Below are positions 1 through 64,000 of a stretch of DNA of 64,000 bases, piece by piece. Positions within the stretch are counted from its first letter, which is position 1. Each line of letters starts with the position of its first letter. Made by a program: the position numbers and the translations under genes. The notes beneath the pieces were generated by a model. The model was not told the DNA's origin. It saw only the letters and a list, made by a program, of their open reading frames with translations, and searched no databases. Origin of the DNA: Spirosoma sp. 48-14 (GTDB lineage Bacteria > Bacteroidota > Bacteroidia > Cytophagales > Spirosomataceae); contig NZ_MKUD01000009.1 of NCBI RefSeq assembly GCF_001898575.1, positions 62,001-126,000 on the forward strand, in the 5' to 3' direction.

Positions 1-1
1 T

Positions 2-568
2 TCAAAAACAGCTACCTGGATGCGCACCCTGGAAGGGCTGGTTGGTCGGCTGGTGATGGACGAAATCATGCAAACATATTTCAATCGCTGGCAATTTAAA
101 CACCCCAACGGCCAGAATTTCATCGACATTGTTAACGAAATCGTTCCAAAACGACTGGGCAGCAAGTACGGCCCTGATATGAACTGGTTTTTCAATGAAG
201 CCCTGTACGGCGATAACGTAGTCGACTACCAGTTGCTTGGCATCAAAAACAAAGGCAATCAGTCCGTTATAACCGTCCAGCGAAACAATGATGGAAAAAT
301 ACCCGTCGATATTCTGGTGCATTTCGAGAATGGGAAAGAGTTGATGCTCTTCTGGAACGGGCAGGCCAGACAACGGCAGTTTACAGTATCGGAAGGCTCA
401 AACGTTGCCTGGGCCACTGTTGATCCGAAGCAAAAGGTTTACATGGACATTAATCTGAACAACAACAGCTTAACTTTGAACCCATCCAAAACACCTGCTG
501 CTAAATTTGCCACCAAATTTTTATTCTGGCTCGAAAACTGGATGCAGTGGCTGGCCTGGCTGGCATAA
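2..568 (+). CDS. M1 family metallopeptidase, C-terminal part (5' end outside window)
   Basis: The reading frame is open from base 2, so the gene begins upstream and the first ATG at 20 is internal. The visible 188 residues resemble the helical tail and last beta domain of M1 aminopeptidases: a stretch around TWMRTLEGLVG, then 'YFNRWQFKHPNGQNFIDIVN', which is how the family's C-terminal region recruits helices after the HEXXH domain. The zinc-binding motif itself would lie outside the window and cannot be checked. The protein ends in a Trp-rich tail (ENWMQWLAWLA). Such proteins usually act on peptides in the periplasm. The family call is moderate because the catalytic domain is missing. Confidence 0.65.
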   Translation, partial: SKTATWMRTLEGLVGRLVMDEIMQTYFNRWQFKHPNGQNFIDIVNEIVPKRLGSKYGPDMNWFFNEALYGDNVVDYQLLGIKNKGNQSVITVQRNNDGKIPVDILVHFENGKELMLFWNGQARQRQFTVSEGSNVAWATVDPKQKVYMDINLNNNSLTLNPSKTPAAKFATKFLFWLENWMQWLAWLA

Positions 569-650
569 GCATTTCCCACTTTTTTGTATCTTTCGATACG
601 CAAATTGAATACGTTTACACGTATTCCGCATTTCGAATCTAAATTAATAC

Positions 651-1142
651 ATGACTTTCCTCGAAATCACAGACTTACTTAACAACCAGTTTAGTTCTGA
701 TTTTCAGACTAATACCCAAAACCCACAACCGTACCTTACAATTCCGGCCAATCAACTGACCAACGTTTGTCAGTTTCTCCGTGACGATGACCGGTTGTTT
801 TTCGACCTGCTGGCTTGTGTAACGGGTATCGACAACGGCGTTGAAGCCAATACGATGGAAGTTATCTACAACCTGACTTCGATCCCGTATGCGCATGATC
901 TGATGCTGAAAGTGATCGTACCCCGCAACACCCATTCATCGAAACTTCCGTCGGTACCGAGTGTATCCCATATCTGGCGAACGGCTGATTGGCACGAACG
1001 CGAAACTTTTGACCTTGTCGGTATTCAGTTCGAAAACCACCCTGATCTTCGTCGGATTCTCCTGCCAACCGATTGGGAAGGCCATCCGTTACGCACTGAT
1101 TATGAGGAGCAGGAGCAGTATCACGGTATCAAAACCAAGTAA
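651..1142 (+). CDS. nuoC: NADH-quinone oxidoreductase subunit C (30 kDa)
   Basis: A 163-residue protein of the Complex I 30 kDa subunit family, part of the peripheral arm that links the flavin/Fe-S module to the quinone site. The family signature is complete near the C-terminus: 'IWRTADWHERETFDLVG', then FENHPDLRRILLP, then DWEGHPLRTDY. Length fits a stand-alone NuoC rather than a NuoCD fusion. The ATG at 651 is preceded by an AT-rich leader with TATCTTTC at 587-594, close to a Bacteroidota -7 box. No other nuo gene lies nearby: the upstream gene is a peptidase and the downstream gene an unrelated exported protein, so the rest of the complex must be encoded elsewhere. Confidence 0.93.
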   Translation: MTFLEITDLLNNQFSSDFQTNTQNPQPYLTIPANQLTNVCQFLRDDDRLFFDLLACVTGIDNGVEANTMEVIYNLTSIPYAHDLMLKVIVPRNTHSSKLPSVPSVSHIWRTADWHERETFDLVGIQFENHPDLRRILLPTDWEGHPLRTDYEEQEQYHGIKTK

Positions 1143-1218
1143 ATACCAGCGCTTTTTTCGTTCTTTACTGACTGTTTAGCCATTTCACTGGTTATTGCTT
1201 TATCTGTTCTTCAAAGCA

Positions 1219-2883
1219 ATGAGAAACCCTTACGTTTATTTTTTGAGCCTTCTACTGACGGCTTACTGTCTATTAACCAATCGATGTGCTGCCCAAACCG
1301 ATTCAGTTATTGTAACGGGGCGAATCCGGCATCTTTCGGCACAGCTCTACCGCGAATCGCCAACGGTATTTATAAGTCGAAATAATATTCTGCAGGCTAG
1401 TCGTGAGCTGGTTCGTCCGGCCCCGCTTAATCTGGACGGCACCTTTCGGGTATCGTTGCCGCTGATTTATCCGCAGGAAGAAATGTATTTTAACTACGGT
1501 CGTATTTCGACGGCCTTTCTGGCATCGGCAGGTACACTCAACATTGAACTGGATGCCGATTCCCTCTTTTCTGTAGCCGTTCCGTTTAAATTCGGCGGTG
1601 TCAATGCGCAGGTAAACAGTCAGTTTGCCCGCTATAAAGCCTTTGAAGCCACCTATCCACTCAAACCAGATGGTCGAAAGCTATCCACGCAAATAGCCAA
1701 TCTGGGCGATGAAGCGGCTTATCGGATTGTTTCGAGCGCTTATCAGGCTCCATTTGTGGCTTTTGCAGCCAAAGAAAAGCCATTTCCACTACTCAAACGT
1801 TGGGTTGGCTTCGTCAATCGCTACAATGCTGCTGCCTTTGTATATGACAAGGCGACGTACGAAAATGAGAATATCAGTAAAGCACTGAATGATTCGTTAC
1901 GCCCACCCAATGACCAGTTTTTAACGGCTGCGCGGGCATCGGCTATGAATCGTTTTGCTACCTACACCTCCCAACGGCTGACAGCCGAAACAGGTCGAAC
2001 AAACGGATTAACGGTACGAGCTTTGGCACTGCTTCTGGAACGATATGGGAAAAATATAACGGCAGGTGAGCGGCTACGTCTTGAGGATTATGCACAATCG
2101 AATTCAGCCCGGCAGGCCGATCTGCGTTTTTTTGATGGTCTGGTAAAACGCAACCCTGATACGCTGCAACGCCTGGTGAACTATGAAACGCTGATTCAGC
2201 GGGCTATCCGGCAATTCGACAGCACAACGGTTGATTATCTGTCCGCTTACTGGCTGGCGGCAACCTTACCAACGGTAACACTCGATTTTGCCCGGCTCCT
2301 GTACGACTATGCCCGTCCGCAGGTGAAAGACCCAGCACTGGAACAATCGCTGGATGAACTCTATCGGCTTGAAGTTAAAGATAGCACCCGCATTCGAACG
2401 GCTATGCAGACATTGCGAAACGGCGGAAGAACCAATAACGCCTTAGAAATTTCGCCAGGCATTTTTGTTACCCGCGATGATTTTGGTAATGGCTCCTCAC
2501 TGTTCGATAAGGTGGTCAATGCCAATCGGGGCAAGGTAATTTATATGCTGGTCGTCTCCCCCACCGATGATGGAGGCCGTCAGGCAGCCCTGGACGCTCA
2601 GCGGCTACGCAACACCTACAGTGCCCGCGATTTTGCACTGGTATATGTACCCATGAGTGGTACCGACAAATCGCTATGGCCTGAATTAGCGACCCGTTAC
2701 AACCTCACTGGCGACCATTTGCTCTTGACCGATTCTCAGCTTTTCGACGCCATCGAACGGCTTCGGCCCGAGAACGACCTGTCGGCAGCGGTTATCAATC
2801 GTACAGGCAAAATTGTGAAACGCAATGCGCCCCTACCAGCCGATTTCGACGAGGCCCGGAAAGTGATCGATAAAAACTTATAG
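1219..2883 (+). CDS. Exported protein with C-terminal thioredoxin-like fold, no CXXC
   Basis: A 554-residue protein starting at ATG 1219; a TTG 24 bases upstream is in frame, but the ATG gives a cleaner signal peptide (MRNPYVYFLSLLLTAYCLL, cleavage after CAAQ). The middle is an alpha-rich region without a motif I recognise. The last ~120 residues, from GKVIYMLVVSPTDDGG to LLLTDSQLFDAI and INRTGKIVKRNAPLP, have the order of a TlpA/AhpC-type domain, but the CXXC redox pair is absent. It is probably periplasmic, and a disulfide reductase role is unlikely without cysteines. Similar large TlpA-like proteins are common in Cytophagales. It is transcribed away from nuoC and convergent with the M28 peptidase. 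Confidence 0.7.
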   Translation: MRNPYVYFLSLLLTAYCLLTNRCAAQTDSVIVTGRIRHLSAQLYRESPTVFISRNNILQASRELVRPAPLNLDGTFRVSLPLIYPQEEMYFNYGRISTAFLASAGTLNIELDADSLFSVAVPFKFGGVNAQVNSQFARYKAFEATYPLKPDGRKLSTQIANLGDEAAYRIVSSAYQAPFVAFAAKEKPFPLLKRWVGFVNRYNAAAFVYDKATYENENISKALNDSLRPPNDQFLTAARASAMNRFATYTSQRLTAETGRTNGLTVRALALLLERYGKNITAGERLRLEDYAQSNSARQADLRFFDGLVKRNPDTLQRLVNYETLIQRAIRQFDSTTVDYLSAYWLAATLPTVTLDFARLLYDYARPQVKDPALEQSLDELYRLEVKDSTRIRTAMQTLRNGGRTNNALEISPGIFVTRDDFGNGSSLFDKVVNANRGKVIYMLVVSPTDDGGRQAALDAQRLRNTYSARDFALVYVPMSGTDKSLWPELATRYNLTGDHLLLTDSQLFDAIERLRPENDLSAAVINRTGKIVKRNAPLPADFDEARKVIDKNL

Positions 2884-2895
2884 GCTTAAAGTAAG

Positions 2896-2937
2896 GTACT
2901 TGTGGAGGCAGATATAAGTATCTGCCTCCACAAGTAC
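2896..2937. terminator. Perfect 19-bp hairpin between convergent genes
   Basis: Arms 2896-2914 and 2919-2937 are perfectly complementary with a 4-base loop (TAAG). It lies between the convergent ends of the thioredoxin-fold gene (2883) and the M28 peptidase (2945), so a bidirectional terminator is the simplest reading. There is no clear T-run on either strand, so it may instead be another of the palindromic repeats scattered through this window. Confidence 0.55.
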
Positions 2938-2944
2938 TTCAAAC

Positions 2945-4309
2945 TTATAATCCATATTGATCCAGCAGATAAACCAGGGCTGCCATTGAGGCTGCCCCAA
3001 GCTCAAGCTCTCGCTGACTAACAGCTTCGAAATTATCGACTGCCGTATGGTGGTAATCGAAATACCGCTGCGAGTCGGGCTTGAAGCCAAATAAGACTGT
3101 ACCGAGCTGAGCCAGCGGGCCAATATCGGCCCCTCCACCTCCAGGCCCTATTTCAAGCAGTCCATAGGGAGCTAACAGCGGTTTCCAGGGCATTACTTTG
3201 GCCCGCTGCTCCGGTGTACCAACAATGCCAAATCCACGCGGTGTAAACCCTCCGGCATCCGACTCAACAGCGGCCATATGTTTTTCGTTGTTCTTCTTCG
3301 CCAGATCGGCATATTGAACTCCCCCCCGAAGGCCGTTTTCTTCATTCATAAACATCACTGCACGAATCGTACGCTTTGGCTTAATGCCCAACGCCTTAAA
3401 CAGCCGCAGCACCTCAATGGATTGCATACAACCAGCACCGTCATCCTGCGCCCCTTCGGCCAAATCCCACGAATCCAGATGCCCACCCACTACAATAATT
3501 TCATCAGGTTTCTCGCTACCCTTAATTTCACCAACCACATTGTAGGATTTAGCATCGGGCAGGGTTTCGCAGTTCTCTTTAAAATAAAATGTTAGGTTCG
3601 GATTTTCCTGAAGCAGTTTACTAAGCAAGTCGGCCCCATTCGTACTGATTGCTGCCGTCGGAATCAGTGGAACGCCAGTTGCATACCGCATTCCGCCTAC
3701 GTGTGGGTAATCATCATGCCGGGGATTCATGGAACGCACGATGGCCCCAACAGCACCAAGCTTGGCGGCTTCCGTGGCGCCATTGGCTCGTTGTTCAACG
3801 GCACCCCCATAGGCTTCAAACGTGTTGATTTTGGTTGGGTCCATTGGGCGGTTATAAAACACAATTTTGCCCTTCACTTTATCGGTGCTCATGGCCCGCA
3901 GTTCGGCAAAGCTTTTCACCTCGATCACGCCAGCATTGACACCTTTCGGGCCTGTAGCCACCGATCCACCCAAAGCCGCAATAGGTACCGTTATTTTTTG
4001 TTTGCCATTCTGAATATAAGCCTCTTCTTTAGCTCCCCTTACCCAGTGAGGCACCATCACATCCTGCAAAAAGACCCGATCGAACCCCTGTTGCTCCATA
4101 ATCTGTTTCGTCCAGTCGACAGCTTTCTGGGCTCCAGCAGAACCACTTAACCGAGGGCCTATCTGTTTGGTCAGATACCGAAGCCATTCATATGATTTGC
4201 CACGGGCAAGGGCTTCATCATACATTTTTCGAATGGTAACCGAATCGGCAGTCTGGGCATAGCCATAACCCACAATCAGGCTCAGAAGAAGTGTACTTAT
4301 TTTTTTCAT
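2945..4309 (-). CDS. M28 family zinc peptidase (carboxypeptidase Q-like)
   Basis: A 454-residue exported peptidase with signal peptide MKKISTLLLSLIVGYGYAQ. The M28 metal ligands appear in order: HLDSWD (His), QDDGAG (bridging Asp), NEENG (catalytic/ligand Glu), ESDAGG (Asp) and YHHTAVDN (His), the last being a strong M28 signature. A protease-associated insert is plausible between residues ~130 and 240 (GVIEVKSFAELRA... RPMDPTKIN). The arrangement is closest to plasma glutamate carboxypeptidase/carboxypeptidase Q, which hydrolyses dipeptides. It should be a periplasmic dizinc exopeptidase for peptide use as nutrient. It stands alone, convergent with the preceding gene. Confidence 0.9.
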   Translation of the reverse strand: MKKISTLLLSLIVGYGYAQTADSVTIRKMYDEALARGKSYEWLRYLTKQIGPRLSGSAGAQKAVDWTKQIMEQQGFDRVFLQDVMVPHWVRGAKEEAYIQNGKQKITVPIAALGGSVATGPKGVNAGVIEVKSFAELRAMSTDKVKGKIVFYNRPMDPTKINTFEAYGGAVEQRANGATEAAKLGAVGAIVRSMNPRHDDYPHVGGMRYATGVPLIPTAAISTNGADLLSKLLQENPNLTFYFKENCETLPDAKSYNVVGEIKGSEKPDEIIVVGGHLDSWDLAEGAQDDGAGCMQSIEVLRLFKALGIKPKRTIRAVMFMNEENGLRGGVQYADLAKKNNEKHMAAVESDAGGFTPRGFGIVGTPEQRAKVMPWKPLLAPYGLLEIGPGGGGADIGPLAQLGTVLFGFKPDSQRYFDYHHTAVDNFEAVSQRELELGAASMAALVYLLDQYGL

Positions 4310-4433
4310 ACGGTTGTATTGGTTAAAAAGGCAATATACAGAAAAGACGAGATCACTACGCGCTAAATTGAAGTGTCTCAGAGACTAGTCAGCAACGTCT
4401 ACGTCTTATGTACAATTCACCTAATTACAACGG

Positions 4434-5363
4434 ATGCAACGAGACGATACGCTCTGGAAGGCTATTCTGGAAGATATTTTTGACGACTTCCTGCGATTTT
4501 TTATTCCCAATGCCGACGAAATCTTCAATATGGAGCGTGGCTTTGAGTTTCTGGATAAAGAACTAGAGCAACTCTTCCCTCCCGGCGAAAACGAATTTCA
4601 ACCACGTTATGTCGATAAACTGGTTAAACTGTTTACTCGAAACGGCCAGGAAGAATGGATACTGGTCCATGTCGAAGTACAGGGCTATGTTGATACTGAT
4701 TTTGCTCATCGTATGTTTACCTATTATTATCGCATTCTGGATAAATACCAGCACCCGATTACGGCCTTCGCTATTTTGACCGACGCGAATCGCCAATTTC
4801 GTCCTAAAGTCTATGAACGTTCGTTCTTAGGAACTCATCTGCGTTACGAGTTCAACACCTACAAAGTACTCGCCCAAACGGATGATGAAATCGATCGTTC
4901 CGACAATCCTTTTGCAATAGTTGTTCAAACCGTTAAATTAGCCTTACAGGGCCGAAAACGAGGAATAGATGGCGAAGTGCTTCTTGAGTTAAAACTAGAT
5001 TTAGCCAAACGGCTACTTGTGAAAAAAATAGCCAAAGCTAAAATTCGGGTATTGATGGATTTTTTACGGCACTATGTCCGTTTTCATTCTGATACCCTAC
5101 GAACCAAATTCGATGAGCAAATAAGTATACTTACAAACCAGAGAAAGACAATGGGCCTTGAAGAATTTCTGCTACAACGAGCCGAACGGCAGGGAGAAAA
5201 GAGAGGTGAGCGTAAAGGGGAGAAAAAAGGAATAGAAAAGACCAAAAAACTCTTCATTCAAAATCTGCTCACCAAAACCAACCACAGTGACGAACTAATC
5301 GCCGATCTGGCTGATGTCGATGTATCACTGGTTAGTAAGCTACGCCATAAACTGAAGTCCTAA
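4434..5363 (+). CDS. Rpn family PD-(D/E)XK nuclease / putative transposase
   Basis: A 309-residue protein of the Rpn (recombination-promoting nuclease, formerly YhgA-like transposase) family. The nuclease core is visible: Asp in RYVDKLVKL at residues ~56-64, and the E-x-Q pair in VHVEVQGYVD at ~80, followed by the conserved 'FAHRMFTYYYRILDKY' helix. The C-terminal third is rich in Lys, Arg and Glu (RAERQGEKRGERKGEKKG), the repetitive linker typical of this family. E. coli RpnA relatives cleave DNA and raise RecA-independent recombination. Here it is a single gene with no terminal repeats that I can see. It ends at a strong bidirectional terminator shared with lpdA. Confidence 0.85.
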   Translation: MQRDDTLWKAILEDIFDDFLRFFIPNADEIFNMERGFEFLDKELEQLFPPGENEFQPRYVDKLVKLFTRNGQEEWILVHVEVQGYVDTDFAHRMFTYYYRILDKYQHPITAFAILTDANRQFRPKVYERSFLGTHLRYEFNTYKVLAQTDDEIDRSDNPFAIVVQTVKLALQGRKRGIDGEVLLELKLDLAKRLLVKKIAKAKIRVLMDFLRHYVRFHSDTLRTKFDEQISILTNQRKTMGLEEFLLQRAERQGEKRGERKGEKKGIEKTKKLFIQNLLTKTNHSDELIADLADVDVSLVSKLRHKLKS

Positions 5364-5409
5364 AAAAGAAGCGTCCGGCCACTGTGTAGCAACCGGACGC
5401 TTCTTTTTT
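5362..5409. terminator. Bidirectional rho-independent terminator
   Basis: A GC-rich stem (GCGTCCGG with CCGGACGC) around a 14-base loop is flanked by AAAAAAGAA on the left and TTCTTTTTT on the right, extending the stem and giving a U-run in both directions. It serves the convergent ends of the Rpn gene (+) and lpdA (-). Confidence 0.92.
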
Positions 5410-5425
5410 CTCGCTAGTTCGTGCC

Positions 5426-6826
5426 TTAGATATTAATAGCCCGATTATCTGTAGCCGCCAGACAGGCTTCCTTAAACGCTTCGGTATAGGTTGGGTGAGC
5501 ATGCGACATACGGGACACATCTTCGGCCGATGCCCGGAATTCCATCGCCGTAACGGCTTCCGCAATCATATCGGCCGCACGAGCACCAATCATGTGGACA
5601 CCTAGAATTTCGTCGGTGTCTTTATGGGCAAGCACTTTTACCAGCCCATCAACGTCCATACTGGCCCGCGCCCGCCCCAACGCTTTGAATGGAAACGAAC
5701 CGACTTTATACGGAATGCCTTCTTTCTTCACTTCTTCTTCGGTATAGCCTACCGAAGCCACTTCAGGCCACGTGTACACAACACCCGGAATCAGTCGGTA
5801 GTGAATATGTGGCTTCTGACCCACAATGGTCTCGGCAATGAATGTACCTTCTTCTTCCGCTTTATGCGCCAGCATAGCTCCGCGAATCACGTCGCCCAAT
5901 GCGTAGATGTGCGGAACGCTTGTACGTAGGTGTTCATCGACCTCGATCCGACCACGCTCGTCCGTTTTCAGGCCAGCCGCTTCCAGATTCAGCCCTTCGG
6001 TGTATGGACGACGCCCTACCGATACCAGACAATAGTCGCCGGTAAGGGTCGTTTGTTCACCTTTGGGGGTATCCATACTCACGACTACTTCATCGCCTTT
6101 GTTTTCAACTTTTGTGACTTTGTGGCTGAAGTAAAAATCAGCACCCAGTTTTTTGATCACCTTCTGCAACTCCTTGCCCATCGTTTTGTCCATGGTTGGA
6201 ATCATCGAATCGAAGAATTCAACGAACGAAACCTTCGCCCCAATACGAGCATAAACGGAACCCAACTCGGCCCCGATAACGCCCGCGCCAATCACGATAA
6301 GGTGCTTAGGAATTTCTTTAAGGGTAAGCGCTTCCGTCGATGTAATCACTCGTTTTTTGTCGATCGGCATCGATGGAAACGATGACGGTTTTGACCCGGT
6401 CGCGATAATTATATTCTTCCCGCTAATGGTCTGTTCAGACCCATCGGTTTTGGTAATTTTAATGGTATGAGGATCAACGAATGAACCGACGCCATGATAT
6501 TCGTCGATTTTATTTTTCTTCATCAGATAGGTGATGCCCTTGGTCGTCTGATCGACTACACTAGCTTTACGGGCAATCATCTGGGCCAGATCGACCTGTA
6601 AGTGTTCCAGTTTGATGCCATGTTCGGCAAAGGTATGGGCGGCATTATAATAATGCTCCGTCGAGTCAAGTAGTGCTTTTGAAGGAATGCAGCCAACATT
6701 CAGGCAGGTACCGCCCAGTGCAGGGTATTTTTCGATAATGGCAGTTTTCAGCCCCAGTTGTGCACAACGAATGGCGCCGGTATACCCACCAGGCCCCGAA
6801 CCGATCATAATAACATCGTATTCCAT
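5426..6826 (-). CDS. lpdA: Dihydrolipoyl dehydrogenase (E3)
   Basis: A 466-residue flavoprotein that reoxidises dihydrolipoamide with NAD+ in 2-oxo-acid dehydrogenase and glycine-cleavage complexes. Visible marks: FAD-binding MIGSGPGGYTGAIR at the N-terminus, the redox disulfide GGTCLNVGCIPSKALL, the NAD-binding GAGVIGAELGSVYARIG, the second FAD motif ALGDVIRGAMLAHKA, and the C-terminal catalytic HAHPTYTEAF. All key residues are present and the length is standard. No E1 or E2 genes are adjacent, so it probably serves complexes encoded elsewhere, as is common for a shared E3. Confidence 0.97.
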   Translation of the reverse strand: MEYDVIMIGSGPGGYTGAIRCAQLGLKTAIIEKYPALGGTCLNVGCIPSKALLDSTEHYYNAAHTFAEHGIKLEHLQVDLAQMIARKASVVDQTTKGITYLMKKNKIDEYHGVGSFVDPHTIKITKTDGSEQTISGKNIIIATGSKPSSFPSMPIDKKRVITSTEALTLKEIPKHLIVIGAGVIGAELGSVYARIGAKVSFVEFFDSMIPTMDKTMGKELQKVIKKLGADFYFSHKVTKVENKGDEVVVSMDTPKGEQTTLTGDYCLVSVGRRPYTEGLNLEAAGLKTDERGRIEVDEHLRTSVPHIYALGDVIRGAMLAHKAEEEGTFIAETIVGQKPHIHYRLIPGVVYTWPEVASVGYTEEEVKKEGIPYKVGSFPFKALGRARASMDVDGLVKVLAHKDTDEILGVHMIGARAADMIAEAVTAMEFRASAEDVSRMSHAHPTYTEAFKEACLAATDNRAINI

Positions 6827-7052
6827 GAAACAGTTGTTCTTAAGTTTCAGGCTCTTATTTCCATCTTTTAGCTTGGTAAGACCGCTGCTAACGAGGCCCC
6901 CAACAGTAAAAATTGAAACTCGAAACCTATCTAATATATAGCATTATGAATGCAAATTTGGTTCAGAATTTGATTACCCAAACCGATTTGCAAAAAATCG
7001 TGTTGGTGGTTTCGTAAAGCCCTTCTCATTCGGGGCTCTTGTGGTCCATTTT

Positions 7053-7619
7053 ATGCGCTTCGTTTTACTTACTTATCTTCTTGCTTTGCTGATCCTCAGC
7101 AGTTGCACCGACTCCACTCAGCAAAATCAGCCAGCCGTTTATTATGATGTATTAGGCTTTGTGAAACGTCAGATTACCGACCTTTCAGATCAGAAGCCCG
7201 TTGTGACCAAGTCAGTCGCCATCAACGAAAAAAGAAACCAGGCGTCTACCCGCGACATTAACTGGGAACGCGAACTGGAATTATTCGCTCAGGCCGATAT
7301 CAATAAGCCAGCCTTACGAACCAGCTACCAGATTGTACGGCCTGATTCGCTCACCTATCAGTATACGCTGAAAAATCCAGGAGAACATCTGGCTGTTCGG
7401 TCGCTTAACGTTCAGCTTGATTCCGTGACCCGTCAGCCTCGTCGCATTACTGCCGTTCTACAAACCAGCAACCCACTCTATTCATCCGAACGTACTCTTT
7501 TGTTAGAAAGCGGGCCGAAAGGCGGGCAGTGGCGCGTGCAACATTATACGCTGTCGGGCTATCAAAAACTTCCGTATTTCGATAAAAACAGCTTTCTGGT
7601 CGAAGGGCGTGTTCAATAA
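7053..7619 (+). CDS. Lipoprotein of unknown function
   Basis: A 188-residue protein starting at ATG 7053 (a GTG 12 bases upstream is also in frame). The N-terminus MRFVLLTYLLALLILSSC is a lipoprotein signal with lipobox LSSC, so the mature protein is membrane anchored. The rest is soluble and beta-rich in appearance, with YDVLGFVKRQITDL near the start and WRVQHYTLSGYQKLPYF near the end. I do not recognise the family. It stops one base before the end of the convergent sensor kinase gene, leaving no room for a separate terminator. Confidence 0.75.
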   Translation: MRFVLLTYLLALLILSSCTDSTQQNQPAVYYDVLGFVKRQITDLSDQKPVVTKSVAINEKRNQASTRDINWERELELFAQADINKPALRTSYQIVRPDSLTYQYTLKNPGEHLAVRSLNVQLDSVTRQPRRITAVLQTSNPLYSSERTLLLESGPKGGQWRVQHYTLSGYQKLPYFDKNSFLVEGRVQ

Positions 7620-7620
7620 A

Positions 7621-9801
7621 CTAAGCCGTTGTCAGGTTAGTCGATACAGGAAGAATAAAAATGAACGTTGTTCCTTCTTTGGGCCCGGAGTGAATTTCGT
7701 AACGCCCTTTGATCAAATCCATTCGGGCCTGAATATTGTGTAGCCCCATGCCTGTAGCATCGGCCGGGTTCATGCCACAACCATTATCTTTCACAATCAT
7801 ATTCAACTCGTTGTTGAACCGCCGGAACAAAATATCGGCTTCAGATGCTTCGGAGTGACGAATTATATTACTACAGAGTTCAATGCAGATCGAATAGAGA
7901 TTAAATTCGGCTGTTTTATCCAGTCGGGGCAGCTCTGCAGCTTCTAATCGGAATGTAATCTTTTGCGTCAGATTAAGCTTGGTTACCAATCGGGTCAACG
8001 CCTGCGAAAGTCCTTGCTTCTCTAGTTCGTCGGGTTGGAGGTTGTGCGATAAATAGCGGATTTCCGCAAAAGCCTCCTTACTCATGTTCAGAAGATTAAG
8101 GTAGATCTGCTGTTCCCGATCCGACATTTTGGCTGGATTCAGGGCCGACAAACTGGTTTTAATAGCGGCCAGTAAACCACCCAGGCTATCGTGCAAATCG
8201 GCAGCCATACGTTTCCGTTCAAGTGTCTGTCCACGCAGTAACGCTTCTTCAATCTCCCTGTTTTTGGCCCGTAACTGATCGTTAGCCAGTTTCAGTTCAA
8301 CCGTTCTGGCCAGGACTTTGTCTTCCAGATCATGATTCAACGCTTCGATCTCCTGCTTCTGGCGATTAATCAGGCGATTTTTCCGGTAATATAAAATAAC
8401 AAAGCCCAGCAGCATAGTCAGTCCACCGACCATGATAATTCGCATCAGGTTAGCCTGCTCAATATCATGGCTAAGCTTGTCAATATGGGCTCGTTGCTCC
8501 AACCGACTCTTTTGCGATTCGGCGCGTAGACGTTCTGTCTCCACCCATTGCTTTAAGTGATTCATCCGGGTTTCACTTTCAAGCTGTTCCCGCTCCGACT
8601 CGGCCCGCACCCGATCCAGCTCAGCCTGTCTGCGGACGTTCAGTAATTGCTGCTGTTGTATAAACCGTTCTTTTTCGGCAGCAATCCGCACCTGGTTAAC
8701 ATCATATTTTTTCTGAACGGCTGATAATTCCTCTATACGTTTAAGATTTGTCAGACTGTCGCGCAGCATACTGAACTCTTCATACATACTTAACGCCTGT
8801 GCCGGTTGATTTGCCTGACGATAAGCCCGATACAGGGACTGCGTAGCCATTTGCCGAATTCGGGTATAACCTGCATTCCGCGCTACAGCCACCGCTTTTT
8901 CACCAAACTCAATAGCCAATTTAGGCTGTTTGATTAAGGTATAACATTCGGAAAGTCGGGCCCAAACCGCAGCTTGCCCTGGAACATCTTTCAATTGTGT
9001 CCAGACAGCCAAAGCCTCTTCAAACACCTGAATAGCCTGTTCGGGTTGTTGCCGGCTTATATAAAAATCTCCGAGTCGTTCCCCTGCATAAGCTGCATTG
9101 ATCTGCGAGTGGGTATCTCGGGCAATTTGTCGGCTCAGTTCATATTGCTGGCGCGCCTGCTCATACTGCCCCCGAATTTCGTAAATCTCACCAATTTGCG
9201 TTATGGCCTGGCTAGTAAGTAGTTTCCGGTTCTTAAGCGGCACCGACGTATTATAACCCAGCAGCGTTTGTGAAAGCTGATAGCTACTTAAGGCCTTATC
9301 GTATTCTTTGAGCAACATGTAGATATCGCCCATGTTCATCTGCACTTGCCAGCGCGGAGAGCTCTCGCGAGGCAGTTTACTACATAATTCGGAGGCACGC
9401 TGATTGATTTGAAGGGCCAGCGGGTAATCGCCTTTTACGACCCGGAGGTGATACTCCTGCAGCATCATGGCCCGAACCGCATACAGGTTATTATGAAGCA
9501 GCAAAGCCTGTTCTTCCAACTGCTTCGCGTAGCTATAGCTACTGTCTCGTTGAGCCCCTCTCATCTGCTTAAACACCAGGGCCATATAACGCAACCCCTC
9601 CAGGCGTAGCGTATCATTAATACGCCCTCTCGGCAAGCGGGCTGCCATCTGCCGATGTACCCGGCCCAGTGTCAGTAAACTATCCATGTAGGCGGTGTCG
9701 CTCCGCCGATCAAAGTTCAGTTCCGGCAATTTTGGAAACGGCTGAGCCAAGCAGGTGATACACCAGCTGAGTATGGCTATTCCAATCCAAACTGATCTCA
9801 T
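7621..9801 (-). CDS. TPR-containing sensor histidine kinase (NarX/DegS-type)
   Basis: A 726-residue kinase. Order: signal peptide (MRSVWIGIAILSWCITCLAQ), a long periplasmic stretch of TPR-like repeats (e.g. NMGDIYMLLKEYDKALSSY, IGEIYEIRGQYEQARQQY), a coiled coil, one TM segment (IIMVGGLTMLLGFVILYY), a second coiled coil, a HisKA_3-type phosphoacceptor box ERKRMAADLHDSLGGLL, and an HATPase_c domain with the N box ELCSNIIRHSEA and the G box DNGCGMNP/GMGLHNI. Such kinases usually phosphorylate NarL/LuxR-type regulators, but none is adjacent, so the partner is encoded elsewhere. The signal sensed is unknown. Confidence 0.92.
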   Translation of the reverse strand: MRSVWIGIAILSWCITCLAQPFPKLPELNFDRRSDTAYMDSLLTLGRVHRQMAARLPRGRINDTLRLEGLRYMALVFKQMRGAQRDSSYSYAKQLEEQALLLHNNLYAVRAMMLQEYHLRVVKGDYPLALQINQRASELCSKLPRESSPRWQVQMNMGDIYMLLKEYDKALSSYQLSQTLLGYNTSVPLKNRKLLTSQAITQIGEIYEIRGQYEQARQQYELSRQIARDTHSQINAAYAGERLGDFYISRQQPEQAIQVFEEALAVWTQLKDVPGQAAVWARLSECYTLIKQPKLAIEFGEKAVAVARNAGYTRIRQMATQSLYRAYRQANQPAQALSMYEEFSMLRDSLTNLKRIEELSAVQKKYDVNQVRIAAEKERFIQQQQLLNVRRQAELDRVRAESEREQLESETRMNHLKQWVETERLRAESQKSRLEQRAHIDKLSHDIEQANLMRIIMVGGLTMLLGFVILYYRKNRLINRQKQEIEALNHDLEDKVLARTVELKLANDQLRAKNREIEEALLRGQTLERKRMAADLHDSLGGLLAAIKTSLSALNPAKMSDREQQIYLNLLNMSKEAFAEIRYLSHNLQPDELEKQGLSQALTRLVTKLNLTQKITFRLEAAELPRLDKTAEFNLYSICIELCSNIIRHSEASEADILFRRFNNELNMIVKDNGCGMNPADATGMGLHNIQARMDLIKGRYEIHSGPKEGTTFIFILPVSTNLTTA

Positions 9802-10395
9802 AGATATTTACCTATCTCATGTAGAGCTGATCCAAGTACGAAAGTAATGATTTAGCTCAGTAAATCAAGACATTGACTATGTATACGCTCAATTATAAGA
9901 TGACGTATAGAGCTAAAGTAACCCTGTGTAACCTAAAACACACTATTTACTTATTATTGATCAGATTCCTTCCCGTTAATAAAAACCAACCGATGTCCTA
10001 TTAGTAGGTATTGGCTGTTCATTACCTAACAAATTTACCTACTGTTAATCGATGACTTAAAAGTTTTTGTTAATGTTGCATTAAAAAAAAGTAAGCCCGC
10101 TTTAAACGACTGGTATTAAAATTGAATCTATACTAGTGTTATCAAACGTAAGTACAATTATTTCCCCGAATAAGCTAGATTTGGTAAAAATTGAAACTTA
10201 CGGTATATTTTCTGGCGGCAAATAGAATTTTTCGAAGAAATGGTCTCTTTTGGCAGATTTTTTGTGAGATTTATTTGGATTTAACCCTAAAATCTTAGTA
10301 TCTTCAAGGCTGGATCACGGAAATATTTTTAAAAACATAACCCCTTCATACACTATCGGAACACAACTCTACGTTACCTAATTGTCTTACTGAAA
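9802..10395. other. AT-rich 594-bp intergenic region upstream of the ECF sigma gene
   Basis: This gap separates the divergent sensor kinase and sigma factor genes. It is markedly AT-rich, has no open frame that looks coding, and has no RNA gene or long inverted repeat that I can recognise. It probably holds the promoters of both flanking genes. Confidence 0.5.
10274..10306 (+). promoter_or_regulatory. Weak candidate promoter for the sigma factor gene
   Basis: TTTG at 10274-10277 and TATCTTCA at 10299-10306 are spaced by 21 bases, loosely matching the Bacteroidota -33 TTTG / -7 TAnnTTTG pattern. The -7 box deviates in its last two bases. A start there would leave a leader of roughly 80 bases. 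Confidence 0.3.
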
Positions 10396-10995
10396 ATGGA
10401 AAAAGCCCAGGTAAACGACAGTGAGTTGATTTCCCTGTATATCCGTGGTAATGAAAAAGCCTTTGCCAAACTAGTGCAACGGCACAAATCGAAGATTTAC
10501 ACCACTATTTATCTGATTGTAAAAGATCAGTATATAGCAGAAGATTTGATGCAGGACACGTTCATCAAGGCCGTGGATACTATCAAATCTGGTAGATACA
10601 ACGAGGAAGGAAAATTTCTACCCTGGATTATTCGAATTGCTCACAACTTGGCCATTGACTATTTCCGAAAAGATAAACGCTACCCCAGTGTGGTGTTTGA
10701 AGACGGAAGCAGTGTGTTTAATACGCTTGAGTTTGCAGAAGATTCCGTTGAGTCAATGCAAATTCGCCAGGAAACACACGAGCATTTGCGCGAGTTGATT
10801 CAGCGATTGCCAGAACAACAACGCCAGGTGCTTATCATGCGGCACTACGAGGAAATGAGTTTCCAGGAGATTGCCGATGCAACCGGCGTCAGTATTAACA
10901 CGGCATTGGGACGTATGCGTTATGCGCTGATCAATCTGCGCAAACAACTGAGCAAACGTTCGCCGAGTTATGATAAAAACCTTTACTCAAGATGA
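10396..10995 (+). CDS. RNA polymerase sigma-70 factor, ECF type
   Basis: A 199-residue group 4 sigma factor. Region 2 is clear: DQYIAEDLMQDTFIKAVD, then FLPWIIRIAHNLAIDYFRK, which covers -10 recognition and core binding. Region 4 ends with LPEQQRQVLIMRHYEEMSF followed by the helix-turn-helix EIADATGVSINTALGRMR. Length is normal for the family. The gene overlaps the next reading frame by 26 bases, so the two are very probably co-translated. Unlike the sigma factor at 41.1 kb, it has no FecR-type anti-sigma gene next to it; the 83-residue downstream protein is the only candidate partner. Confidence 0.93.
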   Translation: MEKAQVNDSELISLYIRGNEKAFAKLVQRHKSKIYTTIYLIVKDQYIAEDLMQDTFIKAVDTIKSGRYNEEGKFLPWIIRIAHNLAIDYFRKDKRYPSVVFEDGSSVFNTLEFAEDSVESMQIRQETHEHLRELIQRLPEQQRQVLIMRHYEEMSFQEIADATGVSINTALGRMRYALINLRKQLSKRSPSYDKNLYSR

Positions 10996-11221
10996 TGTGA
11001 TCCGGTATGTCTATGAGGAGACCTCAGCCGAGGAAAATCTGCTCATTGAAGACGCTCTGATGTCGGAACCGGAATTGATGACGTTCTTCCTCGAAGCCCT
11101 TGAATTAAGAGCTTTGATGAATAAGATCGAACGCCAGCCCAGGCCCGACACTGTTCAGACTATTCTGGATTATTCCCAAAACCATCCATTAAACCCACCT
11201 GCCCGATTACGCCATTCGTAA
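10970..11221 (+). CDS. Small acidic protein overlapping the sigma factor gene
   Basis: An 83-residue protein whose ATG lies inside the 3' end of the sigma gene, in another frame. The sequence is acidic in its first half (YVYEETSAEENLLIEDALMS) and helical throughout (FLEALELRALMNKIERQ). It has no TM segment, so it is not a membrane anti-sigma factor. The N-terminal pattern, with an E-rich helix preceding a second helix, is reminiscent of the cytoplasmic part of zinc-less anti-sigma factors, but this is only a resemblance. The overlap supports a shared function with the sigma factor. Confidence 0.7.
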   Translation: MIKTFTQDDVIRYVYEETSAEENLLIEDALMSEPELMTFFLEALELRALMNKIERQPRPDTVQTILDYSQNHPLNPPARLRHS

Positions 11222-11254
11222 TTGGGCAGTTTACGGGCGCAGTTAAAAGCTGCG

Positions 11255-11308
11255 TAGCCGAAAGCTATCTTGCTGTGTAACGCTAACCAGCAGGATAGCT
11301 TCCGGCTA
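11255..11308. repeat. Imperfect 21-bp inverted repeat upstream of nth
   Basis: Arms 11255-11275 and 11288-11308 match at 19 of 21 positions with a 12-base loop. It lies between the small acidic protein and nth. No T-run follows, so it looks more like another intergenic palindromic repeat than a simple terminator, though it could stop transcription of the sigma operon. Confidence 0.6.
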
Positions 11309-11349
11309 TATCTGTTTATGCCTACTCACTGAGTGAATTAGTACGTATT

Positions 11350-11997
11350 ATGGTAAAGAAAGAACGGTTCCGGCACTTCCTGGATTATTTTACCGTGCAT
11401 TACCCTGAACCGAAGACCGAGCTTAATTTTTCAAATCCTTACGAGTTACTGGTAGCTGTGATCCTATCGGCACAATGCACCGACAAACGAATTAATCAGA
11501 TCACACCCGCTCTATTTGCTCGTTTTCCAGAAGCAGAATCTCTGGCAGCGGCATCGGTCGATGAGGTATTTTCCTATATCCGAAGTGTGTCTTATCCGAA
11601 TAATAAGGCAAAGCACCTGGTCGGCATGGCTAAGGCGTTAATGGAGCGGTTTGGAGGGGACATTCCAGCTACAGTGGAAGAATTACAAACCCTGCCGGGG
11701 GTAGGTCGTAAAACGGCCCATGTGATTTTATCGGTAGTGTATAACGAACCGACTATGGCGGTAGACACGCACGTTTTCCGGGTATCGCATCGGTTGGGTT
11801 TAGCTCCGCTTACGGCAACTACTCCCCTGGCCGTCGAGAAAGCGTTGATGGCGCATATACCGAAACAGTACGTGCCCAAAGCGCATCACTGGCTGATTCT
11901 ACACGGACGATATATCTGCCTAGCCCGTGCGCCCAAGTGTGAGGTTTGCGAACTGAAGGATTTTTGTAAGTATTATGAAAAAGTAATTAGGAGTTAG
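11350..11997 (+). CDS. nth: Endonuclease III (DNA glycosylase/AP lyase)
   Basis: A 215-residue base-excision repair enzyme that removes oxidised pyrimidines and nicks the resulting abasic site. The helix-hairpin-helix LQTLPGVGRKTAHVIL carries the catalytic Lys, and VDTHVFRVSHRLG carries the catalytic Asp. The C-terminal [4Fe-4S] ligands are present as CLARAPKCEVCELKDFC. The last residues (VIRS) and the TAG stop lie inside the left arm of a palindromic repeat at 11981-12079, so the native C-terminus may have been altered slightly when the repeat arrived; these residues fall beyond the iron-sulfur cluster. Confidence 0.96.
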   Translation: MVKKERFRHFLDYFTVHYPEPKTELNFSNPYELLVAVILSAQCTDKRINQITPALFARFPEAESLAAASVDEVFSYIRSVSYPNNKAKHLVGMAKALMERFGGDIPATVEELQTLPGVGRKTAHVILSVVYNEPTMAVDTHVFRVSHRLGLAPLTATTPLAVEKALMAHIPKQYVPKAHHWLILHGRYICLARAPKCEVCELKDFCKYYEKVIRS

Positions 11998-12079
11998 GAG
12001 CGAGGAGTGAGAATCCTCCGTCCGACGATAAGTTTTTGCGCCAGCCTTCTCACTCCTCGCTCCTAACTCCTAATTACTT
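11981..12079. repeat. Heptamer-built palindromic element, family A, gene-less copy 1
   Basis: Arms 11981-12013 and 12047-12079 are a perfect 33-bp inverted repeat around a 33-base loop. The arms read as degenerate 7-bp units (GGAGTTA, GGAGCGA, GGAGTGA). The element fills the space between convergent nth and ndk, covers the nth stop codon, and ends 4 bases before the ndk stop. Its loop, read on the opposite strand, resembles the loop of the copy at 52127-52223. It might also act as a terminator, although no T-run follows. Confidence 0.9.
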
Positions 12080-12083
12080 GCAA

Positions 12084-12503
12084 CTAGTACTGTTCGGTTC
12101 CGGCGAAGAAGAAATTGCTTTCGATTTCAGCGTTTTCGTCGGAGTCCGAGCCATGAATAGCATTGGCTTCCATCGATTTAGCATATAGCTTCCGAATGGT
12201 TCCTTCTTCAGCGTTGGCCGGATTGGTTGCGCCAATAAGTTTACGGAAGTCAGCAACGGCGTTCTCTTTTTCCAGAATCATCGGAATAATAGGACCCGAC
12301 GACATGTAAGCCCGCAGATCATTATAAAAAGGACGCTCGCGGTGAACAGCGTAGAACTGGCCAGCGCGCTCACTCGTTAGCAGCGTCTTTTTAATTGCGA
12401 CGATACGGAAACCCGCTTCCTCAATCAGTTTGATAATTGCTCCAGAATGCCCGGCCTCTACAGCATCGGGCTTGATCATGGTGAAAGTGCGATTCGTTGC
12501 CAT
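12084..12503 (-). CDS. ndk: Nucleoside diphosphate kinase
   Basis: A 139-residue enzyme that balances NTP and dNTP pools by ping-pong phosphate transfer. The start [18 protein letters not shown] is typical; an ATG-less upstream extension in the same frame (12 residues) is not needed. The phosphohistidine loop is intact as [12 protein letters not shown]. Conserved [16 protein letters not shown] and [13 protein letters not shown], which shape the nucleotide site, are also present. It is transcribed toward nth, with a palindromic repeat between the two stops. Confidence 0.97.
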
Positions 12504-12715
12504 TATGGATATTAATCTCCAAATTTTATTTGGCTGCAAAGGTAGACACTTCCATCCGAAATGCCACGCTGTTCGTCAAAACACTGCAGTTCCTTATAAC
12601 TATTTAATCATGATTGATGCGGTGGGCGGGTTTAATTACCCCAATAAATAGCCTGATAATTAATCCACTATTCATCAGATACAGCAAACGATCAACCGCC
12701 AATCGTATTATTTCT

Positions 12716-12723
12716 TACTTTTG
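12716..12723 (+). promoter_or_regulatory. Candidate -7 box (TACTTTTG) for the DHH phosphoesterase
   Basis: TACTTTTG matches the Bacteroidota -7 consensus TAnnTTTG exactly and lies 30 bases before the ATG at 12754. No convincing TTTG is seen about 19 bases further upstream. Confidence 0.5.
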
Positions 12724-12753
12724 GGTTTTGATTACGGCCAGGGCCGTTTAGGT

Positions 12754-13770
12754 ATGCAAGACATTGAAGCAATCGGCACGTTGCTAGAACACCCACAGAC
12801 AGTGCTGATTACAACTCACCAGAATCCTGATGCCGATGCTATGGGATCGTCGCTGGGTTTGGCGGGCTATCTTCGGAAGAAAGGTCATCGGGTTACGGTT
12901 GTGACGCCGACAGATTATCCGCAAAGCCTCCATTGGATGCCGGGCAATGATGGCGTCATCGCATTTGATGAAAAAGTCCGGGTTTCAGTCAGTCAGCTCG
13001 TTGAAGAAAGTACCGTTATTTTCTGCCTCGATTTTTCCAGCCTCGACCGTATTCGTGAGTTAGCCCCGCTGATACGACAGGCACGTGCCCGAAAAGTACT
13101 GATCGACCATCACCTTGAACCTGAATCGTTTGCCGATTTAGCACTCTGGGATCCCAAAGCGGCTGCGACGGCCGAACTCATTTTTCAGCTGATTGTACAA
13201 CTGGGTGACAAAGCCTTGATCGATGTCCCCATAGCCGAATGTCTGTACTCGGGATTAATGACCGACACAGGCTCATTCCGGCATTCCAATACAACGGGCA
13301 ATGTGCATCGCATGGCGGCCGAACTGGTTGATTTGGGCATTGATGTGAGCAGCATTCACCGACGTATTTTCGACAATGTATCACTCGATAAGTTTCGGAT
13401 GCTCGGGTATGTCCTGAACGAAAAGCTGAAGGTATTGCCTGAGTATAAGTTTGCCTACATTACACTGACCGATGCAGAACTAAAGCGGTATCGATCAAAA
13501 ACCGGCGATACGGAAGGCATGGTCAATTATGCACTGGCAGTAGAAGGTGTCGTGATGGCGGCCATTCTCATTGACCGGGTCGATGAAATTCGACTGTCGT
13601 TTCGCTCAATTGGCGATTTTTCGGTCAGAGATCTGGCCAGTACACATTTTGATGGTGGAGGGCATCGGAATGCTGCTGGTGGTCGTTCTAAATTATCGAT
13701 GGCCGAAACAGAAAAGAAACTTTTATCTATCATTCCTTTGTATCAGCAATCACTGCTGGAAACTGTTTAA
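12754..13770 (+). CDS. DHH/DHHA1 phosphoesterase (NrnA-like)
   Basis: A 338-residue manganese phosphoesterase of the bifunctional oligoribonuclease/pAp phosphatase type. Motifs in order: THQNPDADAMGSS (metal ligands), CLDFSSLDR, the diagnostic DHH in LIDHHLEP, SGLMTDTGSFRHSN, and the C-terminal DHHA1 substrate loop FDGGGHRNAAGG. ATG 12754 is chosen over an in-frame TTG at 12721 because that TTG overlaps the candidate -7 box. NrnA relatives finish RNA turnover by degrading 2-5-mers and recycle pAp from sulfate assimilation; some degrade linear dinucleotides, which cannot be distinguished here. Confidence 0.92.
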   Translation: MQDIEAIGTLLEHPQTVLITTHQNPDADAMGSSLGLAGYLRKKGHRVTVVTPTDYPQSLHWMPGNDGVIAFDEKVRVSVSQLVEESTVIFCLDFSSLDRIRELAPLIRQARARKVLIDHHLEPESFADLALWDPKAAATAELIFQLIVQLGDKALIDVPIAECLYSGLMTDTGSFRHSNTTGNVHRMAAELVDLGIDVSSIHRRIFDNVSLDKFRMLGYVLNEKLKVLPEYKFAYITLTDAELKRYRSKTGDTEGMVNYALAVEGVVMAAILIDRVDEIRLSFRSIGDFSVRDLASTHFDGGGHRNAAGGRSKLSMAETEKKLLSIIPLYQQSLLETV

Positions 13771-13865
13771 TCTTTCTGGATTTCAACTTTTGACTAGCCT
13801 CCGAAAGTCAGAAGCCTGGAACCTTGAACCTGAAGCAATCTTAAATAAACAACTAACAATCTCTC

Positions 13866-14789
13866 ATGTCTCTCAAAAATTTCGGGAAAGCCGCCCTGAT
13901 CGTCGCTGTGGTAGCGGCTTGCGGTAAAAACCGCGTTCAGGTAACGGACAACGGCCTGAAGTACCAAATTCACGAACAATCAGAAGGCACTCGTAAGGGC
14001 AAAGTTGGCGATATTCTGACGCTGCACCTTACCCTGATGAACAACAAAGATTCGATTCTGCGCGATACGCACAAAGAAGGGGCTCCTTTCCAGATGTTGC
14101 TACAGGTTCCCCCTTTCAAAGGATCTTATGAAGAAGGTCTGGCTATGCTGGGCAAAGGCGATAGTGCCACATTCTACGTGAGTGCCGATTCGCTTTTCAC
14201 CCGGGCAATGCAGCCCCTGCCGCCAGGAGTTCAAAAAGGTAGTGATATTGGCATAGCCGTAAAAGTCCTGAATATTCAGACTGAAGACGAGTATAAGAAA
14301 CAGCAGGCTGCCGATTTTGATAAACAAAAAGGGATCGACGCAAAAGTCATTGATAGCTACGTAGCCAAAAACGGTTTAGCCGGAAAAGGTCAGAAAACTC
14401 AGTCGGGGGTTTATTATATCGTGACTCAGCCATCGAGCGGCCCAGCTCCTAAAGCCGGTGAAATTGTTAAAGTCCGTTACACAGGCAAACTATTGAACGG
14501 AACGATTTTCGACAGCTCCGAGAAAAGCCTTAATCCACAAGCCAGCGGTGAACCTGTTCAATTCCCGATTGGTGTAGGACAGGTTATTCCTGGCTGGGAA
14601 GAAGGGGTTATGAAAATGCACAAAGGTGAGAAAGCAACCCTGATCATTCCTTCGACACTGGCCTATGGTTCACGTGCCAATCCGAAGATTCCAGCGAACT
14701 CAGTGCTGTTGTTCGACATTGAGCTATTGGATATTCAGAAAGGTCAACAGCCAGGAATGCAGCCTGGTATGCCACAGCCCAGTCGGTAA
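13866..14789 (+). CDS. FKBP-type peptidyl-prolyl isomerase lipoprotein, tandem domains
   Basis: A 307-residue protein with a lipoprotein signal (MSLKNFGKAALIVAVVAAC). Residues ~25-130 form a degenerate FKBP-like domain (GDILTLHLTLMNNKDSIL... GLAMLGKGDSATF). Residues ~190-300 form a canonical one: VKVRYTGKLLNGTIFDSS, then IPGWEEGVMKMHKGEKATL and AYGSRANPKIPANSVLLFDI, which include the usual active-site aromatics. A Gln/Pro-rich tail follows. It probably assists folding of exported proteins from an inner or outer membrane anchor. Two FKBP units, the first without key residues, is a common Bacteroidota arrangement. Confidence 0.93.
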   Translation: MSLKNFGKAALIVAVVAACGKNRVQVTDNGLKYQIHEQSEGTRKGKVGDILTLHLTLMNNKDSILRDTHKEGAPFQMLLQVPPFKGSYEEGLAMLGKGDSATFYVSADSLFTRAMQPLPPGVQKGSDIGIAVKVLNIQTEDEYKKQQAADFDKQKGIDAKVIDSYVAKNGLAGKGQKTQSGVYYIVTQPSSGPAPKAGEIVKVRYTGKLLNGTIFDSSEKSLNPQASGEPVQFPIGVGQVIPGWEEGVMKMHKGEKATLIIPSTLAYGSRANPKIPANSVLLFDIELLDIQKGQQPGMQPGMPQPSR

Positions 14790-14808
14790 GATAGTTTTAT
14801 TTATTCCG

Positions 14809-14846
14809 AAAGCCGTTTGCAGTTATAGCTGTAAACGGCTTTTTTT
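14809..14846 (+). terminator. Rho-independent terminator after the FKBP gene
   Basis: A 14-bp stem (AAAGCCGTTT side at 14809, AAACGGCTTT side ending 14842) with a short loop is followed by a run of T to 14846. It ends only 4 bases before the rdgB start, so rdgB either has a promoter within or before the hairpin or depends on readthrough. Confidence 0.85.
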
Positions 14847-14850
14847 GTTG

Positions 14851-15435
14851 ATGATGGAACTCTGCTTTGCTACCAACAATCAACACAAACTCGACGAAGT
14901 GGCTGGTCAACTCAGCGGCTCGTTTACCCTGAAAACGCTACGTGACATTGGCTGTACCGACGAATTACCCGAAACAACGGGTACAATAGCTGGTAACTCA
15001 CGCCAGAAAGCCGAATACGTCTGGACGCATTTTGGCCTATCGTGCTTTGCCGATGATTCGGGTCTGGAAGTAGAGGCCATTAACGGCGAGCCCGGTGTCG
15101 ATTCGGCCCATTATTCAGGTAGTCGGGATGCAGGTAAGAATATAGAAAAGTTACTCACTAAACTTGCCGGAAACAGCAATCGGAAAGCCCGGTTTATCAC
15201 AGTATTCACGCTGATCCTGCAAGGTATTGAGCATCAGTTTGAAGGCGTTATTGAAGGCCAGATACTAACGGAGCCTCGTGGCGAAGGTGGCTTTGGCTAT
15301 GACCCTATATTCCTACCAGATGGCCATAACCGAACATTTGCCGAAATGCGGATTGAAGAGAAGAACGGGATGAGCCACCGCTCCCGAGCCTTGGCTAAGA
15401 TGATCGCCTATCTGGAAAAACAAAAAGGGAAGTAA
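14851..15435 (+). CDS. rdgB: RdgB/HAM1 family XTP/dITP diphosphatase
   Basis: A 194-residue house-cleaning enzyme that hydrolyses ITP, dITP and XTP to monophosphates, keeping deaminated purines out of DNA. The family motif FATNNQHKLDEV opens the protein; FADDSGLEVEAINGEPGV is the metal/substrate loop; EGGFGYDPIFLPDG, TFAEM and NGMSHRSRAL complete the signature. Two ATGs at 14851 and 14854 are both possible starts. A much longer in-frame extension upstream crosses the FKBP gene and terminator and is not credible. Confidence 0.96.
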   Translation: MMELCFATNNQHKLDEVAGQLSGSFTLKTLRDIGCTDELPETTGTIAGNSRQKAEYVWTHFGLSCFADDSGLEVEAINGEPGVDSAHYSGSRDAGKNIEKLLTKLAGNSNRKARFITVFTLILQGIEHQFEGVIEGQILTEPRGEGGFGYDPIFLPDGHNRTFAEMRIEEKNGMSHRSRALAKMIAYLEKQKGK

Positions 15436-15451
15436 GACCCGGCATAAACAT

Positions 15452-15484
15452 GACATCCCGAAAGTATAGCACTTTCGGGATGTC
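15452..15484. terminator. Bidirectional hairpin between rdgB and the M20 hydrolase
   Basis: A perfect 14-bp inverted repeat (GACATCCCGAAAGT and its complement) around a 5-base loop lies between two convergent gene ends. There is no strong T-run, but the position favours termination. Confidence 0.65.
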
Positions 15485-15508
15485 GTAATAGACTCTATTG
15501 TTCCGTTC

Positions 15509-17227
15509 CTACTCCGACCGCGAAGACGAAACTTTGGCGGCTGGAGTCGATTTTTCAGCTTTATCTTTCTCCAGTTGCTTCTTTACGGCCTCACGCTGAT
15601 CATCGCGAACGGTTGGGTATTTGATGCCGAGTTGCTCCAGATACGTTTTATACTTCGTAGGATCGTAATAAAATGTCGAGAGCTTCGGCTTGAACTCGTC
15701 CATGATCTTCTTATTTAGATAGATCGCGGGTTTTTCCTTCGAGGAGATCAGCGGTTCGTATTTGATATCCTTGGTCTGCTCATCCCGGTAGTAAGCCCAG
15801 GCATCTTTAATCAGCTCAGGCTTCATCAGCAGATCGAGCAACGTCATGGCTTCCGCTTTGGCGCCGTAGACAACCCCTTTATGGGCAATTGGTGTCGCCA
15901 TCGAAATGGCATTCGCCCAGTGGTGCCCCGGCAGTCCTGGAATATTACTTGGATAGCGTAATACAATCGTTGGCAGCGACCACGAAATATCAGCAATATC
16001 GTCGGAGCCACCACCCATAGACGTCATAGCCTGACCACCCATCATCACTACAGGAGCCGACGAAGTTGGCAGACTCATCGAATCGAGTTTGGTAGCCAGT
16101 CCACTCATTTTGGGTGCCTGAAGTTCCAATTGCGAAGCACGCGCCAGGAGTTGATCTTCCTCCGTCCAGGTGGGTAGGCCTACCTTTTTGATATTCTCGT
16201 AAGCCGCAATGGCCATCGCTTTATTGGTATGTACTGGCCAGGCCGAGCCTAAAATTTCGTAGCTGAATTTCGTATCGGTCATCAGCGCAGCTCCCTCGGC
16301 AATTTTGACGCCCGTTTCGAACAGTTTTTTGATTTTCGGATACGTTCGTTCGCGGAAGTAATACCAGACTGAGGCTTTTGAAGGCACTACATTAGGCTGA
16401 TCGCCCCCATCGGAAATGACATAGTGTGAACGTTGGGTAAGCTCCAGGTGCTCACGACGGAAATTCCAGCCTACGTTCATCAGTTCAACCGCATCCAGTG
16501 CACTCCGTCCACGCCAGGGTGCGCCGGCCGCGTGAGCCGCCTGCCCTTCAAAACTGAACTTCACCGACACCAAGCCGTTGTTGCCATTATCGCCCCAGGA
16601 AACACCGAGGTTATTGCCTACGTGCGTGAAAATACAGGCGTCAACATCCTTGAAATACCCGTCACGAACGTAAAAAGCCTTTGTACCGACGAGTTCTTCA
16701 GCCACACCCGGCCATAGCATCAGCGTACCCGGAATTTTTTCACGCTCCATTAGTTTCTTCACGGCCAGTACAGCCACAATATTCAACGCCTGCCCTGAAT
16801 TGTGCCCTTCACCATGACCAGGAGCGCCTTCCACAATCGGGTCTTTATAGGCTACACCGGGCTTCTGGCTAGCCTTTGGAATACAGTCGATATCGGAACC
16901 GATTGCGATGAGCGGTTTACCTGATCCCCAGGTAGCTACCCAGGCCGTTGGGATGCCAGATATACCTGTTTTTACGGTAAACCCTTCGTTTTTCAGCAAG
17001 CCGGTTAAGTACTCAAACGACTCTTCTTCCTGGAAACCCAGTTCGGCAAAACTGAAGAGCATGTCGTTGATTTGCTGCGCTAGTGCCGAATTAGCTTCCA
17101 CAGCCGCAACAGCTTCCTGCTTCAATTTATCAAGCTTGTCGACGGATTTAGCCCCTTTCTTCGTCTGCGCTATTAGAAGCGTTGGCACGAGCAAAAGAGC
17201 CAATAAAAGATTTGTACAGTTTCTCAT
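15509..17227 (-). CDS. M20 family amidohydrolase (AbgB-like), exported
   Basis: A 572-residue hydrolase starting at ATG 17227 with signal peptide MRNCTNLLLALLLVPTLLIA; a start 12 bases upstream is less canonical. M20 marks include IAIGSDIDCIPKASQ near residue 110, GAPGHGEGHNSGQALNI with metal-ligating His residues, and LMLWPGVAEELVGTKAF with the catalytic Glu pair. A dimerisation domain follows (FEGQAAHAAGAPWRGRSALD). The layout matches p-aminobenzoyl-glutamate hydrolase subunit B and related aminoacyl amidohydrolases. The C-terminus is extended and charged (EKDKAEKSTPAAKVSSSRSE). Periplasmic location is inferred from the signal peptide. Confidence 0.9.
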   Translation of the reverse strand: MRNCTNLLLALLLVPTLLIAQTKKGAKSVDKLDKLKQEAVAAVEANSALAQQINDMLFSFAELGFQEEESFEYLTGLLKNEGFTVKTGISGIPTAWVATWGSGKPLIAIGSDIDCIPKASQKPGVAYKDPIVEGAPGHGEGHNSGQALNIVAVLAVKKLMEREKIPGTLMLWPGVAEELVGTKAFYVRDGYFKDVDACIFTHVGNNLGVSWGDNGNNGLVSVKFSFEGQAAHAAGAPWRGRSALDAVELMNVGWNFRREHLELTQRSHYVISDGGDQPNVVPSKASVWYYFRERTYPKIKKLFETGVKIAEGAALMTDTKFSYEILGSAWPVHTNKAMAIAAYENIKKVGLPTWTEEDQLLARASQLELQAPKMSGLATKLDSMSLPTSSAPVVMMGGQAMTSMGGGSDDIADISWSLPTIVLRYPSNIPGLPGHHWANAISMATPIAHKGVVYGAKAEAMTLLDLLMKPELIKDAWAYYRDEQTKDIKYEPLISSKEKPAIYLNKKIMDEFKPKLSTFYYDPTKYKTYLEQLGIKYPTVRDDQREAVKKQLEKDKAEKSTPAAKVSSSRSE

Positions 17228-17313
17228 TGGTATTACCAAATTTTATAATGATGATTGGGCAGTTGACTAGCTAAAGATACGGCTAATTGATAAATCAATG
17301 AATAATTAACAAC

Positions 17314-17343
17314 AAAAAAGACAACCCAATATGAGTTGTCTTT
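17314..17343 (-). terminator. Terminator downstream of the SDR/tautomerase/DUF167 operon
   Basis: On the minus strand, AAAGACAAC pairs with GTTGTCTTT around a 9-base loop and is followed by a T-run (the A-run at 17314-17319). It lies 36 bases after the DUF167 stop. Confidence 0.8.
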
Positions 17344-17378
17344 GAATGGCGTAGTGCCTGAACCAACGCAAGACTTAT

Positions 17379-17651
17379 CTATTCTGACTTTAGCCTGGTC
17401 AGAAAACGGTCGTATGTCTCTTGATCAACGTCTAGCTCGATCCGTTTGTGCGGATTGGTAAAACCAGCCACAATCGTCACATTGGACTTGGCAACACCGA
17501 TTTGTTTAGCCAAAAATTCGGTCAGATACGCATTGGCTTTCCCATCCTGCGCTGGAGCTTTAATCTTGGCGTTAAGCATCCCGGCGGCATCATAGAATAA
17601 CTGGTCTACTTTACTGCCGGGTTTTACTTTCAGATGTAGCGTAACAGGCAT
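17379..17651 (-). CDS. DUF167 (YggU) family protein
   Basis: A 90-residue protein of the DUF167/YggU family: LHLKVKPGSKVDQL at the start, then IKAPAQDGKANAYLTEFLAKQ and VTIVAGFTNPHKRIELD, which are the conserved blocks. Structures of relatives show a small alpha/beta fold, and the biochemical role is unknown. It begins 3 bases after the stop of the tautomerase-fold gene, so it is the last gene of a three-gene operon with the SDR enzyme. Confidence 0.9.
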   Translation of the reverse strand: MPVTLHLKVKPGSKVDQLFYDAAGMLNAKIKAPAQDGKANAYLTEFLAKQIGVAKSNVTIVAGFTNPHKRIELDVDQETYDRFLTRLKSE

Positions 17652-17654
17652 GAA

Positions 17655-18044
17655 TCAGACGTTGACTTTATAATTCAGCGTAATTTCATCGCCCGTCATG
17701 CCTCGGAACCCCCAGTTATGCGCCGGACTTTCCAGAATACAGATTTCGAGGTCGGTAAGGGGCAAATTTAGCTGAGTACAGACACGTTCATAGAGCAAAC
17801 GGATCAGCCTTTTCTTCGTATCGACCGTGCGGCCTTCAATCATCATAAACTCCAGAATGATATATCGTTCTGATGCGGTAGCCGGTCGAAAGAAATCGTC
17901 CTTATCAAGATAGAAAAAGCGGTGCGCCCGTTTGTTTTCCGGAAACTGGAGCGCTTCGACCACACACGCATGAATGGTATCGGAAAGCACTTCCCGAATG
18001 GGCAGCAGGTGTTCACGCACACCGTAAATCTTTACCTGACTCAT
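17655..18044 (-). CDS. Tautomerase-superfamily protein lacking Pro2
   Basis: A 129-residue protein with tautomerase-like layout: a first strand MSQVKIYGVREHLLP, a helix (REVLSDTIHACVVEALQFP), a second beta-alpha unit (RYIILEFMMIEGRTVDTKKR) and the ending NWGFRGMTGDEITLNY. Superfamily enzymes use the N-terminal proline exposed after Met removal; here residue 2 is Ser, so that catalytic base is missing. Either it is not an active tautomerase or it works differently. It is followed 3 bases later by DUF167 and preceded by the SDR gene with a 5-base gap. Confidence 0.75.
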   Translation of the reverse strand: MSQVKIYGVREHLLPIREVLSDTIHACVVEALQFPENKRAHRFFYLDKDDFFRPATASERYIILEFMMIEGRTVDTKKRLIRLLYERVCTQLNLPLTDLEICILESPAHNWGFRGMTGDEITLNYKVNV

Positions 18045-18049
18045 GTTTG

Positions 18050-18967
18050 CTACGGCTTGAGCTGACTGGCCAGCACAGCAATGCCTTCTTCAAAACTATG
18101 CGGATCGTAACCTAATACGGTTCTGGCTTTATCCAGAATAAATCCGGTACGCGGTGGCCGACGCGCTACCTGCGTGAACGTGGATGCATCGGCCTGCGCA
18201 ATCAGTGATTTATCGAGACCGAAATAATCGGCGGTTTTGATTGCCATGTCATACGGGGTCAAAACTTCTTTCCCCGATATATTGAAAATGCCTTCAGCTT
18301 CTTTATCGGCAATCAGATAGCAGCCCATCGCCAAATCTTCGGCCAGGGTTGGACTCCGCCACTGGTCGGTGACGACTTTAATGTTCTTACCGTCTTCCAG
18401 CGATTTTTTGACCCACAAAATGATGTTGCTGCGGCTCATATCGTGGGCAATGCCATACACGAGTACTGTACGGGCAATAGCCCAGCGCAAGGGCGCATCG
18501 GCCCGGTTCGCATGTTTAACGACTGATTCGCCAGCCTGTTTGCTCCAGCCATAAAAACTGATGGGATTAGCTTCGGCCGTTTCGTCGTAAGGGCCCGCCG
18601 TGCCGTCGAATATGAAATCGGTAGACACGTGCACCAGAAAGGCATTGGTAGCCTGGCAGGCTTCAACGATGTATTCAACCGCATGAACATTCTGCGCCCA
18701 GCACGCATCTTTCTGTACTTCGCACTTATCCACATCGGTCATGGCGGCCCCGTGGATAACTACATCGGGTTTTACCTCGCCAATGGTATCCAATACCTGC
18801 TGCCGATCGGTAATGTCCATTGATCGGTATATATATCCATCGGCATAAGGCAACCGATTATCGCCCCGGGCGGTGGCAATTAATTCAATGTTTGGCTGTT
18901 TGGTCAACAAGTCAACCAGTTTTTGCCCCAACAGGCCATTGGCCCCAGTGATAAGAATTTTTTTCAT
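18050..18967 (-). CDS. SDR family oxidoreductase, dTDP-4-dehydrorhamnose reductase-like
   Basis: A 305-residue extended SDR. The NAD(P)-binding motif KKILITGANGLLGQKLVDLL is at the N-terminus, VVIHGAAMTDVDKCE matches the RmlD family block, and STDFIFDGTAGPYDE plus YGWSKQAGE supply the Ser/Tyr/Lys catalytic set. RmlD makes dTDP-L-rhamnose, but no other rhamnose genes are nearby, so the true substrate is open; many Bacteroidota carry such a lone homologue. First gene of a three-gene minus-strand operon with the tautomerase-fold and DUF167 genes. Confidence 0.88.
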   Translation of the reverse strand: MKKILITGANGLLGQKLVDLLTKQPNIELIATARGDNRLPYADGYIYRSMDITDRQQVLDTIGEVKPDVVIHGAAMTDVDKCEVQKDACWAQNVHAVEYIVEACQATNAFLVHVSTDFIFDGTAGPYDETAEANPISFYGWSKQAGESVVKHANRADAPLRWAIARTVLVYGIAHDMSRSNIILWVKKSLEDGKNIKVVTDQWRSPTLAEDLAMGCYLIADKEAEGIFNISGKEVLTPYDMAIKTADYFGLDKSLIAQADASTFTQVARRPPRTGFILDKARTVLGYDPHSFEEGIAVLASQLKP

Positions 18968-18977
18968 AATCTGATAG

Positions 18978-19073
18978 GTAGAGACGCCATACCTGGCGTC
19001 TCAAGTGCGTCAGCTATAAACCATCCGGTTGGTAAAGTCTCCGGTTAGGAGACACGAGGTATCGCGTCTCTAC
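18978..19073. repeat. Palindromic repeat, family D (GTAGAGACGC arms)
   Basis: Arms 18978-19002 and 19049-19073 match at 22 of 25 positions. Each arm is itself nearly self-complementary (GAGACGCCA-TACC-TGGCGTCTC in the left one), so the unit could fold as one long stem or two short hairpins. It occupies the whole gap between the SDR start and the cyclophilin end, and its right arm contains the cyclophilin TAG stop. Confidence 0.85.
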
Positions 19074-19774
19074 AGGTATTTGTATCCGAACTGCTTTGTA
19101 ATCTTCTTTTTCTTGACCCAATCGCCCGTCATGGTCATGCGAACGTCTTTAACGGGTCGGTCCATTTCGTCGCGGGGTTGTTTGGCAATGCTGTCCACAA
19201 TGGCCAGCCCATCAATTACCTCGCCAAAAACGGTGTAGTTGCCATCCAGATGCGGAGCACCCCCAATGGTTTTATATACCTGTTTCTGCTCATCAGTCGG
19301 TACATGCCCTTTCATAGCCTGGATTCGTTCGACCTGCTTTTGCAACGTGGCATCATCCCAAACCCGACCTTGTACAACGTAAAACTGGCAGGCACTCGAC
19401 GCTTTTTCGGGATTATTATCGCGAGCAGCCGCTAAGGCCCCTTTCTTATGGAAGAGTGTGGGCACAAACTCGGCCGGTATCCGTTCGCCAATGCTACCAC
19501 TTCCAAGAGGATCGCCAGCTTTTGCCTTACGGGAGTTTGGGTCCCCCCCCTGAATCATGAACAGAGGAATAATGCGATGAAACAACAGACTATCGTAAAA
19601 TTTCTGATCGACCAGTTTGATAAAATTTTCCTTGTGCTTAGGTGTCTGATCGTACAGAACGAGCCGCATAGGGCCGTAGGCTGTTGTCAACGTAACCAGA
19701 TAGTCTTTTTTCTTCCGGTTCTGGGCCAGAAGCGTGGTTGGAATTAATAAAAAGAGAACGAGATAAATACGCAT
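19070..19774 (-). CDS. Cyclophilin-type peptidyl-prolyl isomerase, exported
   Basis: A 234-residue protein with signal peptide MRIYLVLFLLIPTTLLAQ. The cyclophilin core begins with YLVTLTTAYGPMRLVLYD; the active-site FHRIIPLFMIQGGDP and the later ASSACQFYVVQ and GNYTVFGEVIDGLAIVD blocks are all present. An insert of roughly 45 residues after QGRVWDDATLQKQ, rich in charged residues, is common in Bacteroidota members. It should act on proline bonds in the periplasm. The TAG stop lies inside a palindromic repeat, so the last residues (KYL) may have been set by its insertion. Confidence 0.94.
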   Translation of the reverse strand: MRIYLVLFLLIPTTLLAQNRKKKDYLVTLTTAYGPMRLVLYDQTPKHKENFIKLVDQKFYDSLLFHRIIPLFMIQGGDPNSRKAKAGDPLGSGSIGERIPAEFVPTLFHKKGALAAARDNNPEKASSACQFYVVQGRVWDDATLQKQVERIQAMKGHVPTDEQKQVYKTIGGAPHLDGNYTVFGEVIDGLAIVDSIAKQPRDEMDRPVKDVRMTMTGDWVKKKKITKQFGYKYL

Positions 19775-19804
19775 GGTTCGTTGCCGATCAGAATCGAGAA
19801 ATAA

Positions 19805-20431
19805 TTACAAAGCTACGCGATTCTGAAAGGCATCTTTCAAACGCTGGTCGTGGGTAACCACAATGAGGCTGGCCCCTATCTGCTCCGACTGCTCACGCAG
19901 GAGTTGCACAACACGCTCTGTATTTTCATCGTCAAGGCTCGACGTTGGCTCATCGGCCAGAATAACCCCCGGCTGATTCATAACGGCCCGTGCTATACTC
20001 ACCCGTTGCTGTTCGCCCTGACTTAGCTGATGCGTTTTTTTGTCCAGATGATCACCGAATCCTAATTGGCCTGCCAGTTCCTTTGCCCGCACTTTATCCT
20101 GCGGTTTATCTGCTAAATAATTAGCCAGCAACAGGTTATCAAGCACCGAAAGCGAACTGACAAAGTGAGGTTTCTGAAAAACGATACCCACGTGTTTGGC
20201 CCGAAAAGCGGCTGTTTCGGCTACACTCAATTTTGTCAGGTCTGTTTCGTCGATGGTAACCGAACCACTTTTGGGCTTGAGCAACAAGGCCAGCAAGTGC
20301 AGGAATGTTGTTTTACCCGTTCCTGACCGACCCAGAATCAGGAGTGCTTCCCGGTTGGCGCAGTACACATCGGGAAATGTAAACTGCTTTGTGGGGTTGT
20401 ACGCAAACGAAAGTTGGTTGGTCGCCAGCAT
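19805..20431 (-). CDS. ABC transporter ATP-binding protein (LolD/MacB-like), orphan
   Basis: A 208-residue ATPase: Walker A GRSGTGKTTFLH, Q-loop VGIVFQKPHFVS, signature LSQGEQQRVSIARA, Walker B VILADEPTSSLDDEN, and the switch His in VVTHDQRL. Starting at ATG 20431 gives MLATNQLSFAYNPTKQFTFP, a normal first strand. A longer in-frame start at 20527 would translate an inverted repeat (HHPFYIIL...) and a spurious hydrophobic stretch. The sequence falls with the LolD/MacB export group, but no permease gene is adjacent, so the partner is unknown. It is divergent from purN. Confidence 0.9.
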   Translation of the reverse strand: MLATNQLSFAYNPTKQFTFPDVYCANREALLILGRSGTGKTTFLHLLALLLKPKSGSVTIDETDLTKLSVAETAAFRAKHVGIVFQKPHFVSSLSVLDNLLLANYLADKPQDKVRAKELAGQLGFGDHLDKKTHQLSQGEQQRVSIARAVMNQPGVILADEPTSSLDDENTERVVQLLREQSEQIGASLIVVTHDQRLKDAFQNRVAL

Positions 20432-20471
20432 AGAAACAGAAGCTAATACACACAAAAATAGGCAGGCAATG

Positions 20472-20555
20472 AGAATAATATAGAATGGATGATGAACAAT
20501 GAATAATTTTACTCCCCAGTTAGGCATTATTTATTATCCATTCTACATTCTACAT
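20472..20555. repeat. Heptamer-built inverted repeat, family B, copy 1
   Basis: A core of 21 bases (20481-20501, starting TAGAATGGAT) pairs at 18 positions with its counterpart near 20526-20550. Both sides read as degenerate 7-bp units (GTAGAAT, GGATAAT, AAATAAT, GAATAAT). It sits between the divergent ABC ATPase and purN genes and reaches to the base before the purN TTG start. Confidence 0.75.
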
Positions 20556-21137
20556 TTGAAACGAATCGCTCTGTTTGCTTCTGGATCTGGCTCGAATGCC
20601 GAGAAAATCGCTGCCTATTTTGCTGATGATACCAGCGTTGAGATTTCATTGATTGCCTCGAATAACCCAAAAGCGGGGGTTATTGACCGGGCCCGCCGTG
20701 GATTCGGAAGACGGCTGCACATCCCGGTTTTGCTCTTCGACCGACAAACATTTTATGATACCGACCGAATTACCCAACTGTTGCTCAATCAGCACATTGA
20801 TTTAATCGTATTAGCCGGTTTTATGTGGCTGATGCCCAGCAAATTGGTGCAGGCATTTCCGAATAAAATCATTAACATTCACCCAGCATTATTACCTAAA
20901 TTTGGGGGGAAAGGCATGTATGGTCACTTTGTTCACGAAGCAGTAGTAGCAGCCAATGAAACAGAGTCGGGGATCACGATTCATTATGTAAACGAACATT
21001 ACGACGAAGGACAGATCATTTTCCAGGCCAGCTGCCCGGTTTCACCGACTGATACGCCCGAAGACGTAGCCAAAAAAGTTCAGGTATTGGAACATCTGCA
21101 TTATCCAAAAGTGGTAGAAGACGTGTTGACGAGATGA
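20556..21137 (+). CDS. purN: Phosphoribosylglycinamide formyltransferase
   Basis: A 193-residue enzyme of purine synthesis that transfers a formyl group from 10-formyl-THF to GAR. KRIALFASGSGSNAEKI binds the ribose phosphate; INIHPALLPKFGGKGMYG is the catalytic loop with Asn and His; HYVNEHYDEGQIIFQ carries the catalytic Asp. The best start is TTG at 20556 (LKRIALF): the ATG at 20499 would add 19 residues encoded by an inverted repeat (MNNFTPQLGIIYYPFYILH). The stop overlaps the next gene's start in ATGA. Confidence 0.95.
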   Translation: MKRIALFASGSGSNAEKIAAYFADDTSVEISLIASNNPKAGVIDRARRGFGRRLHIPVLLFDRQTFYDTDRITQLLLNQHIDLIVLAGFMWLMPSKLVQAFPNKIINIHPALLPKFGGKGMYGHFVHEAVVAANETESGITIHYVNEHYDEGQIIFQASCPVSPTDTPEDVAKKVQVLEHLHYPKVVEDVLTR

Positions 21138-21562
21138 CTATTTTTACAAAACATAAAGCCATTGGGCTAGCTGGGGTACTGGTTGTTTCAGCCATACTGA
21201 CCAGTTGCTTCCGACCAGTCCTTTATCTTCAGAATAAGACGCATTACCCGGTTGAGGTATTCTACGACAATCAGCGGCCTTCCCGTCCTTTCGACCCGTT
21301 ACAGGATTTAGAAGTCAAAGGGGAAGTGCAACTCTCGGCCAGGCAGCTTGACGAACGCAACAAACGGATGCTGAGCCGGGGAAACGATATGCAGCAAAAA
21401 GAACTAATGCTGGCCCGACTAACTATGCAGGCCAAGAATATCGGCGCCGATGCCTTGGTAGCTGTCAAATACACGTACTACACGTCGGTGACCGACAACG
21501 GCTACATTATGACGGGACTGGCCGTGAAATACAAGAAAGAAGAGGAAACCACCGCTAAATAG
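21134..21562 (+). CDS. Small lipoprotein, YbjQ-like C-terminal pattern
   Basis: A 142-residue protein with a lipoprotein signal ending LTSC at about residue 25. A linker rich in charged residues (ARQLDERNKRMLSRGNDMQ) precedes AKNIGADALVAVKYTYYTS, a pattern seen in the small YbjQ/heavy-metal-associated and related 'GADAlv' surface proteins. This is a similarity, not an assignment. It overlaps purN by 4 bases (ATGA), so the two genes are translationally coupled. Confidence 0.7.
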   Translation: MTIFTKHKAIGLAGVLVVSAILTSCFRPVLYLQNKTHYPVEVFYDNQRPSRPFDPLQDLEVKGEVQLSARQLDERNKRMLSRGNDMQQKELMLARLTMQAKNIGADALVAVKYTYYTSVTDNGYIMTGLAVKYKKEEETTAK

Positions 21563-21887
21563 CTCCTTACTTCGATTAATGGCTCTTACTCACTCCTAAG
21601 TGTAACCGTTCCAGTGGTCTTGTTCTAAAACCGCTTGTAGGGTACACTCGACTTTGTTTTTCTCGAAAAGCGCCCCAAAGAGCTTTATCATGGCTCAGCG
21701 GGTAATTCGTCGATTAATCCACTAGCTTCACTAGCTTTCCTATCAAAGGTAAAACCTGCCAGTTTTGTGGCCGTTAGCCCCGTATATAAACTACAACCTG
21801 CCAACTATATAGTCTGAACCTTAACGCTTGCTGTCGGCGGTAACTTTCGCCAGTCACCCAAACACAAACCTTAAAACGTTTCAGAAA
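21563..21887. other. 325-bp intergenic region, no clear content
   Basis: No open frame of note, hairpin or RNA gene is recognisable between the lipoprotein and the DUF1059 gene. A TTTTG 15 bases upstream of TATATAAA near 21760-21790 might be promoter-like, but it is not a convincing Bacteroidota consensus. Confidence 0.4.
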
Positions 21888-22058
21888 ATGAAAACCTTAT
21901 CCTGTAAAGATGTAGGATTCGATTGCGAAGCAGTAGTGAAAGCAGGCTCCGAAGAGGAAGTACTACAGCAGGCAGCCCAACATGCTAAGGCTGCCCATGG
22001 TGTTACCGTTACGCCTGAGATGGCTGAACAGATCAAATCGCTCATTCACGATGAATAA
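21888..22058 (+). CDS. DUF1059 family small protein
   Basis: A 56-residue protein starting MKTLSCKDVGFDCEAVVKAG and containing EEEVLQQAAQHAKAAHGV, the complete DUF1059 pattern (two Cys near the start, then an amphipathic helix with His). A longer in-frame start at 21828 gives residues outside the family and is rejected. The Cys/His arrangement suggests metal binding, but the function is unknown. Its stop overlaps the start of the DsrE-like gene (GATGAATAA), implying coupled translation. Confidence 0.9.
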   Translation: MKTLSCKDVGFDCEAVVKAGSEEEVLQQAAQHAKAAHGVTVTPEMAEQIKSLIHDE

Positions 22059-22536
22059 TCTTTTCGTGTCCCTAATGAACTGGAAACGATTTCTGCTCAT
22101 CGCTGTATGGACCTGTTTAGGTTGGGCGTCTTTACAGGCTCAGCCAATGACCACCAGTACGACAAACTCACCGAAACTGAAATTTCTGATCCATGTTACC
22201 CATGGCCCGGCCGACCCAACTCGGGCTGCAATGGCTTTTCTGGTTGCCAGAACGGCTTTGGAAGAAGGGCATACCGTCAGATTGTTTTTAGCGGGCGATG
22301 CAGTTACGTTGCTGAAAGAAAGTGAGATAGATAAAGTAGTAGGACTTGGCACAGGCAAACTGCGTGATCATTATGAAGCCATTGTGAAAACCGGCGGTCA
22401 TTTTTATTTATCTGGCAATTCGTCCAAAGCCAGGGGATTAACTGACGTCGACATTGCCGGTAAGCCAGCGGAGTTTGCCTTACCGACGGTTCTGGTCCGG
22501 CTCGCCACCGATAGTGACCGGATATTTACGTATTGA
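22051..22536 (+). CDS. DsrE/DsrF-like sulfur-relay family protein, exported
   Basis: A 161-residue protein. Signal peptide within MNWKRFLLIAVWTCLGWASL (alternative start ATG 22075); the DsrE fold follows: LKFLIHVTHGPADPTRAAMA, then EEGHTVRLFLAGDAVTLL and ARGLTDVDIAGKPAEFA. No conserved Cys is seen in the usual position of DsrE (the 'SGNSSKARG' segment has Ser instead), so a persulfide-carrier role is doubtful. It is co-translated with DUF1059, a pairing that suggests a shared, still undefined function. Confidence 0.85.
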   Translation: MNNLFVSLMNWKRFLLIAVWTCLGWASLQAQPMTTSTTNSPKLKFLIHVTHGPADPTRAAMAFLVARTALEEGHTVRLFLAGDAVTLLKESEIDKVVGLGTGKLRDHYEAIVKTGGHFYLSGNSSKARGLTDVDIAGKPAEFALPTVLVRLATDSDRIFTY

Positions 22537-22791
22537 GCTTTCGATGAATTCCGCCCTCCCAAAGACACGTTTTCCCAGATATAGTCACGACTTACCTTAG
22601 AAAGCGGTTGTCTGTTCAAAACTGCTGAGCAGGTAGTCAGTATAAGTAGTGGCTTTCCTAAATCTGCCATTTATCAACACCATTTCCCCACCTATCAACC
22701 GAGGCCTTCCACTCACAAACTAGTTCCTAACTCTATGTATGAAAAGGGAACATTTACAACCATTGATTAGTCTAACGTAAACAATAGCTAG

Positions 22792-22920
22792 ATGGGAAGA
22801 GGAGGAAGTTACGTACGAAAAAGCGGCCCAAAAGGCCTATTGCGATTTTTCGACAAAAAGTTCGACTGGATCTTCCTGGTAATTATCACCCTGATTATCC
22901 TACTCGCCATATTTCTGTAG
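22792..22920 (+). CDS. Small single-pass membrane protein (42 aa)
   Basis: An open frame from ATG 22792 to TAG 22920 encodes 42 residues: a basic N-terminus (MGRGGSYVRKSGPKG, then FFDKKFDWIF) and a C-terminal hydrophobic segment (LVIITLIILLAIFL). Support for expression is the shape of the peptide and a terminator 33 bases after the stop. The orientation predicted by the positive-inside rule places the N-terminus in the cytoplasm. I do not know the family. It is below usual gene-calling thresholds. Confidence 0.6.
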   Translation: MGRGGSYVRKSGPKGLLRFFDKKFDWIFLVIITLIILLAIFL

Positions 22921-22952
22921 AGACAACAAACAGCCAGGTATGTACTAATGAA

Positions 22953-22981
22953 CCCCCAGTCTGACCGGCTGGGGCTTTTTG
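22953..22981 (+). terminator. Rho-independent terminator after the small membrane protein
   Basis: CCCCAG at 22954-22959 pairs with CTGGGG at 22969-22974 around a 9-base loop, followed by a C and a run of five T. Confidence 0.8.
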
Positions 22982-23188
22982 TTGACTTTACTGGCCAGCA
23001 ACTGTCTATGCCACCAGATATCTAGTACGCACCACCGCTTCTGAAGCTAAACCCACCAGCTATCGATTCTTGCTCATAGCCCCCTTCCGGGCGCTATACC
23101 TTTGACTCATCAACAGGCCGCAACGGTACACTAGCTAGCCCATTGCGACAGCCTGTTCTTAATCAACTTCCAAATTCTTCGTTCAATC

Positions 23189-23668
23189 ATGAAAATCTCT
23201 TCCCTATTTATCCTGTTCGCTTTCGGTGTCCTGTTCAGTTCTTGCAGCAAAAAAACAGAAGATGTATCCCCCACCAATGGCTCTGCAACGACTGCCGCTG
23301 GATTCCGGGTTAAAATCGACGGTAGCGACTATAACCCCGATTTTTCATACGCACTGGCTACCATGCCAGGTAAAAACGCCTATTACGCCATTTATGGTCT
23401 CGACAGTAAAACTAGTGATGTAGTGGCGATGGCGCTACCCGCAACAGCTGGCGAAGGTACTCACCCAATTGATAATGTTAACTTTGGCATGCTCACCTAC
23501 AATAAAGAAGACTTTTCGACCATCAATGGCGGATCGGGCACGATCACAATTACCAAAAAGACCGCCACTAATCTTGTTGGTACGTTCAGTTTTACGGCCG
23601 TTGACGCAACTGGCCTTAAGAAGCGGACACTCACCGAGGGCACTTTTAACGTCACCATTCGGGAATAA
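23189..23668 (+). CDS. Lipoprotein, DUF6252-like
   Basis: A 159-residue protein with signal MKISSLFILFAFGVLFSSC, lipobox FSSC. The mature part starts with a Ser/Thr/Pro linker and has a single beta-rich domain (FRVKIDGSDYNPDFSYALAT ... GSGTITITKKTATNLVGTFS ... LTEGTFNVTI), the pattern of DUF6252 cell-surface lipoproteins in Bacteroidota. Function unknown. Its hairpin neighbour at 23749-23783 may end the transcript. Confidence 0.8.
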   Translation: MKISSLFILFAFGVLFSSCSKKTEDVSPTNGSATTAAGFRVKIDGSDYNPDFSYALATMPGKNAYYAIYGLDSKTSDVVAMALPATAGEGTHPIDNVNFGMLTYNKEDFSTINGGSGTITITKKTATNLVGTFSFTAVDATGLKKRTLTEGTFNVTIRE

Positions 23669-23748
23669 CGTAGTAGTCACCGTATAAAGTTGGCCCGACG
23701 CTTGCCCACTAATCGGCTCGTTATTACCTTGCTGAAGGCCTGAAAGTC

Positions 23749-23783
23749 AATCCCGTAGGACTGCTAAGTAGCTCTGCGGGATT
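23749..23783 (+). terminator. Weak hairpin after the DUF6252-like gene
   Basis: AATCCCGTAG pairs with CTGCGGGATT (one mismatch) around a 15-base loop; only a short T-run follows (CCCGTTT). It sits 80 bases after the lipoprotein stop and just before the propeller kinase. Confidence 0.45.
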
Positions 23784-23815
23784 CCCGTTTCTCTACAAAA
23801 GAACCCGCTTACTCA

Positions 23816-26800
23816 ATGCGTTCCGTTCTGCTCCTGCTGTTCGTACTAAGAGTTGCTCAGGCTCAACCGCCTAACCTGAAACTCGAACACCTGACCATCC
23901 GCGAAGGGTTACCTTCCAATGATGTCTGGTGTTTGCACAAGGATCGGCAGGGGTTTCTATGGATTGGAACGGGGCGCAATATCTGCCGATACGATGGCTA
24001 CGACTTTCTACGGTTAGATAGCCTTAAACTAGGCTACTGTTCGGGTATTTCTTCCGACTCTAAAGGCAATCTCTATACGTCCAATGATACGAAAGGCCTG
24101 TGCAAAATCGACACGAAAACGCTGGCCATGACCACCGTCGTTACCAACAATTATGATGACACAGACCCCACTAATGATCTCCACGAGCAGAGCTTAGTCG
24201 ATAGCCACGATCAGGTGTGGGTGTGCGACTACTCGTCGGTCAAACGGTATAACCCAGCCACCGGCAAGCTTCATCGGTATACATTCTCCAGAACAGTTTC
24301 GGGTGGCGACGTATATCAATACGCCAGTTTTTTAGAAGATAATCAGAAACGACTGTGGATTGTCTCAGAGATTGGGCTGTACCAGTATGACCGATCGCAC
24401 GATCGGCTCATCTGTGTACTCGGACCTGAAGCTACCCAACTCCAGAACCGAATCCCAATTCGACTGTGCCGGGCCTCGGTTGATGCAGCCGGAAACCTCT
24501 GGCTAGGAGGCTACGAATACGGGTTGGTCTGGTTCTCGCCCGACAAGGGCACTTTCCGAATCTGGAAGACCGGGTTTGAGTACACCAACGTAACCTGTGC
24601 GCAGGAGTCGCAGAACGAGAATGGACGAAAAATGCTGTTTGTAGGCACCGACGATGGGATTAGTGTTTTTTACCCCGACCGAAATGCACTGTACAATCTG
24701 CCGACATTCTCGAATACAGGTGTTCAGGTAAAAGACATGCATGACGACCGAGCCAACGGTATTCTCTGGATCGGCACCCGCGAAGGAATCTACAAATATC
24801 GATACCGGAATGCGGGTATCCGCACCGTTGCCATTCCGCCAGACGTAGTCCGCCTACCTGTGCAGATTACCAGTATTCTGCCCGTACCAGGAGGTTCGTA
24901 TCTGCTGGGATTGTCGCGTTCGGGGGCGTTGCACTGGAATCCGGCTACGAATCGGTTTCGGCGTGTACCGTATCCAATGCAGACCTATACGCAACAACTT
25001 CGGTGGATCATGGGGCGTCCGTTTGCGTTTACAGAGAAGGGCGTATTTGTAGGCGATCCGTCAATGCGTCATTTCTCGGCCTGGGAACCCGCCACTCGAT
25101 TATTTAAAAGCCTCGACTTCCGTGATGGCCTGCTCGACCGGAAGGGGCGGCTATGGATTCTGAATCTTAACGAGGGGCCACGCGTCATTGATCCGAAAAC
25201 CGGGTCAGAAATTAAACTCTGGTCGGACAAGGAAACCCGTCAGTTAACCCATTTTACCTACATGAAGGGGATTACGGAAGGCATCGACGGGCGCATCTGG
25301 ATTGCTACCTGCACACGGGCTTTGTTTCATTTTGACGAAAAGCGGGCGAAATTCATCAATATTGAACAGATAGCAGGTGACAAGACCAAAATATTGGGGG
25401 GCGACTGCGTCAATGGTATGCAGCAAACGCCCGATGGGTCAATTCTTATTGCCAGTTGGGGTGGGGTCTCCAAAGTTTCATCGACGGGTAAAATTCTGAC
25501 ATCCTTCGAGTTCCAGACCGACGCGCTGATGGATACCTATTGCGCCAACATTGCCGAAGCGCCTGATCATAAACTCTGGTTCAGTACAAACGAAGGTGTT
25601 CACATTGCCAACCCTCAGAATCGCTCCATTCGGTACCTGACCACCATTGAAGGACTCTATAGCAACGCGCCCGTTGGGTTCTATTATAACCGCCCAGCCA
25701 ACGAACTCCTGCTAGGCCATACGAACGTGCTGAACCGACTAAACATGGTGCAGATTGACCGGCAGATGACGGTGCCCCATATCGTAATCAGCTCCGTAGA
25801 AGTGAAAGGCAAGCCCCTGCACCAGGACTTATCAAAGGAAATTAGTTTACAACCTGACGAAAACGCTATCACGCTGAATTTCTCGGCCCTGAACTACGAA
25901 CCGGACTCTAAAAATCAGTACCGATACAAACTCGACGGGGTCGATACGGCCTGGGTTGATCTGGGCGATCGGCATACCTTGTCGTTCACGAATCTGCCCC
26001 CTGCTACGTACCAATTAGCGCTCAAAAGTGGTAACGCGGCCGGTATCTGGTCCGCAAAACCATTGATGGTCAGGTTTACGGTGAATCCCCATTTTTCAGA
26101 AACCTGGTGGTTCAGAAGCTTGCTGGGACTGCTTCTCAGTGGCATTGTGGTCGGGTTGATGCGCTGGCGGGTTGATACCCTCGGTGAACGAAACAAGCTC
26201 GATCTTGAGATTACCGAATTGAAGCTAAAGGCGCTCCAGTCGCAGATGAACCCCCACTTCCTATTCAATTCGCTTAATTCGGTTCAGCATTACCTGCTTA
26301 CTAATCAGGGCATTGAAGGAGCCAGGTACCTCTCCAAATTCTCCAAACTCGTTCGGCGCATTATGGAGAACTCCAATCACCAGTACCTGCGCTTCGAGCA
26401 GATCATCGAAACCCTAAAGATGTACGTGGAGATCGAGTCATTTCGTTTTAACCACGAGTTTCAGTACGAATTCTGCATCGATCAGGACGATGAAACCCTG
26501 ATGGATGCCCTCTTACCGCCTATGTTACTCCAACCCTATGTGGAGAACGCCATCTGGCACGGTCTTATGCCCAAAGAAGGGTTCAAGAAGCTTACTATCT
26601 CTGCCCGCACAGAAAACGACCATATTGTTTGCCAGATTGAAGACAATGGCGTGGGTCGGCAGTTTGCTCCCCGAACCGAGGGACATATTTCGCGGGGACA
26701 GGAGATGACCAGGGGTATTTTTGATTCCCTGCGCCGGAAAGACAGCGATGCCCGCCTGGAAGTGATTGACCTGGTGGATACCGAAGGGCAGCCCATAGGT

Positions 26801-26839
26801 ACCCGTATTAACATGCTTATTCCTCTCGAAAACTCTTGA
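23816..26839 (+). CDS. Two-component-propeller sensor kinase (LytS/His_kinase type)
   Basis: A 1007-residue sensor. A signal peptide (MRSVLLLLFVLRVAQAQP) is followed by two seven-bladed propeller units made of Reg_prop repeats (e.g. DRQGFLWIGTGRNICRYDGY, RANGILWIGTREGIYKY). A Y_Y_Y domain (residues ~680-755, YKLDGVDTAWVDLGDRHTLS) and one TM segment (LLGLLLSGIVVGLMRW) come next. The cytoplasmic His_kinase domain carries LQSQMNPHFLFNSLNSVQHY and an HATPase (PYVENAIWHGL, QIEDNGVGR). It lacks the separate HisKA dimer domain, so it is LytS-like. The partner is the LytTR regulator starting 4 bases later. The ligand is unknown. Confidence 0.95.
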   Translation: MRSVLLLLFVLRVAQAQPPNLKLEHLTIREGLPSNDVWCLHKDRQGFLWIGTGRNICRYDGYDFLRLDSLKLGYCSGISSDSKGNLYTSNDTKGLCKIDTKTLAMTTVVTNNYDDTDPTNDLHEQSLVDSHDQVWVCDYSSVKRYNPATGKLHRYTFSRTVSGGDVYQYASFLEDNQKRLWIVSEIGLYQYDRSHDRLICVLGPEATQLQNRIPIRLCRASVDAAGNLWLGGYEYGLVWFSPDKGTFRIWKTGFEYTNVTCAQESQNENGRKMLFVGTDDGISVFYPDRNALYNLPTFSNTGVQVKDMHDDRANGILWIGTREGIYKYRYRNAGIRTVAIPPDVVRLPVQITSILPVPGGSYLLGLSRSGALHWNPATNRFRRVPYPMQTYTQQLRWIMGRPFAFTEKGVFVGDPSMRHFSAWEPATRLFKSLDFRDGLLDRKGRLWILNLNEGPRVIDPKTGSEIKLWSDKETRQLTHFTYMKGITEGIDGRIWIATCTRALFHFDEKRAKFINIEQIAGDKTKILGGDCVNGMQQTPDGSILIASWGGVSKVSSTGKILTSFEFQTDALMDTYCANIAEAPDHKLWFSTNEGVHIANPQNRSIRYLTTIEGLYSNAPVGFYYNRPANELLLGHTNVLNRLNMVQIDRQMTVPHIVISSVEVKGKPLHQDLSKEISLQPDENAITLNFSALNYEPDSKNQYRYKLDGVDTAWVDLGDRHTLSFTNLPPATYQLALKSGNAAGIWSAKPLMVRFTVNPHFSETWWFRSLLGLLLSGIVVGLMRWRVDTLGERNKLDLEITELKLKALQSQMNPHFLFNSLNSVQHYLLTNQGIEGARYLSKFSKLVRRIMENSNHQYLRFEQIIETLKMYVEIESFRFNHEFQYEFCIDQDDETLMDALLPPMLLQPYVENAIWHGLMPKEGFKKLTISARTENDHIVCQIEDNGVGRQFAPRTEGHISRGQEMTRGIFDSLRRKDSDARLEVIDLVDTEGQPIGTRINMLIPLENS

Positions 26840-26843
26840 ACTC

Positions 26844-27647
26844 ATGGAAGCACTCCGCGCTGTCGTTATCGACGACGAAACCAATGCCCGACAGGCAATT
26901 ATCAGCTTACTCCAGCTGCTATGCCCTGAAGTGGAGATTTGTGGCGAAGCCAAGAATGTCGATACGGGACTTGAACTCATTCGGAAACAGCATCCCAATC
27001 TGGTTTTCCTCGACATCCAGATGCCTGGCAAAACTGGCTTCGACCTGTTGTCGAGTGTAGAAAAAGCCGATTTTGGGGTTATTTTCACCACGGCCTATCA
27101 GGAGTATGCTATTCGGGCGTTTCGGTTCAGTGCGATCGACTACCTGCTAAAACCCATCGACCCTGAGGAGTTACAGGCCGCTGTTCAGAAGTGTAAAACG
27201 CAGTTGTCCGCTGTTAGCCCGCAGCAACTGAGCATCCTGCAGGAGCATATTGACGAACCCCGGCCCCACGGTCTGAAGCAACGGAACTCAAATGCCAACC
27301 AGCGCATTGCCCTACCCACGGCCGAAGGCATACACTTCATACAAATGACCGACATCATCCAGTGTGAATCACTGGGTTCATACACCAAGTTTCACCTCAT
27401 TAGCGGAAAACCTATTGTGGTTTCGCGCTTGCTGAAGGAGTACGAAGAGATTCTGGACAACTATTATTTCTTCCGGGTCCACCAATCGAACATCGTTAAC
27501 CTCGAACACATCAAGCGATACGTAAAAGGCGATGGTGGTCAGGTCTGGTTGAGCGATAACTCAGAAGTAGAAGTGTCGCGTCGGCGCAAGGAAGAATTTC
27601 TGGCCCTTCTGTCAGACTTTTACGTCAATTCGGGCAAAATTGGTTAA
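26844..27647 (+). CDS. LytTR-family response regulator
   Basis: A 267-residue regulator. The receiver domain has the acidic pair in VVIDDETNARQAI, the phosphoacceptor Asp in LVFLDIQMPGKTGFDL, the Thr/Tyr in IFTTAYQEYAIRAF and Lys in DYLLKPIDPEEL. The C-terminal LytTR DNA-binding domain runs from about residue 155 (IALPTAEGIHFIQMTDIIQC... SYTKFHLISG... FFRVHQSNIVNLEHIKRY). It starts 4 bases after the propeller kinase, so the two form a cognate pair. LytTR targets usually control exopolysaccharide, competence or export genes, but none is obvious next to it. Confidence 0.96.
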   Translation: MEALRAVVIDDETNARQAIISLLQLLCPEVEICGEAKNVDTGLELIRKQHPNLVFLDIQMPGKTGFDLLSSVEKADFGVIFTTAYQEYAIRAFRFSAIDYLLKPIDPEELQAAVQKCKTQLSAVSPQQLSILQEHIDEPRPHGLKQRNSNANQRIALPTAEGIHFIQMTDIIQCESLGSYTKFHLISGKPIVVSRLLKEYEEILDNYYFFRVHQSNIVNLEHIKRYVKGDGGQVWLSDNSEVEVSRRRKEEFLALLSDFYVNSGKIG

Positions 27648-27685
27648 TGGCCATTAGCGTATAGCCGAAAAAAGCATGCTACAAT

Positions 27686-27723
27686 AAAAAAGTCCGCTAG
27701 GTTAGAGCCTAGCGGACTTTTTT
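27686..27723. terminator. Bidirectional terminator
   Basis: A perfect stem (AAAAAAGTCCGCTAGG and its complement) with a 6-base loop and A/T-runs at both ends. It serves the LytTR regulator (+) and the DUF4834 gene (-). Confidence 0.95.
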
Positions 27724-27738
27724 ATTGGTTTTGATCTT

Positions 27739-27969
27739 TTATTTGACCTCTTCATAGTCAACATAGTCGCCCCCTTTAAAGCGGGAGCCGTTTTCTTGCG
27801 GCCGGTTATCCACACGAATGTCGCCTTCCCGACGGGCTCCGCGAACATCACCCTGCCTCTTTTGCTCCTTAACCAGTTGACGACCAACCAAAAGATAAAA
27901 AACAAATCGGCGTACTGGAGGAACGAACAGAATAATCAGCGTGATAATGAAGAGATATTTAAGTAGCAT
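27739..27969 (-). CDS. DUF4834 family membrane protein
   Basis: A 76-residue protein: one N-terminal TM segment (MLLKYLFIITLIILFVPPVR, then FVFYLLVGRQLV) and a charged soluble tail ending GGDYVDYEEVK, which is the C-terminal signature of DUF4834 in Bacteroidota. The function is unknown. It shares a bidirectional terminator with the LytTR gene and is followed on the same strand by an M28 peptidase further upstream. Confidence 0.85.
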   Translation of the reverse strand: MLLKYLFIITLIILFVPPVRRFVFYLLVGRQLVKEQKRQGDVRGARREGDIRVDNRPQENGSRFKGGDYVDYEEVK

Positions 27970-28091
27970 ATCAGGGTATCGTTATTACCTTATAAACGTA
28001 GCGGTCAGTCATTTAGTTTTCTATCCCGTCAAACGGTTTCAATCCAGGTTATTCGGTCCGCTACGTTGATAAAAGCGTGATTGGTAGAACT

Positions 28092-29624
28092 CTACTGTTG
28101 TCCGTACAAGGCTTTTCCGGCTGCTTCGTACTTATCGCCCGCCGACCATTGGGGGCGCGTAGGCCGGTCGGCAATCAGCCGGGCTGCGTGCGCATAGGCC
28201 TGACAAAAGCGAAGCACATAATTAAAGTCCAGCGATTCGGGGTTATCAATGGCCTGATGATAGTATTTACCAATAGCGGCATCGAACGCCTTGAAACCGG
28301 CTGAGAATGTGGGGGCTGGGATACCCTTTGCCGCAAACTGAACATTATCTGATCGGTCGAATAAGCCCTGCTCAGGAGCAGGTTCGGCAAAAACGCTCAG
28401 TCCAAACGCTTTAGCGCCAGCTTCGATTTCGGCTTTTGCCCCAGTCCGTTCCAGACCAATAACCGATACCACGGTGGTATCGTTATACCCGGCTCCGTCC
28501 GAATTCAGGTCGAATATGGTTTGTTTTAGCGGCACTAAGGGATGCTCGGCGTAATAGCGGCTACCCAGAAAACCAACTTCTTCGCCCGTAAGCGCCAGCA
28601 CCAGTACAGAACGCTTGGGCCGCTGTTGTATCAACGCTTTGGCCGATTCAAGTAAGGCTACGGCACCAATGGCATTGTCACGAGCCCCGTTGAAGATACT
28701 ATCGGTAGGCTGATACGCGCTTCCACCCTGTGCCCCAACCCCAATGTGATCAAAGTGGGCCGATAAAATGACGTATTCATTTTTCAGCTTTGGATCGGTG
28801 CCTTCAATAATTCCGGCAACATTGGCTGAGGACGTGGTCAGGTGTGGGCGGCCGGAGGTTCGCAAGGTAACGGTTTGACCTGCTTCTTTCAACTGCTTGT
28901 ACTGGTTGTTGGCGTTGTTGACCCAAAGGTGGGTTATGGGCGCTTTGCCGTCGGTGGAGGTGGCGATGGTCAACTGGTCGCGGCTGAAATACTGGCTCAC
29001 AAACCCCCAGGGAGTAGCTTCACTGTACAGTTCAATCAGAGCAGCCACGCCTTTTTGGGTTGCCATTTTCCGTTTTTCAGCAGCAGCCCGAATAATGTCG
29101 CCAGGGCTTTTAGCGTCGGGCGAACCACCCTGTGCCACCACAATCCGACCTTTTACATCCCGCCCCTTATAGCCATCTTCGCCATCAGTGAGGCCATAAC
29201 CGACATAGATTACCTCGCCCGACAGATTGGTTGGGTCGCCCGACATCACAATCAATTGCTTCCCCAGCTGAAGCGTATCTTTTCCGATCAGGAGTGTGGC
29301 AGAGGTAGCCGTTTTTGCTTTTTCAAGATTGATATGCTGAAGATAGTCCGGCTGATTATCGGTCGTGGCCGCAGGTTTGAGTCCTAGCAGACGAAACTGC
29401 TCGGCAATGTATCGGGCGGCTGTTCGGTTGCCCGGCTCGCCCGTCCGACGGCCCTGCAACTCATCAGATGCCAGAAATCGCGTATGTACCTCAACTTCAG
29501 TTCGGGAGAGTAACGCTTCAGGAAGGGTTGATTTGCCAACTTTAGCAGGTCGGCTTTGCGCATGAGCCCCCAATGCCGTTAGCAGTAGGCTCATCCACAG
29601 GGTTACTCGGATAGTTGTTTGCAT
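28092..29624 (-). CDS. M28 peptidase with protease-associated domain, exported
   Basis: A 510-residue peptidase from ATG 29624, chosen because MQTTIRVTLWMSLLLTALGA is a proper signal peptide (a start 60 bases upstream is not). Residues ~80-270 hold the first part of the M28 fold plus a PA domain (VKGRIVVAQGGSPDAKS). Zinc motifs follow: LSAHFDHIG, NGARDNAIG, TGEEVGFLGS, FDLNSDGAGY and YYHQAIDN. This is the aminopeptidase-Y-like branch. It is the second M28 enzyme in the window; with the one at 2945-4309 it suggests active use of external peptides. Divergent from the next gene. Confidence 0.92.
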   Translation of the reverse strand: MQTTIRVTLWMSLLLTALGAHAQSRPAKVGKSTLPEALLSRTEVEVHTRFLASDELQGRRTGEPGNRTAARYIAEQFRLLGLKPAATTDNQPDYLQHINLEKAKTATSATLLIGKDTLQLGKQLIVMSGDPTNLSGEVIYVGYGLTDGEDGYKGRDVKGRIVVAQGGSPDAKSPGDIIRAAAEKRKMATQKGVAALIELYSEATPWGFVSQYFSRDQLTIATSTDGKAPITHLWVNNANNQYKQLKEAGQTVTLRTSGRPHLTTSSANVAGIIEGTDPKLKNEYVILSAHFDHIGVGAQGGSAYQPTDSIFNGARDNAIGAVALLESAKALIQQRPKRSVLVLALTGEEVGFLGSRYYAEHPLVPLKQTIFDLNSDGAGYNDTTVVSVIGLERTGAKAEIEAGAKAFGLSVFAEPAPEQGLFDRSDNVQFAAKGIPAPTFSAGFKAFDAAIGKYYHQAIDNPESLDFNYVLRFCQAYAHAARLIADRPTRPQWSAGDKYEAAGKALYGQQ

Positions 29625-29641
29625 GATGATTGAATTTGGGA

Positions 29642-29649
29642 TAAAAGTA
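29642..29649 (-). promoter_or_regulatory. Candidate -7 box for the M28 gene
   Basis: On the minus strand this reads TACTTTTA, one base off TAnnTTTG, 17 bases before the M28 start codon. No -33 element was convincing. Confidence 0.35.
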
Positions 29650-29699
29650 CGAAAAAGCCCGATGCCCACCGGCAGTCCTTCCATCTCATCAAATTTCAG

Positions 29700-29707
29700 T
29701 ATTTTCG
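29700..29707 (+). promoter_or_regulatory. Candidate -7 box for the membrane protein gene
   Basis: TATTTTCG, one base off TAnnTTTG, lies 48 bases before the ATG at 29756, in the 131-bp divergent spacer. Confidence 0.35.
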
Positions 29708-29755
29708 TCCCCTTACAGCTAGTAGATTCCGAAAATCTATCAGGTTGTGTTGCTT

Positions 29756-31534
29756 ATGCCCTCTTCTACCAAAACGAGTTATTTTATTTCCGAAAGAACA
29801 TATCTGTTCATTGCCATAGGGTTGTTCGGGTTGTATGTTTTCCCATACATCTGGCTCGGCGAAGGCGCCCACCTAACCATTCACGATAATCTGGACAGTG
29901 ATTTTCTGTACCTATACCTGCTTAAATTCACCCGTACCGCCTTCGATTTTGATCTGGACACCGTCATTCCAAATATGATGAGTGGTGGGCCATTCCGGGG
30001 TATACCACGCTCAGCATTTCGGACAGGTCTAAATGTTGAAGTACTGTCGTTCTGGTTGTTTCCGCCTTACGCAGCTCAGGTTATCAATTTTGCGGCTGTG
30101 CATGGCATTGGCTTCTGGGGTATGTATCTATTGCTGCGTCGATACATGTTACCCGAATCGGTCTGGGCGTTTACCCGAGTAGCTATTGCCTTTCTGTTTG
30201 CTCTGGTTCCCTGCTACATCGTTCACGGTGTGTCGGTGACGGGCCAGCCATTACTGTTGTTTGCTTTTCTGAATCTATTGACGAATCGGGTTCGCTGGAC
30301 CGATTGGGCCATTATCATTTTATTTCCATTCTATTCGTTCTTCGTCTGGTCGGGCCTGTTTATCTGTGTTGCCTTAGGGGTATTGGGACTGGTCAGTATG
30401 CTCAGAAACCGGCAACTGAACCGACCGTATCTGAATGGATTACTCACGCTTTCCCTGCTCTACCTGGCCAGCGAGTGGGAACTGATTTATGGCTTTGTCC
30501 ATCAAACGTATATCTCCCAACGCGTTGAATTCGACTATAGCCAGCTACGTTCGATGCAGGTAGCGGATAGTTTGCGCCGGAGTGCGGATTTATTTGTTTG
30601 GCCGATGTTTAATACGGGTGCATTTTTTACACTGGGTATTCTACTAGTAGCTGGATTGAGTGCCTGGAAAGCCTTTTCACGAGAACGTTACACGTCGGTC
30701 AGGTGGCTGGTCGGGTTGCCAATGCTGGCGGCTCTTATTTGTCTGATTCATGGCTTTTACCACTATCTCGTCGTTGCGCTGGGCGATAGTGATCTAGGTC
30801 TCAAATTTCGCGTGTTTCAGTTTGATCGTTTCTATTTTCTGCTTCCGACACTCTGGTTTATTCTGTTTGCTATGGCGTTGCGGGAGTTTGGGGATGGGCG
30901 AGGGGAGCGAGGGGCAGGCAGCAACAGTCAGCCATCGAACGTGGTTTCATTGTTTCTGGCCTTACAACTCGCGCTAATGCTTATTGCGAATAAAGAATGG
31001 CGCATTAATGTCGGCAAGTCGGTTGGGCTGATTACCGAAGCGCAATACCCATCATTCCGGGCCTTTTTTGCCGAAAAGCAATTTGCTCAGATTCGTAATT
31101 ACATTGGTCAACGACCGTCGAACTACCGGGTCATCTGTCTGGGTATGCATCCGTCCGTTGCGCAGTTCAACGGCTTTTACACGCTTGATAGTTACCAGAA
31201 CAATTATCCCCTGCCCTACAAGCACGCATTCCGCAAAATTATTGCTGCAGAACTCGCTAAAGGAACCCGGCAAATGCGCGTCTATTACGATGCCTACGCC
31301 TGTCGTGCCTACCTATACACCGCTGAATTAGGGATGAACTACCTTTTCGGAAAAACACAAAATCGGTCCGTCAGCCATTTACAGATCGATACAAATGCAC
31401 TAAAGTCGCTCAATGGCCAATACGTAATTTCGGCTGTACCGATTTTAAATGCTGCCGCTAACCGACTGTATCTGAAAAAAGTCTTTGATGAACCGGAAAG
31501 CTATTGGCGAATCTGGTTGTATAAAGTAGTCTAG
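29756..31534 (+). CDS. Polytopic membrane protein, DUF6044-like
   Basis: A 592-residue protein from ATG 29756 (a TTG 9 bases upstream is also in frame). About ten to twelve hydrophobic segments (e.g. TYLFIAIGLFGLYVFPYIWL, VAIAFLFALVPCYIVHGVSV) occupy the first two thirds, and a soluble tail (FRVFQFDRFYFLLP... YRVICLGMHPSVAQFNGFYT) the last third. The N-terminal GEGAHLTIHDNLDSDFLYLY after the first TM and the tail resemble DUF6044 and, more distantly, YfhO-type or glycosyltransferase-like membrane proteins. This is by overall pattern only. A cell-envelope glycan role is a guess. It ends inside a bidirectional hairpin. Confidence 0.7.
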   Translation: MPSSTKTSYFISERTYLFIAIGLFGLYVFPYIWLGEGAHLTIHDNLDSDFLYLYLLKFTRTAFDFDLDTVIPNMMSGGPFRGIPRSAFRTGLNVEVLSFWLFPPYAAQVINFAAVHGIGFWGMYLLLRRYMLPESVWAFTRVAIAFLFALVPCYIVHGVSVTGQPLLLFAFLNLLTNRVRWTDWAIIILFPFYSFFVWSGLFICVALGVLGLVSMLRNRQLNRPYLNGLLTLSLLYLASEWELIYGFVHQTYISQRVEFDYSQLRSMQVADSLRRSADLFVWPMFNTGAFFTLGILLVAGLSAWKAFSRERYTSVRWLVGLPMLAALICLIHGFYHYLVVALGDSDLGLKFRVFQFDRFYFLLPTLWFILFAMALREFGDGRGERGAGSNSQPSNVVSLFLALQLALMLIANKEWRINVGKSVGLITEAQYPSFRAFFAEKQFAQIRNYIGQRPSNYRVICLGMHPSVAQFNGFYTLDSYQNNYPLPYKHAFRKIIAAELAKGTRQMRVYYDAYACRAYLYTAELGMNYLFGKTQNRSVSHLQIDTNALKSLNGQYVISAVPILNAAANRLYLKKVFDEPESYWRIWLYKVV

Positions 31535-31560
31535 GGCAAACGGGTAAGGATTGCCCTAGA
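31530..31560. terminator. Bidirectional hairpin spanning two stop codons
   Basis: TCTAGGGCAA (31530-31539) pairs with TTGCCCTAGA (31551-31560). The left arm contains the TAG of the membrane protein, and the LysR TAA begins at the base after the right arm. Only a short T-run, so termination is likely but not strong. Confidence 0.6.
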
Positions 31561-32457
31561 TTAGCCTCGCTTATAATGCTGGCGGGCGAATCGCATGAAA
31601 GTATCGGCAAGCCCTTCGCTGACGCCCTGCAATTGAATGGAATACAAATCCCTCTCGATAGTAAGCCCCTGTACATCAAGCACTTTTAGCGTACCAGCCT
31701 GTAATTCCTGCTGAACGGCGAAAACGGAAATAAACGCCATACAGCGCGAATTACTGAGATACGATTTAATGCTTTCCGTACTTCCTAAATGCATTTCCAC
31801 AGTCAGATCCGACAACCGAATACCAACTCCCCGCAACGCATGTTCAATTACTTCAAGCGAACCGGAGCCTCGTTCACGCAGCACAATCGGGACGGCACGT
31901 AATTCGTCCAGCGTAATCTCGTCGCGGTTGGCTAACGGGTGATCGGCCCGGCAGATCAGGACCAGCTCATCTTTAACAAATGGCGTATAGCGAATGTCGC
32001 TATGATGCGTTCGGCCTTCCACCAATCCCAGATCAATTTCGTCGTTGAGCAACTGCTGTTCAATCTGTTCCGTATTGCCACTCAATAGCGAGATGGCTAC
32101 ATCGGCCGATTGTTCATGAAACCGTGCCAGCACAGGCGGAATCACATACTGCGCTACGGTCGTGCTGGCCCCTACCCGCAACGACCCTCTCGACTCCCCT
32201 TTGAGCGCGTTCATATCGAACTCCAGTTGGCGATAGGTAGCCATGATGGTTTCGGCATGACGAAGCAGAATATTTCCGGCGGCTGTCAGACTGATCTGAT
32301 TCCCGCGCCGGTCGAACAGGGCGGTTCCAAACTGATGTTCGAGTTCCTGAATGTGCTTGGTCACGGCAGGCTGCGTAACATACAGCTCAGCGGCTGCTTT
32401 GGTGAAACTCAGCCGTTTGGCCACGGTATAGAAGACATTCAGGCGGAAGGATAGCAT
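31561..32457 (-). CDS. LysR family transcriptional regulator
   Basis: A 298-residue regulator. The winged helix-turn-helix is clear at the N-terminus: LSFTKAAAELYVTQPAVTKH, then IQELEHQFGTALFDRRGNQI and LTAAGNILLRHAE. The co-inducer domain follows (SLRVGASTTVAQYVIPPVLA, then LICRADHPLANRDEI). LysR proteins generally control a divergent gene, but the upstream neighbour here is the GH36-like enzyme in tandem on the same strand 64 bases away, so the target cannot be inferred from position. Confidence 0.93.
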   Translation of the reverse strand: MLSFRLNVFYTVAKRLSFTKAAAELYVTQPAVTKHIQELEHQFGTALFDRRGNQISLTAAGNILLRHAETIMATYRQLEFDMNALKGESRGSLRVGASTTVAQYVIPPVLARFHEQSADVAISLLSGNTEQIEQQLLNDEIDLGLVEGRTHHSDIRYTPFVKDELVLICRADHPLANRDEITLDELRAVPIVLRERGSGSLEVIEHALRGVGIRLSDLTVEMHLGSTESIKSYLSNSRCMAFISVFAVQQELQAGTLKVLDVQGLTIERDLYSIQLQGVSEGLADTFMRFARQHYKRG

Positions 32458-32521
32458 ATGGGGGTCCAGAACTACGATTAGTTAGGACAAAGGTAGTTGT
32501 CGGCTCGTATTTGTCGGCGAT

Positions 32522-34609
32522 TTACTTAACCCGTTCGTATTGATAAAAGCCAAATGTCATTTGCTGCGGTAATGCAAATGACACAGCTCCATCAGCCGCT
32601 ACGGCCATCCGGAAGCTTTTTCCCTGACCCATTAAGTGCGTAAACTGATAGGTGCCGGGTAACAGGTTCATGAGCTTCATTTTGGCAGCACCCGCTTTAT
32701 TCTGCTCCCGGAATACTAATACATAGCCGACAGACTGGTTTTCCGAAATGGATTGAAAGCCTGTCCAGCTTGTACCCGATGGTTCATTACCAATTGGAAA
32801 TAGCTGGCCATTATGCCACGCTCGCCACTGTTTTTTATAGGCATTAATCAGGCCGGTAATGGCAAATGCCTCTGGTGGCAAATTGCGGGCTTCCATCCAG
32901 GCCAACGGCTGAGCAGGCATGGTAATGGCAAACAAGTAATCGAAGGGGTAGTGTGCCGGGCTAAATGAGTCGCCCTGGGGATAGCGATCCTGATTACGCC
33001 ATTTGTTCAAAAACTCGATCTGCAAGCGCTGGGGCGGCACATACCGGGCCAGCATCCACAAATTGCGCAAGGTGAAATGCGGATAATAATTTCCCCAGTC
33101 GGTATAGCGGTTTTCCAGAAACAGATTACCGTACTCATAAAAATAATGGTACCCAAACCGTCGGCCAGCCGTCACATCCAGGTTAAATACGGCTTCACCG
33201 TTTGTGCTGGCCATAACCGTATCGAGCATTTTTCGGAAGTTGATTTCGGCCTGTTTATCGGCAATCCGCACCCCGTCGATCTTCCACATCCGAATGCCAT
33301 AGTGTCGGTATTGGTCAATCATCACCTGCGCATCCCGATCCCAGTATTTGAAGCTACTATCGACACTCGGATTGAACCAGGTGGAAAGCGTAATACCTCG
33401 CTTTTTACCCGCTTCCATAATCCGGCTAAAACCCGTCGGGAACTTCTTAGGGTCGGGTAACCAGTAATTGGGTTTGCGCCAGATGTCTTTGAAGCTCCCT
33501 CCCTGAAACGCCGAATTGGCACTTTTCCCTTGCTGCCAGCCATCGTCGAGCTGGAAATGAGTGATACCCAATTTTTCACCTAATTTCAGTTCGCGTAGCA
33601 CAAACGCTTCGTTGATGTTCTTATCCTGCCCCCGATCTCCCCAGGTATTGAGCAGAATCATCTCATCGCGGTTAGGCTGCCGTATTCGCAAATTCTGTTG
33701 ATACGACCGGAGCGCTGTCAGTTGCCCCGTTTCGCCACCCAACCAAACGCCAAGCACCAGGCTATACCCACGAACCCATTCATCATCGCGTAGGTCAGTT
33801 GGCCCTATACCAATACCAGCCGCCCGCATCTCGTTGAATTTTAACGAGAAATCGAAGCCAGGGTAAGCGAGCTGTACGCCCGATACAGGCGCTTCTTTGA
33901 GCCAGAAAATCCCCGTATCGGTTCCTACTTCGTCCAGAAACAATAGGTTACCCCGCAATCGTACTTCCTGACGATACGCTAGTCGGGTATATTCCTGCAC
34001 CAGTGTGTTATTCTGGTCGGTAGCATCGAAAAATTCCACCGATTTTCCACGCCAGTGAAGTCCGGGAAGGGCGAGTCGGTCCAGCACGACAGCATTGGCC
34101 TCGCCCTCTTTTTGGGTTGCCAGGGATTCAAGATTACGTAAATCGTAGGCTTGTTGAACCTGTTGCTGCCAGTCAGGAGCGCGCCCTTTCAGGTAATAAT
34201 CGCAGGCAATAGCCGGGCAGTTGGGATAGATTCGAAAGACCCGTTTTACCCATACATCTCCTAATGAAACGACTACCTGCGCTTCCAGATGGGCAGGTGT
34301 TCGGCTGGTTTCGGCAACGGGTTTCACCGTAAAGCTGCCATTGGCCGGATTACCCACTTTAGCAGGCAAGGCAAAATCAGCGTTTTTGTTCGCCAATACC
34401 CATTTCTTCCCGGTTCGTTTATCCTGAAGGGCGAATGAACTGAGATTTCCATTCTGAAATAGGTAGGTACGCTGTATCAGTGAGTTGCCTAAAATGAGCG
34501 TATCACCCTTCCGAATGGCCTGGCACGACGATAGGTCCGTTTGCCCGTGGGTGGGTATAAAAGAGCAGGTAAACAGGAAGATCGCTATAAATAAACCCCT
34601 CATTGGCAA
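32522..34609 (-). CDS. GH36-like alpha-galactosidase family protein, exported
   Basis: A 695-residue protein with signal peptide MPMRGLFIAIFLFTCSFIPT. The N-terminal half is beta-rich; a (beta/alpha)8 barrel follows with NTWGDRGQDKNINE, THFQLDDGWQQGKS (the DDGW of clan GH-D), GITLSTWFNPSVDSS, and MWKIDGVRIADK, whose Asp sits where the nucleophile is expected. The general acid could not be located with confidence, so the exact substrate is uncertain. A C-terminal beta domain ends the protein. It follows the SusCD pair on the same strand, with repeats between, and probably degrades the glycan they import. Confidence 0.72.
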   Translation of the reverse strand: MPMRGLFIAIFLFTCSFIPTHGQTDLSSCQAIRKGDTLILGNSLIQRTYLFQNGNLSSFALQDKRTGKKWVLANKNADFALPAKVGNPANGSFTVKPVAETSRTPAHLEAQVVVSLGDVWVKRVFRIYPNCPAIACDYYLKGRAPDWQQQVQQAYDLRNLESLATQKEGEANAVVLDRLALPGLHWRGKSVEFFDATDQNNTLVQEYTRLAYRQEVRLRGNLLFLDEVGTDTGIFWLKEAPVSGVQLAYPGFDFSLKFNEMRAAGIGIGPTDLRDDEWVRGYSLVLGVWLGGETGQLTALRSYQQNLRIRQPNRDEMILLNTWGDRGQDKNINEAFVLRELKLGEKLGITHFQLDDGWQQGKSANSAFQGGSFKDIWRKPNYWLPDPKKFPTGFSRIMEAGKKRGITLSTWFNPSVDSSFKYWDRDAQVMIDQYRHYGIRMWKIDGVRIADKQAEINFRKMLDTVMASTNGEAVFNLDVTAGRRFGYHYFYEYGNLFLENRYTDWGNYYPHFTLRNLWMLARYVPPQRLQIEFLNKWRNQDRYPQGDSFSPAHYPFDYLFAITMPAQPLAWMEARNLPPEAFAITGLINAYKKQWRAWHNGQLFPIGNEPSGTSWTGFQSISENQSVGYVLVFREQNKAGAAKMKLMNLLPGTYQFTHLMGQGKSFRMAVAADGAVSFALPQQMTFGFYQYERVK

Positions 34610-34646
34610 TAGATTGTATTGGTTTTCAGAAATCTTGATTGTTCAA

Positions 34647-34729
34647 CGTGGTGGCAGATGCTACGGTGAGATTTCTTGATTCGGTTTTGAGAAACCTCAC
34701 CGTGTCGGGTTCTTAAACCCGACACCACG
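34647..34729. repeat. Palindromic element with two inner hairpins
   Basis: An outer CGTGGTG/CACCACG pair (34647-34653 and 34723-34729) encloses two inner stems: ACGGTGAG... with ...CTCACCGT (34663-34676 and 34690-34703, 13 of 14), and the perfect GTGTCGGGTT/AACCCGACAC (34702-34711 and 34716-34725). The outer right arm overlaps the end of the second stem, so the two folds partly compete. It lies between the GH36-like and SusD genes. Confidence 0.7.
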
Positions 34730-34772
34730 CAAGTCACGCAAAAAAGGGAACAGGCAATGGCTGCTCCCTTTC

Positions 34773-34831
34773 GTAACGCGGGTGGTAACCCACGATTGGC
34801 GTATCATAGCGCGGGTTACCACCCGCGTTAC
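34773..34831. repeat. Palindromic repeat, family C (GTAACGCGGGTGG arms), copy 1
   Basis: Arms 34773-34794 and 34810-34831 match at 21 of 22 with a 15-base loop ending ATAG. The same unit, with the middle base pair exchanged, occurs at 54627-54686. The right arm stops 3 bases before the SusD stop codon. Confidence 0.88.
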
Positions 34832-34834
34832 AGA

Positions 34835-36298
34835 TTAATACCCCGGATTTTGCTGAATTTTTGATCGGTTAATGTCGATCTGGCTTTGGGGGATTGGATC
34901 GACCAGATTGTTTTCGGTTAACACATTTACGAGTCGTATCTGGTCTTTTTTGCTGTTCAGAACCGGAATGGCCCGGTCAGTACGGACAAGATCATACCAG
35001 CGCTGCCCTTCAAAAGCAAATTCGACCCGACGTTCCTGCTCCATTGCCAGCCGGAATGCCTGCTGAGTCGGAATATCCGTAGCCGTTTTGCTGGCCAGCC
35101 CTGCCCGGTTACGAATTTTGTTCAGGTACGCAAATGCGTCGCCATTGGACTGATAGCCCACTTCGTTCAGGCTTTCTGCATACATGAGCAACACATCGGC
35201 ATAGCGGATCACAGGAATGTTGTTGCCGTTATCGCCATTAGTGGCTGGCGTGTCATAGTACTTCTTCACAAAGTTGTACGGAATGGTTTGCCCGCTGGCA
35301 TTTACGTATGAGGTTGCCAGCGAGACGTCTTTACGCTTATCGCCCGATTCATAGGCATTGATCAGATCGGCTGTGGGCTGGTTGTTGCCGCCACCACCAA
35401 ATGCAATCACGGCATTGCCTGAGTTTTCGGGTGCGAACGAATTTGGCCAGGAGTTTCCTTCGCCAGCCCCACCCGATTTGTACTGCACATCGAACACCGA
35501 TTCCTTGTTGTTCTTATTGCTTACTTTGAAAACATCGGCATAGTTTGGCAGAATATCGTATACACCCAGATCGATCACTTCTTTAAGCTTCGCAACTGCC
35601 TGAGCGTATTTCTTTTCGGTCAGATACACTTTGCCCAGTAACGCTTTTGCCGCTCCTTTCGTGGCCCGGCCGACTTCGGCAGTGGCATACGAAACCGGCA
35701 ACACCCCTTCGGCATCGGTCAGATCTTTCTCAATCTGAGCATATACATCCGCTTTGGGCGACCGACCGTACTCATACCCTTCGTCAGGATTAGAAATGGC
35801 CTTCAGCACCAGAGGCACATCCCCGAACGTACGTACCAGATTGAAATAGACCATTGCCCGCAGAAATTTGGTTTCAGCGATGTAGCGGTTCTTCAGGTTT
35901 TCATCCATCGATACTCCGCCAATTTTATCCAGAATGGTATTGTATCGGGCAATGGCGGTATAGCTGTCGTTCCAGCGACCGGAGATAAATGGGTTCGTCG
36001 TTTTGATGTAAAACCGATCAAATTCATCCTGATCCGTTACCGAACCGGAGGCCGGGGGCACTGTATTATCCGAAGCCACATCACCAAAAACGTAGCTATT
36101 CCCGAAAATACCACCCGATTGTAAAGAGGCATATGCCCCATTGACCGCATTCTTGAAATCATCAGCTGTCTTGTAAAAATTATCTGATGTAGCCGATGAG
36201 ATGGGTTTTAAATCCAGAAACTCTTTGCTGCATGAGCTGAGCGTCAGGCTGAACAGCAGCGATATATAAATTTTAGATACTTTCATTGTTTTTGTCAT
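34835..36298 (-). CDS. RagB/SusD family nutrient-binding lipoprotein
   Basis: A 487-residue outer-membrane lipoprotein. Starts at 36298 and 36286 are both possible; the second gives MKVSKIYISLLFSLTLSSC, lipobox LSSC. SusD marks: SCSKEFLDLKPISSAT near the N-terminus, TPR-like helices (LRAMVYFNLVRTFGDVPLVL), RGAKALLGKVYLTEKKY-like text at 'TKGAAKALLGKVYLTEKKYA', and the C-terminal FRLAMEQERRVEFAFEGQRW with NPGY at the end. It caps the SusC pore and delivers ligand. The partner SusC is 41 bases upstream on the same strand. The ligand is probably a glycan, given the neighbouring GH36-like enzyme. Confidence 0.96.
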   Translation of the reverse strand: MTKTMKVSKIYISLLFSLTLSSCSKEFLDLKPISSATSDNFYKTADDFKNAVNGAYASLQSGGIFGNSYVFGDVASDNTVPPASGSVTDQDEFDRFYIKTTNPFISGRWNDSYTAIARYNTILDKIGGVSMDENLKNRYIAETKFLRAMVYFNLVRTFGDVPLVLKAISNPDEGYEYGRSPKADVYAQIEKDLTDAEGVLPVSYATAEVGRATKGAAKALLGKVYLTEKKYAQAVAKLKEVIDLGVYDILPNYADVFKVSNKNNKESVFDVQYKSGGAGEGNSWPNSFAPENSGNAVIAFGGGGNNQPTADLINAYESGDKRKDVSLATSYVNASGQTIPYNFVKKYYDTPATNGDNGNNIPVIRYADVLLMYAESLNEVGYQSNGDAFAYLNKIRNRAGLASKTATDIPTQQAFRLAMEQERRVEFAFEGQRWYDLVRTDRAIPVLNSKKDQIRLVNVLTENNLVDPIPQSQIDINRSKIQQNPGY

Positions 36299-36339
36299 TA
36301 GGGTTTACCGATGAGGCTCTTAAGCGCCAACGCGTTCCA

Positions 36340-39300
36340 TCAAAATCCTAAGTTCAGACCTACTGTAAACGTCTTGGCCAGTGGATAGTAGCCGTAATCG
36401 ACACCACCCGTCAGCGGACCTTCGTAGTTGCTAACCTCCGGGTTGTAGTTCAGGTACTTGGTCCAGGTATGCAGGTTCTGCGCTGACAGATAGATACGGG
36501 CCTGCTGAATTTTTGCTTTGTTCAGTAACGCCTTCGGCAGTTGATAACCCAGGCTCAGGTTCTGAATCCGCAGGTACGAGCCATCCTCCACCCAGCGCGA
36601 CGAAACGGCATTGTTGTTCCCTGTTGTCCGGGCGTTAGCGCGGGGGGTTACTCCATCGCCGGGGTCACTCTCCGACCGCCAGCGTGTCAGCACGGTGGTG
36701 ATCTGGTTCGCGTTTCCTTCCAGGTTCTCGAAAAAGCGACGACTTAAGTTCAGAATCTGTCCACCCTGTGTTCCCTGTATAGCAATGCTCAAGTCAAAGC
36801 CTTTATAGCTAAACGAATTGGTCATTCCATAGATAAACTTCGGCTGGTTGTTACCGATGATGGTCCGGTCGTCGGCCGTGATTTTTCCATCGCCATTCAC
36901 ATCCTCGTACTTCACGTCGCCGGGTCGGGCGGTGGCATCGTGCGGGTAGCTATCCAGATCAGCCTGATTCTTGAAAATACCAATCTGCTTATAGCCATAG
37001 AAACTACCAATAGGCGAGCCAATCTGGGTGATGTTGGTTTCGTTCACACCACTGTTGCTTCGGATCGGATCGCCCGTGGGTCCAAGTGCCAGCACTTTGT
37101 TGCGGTTCAGCGACAGGTTGGCACTGGTATTCCAGACAAAGGCCCCGGTCATGTTGCGTGTATTGATCGAAAACTCCCAGCCTTTGTTCTCCATTTTACC
37201 AATGTTCTTCACAGCCGATGTAAACCCAGTCAGTGAAGGGACGTTGACCGACAGCAGCAGGTCTTTGGTAATCCGGTTGTAATAATCCACAATCAGGTAG
37301 ATGCGGTTGTTGAACAGACCCAGATCAATACCGGCATCAAATTGTTGATTCTTTTCCCAACCTAGATTGGCATTACCTAACGTGCCAGGAGCTAAACCAT
37401 TCGCCAGGTTGTTATTAAAGCTGTAATTGTCCGACCGCAACGTGGCGGCATAGGGGTAATAATCAGGACTACCACCCGATTGGAACGCATTGTTACCAGA
37501 GAGGCCGTAACTTACCCGGAGCTTGGCTTCCGACAGGCTGGGAATACCTTTCATGAAATTCTCCTCGCTAAATCGCCAGCCCAACGAAGCCGCCGGGAAC
37601 GTACCCCAACGATTCTCTGGCCCAAAGATCGACGACCCATCCCGACGAACCGACACATTCAAAAGGTACTTGCTTTTGTAATTGTAATTAACCCGGGCGA
37701 AATACGATGTAGAGGCATTATCCCGGCGGCTAGAGGTAATGGTCGATGTAGTACCATTGGCGCTGGCGTTCAGCGTTTCGACCACATCGTTGGCGTATGA
37801 GCTGCCCGTGCCGGAACTGTACTGATACTGAAAACGGGTCGCTTCCATACCCACCAGCACATCCAGATTATGCACCTCATTCAACGTTTTGGTGTAGGTC
37901 AGCGTCTGGTTGAACAGCCAGCTAATCCCCTGCTCAGATGTAGCCGTCCCTTTCGCTGCATTTGGTGGCAGCAACTGATTGAGCGGCATCCGGGAGGTCT
38001 GGTACGAATTACGACGGTAGCCTGCGAAGTTAAGGTTACCTGTTGCCCGGTATTTAAAATCCTTCAGGAAGTTATATTCCAGATACGAGTTACCTAACAG
38101 ATTGATCTGCTGATAGTTGCTGTGATATTCGGTAATATTGGCAATCGGATTGGTAATACCGGGATAATTATAGGGTGCCGCCAGTTCGGTTTGCGACGAA
38201 TAGGTTACGCCATCGGCTGCATAAATGGGAGCCATCGGCATGGCCGACAGAGCCGCATTGATAATACCGTTATTGGCCCAGTGCCCATCAGACTGTACTT
38301 CCTGCTGATTCTTGAACGATGGATTAAGGTTCAGACCGACCCGAAGCTGGGGAGTGATGTTCACATCGACATTGGCCCGTACAGTGTACCGATCCAGGCT
38401 TGAGCCTTTAATAATACCATCCTGCTTGAGATAGCCTCCACTGACCAGATAACGAGCTTTATCGGTACCACCCGAAACCGAAAGCTGGTAATTGCTAATG
38501 GCGGCCTTGCGGAAGATCATGTCCTGATAATCGTAATAGGGCATATTAGCCACCTTGGCTGGGTCATCGAAATTGAACCAATCGTACAGTTCACCCCGTG
38601 GGTAGCGATACCGTAGATACGAACTCGGTCGGACACTGTTGGGGTCAGTAATTTTAGCACCGGGAACGTTATCCAGATAAGCCGTATTGGAAGCCTCTTT
38701 ACCAAACTCGACAAACTGCTGGGAGTTGAGCAGGTCAAGTTTTTTGGTTATCTGCTGAAAGCCGGTATATACATCCAGATTCACATTGGTCTTTCCGTTT
38801 TTCCCACGTTTGGTGGTTACCAGAATGACCCCATTCGAGCCTTTAGATCCATAAATAGCCGCCGAAGAGGCATCCTTCAGCACATCGATACTTTCGATGT
38901 CGCTTGTGTTCAGCAGCCCGAATATATTGGCATCGACAATGTTGCCATCGACCACAATTAGCGGTGAATTACCCGCGCTGATCGAGCCAAACCCTCGGAC
39001 CTTGATGGCGGGGGTACTACCTGGTGTACCGTTGTTCTGCTGAACGATAACCCCGGCAATTTTACCCTGTAAAGCCGTAGCCGCATTCGATACAGGCATA
39101 TCTTTCACTTCCGACATAGGCACTGACGCAATGGCCGCCGTAACGGCTTCCCGCTTTTGCGTACCGTATCCTACTACAACTACTTCGCTCAGAGTCTTAT
39201 CGTCCGTTTGAAGCTGAACCGACAATTGGCTGTTGTTGCCCAGGGGAACTTCCTTCGTCTGATAACCAACAAAGCTGAATACCAGTATGGGTGATCCGCC

Positions 39301-39849
39301 ATCGGGTACATTCAGGCGGTAGGCGCCCTGCACATCGGTCGTGGTACCACGCTGAGTGCCTTTCACGATGACGCTTACACCCGGAATCCCAGCGCCCGTT
39401 TCGTCGGTAACCGAGCCCGTAACGGTACGGTCGGCGGCAACGCTCACGGGTGTTTGAATCATTCGGAGGGGTAAGAGCATTTCGGGAGCCGACGCATTCA
39501 ACAGAATCCGTTTTCCGGCCAACTGATAACTGATTTGCAGCGGGCGCAGCAGTTTATCGAGCACTGTAGCTAGCCGTTCATTGGTTACATTGAGCGATAC
39601 TTTCCGGCGCGACTGAATAATCCGGTCGCTGTACATAAACTCGACATCGGCTTCGCGCTCAATCGTTTTGAGGAGATTTTTTACGGTCACATCCGTCAGT
39701 TGCAGGCTAATCTGGCGATCTAGTGGTGACTGTGCATCGACGGTCGTAGCATACGTCATACCGGCAAAAAGTATGAGTAAACAGCCTTGCACGAGCGAAG
39801 TTTTCATGAGAAACAAGGCAAGAGTTCGTAGACATCTATTCTTTTCCAT
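36340..39849 (-). CDS. SusC/RagA TonB-linked outer-membrane receptor with STN domain
   Basis: A 1169-residue transporter. Order: signal region (LVQGCLLILFAGMTYATTVD), STN domain (SLQLTDVTVKNLLKTIEREA) that can signal to the FecR partner, CarboxypepD_reg-like domain (VTGSVTDETGAGIPGVSVIV), plug (SEVVVVGYGTQKREAVTAAI ... SPLIVVDGN), then a 22-strand-type barrel. The end NYEVSNYEGPLTGG-like region is typical of SusC (GPLTGGVDYGYYPLAKTFTV). The STN domain plus the adjacent sigma/FecR genes indicates ligand-triggered transcription of its own locus. Operon partner: SusD. Confidence 0.97.
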   Translation of the reverse strand: MEKNRCLRTLALFLMKTSLVQGCLLILFAGMTYATTVDAQSPLDRQISLQLTDVTVKNLLKTIEREADVEFMYSDRIIQSRRKVSLNVTNERLATVLDKLLRPLQISYQLAGKRILLNASAPEMLLPLRMIQTPVSVAADRTVTGSVTDETGAGIPGVSVIVKGTQRGTTTDVQGAYRLNVPDGGSPILVFSFVGYQTKEVPLGNNSQLSVQLQTDDKTLSEVVVVGYGTQKREAVTAAIASVPMSEVKDMPVSNAATALQGKIAGVIVQQNNGTPGSTPAIKVRGFGSISAGNSPLIVVDGNIVDANIFGLLNTSDIESIDVLKDASSAAIYGSKGSNGVILVTTKRGKNGKTNVNLDVYTGFQQITKKLDLLNSQQFVEFGKEASNTAYLDNVPGAKITDPNSVRPSSYLRYRYPRGELYDWFNFDDPAKVANMPYYDYQDMIFRKAAISNYQLSVSGGTDKARYLVSGGYLKQDGIIKGSSLDRYTVRANVDVNITPQLRVGLNLNPSFKNQQEVQSDGHWANNGIINAALSAMPMAPIYAADGVTYSSQTELAAPYNYPGITNPIANITEYHSNYQQINLLGNSYLEYNFLKDFKYRATGNLNFAGYRRNSYQTSRMPLNQLLPPNAAKGTATSEQGISWLFNQTLTYTKTLNEVHNLDVLVGMEATRFQYQYSSGTGSSYANDVVETLNASANGTTSTITSSRRDNASTSYFARVNYNYKSKYLLNVSVRRDGSSIFGPENRWGTFPAASLGWRFSEENFMKGIPSLSEAKLRVSYGLSGNNAFQSGGSPDYYPYAATLRSDNYSFNNNLANGLAPGTLGNANLGWEKNQQFDAGIDLGLFNNRIYLIVDYYNRITKDLLLSVNVPSLTGFTSAVKNIGKMENKGWEFSINTRNMTGAFVWNTSANLSLNRNKVLALGPTGDPIRSNSGVNETNITQIGSPIGSFYGYKQIGIFKNQADLDSYPHDATARPGDVKYEDVNGDGKITADDRTIIGNNQPKFIYGMTNSFSYKGFDLSIAIQGTQGGQILNLSRRFFENLEGNANQITTVLTRWRSESDPGDGVTPRANARTTGNNNAVSSRWVEDGSYLRIQNLSLGYQLPKALLNKAKIQQARIYLSAQNLHTWTKYLNYNPEVSNYEGPLTGGVDYGYYPLAKTFTVGLNLGF

Positions 39850-39882
39850 ACAGTAAATTGAGTAAAGGGGGATAATGAAGGG

Positions 39883-40986
39883 TCAATAGCAGCCTTGAGC
39901 GCTAATGACGATTTGGGCATCAACGATTTGGTAAGAAGCTTTTATGGTTTGACAGATTAGATTCAGTTTTTCCAGCAGGGGCTCGTCCTGGAATTTGGCC
40001 GTCAGTGTACACTGTTTAAGTAGTTGCTCATCGAAAACAATATCGACCCCGTAGGCTTCCTCAAGCTGGGTAAAGGCCTGCGCAACCGGCGTGTCGTCGT
40101 ATACGAAGACATTACGGCTAAAGCGGGAATCAATAATGGCTGGGTTGGGAATAATGGTCCGTCGGAAATGCCCTTCCAGTCGGCTGAAAACGACTTGCTG
40201 ATTAGGTGTGAGCACTACGCCGGGAATATCGCTGTTGGCTTCTTTCTCCGCGCGTTGCCAGTCTTTCCGGGCAAAAACCGATACGCGCCCAGTGCGTACC
40301 ACCACCTGCGCATTCGCCTGACTTTCATAGGACCTGACGGTAAAGCTGGTACCCAGCACTTTGGTTACCAACTCATTGGCATACACATAAAAAGGTTTTG
40401 CCGGATTTTTGTGAACGTCGAAAAAGGCCTCGCCGGTTAGGTAAACTTCGCGTTTCGTTCCCTGAAATTGATTGCTGAAACTGATCCGGCTGGCGGGTTG
40501 CAGAGTAACCCGGCTCCCATCGGGTAACCCAACCACCAAAGGCGTATTCGTTGTATTGACTTTCTCAATCAGTTTTGTCGACGACGCATTGACTAATTCT
40601 GCGTAGGTAGCTGGCCTGGCCGACTGTCGAACCGACCAGACAGTCCAGCCGATACCGAGTACCAGAACCAATACAGCGGCAGCCCTGGTCCACCAGCCCA
40701 GTGAGCGGTTCGCCACTACCCATACGGAAGGTTGTTTATGCGTTCGGAACTGTATCTGTTGAAGTTGCTGCTGTACGTCCGACTCCGAAATATCCCGATA
40801 CGGTTTCACACTCAGGCCACCAATAATTACTTTGGCCTGCTCGGCTATATCGCGTTTTTCAGGGTACTGATCCAGCCATTGTTGCCAGAAGAGCTGTTCG
40901 TCGGGCAAACTTTGGTTACTGGCCCATCGGTTGAACGACTCGTCCAGCAGCAAATCCTCGATCTGGTAATCCTGGTAGTTTTTCAT
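39883..40986 (-). CDS. FecR family anti-sigma factor
   Basis: A 367-residue single-pass protein. The cytoplasmic N-terminus (MKNYQDYQIEDLLLDESFNR) binds the sigma factor; a TM segment lies near residue 105 (AAAVLVLVLGIGWTVWSVR). The periplasmic FecR domain spans ~130-260 (LPDGSRVTLQPASRISFSNQ, then EVYLTGEAFFDVHKNPAKPF) and a DUF4974 domain closes the protein (DDTPVAQAFTQLEEAYGVDI). It should transmit the STN signal of the SusC receptor. Between the sigma gene (upstream) and susC (downstream, 33-base gap) on the same strand. Confidence 0.96.
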   Translation of the reverse strand: MKNYQDYQIEDLLLDESFNRWASNQSLPDEQLFWQQWLDQYPEKRDIAEQAKVIIGGLSVKPYRDISESDVQQQLQQIQFRTHKQPSVWVVANRSLGWWTRAAAVLVLVLGIGWTVWSVRQSARPATYAELVNASSTKLIEKVNTTNTPLVVGLPDGSRVTLQPASRISFSNQFQGTKREVYLTGEAFFDVHKNPAKPFYVYANELVTKVLGTSFTVRSYESQANAQVVVRTGRVSVFARKDWQRAEKEANSDIPGVVLTPNQQVVFSRLEGHFRRTIIPNPAIIDSRFSRNVFVYDDTPVAQAFTQLEEAYGVDIVFDEQLLKQCTLTAKFQDEPLLEKLNLICQTIKASYQIVDAQIVISAQGCY

Positions 40987-41108
40987 GAAGGAATAAGCTA
41001 AAAACTAGCCCTATACCTCCAACATGCAGTCGCCCTACCGATCCTACTGGAAGAAACTGCATTTTTTGCAAAAAAATTTAACCGATGAAAAAAGTCGACC
41101 GAACAGGT

Positions 41109-41702
41109 TTACCGAACCAGAAGCGACAATAAAGCCACCGAAAAAGCCATATCACCCTGCCAGGCATTGCGCAGTTTCTGAAGTGCTTCGTGGAGAATAT
41201 TGTAGACCGACTGCCGATTCAGGACCATCACTTCGGCAATTTGTTCATGCGTGAGGCCCTGATAAAATTTAAGGAAGATGACTTCTTTCTGCCGTTTGGA
41301 GAGCTGATTGAGCAATGTTTCCAACTGCCGGACCTGATCGTGGGCGATCTCCTGCGTAATGAGCTGGTTCTCTATAGAAAACTCAACCTCAAACAGATAA
41401 TTCTCCTGAATCGACTCCCAATTGGTGCCCCATTTCGCTTTTCCCCGAAAAATGCGTCGTCGTAACGATTTCAGCAGGTAAAATTTAACGAACCCCGTTT
41501 CGCGGACTGTTTGCCGACGCTGCCATAGCTCTACGAAAACATCCTGGATACAGTCTTTTATGTACTCCTCGTCGGGGTCGAAACGGATACCATACCGGAA
41601 CAAAATCGGATAATAGGCCTGAACAAGCTGGTCGAACGCCACCGAATCGCCCGATCGGAAGCGTTGCCACAGGAGTGCATCATCGATTTGTTCAGCCTTC
41701 AT
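41109..41702 (-). CDS. RNA polymerase sigma-70 factor, ECF type (SusCD regulator)
   Basis: A 197-residue ECF sigma factor. Region 2: FDQLVQAYYPILFRYGIRF and YIKDCIQDVFVELWQRR; region 4: LSKRQKEVIFLKFYQGLTHE followed by QIAEVMVLNRQSVYNILHEA. It starts the minus-strand cascade sigma, FecR, SusC, SusD. A TACTTTTC box on the minus strand at 41729-41736 resembles a -7 element. By analogy with other Bacteroidota loci it is released by FecR when the SusC substrate is bound, and then drives the susCD genes. Confidence 0.95.
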   Translation of the reverse strand: MKAEQIDDALLWQRFRSGDSVAFDQLVQAYYPILFRYGIRFDPDEEYIKDCIQDVFVELWQRRQTVRETGFVKFYLLKSLRRRIFRGKAKWGTNWESIQENYLFEVEFSIENQLITQEIAHDQVRQLETLLNQLSKRQKEVIFLKFYQGLTHEQIAEVMVLNRQSVYNILHEALQKLRNAWQGDMAFSVALLSLLVR

Positions 41703-41790
41703 ACGCAGAGTAACCCTCTTTATTAGAAGAAAAGTATTTGGGAATCTACCCTACTTGTGTTGCCAGATCAGAAGTGCACACAGACGTTCA

Positions 41791-42426
41791 CTACGGATTG
41801 AACAGGCGATTTAACCAATTGACAAAAAGCTGGCAGAGTTCCGTATTATGATCGAGATAGGTTTTCGTTACTGCTAACCCCATGGGCGTGCCGGGGTCTT
41901 TTTGCCAAGCTAGCCAAGTATGGATATAGGCTTTAGCCCGATGAATTTCACTGTACCGACTATCAATTGGCTGGGTTTCAAGTTGAACAAGGGCTTGTTC
42001 TACAAATGGACTCAGCAGATCATTCGGTCGAATTAGCAAGCGAATAAAATCTTCGAGCATGCCTGATTGCAAATTATCGGGCATAAGCCAGATACCGATA
42101 GTTGGGTAAATATCATGTGGCAAATGCGTGAAGCCTTCTGGGCTAGGTTGATCAGGGATTGCATAACCGAATGACGATAAAATTCCTGATAAATTTCTCC
42201 AACGTTTTTGCAAATCCTGGTCAGCATCCAATACCACGCCAATGGCTTTAATACTTTCCTGCTTTAGATCAAGGGGCAGTCGTTCTAAAATCCGACTAAT
42301 ACCTTCGCAATCAATCACATCGAAAGTTTCAGGGATATTGTATTTTTCACAAATGGCCCATACTACGTGTTGATCATCATTTCCCTCAACTAACAGTTTG
42401 GCGTTGAATTTCTCTCTTACTTTCAT
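41791..42426 (-). CDS. DUF3226 (TOPRIM-like) protein paired with an AAA ATPase
   Basis: A 211-residue protein. LLVEGNDDQHVVWAICEKYN at the start is the Glu-containing first TOPRIM motif, and AIGVVLDADQDLQKRW supplies the DxD motif; both fit the metal site of TOPRIM nucleases in OLD-type systems. Later sequence (GIWLMPDNLQSGMLEDFI) matches DUF3226. Its ATG is one base from the stop of the ATPase gene, so the two are coupled. Likely a nuclease controlled by the ATPase. AT-rich relative to the flanks (see ATPase entry). Confidence 0.87.
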   Translation of the reverse strand: MKVREKFNAKLLVEGNDDQHVVWAICEKYNIPETFDVIDCEGISRILERLPLDLKQESIKAIGVVLDADQDLQKRWRNLSGILSSFGYAIPDQPSPEGFTHLPHDIYPTIGIWLMPDNLQSGMLEDFIRLLIRPNDLLSPFVEQALVQLETQPIDSRYSEIHRAKAYIHTWLAWQKDPGTPMGLAVTKTYLDHNTELCQLFVNWLNRLFNP

Positions 42427-42427
42427 G

Positions 42428-43474
42428 TCAACGCACTTCGATGTTATATTCTACGGCTGTTTCCAATTCCTCTGGTGAGTAATCTATGGCTCGAACATCA
42501 CCGTTGTGAAGCTGTAAACGAATGGCTTTGCCCGCTTCATCAGGCTTTTCCTGCTTAGCTAATACAGATGTAAAAGAGCGAATTGCGTCATTACTATGCG
42601 TTGTGGCAAATACCTGAATATTGAGCCGTTCAGCGAGATAAAATATAACCTCCCATAATTTTTCCTGAACAGAATAATGTAAGCCATTTTCAAATTCATC
42701 AATGAATAGGTAGCCGTTTTCGCAATTGACCATTGCTAAAATAATTGTAAGAATCCGGTTGATACCATCGCCCATTGACTGCAATGGCTGAGGATAGTTG
42801 TCATTCAGCCTTACAACTGCATATCTTTTTTTAGTCAAAGAATCTGTCCTAAACGCAATTCGTGTTACATCTTGATTGACTATTTTAAGTGCTTTTATAA
42901 TATAATCTTCAGCATCGGTTGTGACGACATTATCATAAAGCTCCCCATTTTCAACCGAACTAAATCCATTAGCATTTACAAATTGATTCCTGATATTTTT
43001 AGGCCACTCAAAGGGAGGAAAACTTGGATCAGCAGGATTAATTGGTTGATGTATAAGCACATTAACTGGTCTTTTAAAATCAGTATGTTCTATTTTAAAA
43101 AAAAGCAACTCGGGGGCCTCAGGGTCACTTACATTCATAATTTCGAAGCCCATACGTAGCTCTGTACCATCAGAATCATTTATTATAATATCTCCCTCAT
43201 CGGTGGGCTTAATTTTCTGATCGAGAAAAAGAGAAGATAAGCTATTCTTATTGTACTGATAACGGTCATCCGAAGAATCAAATAAGCCTCCACGTAGCCT
43301 GAGAATATTATAAACTAGCTCATATCGTCCACGGTTCGCCCACAAGTAAACCGCTTCCAGCACCGACGTTTTTCCGGTATTATTTTTCCCGACCAACAAG
43401 TTCACTCGGCCTAACTTTTCAATCGTCAGGTGGCGGAGGTTGCGGTAATTGCGGATTTCGAGCGAGCGTAACAT
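42428..43474 (-). CDS. AAA family ATPase (OLD/RecF-like, AAA_15 type)
   Basis: A 348-residue ATPase: LRSLEIRNYRNLRHLTIEKL at the N-terminus, Walker A LLVGKNNTGKTSVLEAVYLW, and late LSMGDGINRILT-like signature at 'QSMGDGINRILTIILAMVN', then Walker B GYLFIDEFENGLHY and the switch FATTHSNDAIRSF. This is the split form of an OLD nuclease, with the TOPRIM part on the next gene. Sample lines counted by hand give 30-42% GC, against about 48% beside it, which suggests transfer. Paired ATPase/TOPRIM genes are often phage-defence systems; that is an inference. Confidence 0.9.
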   Translation of the reverse strand: MLRSLEIRNYRNLRHLTIEKLGRVNLLVGKNNTGKTSVLEAVYLWANRGRYELVYNILRLRGGLFDSSDDRYQYNKNSLSSLFLDQKIKPTDEGDIIINDSDGTELRMGFEIMNVSDPEAPELLFFKIEHTDFKRPVNVLIHQPINPADPSFPPFEWPKNIRNQFVNANGFSSVENGELYDNVVTTDAEDYIIKALKIVNQDVTRIAFRTDSLTKKRYAVVRLNDNYPQPLQSMGDGINRILTIILAMVNCENGYLFIDEFENGLHYSVQEKLWEVIFYLAERLNIQVFATTHSNDAIRSFTSVLAKQEKPDEAGKAIRLQLHNGDVRAIDYSPEELETAVEYNIEVR

Positions 43475-43526
43475 AGGTTCGCAAAAAAGTTATATTTCAA
43501 AATACGGGGTAATATTGCTATTACAC

Positions 43527-43564
43527 AAACAGCCCGCCACCAGTTCGTTGATAGCGGGCTGTTT
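43527..43564 (-). terminator. Terminator of the diheme cytochrome/DsrE operon
   Basis: AAACAGCCCGC and GCGGGCTGTTT pair around a 16-base loop, 22 bases after the DsrE-like stop on the minus strand. The T-run is weak. It also lies between this operon and the AAA ATPase. Confidence 0.65.
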
Positions 43565-43585
43565 CGTCAAAACGGCTTAGTTGAA

Positions 43586-44044
43586 TCAAGGTCGAATGAT
43601 GGTCCAGCCTTCCTGTTCGCGGATGATGAGTTCACCGTTGGCGCTGGGTACATAACTCACAATCGGGAATAACTCATCCTTGCTGATTTTCCGCATCCGC
43701 ATGGTGTTTTCGCACATGGCCATAATGACGCCCTGCTTGTGCAGGTTTTCAATATCACTCTGGAAATAAGGCTTGTCTTTCCGGTACACGATGTTGGCCC
43801 CACCATATACAACCAGTTCAACATCCAGTTTGCCTTTCAGTCGGGGATCATTCAGCGCGTTCTGGATGCTGGCCAGCGCATGCCGGATGGTGGCCGTATC
43901 GGCCGTATTGAGCTGATAAATAGCTTTGTAACGGGACTTGGTAGGCTGGGCTCCGTGGAATGTACCCGTCTCGCTCGACTGGGCCCTTAGCGATACAACC
44001 ATTCCCAGAAAGGCTACCAGCAGTAAGTAGATATGTTTTTTCAT
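43586..44044 (-). CDS. DsrE family protein, exported
   Basis: A 152-residue protein from ATG 44044: MKKHIYLLLVAFLGMVVSLR is a signal peptide with cleavage near RAQS. Longer in-frame starts run back into the cytochrome gene. The DsrE-like fold is seen as KAIYQLNTADTATIRHALAS, LDVELVVYGGANIVYR and HKQGVIMAMCENTMRMRKIS, the last with a Cys in the usual DsrE position. It follows the diheme cytochrome by 22 bases. A sulfur-relay role in the periplasm would fit both genes. Confidence 0.85.
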   Translation of the reverse strand: MKKHIYLLLVAFLGMVVSLRAQSSETGTFHGAQPTKSRYKAIYQLNTADTATIRHALASIQNALNDPRLKGKLDVELVVYGGANIVYRKDKPYFQSDIENLHKQGVIMAMCENTMRMRKISKDELFPIVSYVPSANGELIIREQEGWTIIRP

Positions 44045-44066
44045 GATCAGTTTGTTTACAGTAAAA

Positions 44067-45008
44067 CTACTTCGGTTTTCGCGCATCTGCAATGGGTTGG
44101 TAAGGTCCAAACTTATGCTGCTGTTCACTAAAGCCATCGGCATACGGGCCCGTAGGAAAGTCAATCGGTTTGGTGGCGATATTGGGCCAGTCGTTGCTTT
44201 GGTCTTTATGCGGACGCGGCATGGAGTTGACAAAGGCCGCTACATCCCAGGCTTCTTCGTCGGTTAGCTGCGGACTGGCGTAGGTAGCCCCAAACGGCAT
44301 GTTGTTCTTTACGTAACCCGCAAAGCTCGACAGTCGGTAAAGTCCTGCGCCATCGTTGTAGCTTTTCGGCCCCCATAAAGGCGGATACACATACTCCGAC
44401 GCACCAGCCGCCCGGATGCCTTCGCCTTTCGCTCCGTGGCAAACCTGACATTTGGCCATATACACTGCCCGACCTTTTGTGGAGTCGGCCGCCCGGTTCA
44501 GATAGGCTAGTTTTGCCAGGCCAACTCCTTCGGGTCTTTGCCCTTTCGGCACATCCGTTCCCAGCCATTGCATGTAGGCCACAATCGCTTTCATTTCCTT
44601 ACTGCTGCTATCAGGCGCTTTTCCCGCCAGACTCCGCTCAAAACAGTCCGATACGCGCTTGATAATCGACTCTACTGCTCCCGAACGATCCCGAAACTTT
44701 GGGTAGGTTGAGTACACAGCCGAATAGTTGTTTCCCAATACTTTAGTTCCGGCTTCGAGATGGCAGTTCTGGCAATTCATGCCATTCGAGAGTTGCTTCA
44801 CGCTTCCTTTCGGACCCAGGTATTTGGCCGTATGGGCAATCAATTCCCGACCGTAGCGAATTTGCTGTCCTTTAGCACCCGCAGGTATCCGACTATCGGC
44901 GGGTGGCTGCCAGTAGGAAGGTGGCACTAAAGCCACCAACCCAGCAACGCAAATGCATAAGCCCAAAAGCCAGTACATCCGGCGATGTCTAAAGACGGAG
45001 TAGTTCAT
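44067..45008 (-). CDS. Diheme c-type cytochrome (TsdA/SoxA-like)
   Basis: A 313-residue protein, anchored or exported by the segment MYWLLGLCICVAGLVALVPP. Two heme-binding motifs are present: MNCQNCHLEAGTK near residue 80 and MAKCQVCHGAKGEG near residue 190. The first, with its LEAGT tail, resembles thiosulfate dehydrogenase TsdA, and the second domain is a cytochrome c with distal Met candidates (NNMPFGATYASPQLTDEEAW). TsdA joins two thiosulfates into tetrathionate. The adjacent DsrE-like gene supports a sulfur role, but substrate is not proven. Confidence 0.86.
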   Translation of the reverse strand: MNYSVFRHRRMYWLLGLCICVAGLVALVPPSYWQPPADSRIPAGAKGQQIRYGRELIAHTAKYLGPKGSVKQLSNGMNCQNCHLEAGTKVLGNNYSAVYSTYPKFRDRSGAVESIIKRVSDCFERSLAGKAPDSSSKEMKAIVAYMQWLGTDVPKGQRPEGVGLAKLAYLNRAADSTKGRAVYMAKCQVCHGAKGEGIRAAGASEYVYPPLWGPKSYNDGAGLYRLSSFAGYVKNNMPFGATYASPQLTDEEAWDVAAFVNSMPRPHKDQSNDWPNIATKPIDFPTGPYADGFSEQQHKFGPYQPIADARKPK

Positions 45009-45058
45009 GGTTTATGAGGAATAAACAATTCAACCAGCAACCTGGCGTGTAAATTTCA

Positions 45059-48000
45059 TTACGGCATATCTACGTTTACCAGATTATCGTCGGCAACGCG
45101 GTCGATCAGCTTATTGTACGGATCGATTCCGGCTTTAACCGGCTTACCTTTTACAGTCACCTCGATGACATGCTCACCGGGTGTGAGGCTGTGCTTCTTC
45201 ATGTAAAGCGGTACTTTGATCGTCAGACCATCTTTGTTTTTGCTGTCGCTGGTCAGAACCGCAATGTCGACCAGAACCGGCCCCTTGCCTTTGCTGATTT
45301 CCTTACCCGATTTGTCGTAATACTCTGTTGCCGAGCGTACATTCAATTTAATACGGTATTGGTCTTTCCCGATGGGTTTTGCTTCGGCCTTGGTGATCCG
45401 GTTGTCGTAAAGCGTCAGCTTCTCAAAGTTATCGGCCAGCCAGGGTTTCAGCGAATCGGGGGTGGCGGCTTTCAGAAAACTGTACCATTCGAGCGAGGTG
45501 GTGAATGGGGCTTCCTGCCGGAACCGGGCTGCCTTCATGTAGTCGTTCATGGCCTGATTGACGCGGGCTTCGCCAATGTAGTCCTGCAAGGCATACATCA
45601 GCATCGACCCTTTCTGATACCAGACGTACGAACGAGTGTCATTATCAAGCATATTGGCTTCAAACTTATCCTCAAACGCCCGACCACCCAAATACCGATC
45701 CAGGCTATATTTCAAAAACTTGGGCATGGCATCGACACCATAGCGTTCCTTAAGAACCATCAGCGCTGAATATTCAGCCATCGTTTCCGAAATCTGGTTG
45801 GCTCCCCGTGTCCGGCTGGGCATAATCTGGTGCCCCCACCACTGGTGTGCAACCTCGTGCGCGGTCACGTAATACGCGTAATCCGTTTTGTCGGCATCCC
45901 GGAAATCGCCCACCCAGCCAAACTCTTCAGAATACGGCACTGTGGTCGGAAACGACTGGGCAAAAGCAGCATAGCGCGGAAACTCCAGCACCCGCAGCAC
46001 CGGATATGGGTAAGGCGCGTAGTTTTTGGTGTAATAACTCAGCGACGCTTTCATACTGGCCATAAATCGGTCGAGGTTACGGTCATGGCCGGGATGATGG
46101 TAAATTTCCAGCGCCACCTTTTTGCCATCAGGCCCCGTCCACGAATCACGTTTTACGGCGTACTTCGCTGAACACATGCTGAAGAAATAATCGGAGAAAC
46201 TAGGGAGTTTGTACTGAAAATACTTGCGGGGTTTGCCATTAGGCCCATTGGCGGTCCAGGTCTTGAGCAACTCGCCCGGCATAATAGCCGTTTGGTCGGG
46301 GGTAGTTGAAATAGTGCCTTCAAACGTTACCCAGTCCGCATCGTCGGTGAATAGAAAATCGCGCAGGCCACGCGGATCATTTTGAGCCGGAACCGTCCAT
46401 TCTTTCACAGGTAAACCGTACTTCTTCCGGTACTTGTCACTACTCAGCTCACCATCGACATTGTACCCAAAACCGGGAAAAATGCCCACGTTGAAGAACG
46501 TACCATTAGAAACCACTTCACGCTGATCACCACTGTTCGGAAACCCGGTATATTGCCCAGTCACGTCCATCTCCATCCGTGCCGTATCGCCCGGATTCAT
46601 TGGTTTCGGAAGCTTGTAGATGTAATAGCCAAAATCCGTATCGTTCAGAATCAGCTTCGGAGCCTGCCCATCGATGGTAAACTTCGTGAGCTTCCGATGA
46701 AAATTATCAGGCGAAATGGTCAGATGAAGCGAATCGATGGGTTGATCACCTTTATTCACAATCGAGAACTGTCCGGTTGCTACCGCCTTAAACTCATCGG
46801 GGAATACATCGACCGCTAGTTTGACGCTGGTAATTTTCGGCTGTAGTACGTTCGCATATTTGTGGTATTTCTTCTCATAGTCGGCCTGTTGTTCCCGTTG
46901 CTCGTCGGCCGAATAGTAGCGGTTTTTTACACTTACGTTGGTATAAATCCAGGCGCCCATACTCACAAAGGCGAGTACCAACAACGCCACCAGTGCTATC
47001 GATAATTTGCCCATTCGCTGCCGGGCCAGTTGCCAACGCGACTTGAAACCCGTATCGGCTCCCCGATTCCAGAACCATAGGGCCAGCACCAGCAGAATGC
47101 CGCCAAAGGCATACCAGTATACCCGAAACGATGCCAGCGAAGACAGGTAATGCCCAAATCCGTTCATGTCGGAGAGCTGGACCCCACCGCCCGAAAAGGG
47201 CAGCGCCAATTTGTAACTGAACTCGGCAAACTGCGGTACGGCCCAGATAACAATGTACGTAGCCAGGGTAGCAATATGCCCCACAAACTTCTGGTTGACC
47301 ATCGTATGCACGAAAAAGGCCAGCATCACCAACTGAAAATACTGCGTGAAGGCAATGCCATACGCATCGCGGAAGTAGAGCGGAAATTCGTAGTTGAAAT
47401 AACCCTTCACCGTCTGGTCCAATACGCCCGATACAATGATGAGTGTACAGAGCAGCAGACAGATGTAGGTCATAGCCAACAGCTTGGCCCCGTAATTCAT
47501 CCAGTCGGGCACGGGCAGGGCATCAGCAATGGTATCGTAATGGACCACTTTATCGCGGTGAACTACCTCGCCCGTGTAGAAAATAATGACAATCAGCACG
47601 AAGAAGAAGAATGTACCGTTCCGGGCTTCGAGCATGGTATAGGTAGTTGGCAAGGAGGGCGTACCATAGGTTTGTACGCCAAACCAGCCATCCAGAAACA
47701 GGAACAGCACCGCCCCGAGCAGAATGGCAATGAAATACGGGTCGCGGATGATGTTGCTAAACTCGATCCGGGCCTGTTTAACCATCTGCCCAATGTAGGT
47801 ACTGACCTGAAAAACAGGCGTTGGCGTTGGCAGACTTGCCAGCGAAGGTGCTTTCTCTGTAGAAGCTTCTCCTTTGGCTTTTTTGCCCAGTTTGACGGCC
47901 AGAAACCGCGCGAAACTAAACCGAAACACCGTTAGCAAAAACACCAGCAGTGCTACGCCCAACCAGATTAGGCGATTAGTCAGTAAATCGCCTTCGAGCG

Positions 48001-48706
48001 GTGGTACCAGCGTATTCTGCTCCACTGGCGACCAGTATTTGGTGGCATTGTCATAAGCAAACGAGCCGAACGGATCGAGCAGGTTGACAAGGTGTTTGTT
48101 TTCCAGATCCTGCGAGAGCGTGGTACCGAGCAGATACGCAATGAACAGCAAAATACTCCCCGCATAGGTCGTAAACACCTGCTGTGAAAAAGCGACTAAT
48201 GCAAAGAAAATGCTGCCGACCAGAAACATATTGGGCAACACAAACAGCAGAAACGGATAGGCATAATCGCGAAACCGAATGGGTCCGAACCGCTCGGTAT
48301 TGTCAGCCAGATTAAACACCGGCCCCAGCAATGAGCCAATAACGATGCCGAGCATCCCCACCGCCATAATACCCAACAGTACGACAAACGACCCGAAATA
48401 CCGGCCCAGGATGTAGCCTCGCTCGGTGATTGGGAAACTGAAGAAGTAATTTTTGGTATTGTGTTCAATGTCGCGATAGACTGGCACACCCATCACCGCT
48501 GAGGCTACCAGCATCCCGAAAATAGTCATTACCACCACAAACTGACTGATGGCGTAGGGTGAATTGACATTCGTTTTCTCCGATGCCGGTCCACTCCCAT
48601 AAATAACAAACAAAAAGGTAAACAGAAACAGAATCAGGGCGTAGAGGTAAGTGGCAGGCCGTTTAAGCCGGTACGCGAGTTCAAAGCGGAAAATTTCAGA
48701 GAACAT
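45059..48706 (-). CDS. ABC-2 type permease fused to an M1 aminopeptidase
   Basis: A 1215-residue fusion. The N-terminal half has about twelve TM segments in two ABC-2-type sets (FELAYRLKRPATYLYALILF, FVVVMTIFGMLVASAVMGVP, then a second set near residue 320). The C-terminal half is an M1 metallopeptidase: HEVAHQWWGHQ gives the HEXXH pair and ISETMAEYSALMVLKERYG the third zinc ligand. Permease-peptidase fusions of this type are known in Bacteroidota with an ABC ATPase next door; here the ATPase gene lies 528 bases upstream because a repeat-flanked gene has inserted between them. Confidence 0.95.
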   Translation of the reverse strand: MFSEIFRFELAYRLKRPATYLYALILFLFTFLFVIYGSGPASEKTNVNSPYAISQFVVVMTIFGMLVASAVMGVPVYRDIEHNTKNYFFSFPITERGYILGRYFGSFVVLLGIMAVGMLGIVIGSLLGPVFNLADNTERFGPIRFRDYAYPFLLFVLPNMFLVGSIFFALVAFSQQVFTTYAGSILLFIAYLLGTTLSQDLENKHLVNLLDPFGSFAYDNATKYWSPVEQNTLVPPLEGDLLTNRLIWLGVALLVFLLTVFRFSFARFLAVKLGKKAKGEASTEKAPSLASLPTPTPVFQVSTYIGQMVKQARIEFSNIIRDPYFIAILLGAVLFLFLDGWFGVQTYGTPSLPTTYTMLEARNGTFFFFVLIVIIFYTGEVVHRDKVVHYDTIADALPVPDWMNYGAKLLAMTYICLLLCTLIIVSGVLDQTVKGYFNYEFPLYFRDAYGIAFTQYFQLVMLAFFVHTMVNQKFVGHIATLATYIVIWAVPQFAEFSYKLALPFSGGGVQLSDMNGFGHYLSSLASFRVYWYAFGGILLVLALWFWNRGADTGFKSRWQLARQRMGKLSIALVALLVLAFVSMGAWIYTNVSVKNRYYSADEQREQQADYEKKYHKYANVLQPKITSVKLAVDVFPDEFKAVATGQFSIVNKGDQPIDSLHLTISPDNFHRKLTKFTIDGQAPKLILNDTDFGYYIYKLPKPMNPGDTARMEMDVTGQYTGFPNSGDQREVVSNGTFFNVGIFPGFGYNVDGELSSDKYRKKYGLPVKEWTVPAQNDPRGLRDFLFTDDADWVTFEGTISTTPDQTAIMPGELLKTWTANGPNGKPRKYFQYKLPSFSDYFFSMCSAKYAVKRDSWTGPDGKKVALEIYHHPGHDRNLDRFMASMKASLSYYTKNYAPYPYPVLRVLEFPRYAAFAQSFPTTVPYSEEFGWVGDFRDADKTDYAYYVTAHEVAHQWWGHQIMPSRTRGANQISETMAEYSALMVLKERYGVDAMPKFLKYSLDRYLGGRAFEDKFEANMLDNDTRSYVWYQKGSMLMYALQDYIGEARVNQAMNDYMKAARFRQEAPFTTSLEWYSFLKAATPDSLKPWLADNFEKLTLYDNRITKAEAKPIGKDQYRIKLNVRSATEYYDKSGKEISKGKGPVLVDIAVLTSDSKNKDGLTIKVPLYMKKHSLTPGEHVIEVTVKGKPVKAGIDPYNKLIDRVADDNLVNVDMP

Positions 48707-48714
48707 GGGGTTTC

Positions 48715-49235
48715 AAGGAGTTAGGAGTTAGGAGCTAGAAGTGAGGAGGTGGGCTACATAGGCTCACGTACCCATGCTACTAACGTTGGCTATTAACTGC
48801 GGTATAATAGGCGTTAAGCAAACGCGCTATTTCTTCTAAATCAGCTTGCAAATCGGCTGTATCAGCGTATTCTAAATCATGAGCCAAAATCAGATAATAA
48901 TGTGATTCATCTAATGACCCCTGTGCCGTGTTAAGAAACTTGGCTTTATCGGGTATCGTCCGTTTTCGATAACCTTCTGCAATATTTCCAGGAACTGAAA
49001 CAGCACTTCGTCGCAACTGGGAAGTCAGCCCGAACAATTCTTCCTTCGGAAAATGTTTGGTCAGCTTATAGATTTTCAAGACAAATTGATGAGCTTTTTG
49101 CCAGACAATGAGTTCCTTAAAATGTCGTGTTTTCTCCATTTGAAAGATGTTTACAAGGTGGGTATTTGATTTATATGCGTCAACGTACGTGGCCCGAACC
49201 TCCTCACTTCTAACTCCTCGCTCCTCACTTCTTTT
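48715..49235. mobile_element. Repeat-flanked element carrying a four-helix-bundle gene (family A)
   Basis: Arms 48715-48750 and 49198-49235 form an inverted repeat that matches at 31 of 36 aligned positions and is built of the same 7-bp units (GGAGTTA, GGAGCTA, GAAGTGA, GAGGAGG-like) as the gene-less palindromes at 12.0 and 52.2 kb. Between the arms lies a gene for an IVP-like protein (48780-49139, minus strand). The element interrupts an ABC exporter operon exactly between the ATPase stop and the permease start. It is interpreted as a small mobile element; transposition itself cannot be seen in one genome window. Confidence 0.75.
48780..49139 (-). CDS. Four-helix-bundle protein (23S rRNA IVP / Avd-like family)
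   Basis: A 119-residue protein starting at ATG 49139 (MEKTRHFKELIVWQKAHQF). A longer in-frame version would translate the repeat arm (MCKRSEERGVRSEEV) and is rejected. The full TIGR02436/PF05635 signature is present: L-x-VWQKAH, then IYKLTKHFPKEELFGLTSQL, RRSAVSVPGNIAEGYRKR and FLNTAQGSLDESHYYLI. Relatives are encoded in intervening sequences of 23S rRNA in Leptospira and Coxiella, and the Avd subunit of diversity-generating retroelements has the same fold; they form pentamers and bind nucleic acid. No rRNA gene or reverse transcriptase is near. Confidence 0.93.
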   Translation of the reverse strand: MEKTRHFKELIVWQKAHQFVLKIYKLTKHFPKEELFGLTSQLRRSAVSVPGNIAEGYRKRTIPDKAKFLNTAQGSLDESHYYLILAHDLEYADTADLQADLEEIARLLNAYYTAVNSQR

Positions 49236-50133
49236 ACACACTCATCACCCCCATTTTCTCCGTGATTTTCGTAAAGTACACGTCCTCCAGGTCGGGGGTT
49301 ACGGGGGTGAACCCGTCAAGGGGAACTTCACTGTACGCATGTAGCCTTGTTTTGCCACCTTTCAATTGTGTGGAGATAATTTGATGCGTTTGGCGATAGG
49401 TATCGATTTCCGACTTCTCAACGGATTTCTGCCATACCTTGCCATTCAACTGAGTCACCAGATCGTTCGGATTGCCCGTAGCCACGACTTCGCCCAGACA
49501 AATGATCGCCATGTCGGAACAGAGATTGGTCACATCTTCCACAATGTGCGTCGACAGAATGACAATGGTATTTTCACCAATTTCCGACAGCAGGTTATGA
49601 AACCGGTTGCGTTCGGCCGGGTCAAGACCGGCAGTTGGTTCATCGACAATAATCAGGCGGGGGCTACCGATCAGGGCCTGGGCAATGCCAAAGCGCTGTT
49701 TCATCCCACCCGAATACGTTCCCAGATTTTTCTTCCGCACCTCATACAAATTCACTTTCTGAAGCAGGCCTTGTACAATCTCTTTTCGCTCTTTGCTGTT
49801 GGCAATTCCTTTCAGCGTAGCAATATGGTCGAGCATGGCCTCGGCCGTTACGCGCGGATAAACCCCGAACTCCTGCGGCAAGTAGCCCAGCAGTCGCCGA
49901 ACAGCGTCTTTCTGGGTTAGTATATCCAAGTCTCCTTCGGGCAGTCCAGTCAAACGAGCGCTTCCGCCGTCGGCTTCCTGTAAGGTTGCAATCGTTCGCA
50001 TGAGCGATGACTTACCGGCCCCATTAGGGCCTAATAAACCAAACATACCCTGTGGAATGGTCAGCGAAACACCTTTCAGCGCCCGAACGCCGTTGGAATA
50101 GGTCTTGGTTAGGTCTTTAATTTCGAGTTGCAT
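49234..50133 (-). CDS. ABC transporter ATP-binding protein of the M1-fusion exporter
   Basis: A 299-residue ATPase with MQLEIKDLTKTYSNGVRALK at the start, Walker A GLLGPNGAGKSSLMRTIATL, Q-loop GYLPQEFGVYPRVTAEAMLD, signature YSGGMKQRFGIAQAL, Walker B LIIVDEPTAGLDPAERNRFH, and switch ILSTHIVEDV. The C-terminal ~70 residues form a regulatory-type extension (QLNGKVWQKSVEKSEIDTYR). It is the natural partner of the permease-peptidase fusion at 45059-48706. Its TAA stop overlaps the outer end of the repeat element's right arm. Confidence 0.96.
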   Translation of the reverse strand: MQLEIKDLTKTYSNGVRALKGVSLTIPQGMFGLLGPNGAGKSSLMRTIATLQEADGGSARLTGLPEGDLDILTQKDAVRRLLGYLPQEFGVYPRVTAEAMLDHIATLKGIANSKERKEIVQGLLQKVNLYEVRKKNLGTYSGGMKQRFGIAQALIGSPRLIIVDEPTAGLDPAERNRFHNLLSEIGENTIVILSTHIVEDVTNLCSDMAIICLGEVVATGNPNDLVTQLNGKVWQKSVEKSEIDTYRQTHQIISTQLKGGKTRLHAYSEVPLDGFTPVTPDLEDVYFTKITEKMGVMSV

Positions 50134-50244
50134 ATAGGAAGCAGAAGACTATTTGGTTGAAGGGAATAGGAGCAAATATGTTGAAAGTCTGTGAATATCA
50201 AACCCAAACTTTTGCCGACGGTACTAATTTGATTTGAAAGGCAT

Positions 50245-50273
50245 AAAAAAAGCGCTTCAATCACTTGAAGCGC
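50245..50273 (-). terminator. Rho-independent terminator of the DUF2480 gene
   Basis: On the minus strand a perfect 9-bp stem (GCGCTTCAA/TTGAAGCGC, 4-base loop) is followed by seven T (the A-run at 50245-50251). It begins 22 bases after the DUF2480 stop and also insulates the ABC operon downstream. Confidence 0.9.
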
Positions 50274-50294
50274 CATCCATTTAGAGGACTATAC

Positions 50295-50807
50295 CTACCC
50301 CTTCGGGCGTTTGTAGAGGGGGACGGTGCTGCACGGTTCGCCAAACAACAGGCTCTGAACGACCGGGCGCAGCACGCGGGTCAGTTCAACATAAGCGGCT
50401 GTAGGAACCGGCACTTTCGAGCAGCCTTTTACCACCACCCGCACATCCCGATATTCTTCAGGATTAATCCGCGCGATGGCATCGAAGTACAGTTTTTCTT
50501 CCAGATCAGTCAAACTCCCGAAAACAATAGCATGGGCATATGGCTGTAATTGTAGTGTTAGCAGCATATACGCCCAAGTGGGTATGATCGCATCTTCAGT
50601 GCAGGTGATGGCCACGTTTTTACCCGCGTACTGGCTCCAGTCGTGCTCTTTCAGAAAGGCGCGAAAATCTTTCTCTTTCAGGATTAGGCCCATGAACAGA
50701 TTATCTTTCAGGTCGTAGACAACCCGTTCACCAGGGTGATAATAATCCTCCAGATCGAGCGTGATTAGCCCGCTATTGGCAACTCTATTAACGATTTCAG
50801 CTTCCAT
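50295..50807 (-). CDS. DUF2480 family protein
   Basis: A 170-residue cytosolic protein of DUF2480, a family largely confined to Bacteroidota: MEAEIVNRVANSGLITLDLE at the start, then WSQYAGKNVAITCTEDAIIP and the C-terminal EPCSTVPLYKRPKG, which has the conserved Cys and basic end. The start ATG 50807 is preferred over a TTG nine bases upstream that begins inside a repeat. The role is unknown. Divergent from dnaN, with the family B repeat between them. Confidence 0.92.
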   Translation of the reverse strand: MEAEIVNRVANSGLITLDLEDYYHPGERVVYDLKDNLFMGLILKEKDFRAFLKEHDWSQYAGKNVAITCTEDAIIPTWAYMLLTLQLQPYAHAIVFGSLTDLEEKLYFDAIARINPEEYRDVRVVVKGCSKVPVPTAAYVELTRVLRPVVQSLLFGEPCSTVPLYKRPKG

Positions 50808-50813
50808 CGTTTT

Positions 50814-50889
50814 CAATGAATAATGGATAATGTATAATGAACATGGGAGCTACAGACATTATCCATTGCCCATTATACATTATCCATTA
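50814..50889. repeat. Heptamer-built inverted repeat, family B, copy 2
   Basis: A perfect 18-bp pair at 50822-50839 and 50871-50888 (starting AATGGATAATGTA) around a 31-base spacer. The arms read as AATGAAT, AATGGAT, AATGTAT units. It lies between the divergent DUF2480 and dnaN starts, upstream of the dnaN -7 box. Confidence 0.85.
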
Positions 50890-50950
50890 CAACGGCAATT
50901 TAGCCCTGAAAGGTTCTGATAAAACATACACAGGCTGTCGGCTTTTTTCG

Positions 50951-50958
50951 TACTTTTG
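50951..50958 (+). promoter_or_regulatory. Candidate -7 box (TACTTTTG) for dnaN
   Basis: An exact TAnnTTTG match 41 bases before the dnaN ATG. No TTTG is seen at the usual -33 distance, so the assignment rests on the -7 box alone. Confidence 0.5.
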
Positions 50959-50999
50959 CTTTTATATATCAACTAGAAACTGACTAAGATACCTGGCCT

Positions 51000-52121
51000 A
51001 TGAAATTTATAGTTTCCTCGTCTGTCCTGCTAAAAAACCTTCAGCATATTAACGGCGTCGTGGCCACCAATCCTATCGTTCCAATCCTCGAAAACTTCCT
51101 GTTTCGCATTGAGGATGGGACGCTTACGGTAACCGCTTCGGATCTGCAAACGACCATGACGACTCAGATTCCGGTTGAATCGAGCGAGAATGGAGCGATT
51201 GCGATTCCAGCCAAATTATTGCTTGATACCCTCCGTAGCCTGCCCGAACAGCCGGTTACGATCAATATAGATACAGATACGTTTGGTACCGAAATTCTGA
51301 CCGATAACGGCCGCTATAAACTGTCGGGCGAGAATCCGATTGACTTCCCCAAACTGCCGACAGTCAACAAAAACATGTCGGTCGACATGCCTTCGGATGT
51401 CTTGCTGGGGGCTATCAATAACACGGTTTTCGCGACCAGTACCGACGACCTTCGCCCGGCCATGACCGGGGTGCTGTTACAACTCACCAGCGAAAATGCT
51501 ACGTTCGTAGCTACCGATGGCCACCGGCTCATTCGCTACCGCCGGACCGACCTCAGTGCGTCGGGCAGTACGTCGATTATTATTCCGCGTAAAGCCCTGC
51601 AACTGCTGAAAGCTTCGTTGCCGGAGAACACACCCTTGACAGCTGAATTTAGCCAGTCGAATGCGGCCTTTACGTTTGGCCCGACTAAATTAATCTGCCG
51701 CCTGATCGACGAGCGGTTCCCGGATTACGAAAACGCTATCCCGACCAACAATCCGAATGTGATGACCATCGGTCGGACTGACTTGCTGAACTCGCTCAAG
51801 CGGATTATGATCTACGCTAACCGGACTACGCACCAGATTCGGCTATCACTAAAGGCAAACTCACTAACCATTTCGGCCGAAGACCTGGACTATTCCAACG
51901 AAGCGAACGAAAAACTCCTTTGCGAGTACGATGGCGATCCGATGGAAATTGGCTTCAATGCCAAACTGCTGTCGGAAGTACTGAGCAACCTCAGTGCGAA
52001 AATGATTTCGCTGGAGATGTCGGCCCCGAACCGCGCCGGTCTGCTGATTCCAGCCGACAAAGAAGAGAATGAAGACATCCTGATGCTGGTAATGCCCGTG
52101 ATGTTGAATACATACGCTTAA
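51000..52121 (+). CDS. dnaN: DNA polymerase III sliding clamp (beta subunit)
   Basis: A 373-residue clamp that encircles DNA and tethers DNA polymerase III. Opening MKFIVSSSVLLKNLQHINGV and PILENFLFRIEDGTLTVTAS are typical of domain I; FVATDGHRLIRYRRTDLSAS marks domain II; NRTTHQIRLSLKANSLTISA and the C-terminal MLVMPVML, which lines the partner-binding pocket, mark domain III. Length is normal. It is not next to dnaA or recF here. The downstream neighbour is an MFS gene, separated by a palindromic repeat. Confidence 0.98.
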   Translation: MKFIVSSSVLLKNLQHINGVVATNPIVPILENFLFRIEDGTLTVTASDLQTTMTTQIPVESSENGAIAIPAKLLLDTLRSLPEQPVTINIDTDTFGTEILTDNGRYKLSGENPIDFPKLPTVNKNMSVDMPSDVLLGAINNTVFATSTDDLRPAMTGVLLQLTSENATFVATDGHRLIRYRRTDLSASGSTSIIIPRKALQLLKASLPENTPLTAEFSQSNAAFTFGPTKLICRLIDERFPDYENAIPTNNPNVMTIGRTDLLNSLKRIMIYANRTTHQIRLSLKANSLTISAEDLDYSNEANEKLLCEYDGDPMEIGFNAKLLSEVLSNLSAKMISLEMSAPNRAGLLIPADKEENEDILMLVMPVMLNTYA

Positions 52122-52126
52122 TTTTT

Positions 52127-52223
52127 AAGGAGTTAGGAGCGAGGAGCGAGAAGTGAGAATGGCGGACGCAAAAGATTGCTGCCGGATGGATTCTCACTTC
52201 TCGCTCCTCGCTCCTAACTCCTT
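52127..52223. repeat. Heptamer-built palindromic element, family A, gene-less copy 2
   Basis: Arms 52127-52160 and 52190-52223 form a perfect 34-bp inverted repeat around a 29-base loop. The units are GGAGTTA, GGAGCGA, GGAGCGA and GAAGTGA. The left arm begins 5 bases after the dnaN stop and the right arm ends 9 bases before the MFS start, so it fills the intergenic space. The loop is 20/29 identical to the opposite strand of the 11981-12079 loop. Confidence 0.92.
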
Positions 52224-52232
52224 TATACCCTC

Positions 52233-53540
52233 ATGAAAAAGCGCACCGCACCTGCACTGATTTTTATTTTTATCACGTTGCTGATCGATGTGACGGGTCT
52301 GGGGATTATCATTCCCGTTTTCCCGAAACTGATTGAGCAGCTTATTCATGGTAACATCAGTCAGGCGGCAAGCTGGGGGGGATGGTTGACGTTTTCCTAC
52401 GCAGCCATGCAGTTCCTGTTTTCCCCTATTCTGGGTGGATTGAGCGACCGCTATGGCCGTCGGCCAGTCCTGCTGTTTTCACTGCTCGGTTTTGGCTTAG
52501 ATTATGTGCTCCAGGGATTTGCACCCAGCATTGGCTGGTTGTTTGTAGGGCGGGTTCTGGCTGGTATTACAGGAGCAAGCTTTACAACCGCTACAGCTTA
52601 CATAGCCGATGTGAGTCCTCCAGAAAAGCGGGCGCAGAACTTCGGTCTGGTAGGGGCAGCCTTTGGAGTGGGTTTCATTCTCGGCCCAGCGGTTGGTGGC
52701 TTTTTAGGACAATACGGTCCACGCGTGCCCTTTTTTGTAGCGGCTGGCCTTACCATGATTAATTTCCTATATGGCCTGTTCATCCTGCCCGAATCGCTTG
52801 ACGAAGCCCACCGCCGTCCGTTCGACTGGAAGCGAGCCAACCCCGTAGGCTCACTGATGCAGCTAGGTAAGTACCCGGTGATTCTAGGACTTGTTGCATC
52901 GCTGGTTTTGATCTATATAGCCGGTTTTGCCGTACAGGGTACGTGGACGTTCTATACGATGGAGAAATTCAAGTGGGACGAAAAAACAGTCGGTCTATCA
53001 TTAGCGGCTATTGGTCTCTCATTTGCCATTGTGCAGGGTGGCCTTACCCGAATCATTATCCCCAAACTGGGTCAAGAGCGCTCGGTATACGTCGGGCTGA
53101 TGTTCAGCGCCATTGGTTTTCTGCTGTTTGCCTTAGCCACACAAAGCTGGATGATGTTCGCGTTTATGGCCGTTTATGCGATGGGCGGCATTGCAGGGCC
53201 GTCAGTTCAGGGCATTATTTCTACACAGGTTCCGGCCAATGAGCAGGGCGAGTTACAGGGCGCGTTAACCAGTCTGACCAGCACGACGTCGATTTTCGGA
53301 CCGCTGATTATGACCAACCTGTTTTCGTATTTCACTTCGCCCAAAGCACCTATTTATCTGCCTGGCGCGCCATACTTTTTAGGCTCTTTACTGGTCATTA
53401 TCAGCGCGTTCCTGGCCCGCCGTGGCTTCAAGCGGAACATGATTACTGAATCAAATCCAACCCAGCCAGCCAAGCCCGAAGCTGACGATATTGCACGTGA
53501 AGCCGACCAGCAGACTATAACGCCAGGAGGTCTTCCATAA
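52233..53540 (+). CDS. MFS transporter, TetA/TCR-like
   Basis: A 435-residue 12-TM transporter. The motif A loop [20 protein letters not shown] between TM2 and TM3 is intact, and the N-terminal [20 protein letters not shown] has the Asp of the TetA/tetracycline-proton antiporter group. [20 protein letters not shown] and [20 protein letters not shown] mark TM4-5. The C-terminus is cytoplasmic, charged and Pro-rich ([16 protein letters not shown]). It is probably a drug or metabolite exporter. Its last 90 bases overlap, in the opposite strand, the end of a small membrane protein gene. Confidence 0.93.
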
Positions 53541-53756
53541 CGAGCGCACCCAAAAGCTTTCTACCAACGATACCACCCCTTCGAGCAGGTAAATATTCCC
53601 GCCAAACCTTGACCAGTAATAGACTAGAAATGGCCAGGTCGATCCACTGATCAGTAAACCCAGCCAGAAAATGTTCAGGGGTGTATCCCGCTTTCGGATA
53701 AACAGGAACAATAGCGGAATTTCAATTAGCCACGTTTTGACCAGGTAAATCCACAT
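53451..53756 (-). CDS. Small polytopic membrane protein (101 aa), unknown family
   Basis: A 101-residue protein with three to four hydrophobic segments ([70 protein letters not shown]). Acidic residues sit inside or next to the segments (IEIP, LEGV, VESF), with RKRD and SRFG loops. Start MWIYLVKTW at 53756 overlaps the TAA of the preceding gene by one base (TAATG), so it is co-translated with the C-terminally anchored protein. I do not recognise a named family, though similar small proteins occur in Bacteroidota and Cyanobacteria. Confidence 0.72.
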
Positions 53757-54403
53757 TATTGTTTTCGCTTCCAGAAATACAGAACAGCCAATAGTGCGCC
53801 TACCGCGAATATACCGGGCACCAGCCAACCCAATTGAGTCATCGTTTCTTCCCGACGGATATCTTCTCGTCCGCTAGCGTAGGTATATACCTCATTATCT
53901 GAGGATATAATAAGTGTGTCAGATGTTAGGGTTTTAATTGTCCACACATCTTCTACACTTACTGCTGAATCGGGCTCCGCAATAAAATCGTGTGGGTATA
54001 TATCGGCATCCGCTCTGATAAGCTTAGGGTTGGCCGTAAAATAATGCCCATACTGGTGATTATCTCCATTAGGGCTTTTCGCCGGATTTGCCTGAATATC
54101 GCCGACGTTAAAATCTGTTTTGGGGATGGCAAAAATAGTGGTGTGGCTTTGTTTATTTAGGCCAACATGCTTTTCATCCAGTATGGAATAACTATCGCCG
54201 AATCGATCCTGAGCGTATGCCAGGAATACATAATTCGGATACTGATTGACATTAGCCAGCCGAAAATAAGCCTCAACCCGTCGTTGCCCTGTAGGAATTA
54301 TATCGGCCCGAAGGCTTGGAACAGAGCTCGCAAAAAACAAGCCAGGCAGAACTAATCGCCAGAGGTTCATGCGTGATCGCTTGCGTGTATACGAAACGAT
54401 CAT
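53756..54403 (-). CDS. Exported protein with C-terminal TM anchor, unknown family
   Basis: A 215-residue protein. Signal peptide within MNLWRLVLPGLFFASSVPSL (an internal ATG at 54370 is a possible start; the ATG at 54403 overlaps the upstream stop as ATGA). The extracytoplasmic domain (AYFRLANVNQYPNYVFLAYA... TKTLTSDTLIISSDNE-like text near residue 160) precedes a C-terminal TM segment ending in a basic tail: LVPGIFAVGALLAVLYFWKRKQ without a Pro-Glu-Pro motif. Operon with the small proteins on either side. Confidence 0.75.
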   Translation of the reverse strand: MIVSYTRKRSRMNLWRLVLPGLFFASSVPSLRADIIPTGQRRVEAYFRLANVNQYPNYVFLAYAQDRFGDSYSILDEKHVGLNKQSHTTIFAIPKTDFNVGDIQANPAKSPNGDNHQYGHYFTANPKLIRADADIYPHDFIAEPDSAVSVEDVWTIKTLTSDTLIISSDNEVYTYASGREDIRREETMTQLGWLVPGIFAVGALLAVLYFWKRKQ

Positions 54404-54576
54404 AGTTGTTTGCGTTTACGAACCCGACGCACAATCAACAGAACGACTACTGCCACTACGCCGATCACCAGCGTATAGTCCACTACAGGATACCCTGTCG
54501 GCTCGCTGTTAACAATGTCAGCAAATACCTGCGAAAAGGAGCCGAGCAACAGCAAGGCGAGGATGAGTTTTGTCAT
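54400..54576 (-). CDS. Tiny protein: signal peptide, short linker, TM, basic tail
   Basis: A 58-residue protein (MTKLILALLLLGSFSQVFAD is a signal peptide from ATG 54576), then about 18 residues with GYPVVDY, then a TM segment VIGVVAVVVLLIVRRV and a basic end RKRKQL. It shares the TM-plus-RVRKR tail with the 54697-54879 protein. Its TGA overlaps the ATG of the next gene (ATGA). The mature extracytoplasmic part is very short. Function unknown. Confidence 0.75.
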   Translation of the reverse strand: MTKLILALLLLGSFSQVFADIVNSEPTGYPVVDYTLVIGVVAVVVLLIVRRVRKRKQL

Positions 54577-54626
54577 AGTTGTATAGGGCTTATTGGCAGG
54601 ATTATTTACCACGTGTTATGCTTACT

Positions 54627-54686
54627 GTAACGCGGGTGGAAACCCGCGACATTCGACTGAATAGCGCGGGTTTCCACCCGCGTTAC
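54627..54686. repeat. Palindromic repeat, family C, copy 2
   Basis: A perfect 22-bp inverted repeat (arms 54627-54648 and 54665-54686, GTAACGCGGGTGGAAACCCG start) with a 16-base loop ending ATAG. Compared with copy 1 at 34773-34831, the central T:A pair is A:T here, a compensated change. Confidence 0.9.
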
Positions 54687-54696
54687 AACGAATCAA

Positions 54697-54879
54697 TCAT
54701 CTATCTCTCCGCTTACGAACGCGCTGAACAATTAGTAGTATTACCACAGCAAAGACACCAATAACTAATGTGCTTGTTAGTGGTGAAGAATGATGGGGCG
54801 GCCCTTTATGAGGAATTTCATCCGCAAAAGCGGGCAAAACGCCATTGGTAAAAAGCAAGAGCAGAGGCCATATTTTCAT
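54697..54879 (-). CDS. Tiny protein: signal peptide, linker, TM, basic tail (paralogue)
   Basis: A 60-residue protein: MKIWPLLLLFTNGVLPAFAD signal peptide, a ~14-residue linker rich in Pro, His and Lys (EIPHKGPPHHSSPL), TM segment LVIGVFAVVILLIVQRV and basic tail RKRRDR. The TM and tail align with the 54400-54576 protein (VIGV-x-AVV-x-LLIV-x-RVRKR), so the two are paralogues. The His-rich linker could bind metal, which is a guess. It follows the MFS gene by 55 bases. Confidence 0.75.
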   Translation of the reverse strand: MKIWPLLLLFTNGVLPAFADEIPHKGPPHHSSPLTSTLVIGVFAVVILLIVQRVRKRRDR

Positions 54880-54933
54880 GATGCGATGGGGCTATACTTC
54901 GGTTAACAACACTTATAAAAGTCAGTTATAAGG

Positions 54934-56019
54934 CTAGGTTAGTTGGTGGCGGTCGGCCGACCAGAACGAATAGTAAAGGCACCAGGCCAGAATACCCAAC
55001 AGAAGCAACTGGGTAAATAGCGAAAAATAAGAACCCAGCGAAATAGATGAGATTAGCCCACCCAGCGCAATAGCCAGTCCGAACGTAGCCCCACTCACGG
55101 TAGCCGGTGTATTTGGGAAAAGCCGCTGGAGCGCTACTACACTGACAGGTGTCAACGATTGTAACAGCCCTGTTCCAAGCATTAGCCAGAACAATCGGCG
55201 ATACCCCCAGCCGAGGGCCGGTATAGCAATACCCAGTGCCACAAGCGTATACGGTTTCCAGGGAATCCGGTCGGTCAGCCAACCACCGATCAACTTACCC
55301 GCCATTGCCGCCAGCGCGATATACAGGAGCCAGTCGTATTGATGCGCGTAAAGCAACTGAATCATATTCCACACTGCCGACCGCATCGCAATCGCTGTCA
55401 GCAGTAAGATCATCAGATAGTCATGACGATCCAGTTGAGGCTTTTCTGGAACTACCAGTTGTGGTCGACTCAGGGGTAGTTTAACGTTGCCGACGATCAG
55501 GGCAAGTATGAGTAATCCGCATATCAGAAGATAACTAACGCCAGCCCAATGCATCGTGCCTGACCAGCCACCTAGTGCCAGACCCAGTACGCCAAAGGCG
55601 GAGAAAATGCCTACAAACCGTGATTTCTCTGGAAAGCTTCTTAGGGTGATAGCCCCACCCGCTACATGGTAGATAGCTGAGCTTAGTCCGGCCAGTACTA
55701 CGGCAGGCCAGATTAGATCGTTGCCCAACAAGACCAATGCCCCTGCCATACTCAGCAGAGAGATGATGGCGGCCTCCCGGTAGTGCCCAACGCGGTCGAG
55801 CCAGATTCCGGCAGGCAACTGCCCGCCAAAAGCCAGCAGGTTGTAGAGCATGATGGCAACACCTAAGTCGGTAAACGAGGTATTGGCCGAAAAACCGCCT
55901 ACCAGATAACCAGCTGCTGCGTCCGAAAACCCATGCCCCATACCCAGTGCCAGCACCGTAGGCTGATAACGGTCAGCTCTTGCTGGCGAACCACTTAATT
56001 TACGCATAGTGCCTGTCAA
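54934..56019 (-). CDS. MFS transporter, Fsr (fosmidomycin resistance)-like
   Basis: A 361-residue 11-12-TM transporter. GMGHGFSDAAAGYLVGGF resembles the first TM of the Fsr branch, and PAGIWLDRVGHYREAAIISL is the motif A loop, with an Asp-Arg pair. It is shorter than the TetA-like protein. GGWLTDRIPWKPYTLVALGI repeats motif A in the second half. Its substrate is unknown. On the same strand, 55 bases downstream, are the tiny signal-peptide/TM proteins, so transport of something related to them is possible. Confidence 0.85.
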   Translation of the reverse strand: MTGTMRKLSGSPARADRYQPTVLALGMGHGFSDAAAGYLVGGFSANTSFTDLGVAIMLYNLLAFGGQLPAGIWLDRVGHYREAAIISLLSMAGALVLLGNDLIWPAVVLAGLSSAIYHVAGGAITLRSFPEKSRFVGIFSAFGVLGLALGGWSGTMHWAGVSYLLICGLLILALIVGNVKLPLSRPQLVVPEKPQLDRHDYLMILLLTAIAMRSAVWNMIQLLYAHQYDWLLYIALAAMAGKLIGGWLTDRIPWKPYTLVALGIAIPALGWGYRRLFWLMLGTGLLQSLTPVSVVALQRLFPNTPATVSGATFGLAIALGGLISSISLGSYFSLFTQLLLLGILAWCLYYSFWSADRHQLT

Positions 56020-56165
56020 TCAAACAATTGAACAGGACAAAGATCAAGCATAAGCACCCCATTTTCAATCCGGGAAAACCTATATTTTACTGAAGGAAAA
56101 CCTATACTTGAAGGCAGTACTATCTTATTTGATTACCTGGACGGTCGAAAGCAAACCCAGAATGG

Positions 56166-57659
56166 CTACTCTTTAGTAAACTCAAGCCCGTCGATCAGCA
56201 GTTTATCCACCTTTCCCATTTTATCGAACAGAAACCGGGCCTGCGCCTTTCCATACCAGGCTTTCTGATAAGGTCCATAAAAGGTATCGTACTGCCAATG
56301 GGCCAGATTTGCCTGCAGATTGTTATCGTTGATATTGACGGCTAATCCATCACCCTGTACATTCACCACGGCCTTCCCATACAATGGACTGCTGTAGGTT
56401 CCGGCGTACGATGCCAGGGGTAAAACAGGTGATGTATTCCTTATCCGGTCTTCGTAGAACTCATTGATCGCCTGCTTTCGCTTCTTTTTCAGCCCATCAT
56501 ATACTGTTTTCAATTCCGCACTCCAGTCCCGATTACCCCCCAAAGCAAACCAGTCGAATGTTTTGTACATCAACGCATGGCGCACTTCGGCATGGTCCAA
56601 GTTCCCAAAAATATAGACCCCTAACTTTTCGTCGGGTAGCTGTCCAGTAATGGCTGTCAGCCCCGCCAGACTTCCCGTATGAAAATTGACTTTATGCCCT
56701 TTATAATCATGCTGATACCAGCCCAGTCCATACGTCCGCCAGTTGGGTTTCAGGACCGACATAGTTGGGTATTCGTCCTCGGGGAAGAACGTTTGCGGGG
56801 TGAACATTTCGGTCCAGGTTTCAGGCTTTAACAGACGGCCACCTCGGTATTTGCTGCTGTCCAGCATACAGATAACCCACTTACTGATGTCATCAGCCGA
56901 CGACCAGACGGCACCTGCCGAACCAATTTCACTATCTGCTCCGTAGTCAATAACCCGAATCGTATCGTTGATGGCGTAGTGCGGTCGGGTCTGATTATCG
57001 TCTTTGATATAACTGCGTTTGGGGGCCGTGCGGACCATACCGAGGGGATTGAACACACGCTCTTTCAGAAACTCAGCCCAGGTTTTTCCGGCAATCCGCT
57101 CAATAATTCGCCCGGCGGCTGAGTAAAACGTATTCTGATAGGCAAATCCTGCGCGAAACGAATAGCTGGGTTTCACCAACCGCATTCGCAGAAACATCTC
57201 ATTGGCCGGAATAGTCATAGCACCCGTCATGAAATCGGTACTCCCGATACCGGTATCATGAATGAGCAAATCCCGTACCCTCAGTTCGTGGGTTACGTAA
57301 GGGTCGTATAGCTGGAGTTCGGGCAGGTATTTGCTGACGGGATCACTCCAGGCGAGTTTACCCTCATCGACCAATATGCCCAGCAACGTAACGGTCATTG
57401 CCTTGGTGGTTGAGGCACAGGCAAATAAGGTTTGTATATCCACAGGCTCTGGTTTGCCCAGCTCCCGAACGCCGTACCCTTTCTTAAAAATTACCTTATT
57501 GTCTTTAACGACCGTTATGGCCATACCCGGCACCTGCCATTGCCTGCGGGCGGCCTCTACATAGGTATCAAAATCCTGAAGTTGTCTGGAAGAAATGGGC
57601 TTTTGCGCCCACAGCGAAACGGTGCTCAATACGAGCAAACCGAGAGTGGATAGTTTCAT
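56166..57659 (-). CDS. Serine hydrolase, class C beta-lactamase family
   Basis: A 497-residue exported protein (signal MKLSTLGLLVLSTVSLWAQ). The catalytic Ser-Lys pair is in FACASTTKAMTVTLLGILVD, the Tyr of Y-x-N in RAGFAYQNTFYSAAGRIIER, and the H-x-G of the third box in HKVNFHTGSLAGLTAI. A C-terminal DUF3471-like lipocalin-type domain follows (SYAGTYSSPLYGKAVVNVQG). Family members include D-aminopeptidases, esterases and penicillin-binding proteins; the substrate is not determined here. A palindrome separates it from the YceI operon downstream. Confidence 0.92.
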   Translation of the reverse strand: MKLSTLGLLVLSTVSLWAQKPISSRQLQDFDTYVEAARRQWQVPGMAITVVKDNKVIFKKGYGVRELGKPEPVDIQTLFACASTTKAMTVTLLGILVDEGKLAWSDPVSKYLPELQLYDPYVTHELRVRDLLIHDTGIGSTDFMTGAMTIPANEMFLRMRLVKPSYSFRAGFAYQNTFYSAAGRIIERIAGKTWAEFLKERVFNPLGMVRTAPKRSYIKDDNQTRPHYAINDTIRVIDYGADSEIGSAGAVWSSADDISKWVICMLDSSKYRGGRLLKPETWTEMFTPQTFFPEDEYPTMSVLKPNWRTYGLGWYQHDYKGHKVNFHTGSLAGLTAITGQLPDEKLGVYIFGNLDHAEVRHALMYKTFDWFALGGNRDWSAELKTVYDGLKKKRKQAINEFYEDRIRNTSPVLPLASYAGTYSSPLYGKAVVNVQGDGLAVNINDNNLQANLAHWQYDTFYGPYQKAWYGKAQARFLFDKMGKVDKLLIDGLEFTKE

Positions 57660-57670
57660 GTAGCTTATGC

Positions 57671-57733
57671 ATAGGTTGTAAATGGCATAATATACAGAAT
57701 ACTTCCCTGTAAATCATGCCATTTACAACCTAT
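57671..57733. repeat. Perfect 18-bp inverted repeat next to the YceI stop
   Basis: Arms 57671-57688 and 57716-57733 (ATAGGTTGTAAATGGCAT and its complement) are perfect, with a 27-base loop. It fills the gap between the serine hydrolase start and the YceI stop, and may end the sigma operon. Confidence 0.75.
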
Positions 57734-58294
57734 TCATAAACTAAATACAATAGTAAACCGGAGCATCATAGCATCTTCGGTCTTTAGCCCCATCAACGAG
57801 GGACGCTCAATGTTGTGATCAGTCATATTCACCGGGAACTCACCCGTCAGAGTCATCTTATTCCCATTGTCTTTGCGGGTGGCGTTCAGTGTGACAGGCT
57901 TAGATACCCCATGAAACGTTAGCGTTCCCTTTGCTGTAAGTGCCCCATTATCGCCTGCTTTAATATCTGAACTGGTAAAGGTTACATTCGGGTATTTGAT
58001 GCCTTCCATCGCTTCTACAGCGTGAGAGTCCCGATTATTATTATCGCTGTCGAAGGAGGCAACTTTGATGGAAACAGCTACGGTTTCAGGCTGTTTTGTA
58101 TCGTCATTGTAGATAATGGCACAATTCACATCATGGCTAACGCCCTCCCAGCTATGAAGCGGGTGTTTGGCCGCATACGTAACAGTCGAAGCCGCTTTAT
58201 CGGCCATTATTTTTCGTTTTGCCAGGGGAGCTGTAAAGGCACAAAGAACCATGATGGCTACCAGGCAGCCATTTGCAATCGAATAGTTTTTCAT
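57734..58294 (-). CDS. YceI family periplasmic protein
   Basis: A 186-residue protein with signal peptide SIANGCLVAIMVLCAFTAPL. The YceI beta-barrel pattern follows: STVTYAAKHPLHSWEGVSHD, then FDSDNNNRDSHAVEAMEGIK and GTLTFHGVSKPVTLNATRKD. Structures of relatives bind polyprenoid or quinone-like lipids. It is the last gene of an operon with a Rieske protein and a 4-TM His-rich protein, which matches the E. coli pairing of yceI with the cytochrome b561 gene yceJ. Confidence 0.92.
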   Translation of the reverse strand: MKNYSIANGCLVAIMVLCAFTAPLAKRKIMADKAASTVTYAAKHPLHSWEGVSHDVNCAIIYNDDTKQPETVAVSIKVASFDSDNNNRDSHAVEAMEGIKYPNVTFTSSDIKAGDNGALTAKGTLTFHGVSKPVTLNATRKDNGNKMTLTGEFPVNMTDHNIERPSLMGLKTEDAMMLRFTIVFSL

Positions 58295-58298
58295 GATC

Positions 58299-58985
58299 TT
58301 AGAATTTTAAGGCCAGAATCGAAGCTGCGTAAGCGCCAAAGGTGGTATAGGCAGCGGCCCGGTGATACGGTTTGAGCGACGAATTATCCTCAATCATACC
58401 TGCCAGAATATTGGTGGTAATCATACCTGCCAAATGCACAATAGCCAGGTATCGGTGCAACTTGATGGTAGTAAAGCCACGCTTGGGGCCTACAATGGGC
58501 GGTGGAGCAGTTAGAGACAAGGCCAGGGTTGTTCCGTAGGAAATGTTAATAAACGTGGCGGTCCGTTCGTGCCACTTCTTTGTATCGACGTAATCCTGCC
58601 CTTTGGCATTATACAGCTTCGCTCCTAATATACCCTGCGTAACGAAACCCGCCAAGGTCAGAAAACCGCCAATCTGGTGAGCCACCAGCATGGTCCGTCG
58701 CACTTTCAACTCATGAATACGCCCTTCCGAGGTAAGCGGGGCCACATTCATAGTTCGCAGCAAGCCCTTTGGTCCCCAGAAAATTCGCTGGGTAAAAATC
58801 ATCTTATGGGGCAGTAACTCCTGTTTTTCGGTCGAGTCAGCCAGACCAGCCAGAAGGTCAGACGCCGAATTATCCGGCGTCTGACTGGGTGTAATGGTTG
58901 TATCCCGACGTACGGCGGTTGTATCCTGAGCCTGTAGCGTACCCAGCCCAACCCATACCAGTAAGGCAAAACAAATAAATTTCAT
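58299..58985 (-). CDS. Exported 4-TM protein with paired His residues (b561-like)
   Basis: A 228-residue protein: a signal-like start (MKFICFALLVWVGLGTLQAQ), a Thr-rich extracytoplasmic stretch, then four hydrophobic segments with His residues next to them: MLVAHQIGGFLTLAGFV, KWHERTATFINISYGTTLAL, KLHRYLAIVHLAGMITTNIL and YHRAAAYTTFGAYAASILA. Such His spacing would suit heme b ligands, and YceI lies 4 bases downstream, as in the yceJ-yceI pair. I do not find a diagnostic b561 motif, so the cytochrome call is an inference from pattern and neighbours. Confidence 0.7.
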   Translation of the reverse strand: MKFICFALLVWVGLGTLQAQDTTAVRRDTTITPSQTPDNSASDLLAGLADSTEKQELLPHKMIFTQRIFWGPKGLLRTMNVAPLTSEGRIHELKVRRTMLVAHQIGGFLTLAGFVTQGILGAKLYNAKGQDYVDTKKWHERTATFINISYGTTLALSLTAPPPIVGPKRGFTTIKLHRYLAIVHLAGMITTNILAGMIEDNSSLKPYHRAAAYTTFGAYAASILALKF

Positions 58986-59002
58986 CTAGTACGATTTAGT
59001 GG

Positions 59003-59536
59003 TTAGGCAGTTACGGTCAGCGTGTTTCCGTCGGCACTAAGGGACGTTTTGTACTGTGTGAGCGGCTTGGTAGCTGGGCCAACATCAACTGCTCCTGTCA
59101 GACTGTATTCCGACCCATGATTGTCGCAATAAATATCGTCCTGCGCAGCCCGATACTTCACTTCTGTACCTTCGTGCGTGCAAGTTTTGGAAAGCGCTAT
59201 AAATGAGCCACTTTTTGATTTAGCCACGATCAGGCTACCAATGATGGCATACTGACCCGACGTCTTCAGTTTACTATAGTTGGAATTGGTTAGATCAATG
59301 GTAAAGCTGATAGCACCTTTCGACGTATCGGCATTGCCTGTTACACCAGCCACTGGCGTTGGTGTTGGCGTAGGTGTAGGATCGCTACTATCACTTTTCG
59401 AACAAGCTGTGAGCCCTGTCCCCATGCAGTAGAAAGCCATCAGGGCACCCGTGCTCAAGCCCAGGCTACGCAAAAATTCTCCACGCTTCATTGTTTCGGT
59501 TGCTGAGTTACTCTTCATCTGATTAGTCGGTTTCAT
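59003..59536 (-). CDS. Rieske 2Fe-2S lipoprotein
   Basis: A 177-residue protein with an N-terminal signal and lipobox LTAC (FLRSLGLSTGALMAFYCM then GTGLTACSKS). After a Thr/Pro linker, the Rieske domain carries SKTCTHEGTEVKYRAAQDD and IYCDNHGSEYSLTGAVDVGP: two Cys and two His in the C-x-H and C-x-x-H spacing that bind a 2Fe-2S cluster. The domain is small, as in soluble Rieske ferredoxins rather than bc1 subunits. Located between the OM-barrel protein and the 4-TM His-rich protein; together they look like an electron-transfer set. Confidence 0.93.
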   Translation of the reverse strand: MKPTNQMKSNSATETMKRGEFLRSLGLSTGALMAFYCMGTGLTACSKSDSSDPTPTPTPTPVAGVTGNADTSKGAISFTIDLTNSNYSKLKTSGQYAIIGSLIVAKSKSGSFIALSKTCTHEGTEVKYRAAQDDIYCDNHGSEYSLTGAVDVGPATKPLTQYKTSLSADGNTLTVTA

Positions 59537-59585
59537 GTAGTTACATCAAATAACAGCCTCCTGTAGGCTATCCGTAGAGATTTTG

Positions 59586-61178
59586 TCATAGTTTCAAACG
59601 AAGCGAGAAAAAGGCACCCGTGCTCAATAAATTAACCTTGAAAAGGCCAACACCCCGCAATGGCATCTTGATAAAGGGTTCAATCTGCCAGGACAACCGA
59701 CGGCTTAGTGCCCGTTCATAGCCTACCGAGAAATTCAGATTACTAAATCCGTATCCACCTGTGCTGGCTGTAGAATCTGTTCGCTGGTTGTAAGTATGCG
59801 CCGGATAATTGTAATGATACGCTTCCTGTTTGATAATATAGCTGGTTGCGCCTGTGCTCACAAACCAGCGATTGACCAGTCGGTTATCGGCTTTTTTAGG
59901 CTTTACTGAAAAATCGTACCGCACGTTGATCGGAATATCGAACATATTGCAACGCCCGTCGATATCGTTAGGCTTTACATACCCTCCCCAGGCGCCCGTC
60001 GGAGCAACGTATTCGTCAGGGTAAGCCTGATAAATTTTTGTGCTCTGAATCAGCCCTGCCTGAATACTCCAGCGCGATGCCAACCTATACTCCAGAAATG
60101 CACCTATATTGGTACCAGGTCGGGAAAAATTATCCAGCCCAACCGAGCTTAAATCGGGCGACACACCAAACCGAACACTCAACCCTCGCTGAAATGGTAC
60201 ACCTGTCTTTGATACCACACGTTGGGCCGTCGTATCAGGATGCGCAACGACAGGCTGATTCGTAAACGTCACGACTGGCCATTTTGGCGGGCGAACCGCT
60301 AGTTTATAGACTGTAAACGCTTCTGATGAAGGCGACTCCAACTCTTCACCGGGTGTTATACCTCCTCCAACGGCATACCCATCTGGCTGAACGACCTCCC
60401 GTCGACGCGTATCTTGCCGTTTCGTGTTCAAAAACGATGTCGTGGGTGTTGTCGAATAATCCGCCCCAACTAATGCGACGGCTTCCGTATCTGGAACGCC
60501 ATTACGGACCTTACGCACACGTGTATTCCTGCCTTTTCTAGTGATCAGTTCCGGGCGGGCGGTTTTCATTTCACCATTGGTTGCAGCTAACAAAGCAGGC
60601 TCCGATAATGGTCGATTGCTGCGCTTCGGGCGAAGTAACCGACCATCTGTTACTGACTCATACGTAGTTGTTGCCCGGTTCGTTACAGGGCTTCGCGTCA
60701 ATTCTAAGGTTGGTTTGTGTGCGGACGTTGGCCGCTCTGTCAATTTGTTAAGTCGGTTGACTGAATTCGTGACTTCATGTATCGATTCGTTCCGATTAGC
60801 CGATTTCTGAACCTCGTCTTCCTTAGGCTCAGCAGTACGACTTCCCGGCAAGTCTGACTCGCGAACGAAGGGGCGCTCCGCCGATTGGCGAGGTTTTGTT
60901 TCGGCTAGTCGGGCCGGATCGATGGCAGTAGTTCCTTTAGCTGTTGTTTTTTGATAGACAAGCCATCCCCCTCCCGTCAGCAGCAACAGCAGCACAACAG
61001 GCAGCCCCCACCGAAGCATATTTTTCCAGAATAAGGCTCCTCCAGCAGGCGTAGTATGTTCGTTGGTATCCAGGCGGGTTTTCATGTCCTGCCAGGCTGC
61101 CGGATCGAACGGGGGATCGAACTCTTCAGCCGACTTTCTGAAGAGCCCGTCCAATTGGTCATCGGTTAGCTCTGGCAT
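59586..61178 (-). CDS. Anti-sigma-like protein with OM beta-barrel C-terminus
   Basis: A 530-residue protein. The N-terminus (MPELTDDQLDGLFRKSAEEF) is cytoplasmic in appearance, followed by one TM segment (GLPVVLLLLLTGGGWLVYQK), a long disordered, Ser/Thr/Arg-rich stretch (~75-330) and a C-terminal PorT-like barrel (LSVRFGVSPDLSSVGLDNFS... FSLRLKL, ending in an aromatic/hydrophobic pattern). Such a protein would span both membranes. It overlaps the sigma gene by 20 bases. I recall reports of dual-membrane-spanning anti-sigma factors in Bacteroides; this has the same architecture. Confidence 0.82.
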   Translation of the reverse strand: MPELTDDQLDGLFRKSAEEFDPPFDPAAWQDMKTRLDTNEHTTPAGGALFWKNMLRWGLPVVLLLLLTGGGWLVYQKTTAKGTTAIDPARLAETKPRQSAERPFVRESDLPGSRTAEPKEDEVQKSANRNESIHEVTNSVNRLNKLTERPTSAHKPTLELTRSPVTNRATTTYESVTDGRLLRPKRSNRPLSEPALLAATNGEMKTARPELITRKGRNTRVRKVRNGVPDTEAVALVGADYSTTPTTSFLNTKRQDTRRREVVQPDGYAVGGGITPGEELESPSSEAFTVYKLAVRPPKWPVVTFTNQPVVAHPDTTAQRVVSKTGVPFQRGLSVRFGVSPDLSSVGLDNFSRPGTNIGAFLEYRLASRWSIQAGLIQSTKIYQAYPDEYVAPTGAWGGYVKPNDIDGRCNMFDIPINVRYDFSVKPKKADNRLVNRWFVSTGATSYIIKQEAYHYNYPAHTYNQRTDSTASTGGYGFSNLNFSVGYERALSRRLSWQIEPFIKMPLRGVGLFKVNLLSTGAFFSLRLKL

Positions 61179-61734
61179 ACTCGTCGTAGTTTAGTTGTTT
61201 CAATAGCTGACGCAGATTTTCGCGCGCCCGAGCGAGGTTCGATTTCGACGCACCGACCGAAATACCCAGTTGACCAGCTATTTCTTCGTGCGTAAATCCA
61301 TCCATAACGTATAAGTTAAATACTAGCCTATAGGCAGGCGACAGGCGCTGAATCAGGGCCAGTAAATCTTCATGCGCTAACTGACTGAAGGCATCGGCCG
61401 ATTCGGCGATGGCCGTTAATTCAATCTTTTCGACGCCTTCATGCTGATGGCGGGCTTCCCGACGGTACAGATCGACAGCCGCATTGATCATAATGCGTCG
61501 GAGCCAGCCTTTAAACGGCTGTGCAGGATCGTACTGATCCAATCGCGTAAATACTTTCAAAAACCCATCGTTCAACACTTCCAGGGCCTCCTCGCGTGTA
61601 GGTGCATAGCGCATGCATACACTCATAGCATACCCGTAAAACTGCCGGTACAGCAATTCCTGACTTTGCCGTTGGTTGCGTAGGCAACCGGCCAGCAGAT
61701 CAGTTAGCGCAGGTATGTTTGAAGCGTTGGACAA
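61159..61734 (-). CDS. RNA polymerase sigma-70 factor, ECF type
   Basis: A 191-residue ECF sigma factor. Region 2: LLYRQFYGYAMSVCMRYAPT, EEALEVLNDGFLKVFTRLDQ and FKGWLRRIMINAAVDLYRRE; region 4: RLSPAYRLVFNLYVMDGFTH then EEIAGQLGISVGASKSNLAR, the HTH. It heads the minus-strand operon that continues with the dual-membrane anti-sigma-like protein, Rieske, 4-TM protein and YceI. It probably autoregulates this operon. Confidence 0.95.
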   Translation of the reverse strand: MSNASNIPALTDLLAGCLRNQRQSQELLYRQFYGYAMSVCMRYAPTREEALEVLNDGFLKVFTRLDQYDPAQPFKGWLRRIMINAAVDLYRREARHQHEGVEKIELTAIAESADAFSQLAHEDLLALIQRLSPAYRLVFNLYVMDGFTHEEIAGQLGISVGASKSNLARARENLRQLLKQLNYDEYARANR

Positions 61735-61769
61735 AATAAGCTTTATCTAAATGGGTATTGCACGTAAAT

Positions 61770-61875
61770 CAACAATGAATAATGGGCAATGTAAAAGATA
61801 ACGACCGGCAACTAAATCGATGATCAGGAGCGCATTATCCATTCATAATTCATTGTCCATTATTCATTTTACATT
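61770..61875. repeat. Heptamer-built inverted repeat, family B, copy 3
   Basis: An 18-bp pair at 61774-61791 and 61851-61868 matches at 17 positions (AATGAATAATGGGCAATG and its near complement). Extra partial units continue on the right (CATTATCCATTCATAATT). The spacer of about 59 bases has no open frame. It lies between the sigma gene start and the end of the COG4315 lipoprotein, leaving little room for a separate sigma promoter. Confidence 0.8.
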
Positions 61876-61879
61876 ATTC

Positions 61880-62722
61880 CTACTGGGCTGGGGCTTCGAC
61901 CGATGTGGTATTGACCACTGGCCAGATACCTGGTTTTGGTACACTAACTCCTTTCGTACTACCTCGCTGTCCGGCATCGGCACCGAAATAATACAGTGGC
62001 CAGCCTTTGTAAGTCAGTTGAGTTTTGCCAACGGCCGTAATGGTTGTAAAGTCAGCTTTATTGAGCGCTGATGGAATTTCACCAAGTTTCGATGAGGTCT
62101 GGAAAATAGGCCAGGTGGCATCGTTGCTCAAATCAGTCTTGGTATACTTATTCACATTCTTTTTGTCATTTGCAAACGCATACAGCGTACGACCCAGGCT
62201 ATCGGTCAGAAACAAGGAATTCCCTGTACCCTCTTTGGTATCAAATGTATAGTTTTTTCCATCCAGTCCAACTAATTGCCGTGAACCGAGTAATACGGTA
62301 TAATTTGGTTTGGCGACTAACCATAAATTGCCCACATTTTCGCCCGTTACATCGCCCGCTTTTGCGTCATTTTTGTAATAATACAATGGCCAGCCTTTGA
62401 ACGTCGTCTGCTTGTTGCCATCGGCCCGTGTAATCGTGCCAAAATCCGACGCCTTCAGGCCAGTGGCTAACGAAGGCGTTTCCTTATAGAAAATTGGCCA
62501 GTTATCCAGGCAAGATCCTGAACAATTGGCATCACCCGCTACATCCCGTGAAAAGAAGTACAGTGTTTTGCCATCCTTTCCGGTCAGCACCTGACCCAGC
62601 GTGGTGGTTCCCAGCCCTACATCCGAGCTAACGATTGGGTTATCTTCTTTGCAGCCCAACAAGGTTGCTACGCACAAAGCTGTCAGTAAAACTGATCGAT
62701 TTATGTAAACAGAAGGTTTCAT
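61880..62722 (-). CDS. COG4315-type lipoprotein with repeated domains
   Basis: A 280-residue lipoprotein from ATG 62722 (signal MKPSVYINRSVLLTALCVAT with lipobox LLGC). Two repeats each carry a Y-x-F-x-x-D-like strand and a 'WPLYYYKNDAKAGDVTGENV'-style loop: LTGKDGKTLYFFSRDVAGDA ... FKGWPLYYYKNDAKAG and LGRTLYAFANDKKNVNKYTK ... YKGWPLYYFGADAGQRG. The first repeat has an additional Cys pair (NCSGSCLDNWP). This layout defines the COG4315 secreted lipoproteins, often found next to redox or sigma genes. Possibly regulated together with the sigma operon downstream. Confidence 0.85.
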   Translation of the reverse strand: MKPSVYINRSVLLTALCVATLLGCKEDNPIVSSDVGLGTTTLGQVLTGKDGKTLYFFSRDVAGDANCSGSCLDNWPIFYKETPSLATGLKASDFGTITRADGNKQTTFKGWPLYYYKNDAKAGDVTGENVGNLWLVAKPNYTVLLGSRQLVGLDGKNYTFDTKEGTGNSLFLTDSLGRTLYAFANDKKNVNKYTKTDLSNDATWPIFQTSSKLGEIPSALNKADFTTITAVGKTQLTYKGWPLYYFGADAGQRGSTKGVSVPKPGIWPVVNTTSVEAPAQ

Positions 62723-62824
62723 TCTATCAACTGTGTTTTTTAGGTTGAAAAAAGAACAGTTGAACCGGTTCAATGGGCAATACGGAGTCGTATAACACTG
62801 GGTTGCGTAGCCGATAAAAAAAAG

Positions 62825-63970
62825 TTATTCTTTATCGGCCCGGCGGTCGGCGCGTATCTCAGGAATGGTATCTGAATCAATCAATCCGAGTGAAGCCGCA
62901 TGTTCGGCAGCGGCTACCGTATCGGATACCAGTAACATGGGAACGTGGTAGGCCTGGGTTGTTTGGATCAGCTCGCGAACGGCTTCGTCCCGCTGATCTT
63001 CCGACACATCGCGAATATAGATGGCAAGTATACGACCCGGATTTTCGCGTACGACTCGCGTGTAGATTTCAGGATCCTGCTGACCACTATCGCCAATCAG
63101 TACAAACGGTAATTGAGGATTTACATCCAGTACCTTCCGAATCATGGCCAGTTTATGCGTGTGATGTCCTTCGGACGCTAACAGTTTGGCCGACAGATCA
63201 AAATCGCGAAGTAGCAGCGGCCCTTTGGGAATACCCTGAATTCGAAAGAAGTCGACCAGCAGATCGTACAGATTCCAGGGACTGCTCGATACAAAATAGA
63301 TGGGATTGAACAAGGTGGTGACAGGCCCACTTTGTAAGGCCCGGTAAAACGCAGCTATCCCGGCAAAGGGTAACCGCGTGTAGGCATTTCCCAAAAATGT
63401 CAGCCGGGCAGTTTGTAAAAGGTTGGTCGCATCGGTGACCAGAACGGTATCGTCAATATCGGATATAACTCCAAACTGACTGTAAGTTGGCGAAATCATT
63501 AGATACCCATCCTTTATTACGGGCTCATTTGCTGCCGTTTCCGGTGTATCAGGCTGCAAAACTCCGTCCAGCGCATATCGGACCGGAAACCAGGCCCGGC
63601 CAGGTGGTAAATCGTTCGGCGGATTGATCGTCAGATCAAAATACCCTTCGTCGTTGGTCAGGGTCTGATGCACCTGTCCAAAGGCTTCGATCCGAACGGT
63701 TACGTTGGCAACGGCCTCACTCCCAAATCGCTGGTAGGTAGCCAGCAGATTCTGCCAGAAGGTATCGTGATCGCTGGGCGTACTCAGGTCGTTTTGGCGC
63801 AATACCCGGCCTTTCAGCCAAACAGCCGTCGGGCTCCCAAATCCCCGATAATACATAATCCGGTATGGCTTGTTGCTATCGAGCCGTCCCGACAGCCGAT
63901 TTTTGAGCCGATCAAACTGGGCGTCTACATCCGCAACGGTATTTACCAGAAAATCTTTCCAACTGGCCAT
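62825..63970 (-). CDS. App1-type phosphatidate phosphatase (DUF2183)
   Basis: A 381-residue cytosolic protein. The catalytic DIDDT motif is clear in QFGVISDIDDTVLVTDATNL, with the later HAD-like SSSPWNLYDLLVDFFRIQGI and PFVLIGDSGQQDPEIYTRVV typical of the App1/DUF2183 family. The N-terminal ~150 residues form a beta domain (YRIMYYRGFGSPTAVWLKGR). Yeast App1 removes phosphate from phosphatidic acid; bacterial members are little studied. The start ATG 63970 is 30 bases from the window edge, so its promoter lies outside. Confidence 0.9.
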   Translation of the reverse strand: MASWKDFLVNTVADVDAQFDRLKNRLSGRLDSNKPYRIMYYRGFGSPTAVWLKGRVLRQNDLSTPSDHDTFWQNLLATYQRFGSEAVANVTVRIEAFGQVHQTLTNDEGYFDLTINPPNDLPPGRAWFPVRYALDGVLQPDTPETAANEPVIKDGYLMISPTYSQFGVISDIDDTVLVTDATNLLQTARLTFLGNAYTRLPFAGIAAFYRALQSGPVTTLFNPIYFVSSSPWNLYDLLVDFFRIQGIPKGPLLLRDFDLSAKLLASEGHHTHKLAMIRKVLDVNPQLPFVLIGDSGQQDPEIYTRVVRENPGRILAIYIRDVSEDQRDEAVRELIQTTQAYHVPMLLVSDTVAAAEHAASLGLIDSDTIPEIRADRRADKE

Positions 63971-64000
63971 ATTGATCGATTTAATGTTTGATTCTTTGGG

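Follow-up and report, generated by a model that had tools for sequence, protein, structure and literature searches.

An IVP gene between heptamer arms in a Spirosoma ABC exporter operon, probably belonging to a widespread kind of mobile intervening element

Introduction

What is a small gene for a four-helix-bundle protein doing between two cistrons of an ABC exporter operon, closed in on both sides by inverted repeats of 7-nt units? The question arises from the window, i.e., the whole stretch of DNA analysed here (64,000 nucleotides, positions 62001-126000 of contig C9, NZ_MKUD01000009.1), in the 8.68 Mb genome of Spirosoma sp. 48-14. We consider, with a probability of about four in five, that gene and arms together represent a mobile intervening element of the rRNA-IVS kind, one that is widespread, carries an IVP gene (S23p, PF05635) between inverted arms and is established at junctions of protein operons.

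Results

The ABC exporter operon is encoded on the minus strand, and the ATPase, the IVP gene and the permease-peptidase gene all share this orientation. The ATPase gene (PF00005) is located upstream of the element at 49234-50133, and the downstream gene at 45059-48706 encodes an ABC permease fused to an M1 peptidase, with PF01433 (M1 peptidase) above its cut-off and PF12730 (ABC2-membrane) at 25 of 27 bits, below it. The IVP gene at 48780-49139 encodes a 119 aa protein of the four-helix-bundle family, with an open frame that extends to 49241. Profile search matched it with PF05635 at 3.3e-37 and with TIGR02436 at 3.6e-36, and its sequence relatives with a solved structure are 2gsc (E-value = 1.6e-20) and 2rld (E-value = 3e-05). 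The 5' arm in gene orientation (49198-49233, minus strand) is built of GGAG or GAAG followed by NNN and abuts the ATPase stop codon directly, and the 3' arm (48715-48750, minus strand) ends 8 nt ahead of the permease ATG (48706). Each arm consists of 36 nt in 7-nt units, with a complementarity of 86% (31/36). The sequence-only reading had described such a repeat around a four-helix-bundle gene, placed exactly between the ATPase and its permease-peptidase partner, and both statements were confirmed. Inside the element, ORF and profile searches revealed no transposase and no gene other than that of the IVP; no Rfam family reached the gathering threshold in the 64-kb window, no target duplication was seen at the window copy and phage records contained no relative of the IVP at E 1e-5.

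Orthologous ABC junctions were defined by 21 ATPase matches within the genus at ≥84% identity, the others (≤68%) being counted as paralogues. Seven of them bear a whole IVP gene, one a cut-off IVP, three decayed remains (a 3' gene part with an arm in two, an arm remnant in one) and ten no IVP at all. Among these ten, two have gaps of only 11 bp, two contain unrelated palindromes and one (G011) holds a possible arm remnant. Arms that score (18.5-25) accompany five of the seven whole copies, and only unit remnants could be recognized by eye in G027 and G030 (9.0 and 9.5). An IVP gene present without repeats in all orthologues, which would have refuted the sequence-only reading, is not the pattern of this site, and this check speaks in favour of that reading. 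The orthologues look like a case of vertical inheritance with losses. In G008 and G022 (L173, L174), the junction harbors GTGGTGTCGGGTT...AACCCGACAC palindromes with the core GCTGACG/GCGTCAGC, and the spot is reused by another palindrome family. In the nearest relative, G001 (L067, L168), the IVP is cut off after 76 residues. Homology to the window ends within that gene, and no permease gene was seen in the stretch inspected; our reading of this site is an insertion or a rearrangement.

Two perfect gene-less palindromes are built of the GGAG-NNN units of the window element, exactly as previously noted: the first, at 11981-12079, has arms of 33 nt, and the second, at 52127-52223, has arms of 34 nt and separates dnaN from an MFS gene. 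A gene-less near-palindrome upstream of dnaN (50815-50889) was assigned by eye to a second unit family (TAATGGA type), in the style of the arms of the IVP gene L004. Genome-wide, the word GGAGTTAGGAG has 37 copies, whereas its reversed control has one, and 10 pairs of plus and minus copies lying within about 100 bp account for 20 of the 37. Among 21 distinct stretches that contain GGAGTTAGGAG, nine have the inner core GCTGACGC, versus 0.6% of random pieces; a shorter core, TGACGC, separates arm and gene in four of the eight IVP copies of the ABC site and is weak alone. The order of the units varies among the copies of the GGAG family, yet within each copy one arm mirrors the other. For this comparison the 13 of 21 distinct stretches with clear arms were taken, 12 of which were usable palindromes (L028 was left out). 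Own arms showed 0.67 mismatches in 22 nt, versus 2.88 with the arms of other copies, and none of 10000 random re-pairings was as good. This mirrored order suggests that one arm has repeatedly been copied from the other, or that the copies are made as hairpins.

Six PF05635 genes were found in the source genome and short-unit inverted arms surround all six by eye, although by arm score four exceed 95% and one exceeds 99% of mismatched pairs. Their arms fall into five unit families, one of which (shared by two neighbouring genes) has 8-nt units. The scope of the sequence-only reading is corrected here, as the arms of IVP genes are not restricted to the GGAG-type unit family. At the dnaN-MFS junction a palindrome was detected by eye in all eight congeners that could be mapped (11 tried), of GGAG type in three, of other short-unit types in four and without such units in one. 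Palindromes of other kinds are present in the window as well. A perfect one of a different type (TGTAACGCGGGTGGAAACCCGCG) at 54626-54687 closely resembles a palindrome that follows the Y1-transposase gene in L245, and the two are probably an ordinary REP-RAYT pair of the source genome. Two more, at 27682-27727 and 57665-57739, are devoid of 7-nt periodicity, the former being terminator-like.

In order to compare loci, we scored the inverted complementarity of the two flanks of each gene, with left flanks paired to the right flanks of other loci as control. Among the best 80 of at least 585 relatives in a GTDB genome scan, 73 named loci from many phyla remained after omission of seven without full flanks; 52 of the 73 exceeded the 95% level of mismatched pairs and 38 the 99% level, and 21 (29%) were at or below the 95% level. 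With a 21-base window and a threshold of 16, their flanks showed a period of 7 nt in 42 loci, 8 nt in 13 and 14 nt (twice 7) in 33, compared with at most three loci for each remaining lag from 4 to 13 (a 28-base window with a threshold of 22 was too strict to show much). Represented among the 80 named loci, by their titles, are Pseudomonadota, Bacteroidota, Planctomycetota, Acidobacteriota, Verrucomicrobiota, Chloroflexota, Nitrospirota, clostridia and candidate phyla; one archaeal bin was also listed and remained uncounted, its flank being too short. Bacteroidota-wide loci exceeded the 95% level in 19 of 30 cases and the 99% level in 16, in a set taken from the top of a score-sorted list and biased toward canonical IVPs. 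Within the genus the figures were 13/27 and 6/27, against a control that is inflated by shared sites. At a fixed cut-off of 13, arms were scored in 19/33 and 17/20 genus loci (36/53 together), in 16/30 and 20/39 Bacteroidota-wide loci and in 7/12 plasmid loci, versus 1/30 for SmpB genes and 2/5 for RAYT genes, the inverted flanks of the RAYT genes showing no 7- or 8-nt period. L052 and L064 (cut or interrupted) were excluded from the genus scores and L244 (a fragment) from the RAYT set; L202 (contig end) was dropped as well. The share of IVP loci without arms visible to the score ranges, depending on the set, from a third to about half. The tie between repeat arms and IVP genes elsewhere, upon which the sequence-only reading depended, is therefore borne out, with 52 of 73 named loci against a single SmpB locus in 30.

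A divergent IVP subfamily, found mainly at one genus locus (L005, L006, L220-L239), has 8-nt units in place of 7-nt ones, and its low-scoring loci show period 8 in 17 of 20 cases and period 7 in none. On a tree of 131 IVP loci (L053, L065 and L203, with an internal stop or too short, were left out), the unit period changes 30 times versus 58 after shuffling, protein clade and period going together on the full tree. When the tree was collapsed to one row per site and label, nine changes were counted versus 10.9, a value reached by 35 and 55 of 500 shuffles, hence the tree suggests such a coupling as a weak hint only.

Concerning placement, 108 of the 197 IVP loci examined have arms with a score of at least 15. 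A co-directional frame ends near the left arm in 98 of them, with the arm starting at a median of +1 nt from the stop codon (interquartile range -5 to +6), and an ATG follows the right arm in 83, at a median of 9 nt. The armed elements have a median length of 496 nt and arms of 31 nt (quartiles 26 and 37); a fixed number of exactly five heptamers per arm was rejected, as no sharp value emerges from these lengths. When each site was counted once, 51 of 76 elements had sense genes on both sides and six had antisense genes on both sides, the others being mixed or unclear. The operonic sites thus divide into 51 sense versus six antisense (n = 57), whereas SmpB control loci have sense genes on both sides in 6/30 and display no such bias. 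The sense bias may stem from selection for expression, or it may be inherent in the way the element inserts.

Insertion was observed on cyanobacterial plasmids. An element (L159) is located between two genes on plasmid C of Trichormus variabilis, and six plasmid records with flanks 97.5-97.9% identical lack it at this site (L327 and L328 were inspected). Here (site A, L159/L160 against L327/L328), the empty sequence AAAAAGTAATTAACAAATAAATATG becomes AAAAAGTAAT, element and GTAATTAACAAATAAATATG, with a 5-bp duplication of GTAAT. A decayed copy is established at the same place on plasmid E of Nostoc sp. C052 (L329). The L159 element presents 82.5% identity with that of Aulosira (L157) and 77.8% with that of Nostoc (L158), and in both cases the homology runs from arm to arm only. 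The automatic arm score of L157-L160 (9.5-11.5) is below the cut-off, as the right arm and the 3' end of the IVP gene share sequence, and their arms (TCAGGAGTCAG... / ...CTGACTCCTGA) were recognized by eye. Further occupied and IVP-free sites were paired for L158 (against L330-L332 and L335), for L163 and L336 (the IVP-free partner being L337; L333 has a palindrome without gene) and for L156, between cas10 and cmr3, against Picosynechococcus PCC 7002 (88.8%). The traces left at the junctions are inconsistent, with a clean duplication at site A only: it is degenerate at site B, three bp are repeated (five with one mismatch) at site B2, i.e., the next junction in L335 against L158 and L330, and at site F the 3' end of the target gene is replaced. 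In L157, the last codons of the host gene are replaced, without duplication. That IVP elements insert on plasmids is nevertheless plain from these pairs. The earlier suggestion that palindromes and IVP gene form one mobile family, with the gene-bearing copy as a putative mobilising form, is supported in part: armed units do insert, periodic arms go with IVP genes, and the palindromes share units and, weakly, the inner core with the window IVP copy.

One relative lies in rRNA itself. On a plasmid of Azospirillum lipoferum (L167), an IVP gene is located inside an LSU rRNA gene between heptamer arms (GGACGGATGACAGAGGACGGAGGACAG; units GGACGGA, TGACAGA and GGACAGA), with a pair score of 23.5. Intervening sequences with S23p are described from Leptospira, Coxiella and Brucella (PMC4990558), and like the window element they consist of complementary arms around a PF05635 gene that is oriented in sense. 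That of Coxiella has a 28-bp stem with the S23p ORF in sense and GACAGAT heptamers ahead of it, in a number that varies by strain (PMC4990558), so heptamers near the gene are common to the window element, Coxiella and L167. The same paper recalls older suggestions that IVSs derived from transposition or were once mobile elements, gives IVP/S23p as a pentamer and regards the Coxiella S23p as probably unexpressed, with a decaying ORF (PMC4990558), which speaks against a needed protein there. The window element shares the PF05635 protein and the complementary ends for one long stem (36-nt arms, 31/36), but rRNA IVSs, which RNase III cuts out of the transcript, reside in an rRNA hairpin, whereas the window copy is situated between protein genes of an ABC operon; it probably works like an IVS and is related to it, although it is no rRNA IVS by location. 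Selection for an RNA stem was also considered for the arms and dropped, as G.U-type and reverse transitions among the mismatches are balanced (32:31).

Discussion

IVP elements are real, general and mobile in relatives, and constitute an IVS-type element outside rRNA. This is based on an architecture that recurs across phyla, one rRNA copy with like arms, occupied and empty sites on near-identical plasmids, homology that stops at the arms, and decayed and IVP-free copies of the window's own site. The element is a unit of about 0.45-0.55 kb, consisting of an IVP gene between arms of about four to five units of 7 nt (sometimes 8 nt), and is placed at co-directional cistron junctions, from the upstream stop codon to just before the next start codon. 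In our model, expression of the gene would rely on read-through within the host operon, the recognised ends would be the arms, and the gene-less palindromes would be deletion derivatives. No enzymatic activity of IVP is known. The most likely mechanism would be that the IVP pentamer, a four-helix bundle related to Avd, binds the arms, and that a host enzyme (a polymerase with template switch, a nuclease or a reverse transcriptase) copies and inserts the unit. We also entertain, as a rather doubtful extension, that IVP elements may form a separate mobile class moving without its own transposase. The pentamer would read one heptamer per subunit (arms having about four to five units), by analogy with TRAP and its repeats. 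New copies would be directed to RNAs associated with the ribosome, or to the genes for them, at the tips of rRNA hairpins and at the stop-start junctions of mRNAs, in sense orientation, and many of the heptamer palindromes dispersed in bacterial genomes would be footprints of the element.

Other explanations place the mobility, or the function, elsewhere. REPIN-RAYT systems also comprise a gene flanked by palindromes and gene-less copies elsewhere, and the palindromes described here could be REP-like repeats moved in trans by a RAYT (Y1) transposase, with IVP genes as trapped passengers. The source genome has six PF01797 matches, gene-less palindromes are abundant and intergenic, and two of the five RAYT loci have inverted flanks (26.5 and 28.0), one with the palindrome matched at window 54626-54687. 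Yet none of the five usable RAYT loci has 7- or 8-nt periodic flanks, periodic arms track IVP genes across phyla, unlike what is expected of a passenger, and IVP elements differ in having unit periodicity, arms mirrored per copy and no Y1 transposase inside; among the five usable RAYT loci, none has a Y1 transposase bordered by repeats of this kind. We regard this origin as quite improbable. An insertion sequence or MITE of the DDE type would share the terminal inverted repeats, but there is no transposase inside. As to target duplications of fixed length, 5 bp were seen at site A, and the traces at B, B2 and F are unclear or absent.

A less unlikely, though still improbable, view is that nothing moves: IVP would bind heptamer hairpins between cistrons and tune the operon mRNA, with autoregulatory arms and the palindromes as targets. 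The placement between co-directional cistrons suits this view, as does the palindrome at the dnaN-MFS junction in 8/8 mapped congeners (11 tried, by eye), but the unit families at that junction are unrelated among congeners, IVP-free and decayed sites are common, and the arm pairing has no wobble bias (32:31). The assignment of IVP to host systems, e.g., as a CRISPR-associated gene or as the Avd of diversity-generating retroelements, appears very improbable. IVP genes do occur in cas operons (L156, cas10-cmr3; L161; L164; cas6-cas4 is also among the sites), 18 IVP genes of cas loci have been given as an associated function (PMC3936711), and a likeness of PF05635 to Avd has been pointed out (PMC10053308). 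However, L156, L161 and L164 are all armed (14.5, 30.5 and 28.0), no IVP is present in the cas6/cas4 region of a Dolichospermum plasmid (98.6% identity, 61% query coverage), and IVP genes are also found among transfer, carboxylase, transporter and other genes. The similarity of the window IVP to bAvd/Avd profiles is weak and below family cut-offs (bAvd 28.2 of 40 bits, NF033474 31.5 of 80), with no reverse transcriptase adjoining; the single PF00078 match of the genome is on contig C37, whereas the element is on C9. On the Dolichospermum plasmid (L341), a GTTGGGTT palindrome lies between cas6 and cas4 in place of the IVP element.

Heptamer repeats themselves are known in print. Tandem GGGAATC units in Xanthomonas and GGGGA(T/C)T units in Nostoc have been reported, with 186 in Xcc and 70 inverted pairs (PMC4692102), and TAACTGA heptamers in Beggiatoaceae, Cyanobacteria and Bacteroidetes, for which "no mechanism is evident" (PMC4679880); Rehm et al. 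described the repeats as generally not associated with mobile elements. They resemble IVP arms as intergenic 7-nt units near genes with a species-specific turnover, and in xanthomonads as inverted pairs (PMC4692102; PMC4679880); mentions of S23 or four-helix are absent from the text of both papers. In an IVP copy of Xanthomonas vasicola (L247), both flanks carry units of GGGAATC type (GGGAATCGGGAGTGGAGAATCGGGAATC before the gene, CATTCCCCATTCTCGACTCCCTATTCCC after it), and the automatic score of 11.0 misses the right arm; the Luteimonas copy (L248) scores 17.5. Judging by the frames, the neighbours of both read as accB-accC. The Xanthomonas repeats in print match the arms of the element. Among the open-licence papers listed, we found no description of heptamer-armed IVP elements outside rRNA. 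The claim of the sequence-only reading that none exists can be kept to that extent, with the qualification that 18 IVP genes in cas loci had already been given, without being called elements in that passage (PMC3936711).

IVP elements join three separate puzzles, i.e., the role of IVP/S23p, the origin of 23S rRNA intervening sequences and the source of heptamer repeats in cyanobacteria, Bacteroidota and xanthomonads. Many genes annotated as "four helix bundle protein", some of them taken as CRISPR-associated, would be mobile insertions, and the family offers a testable minimal element, the sole gene of which encodes a small protein without known enzymatic activity.
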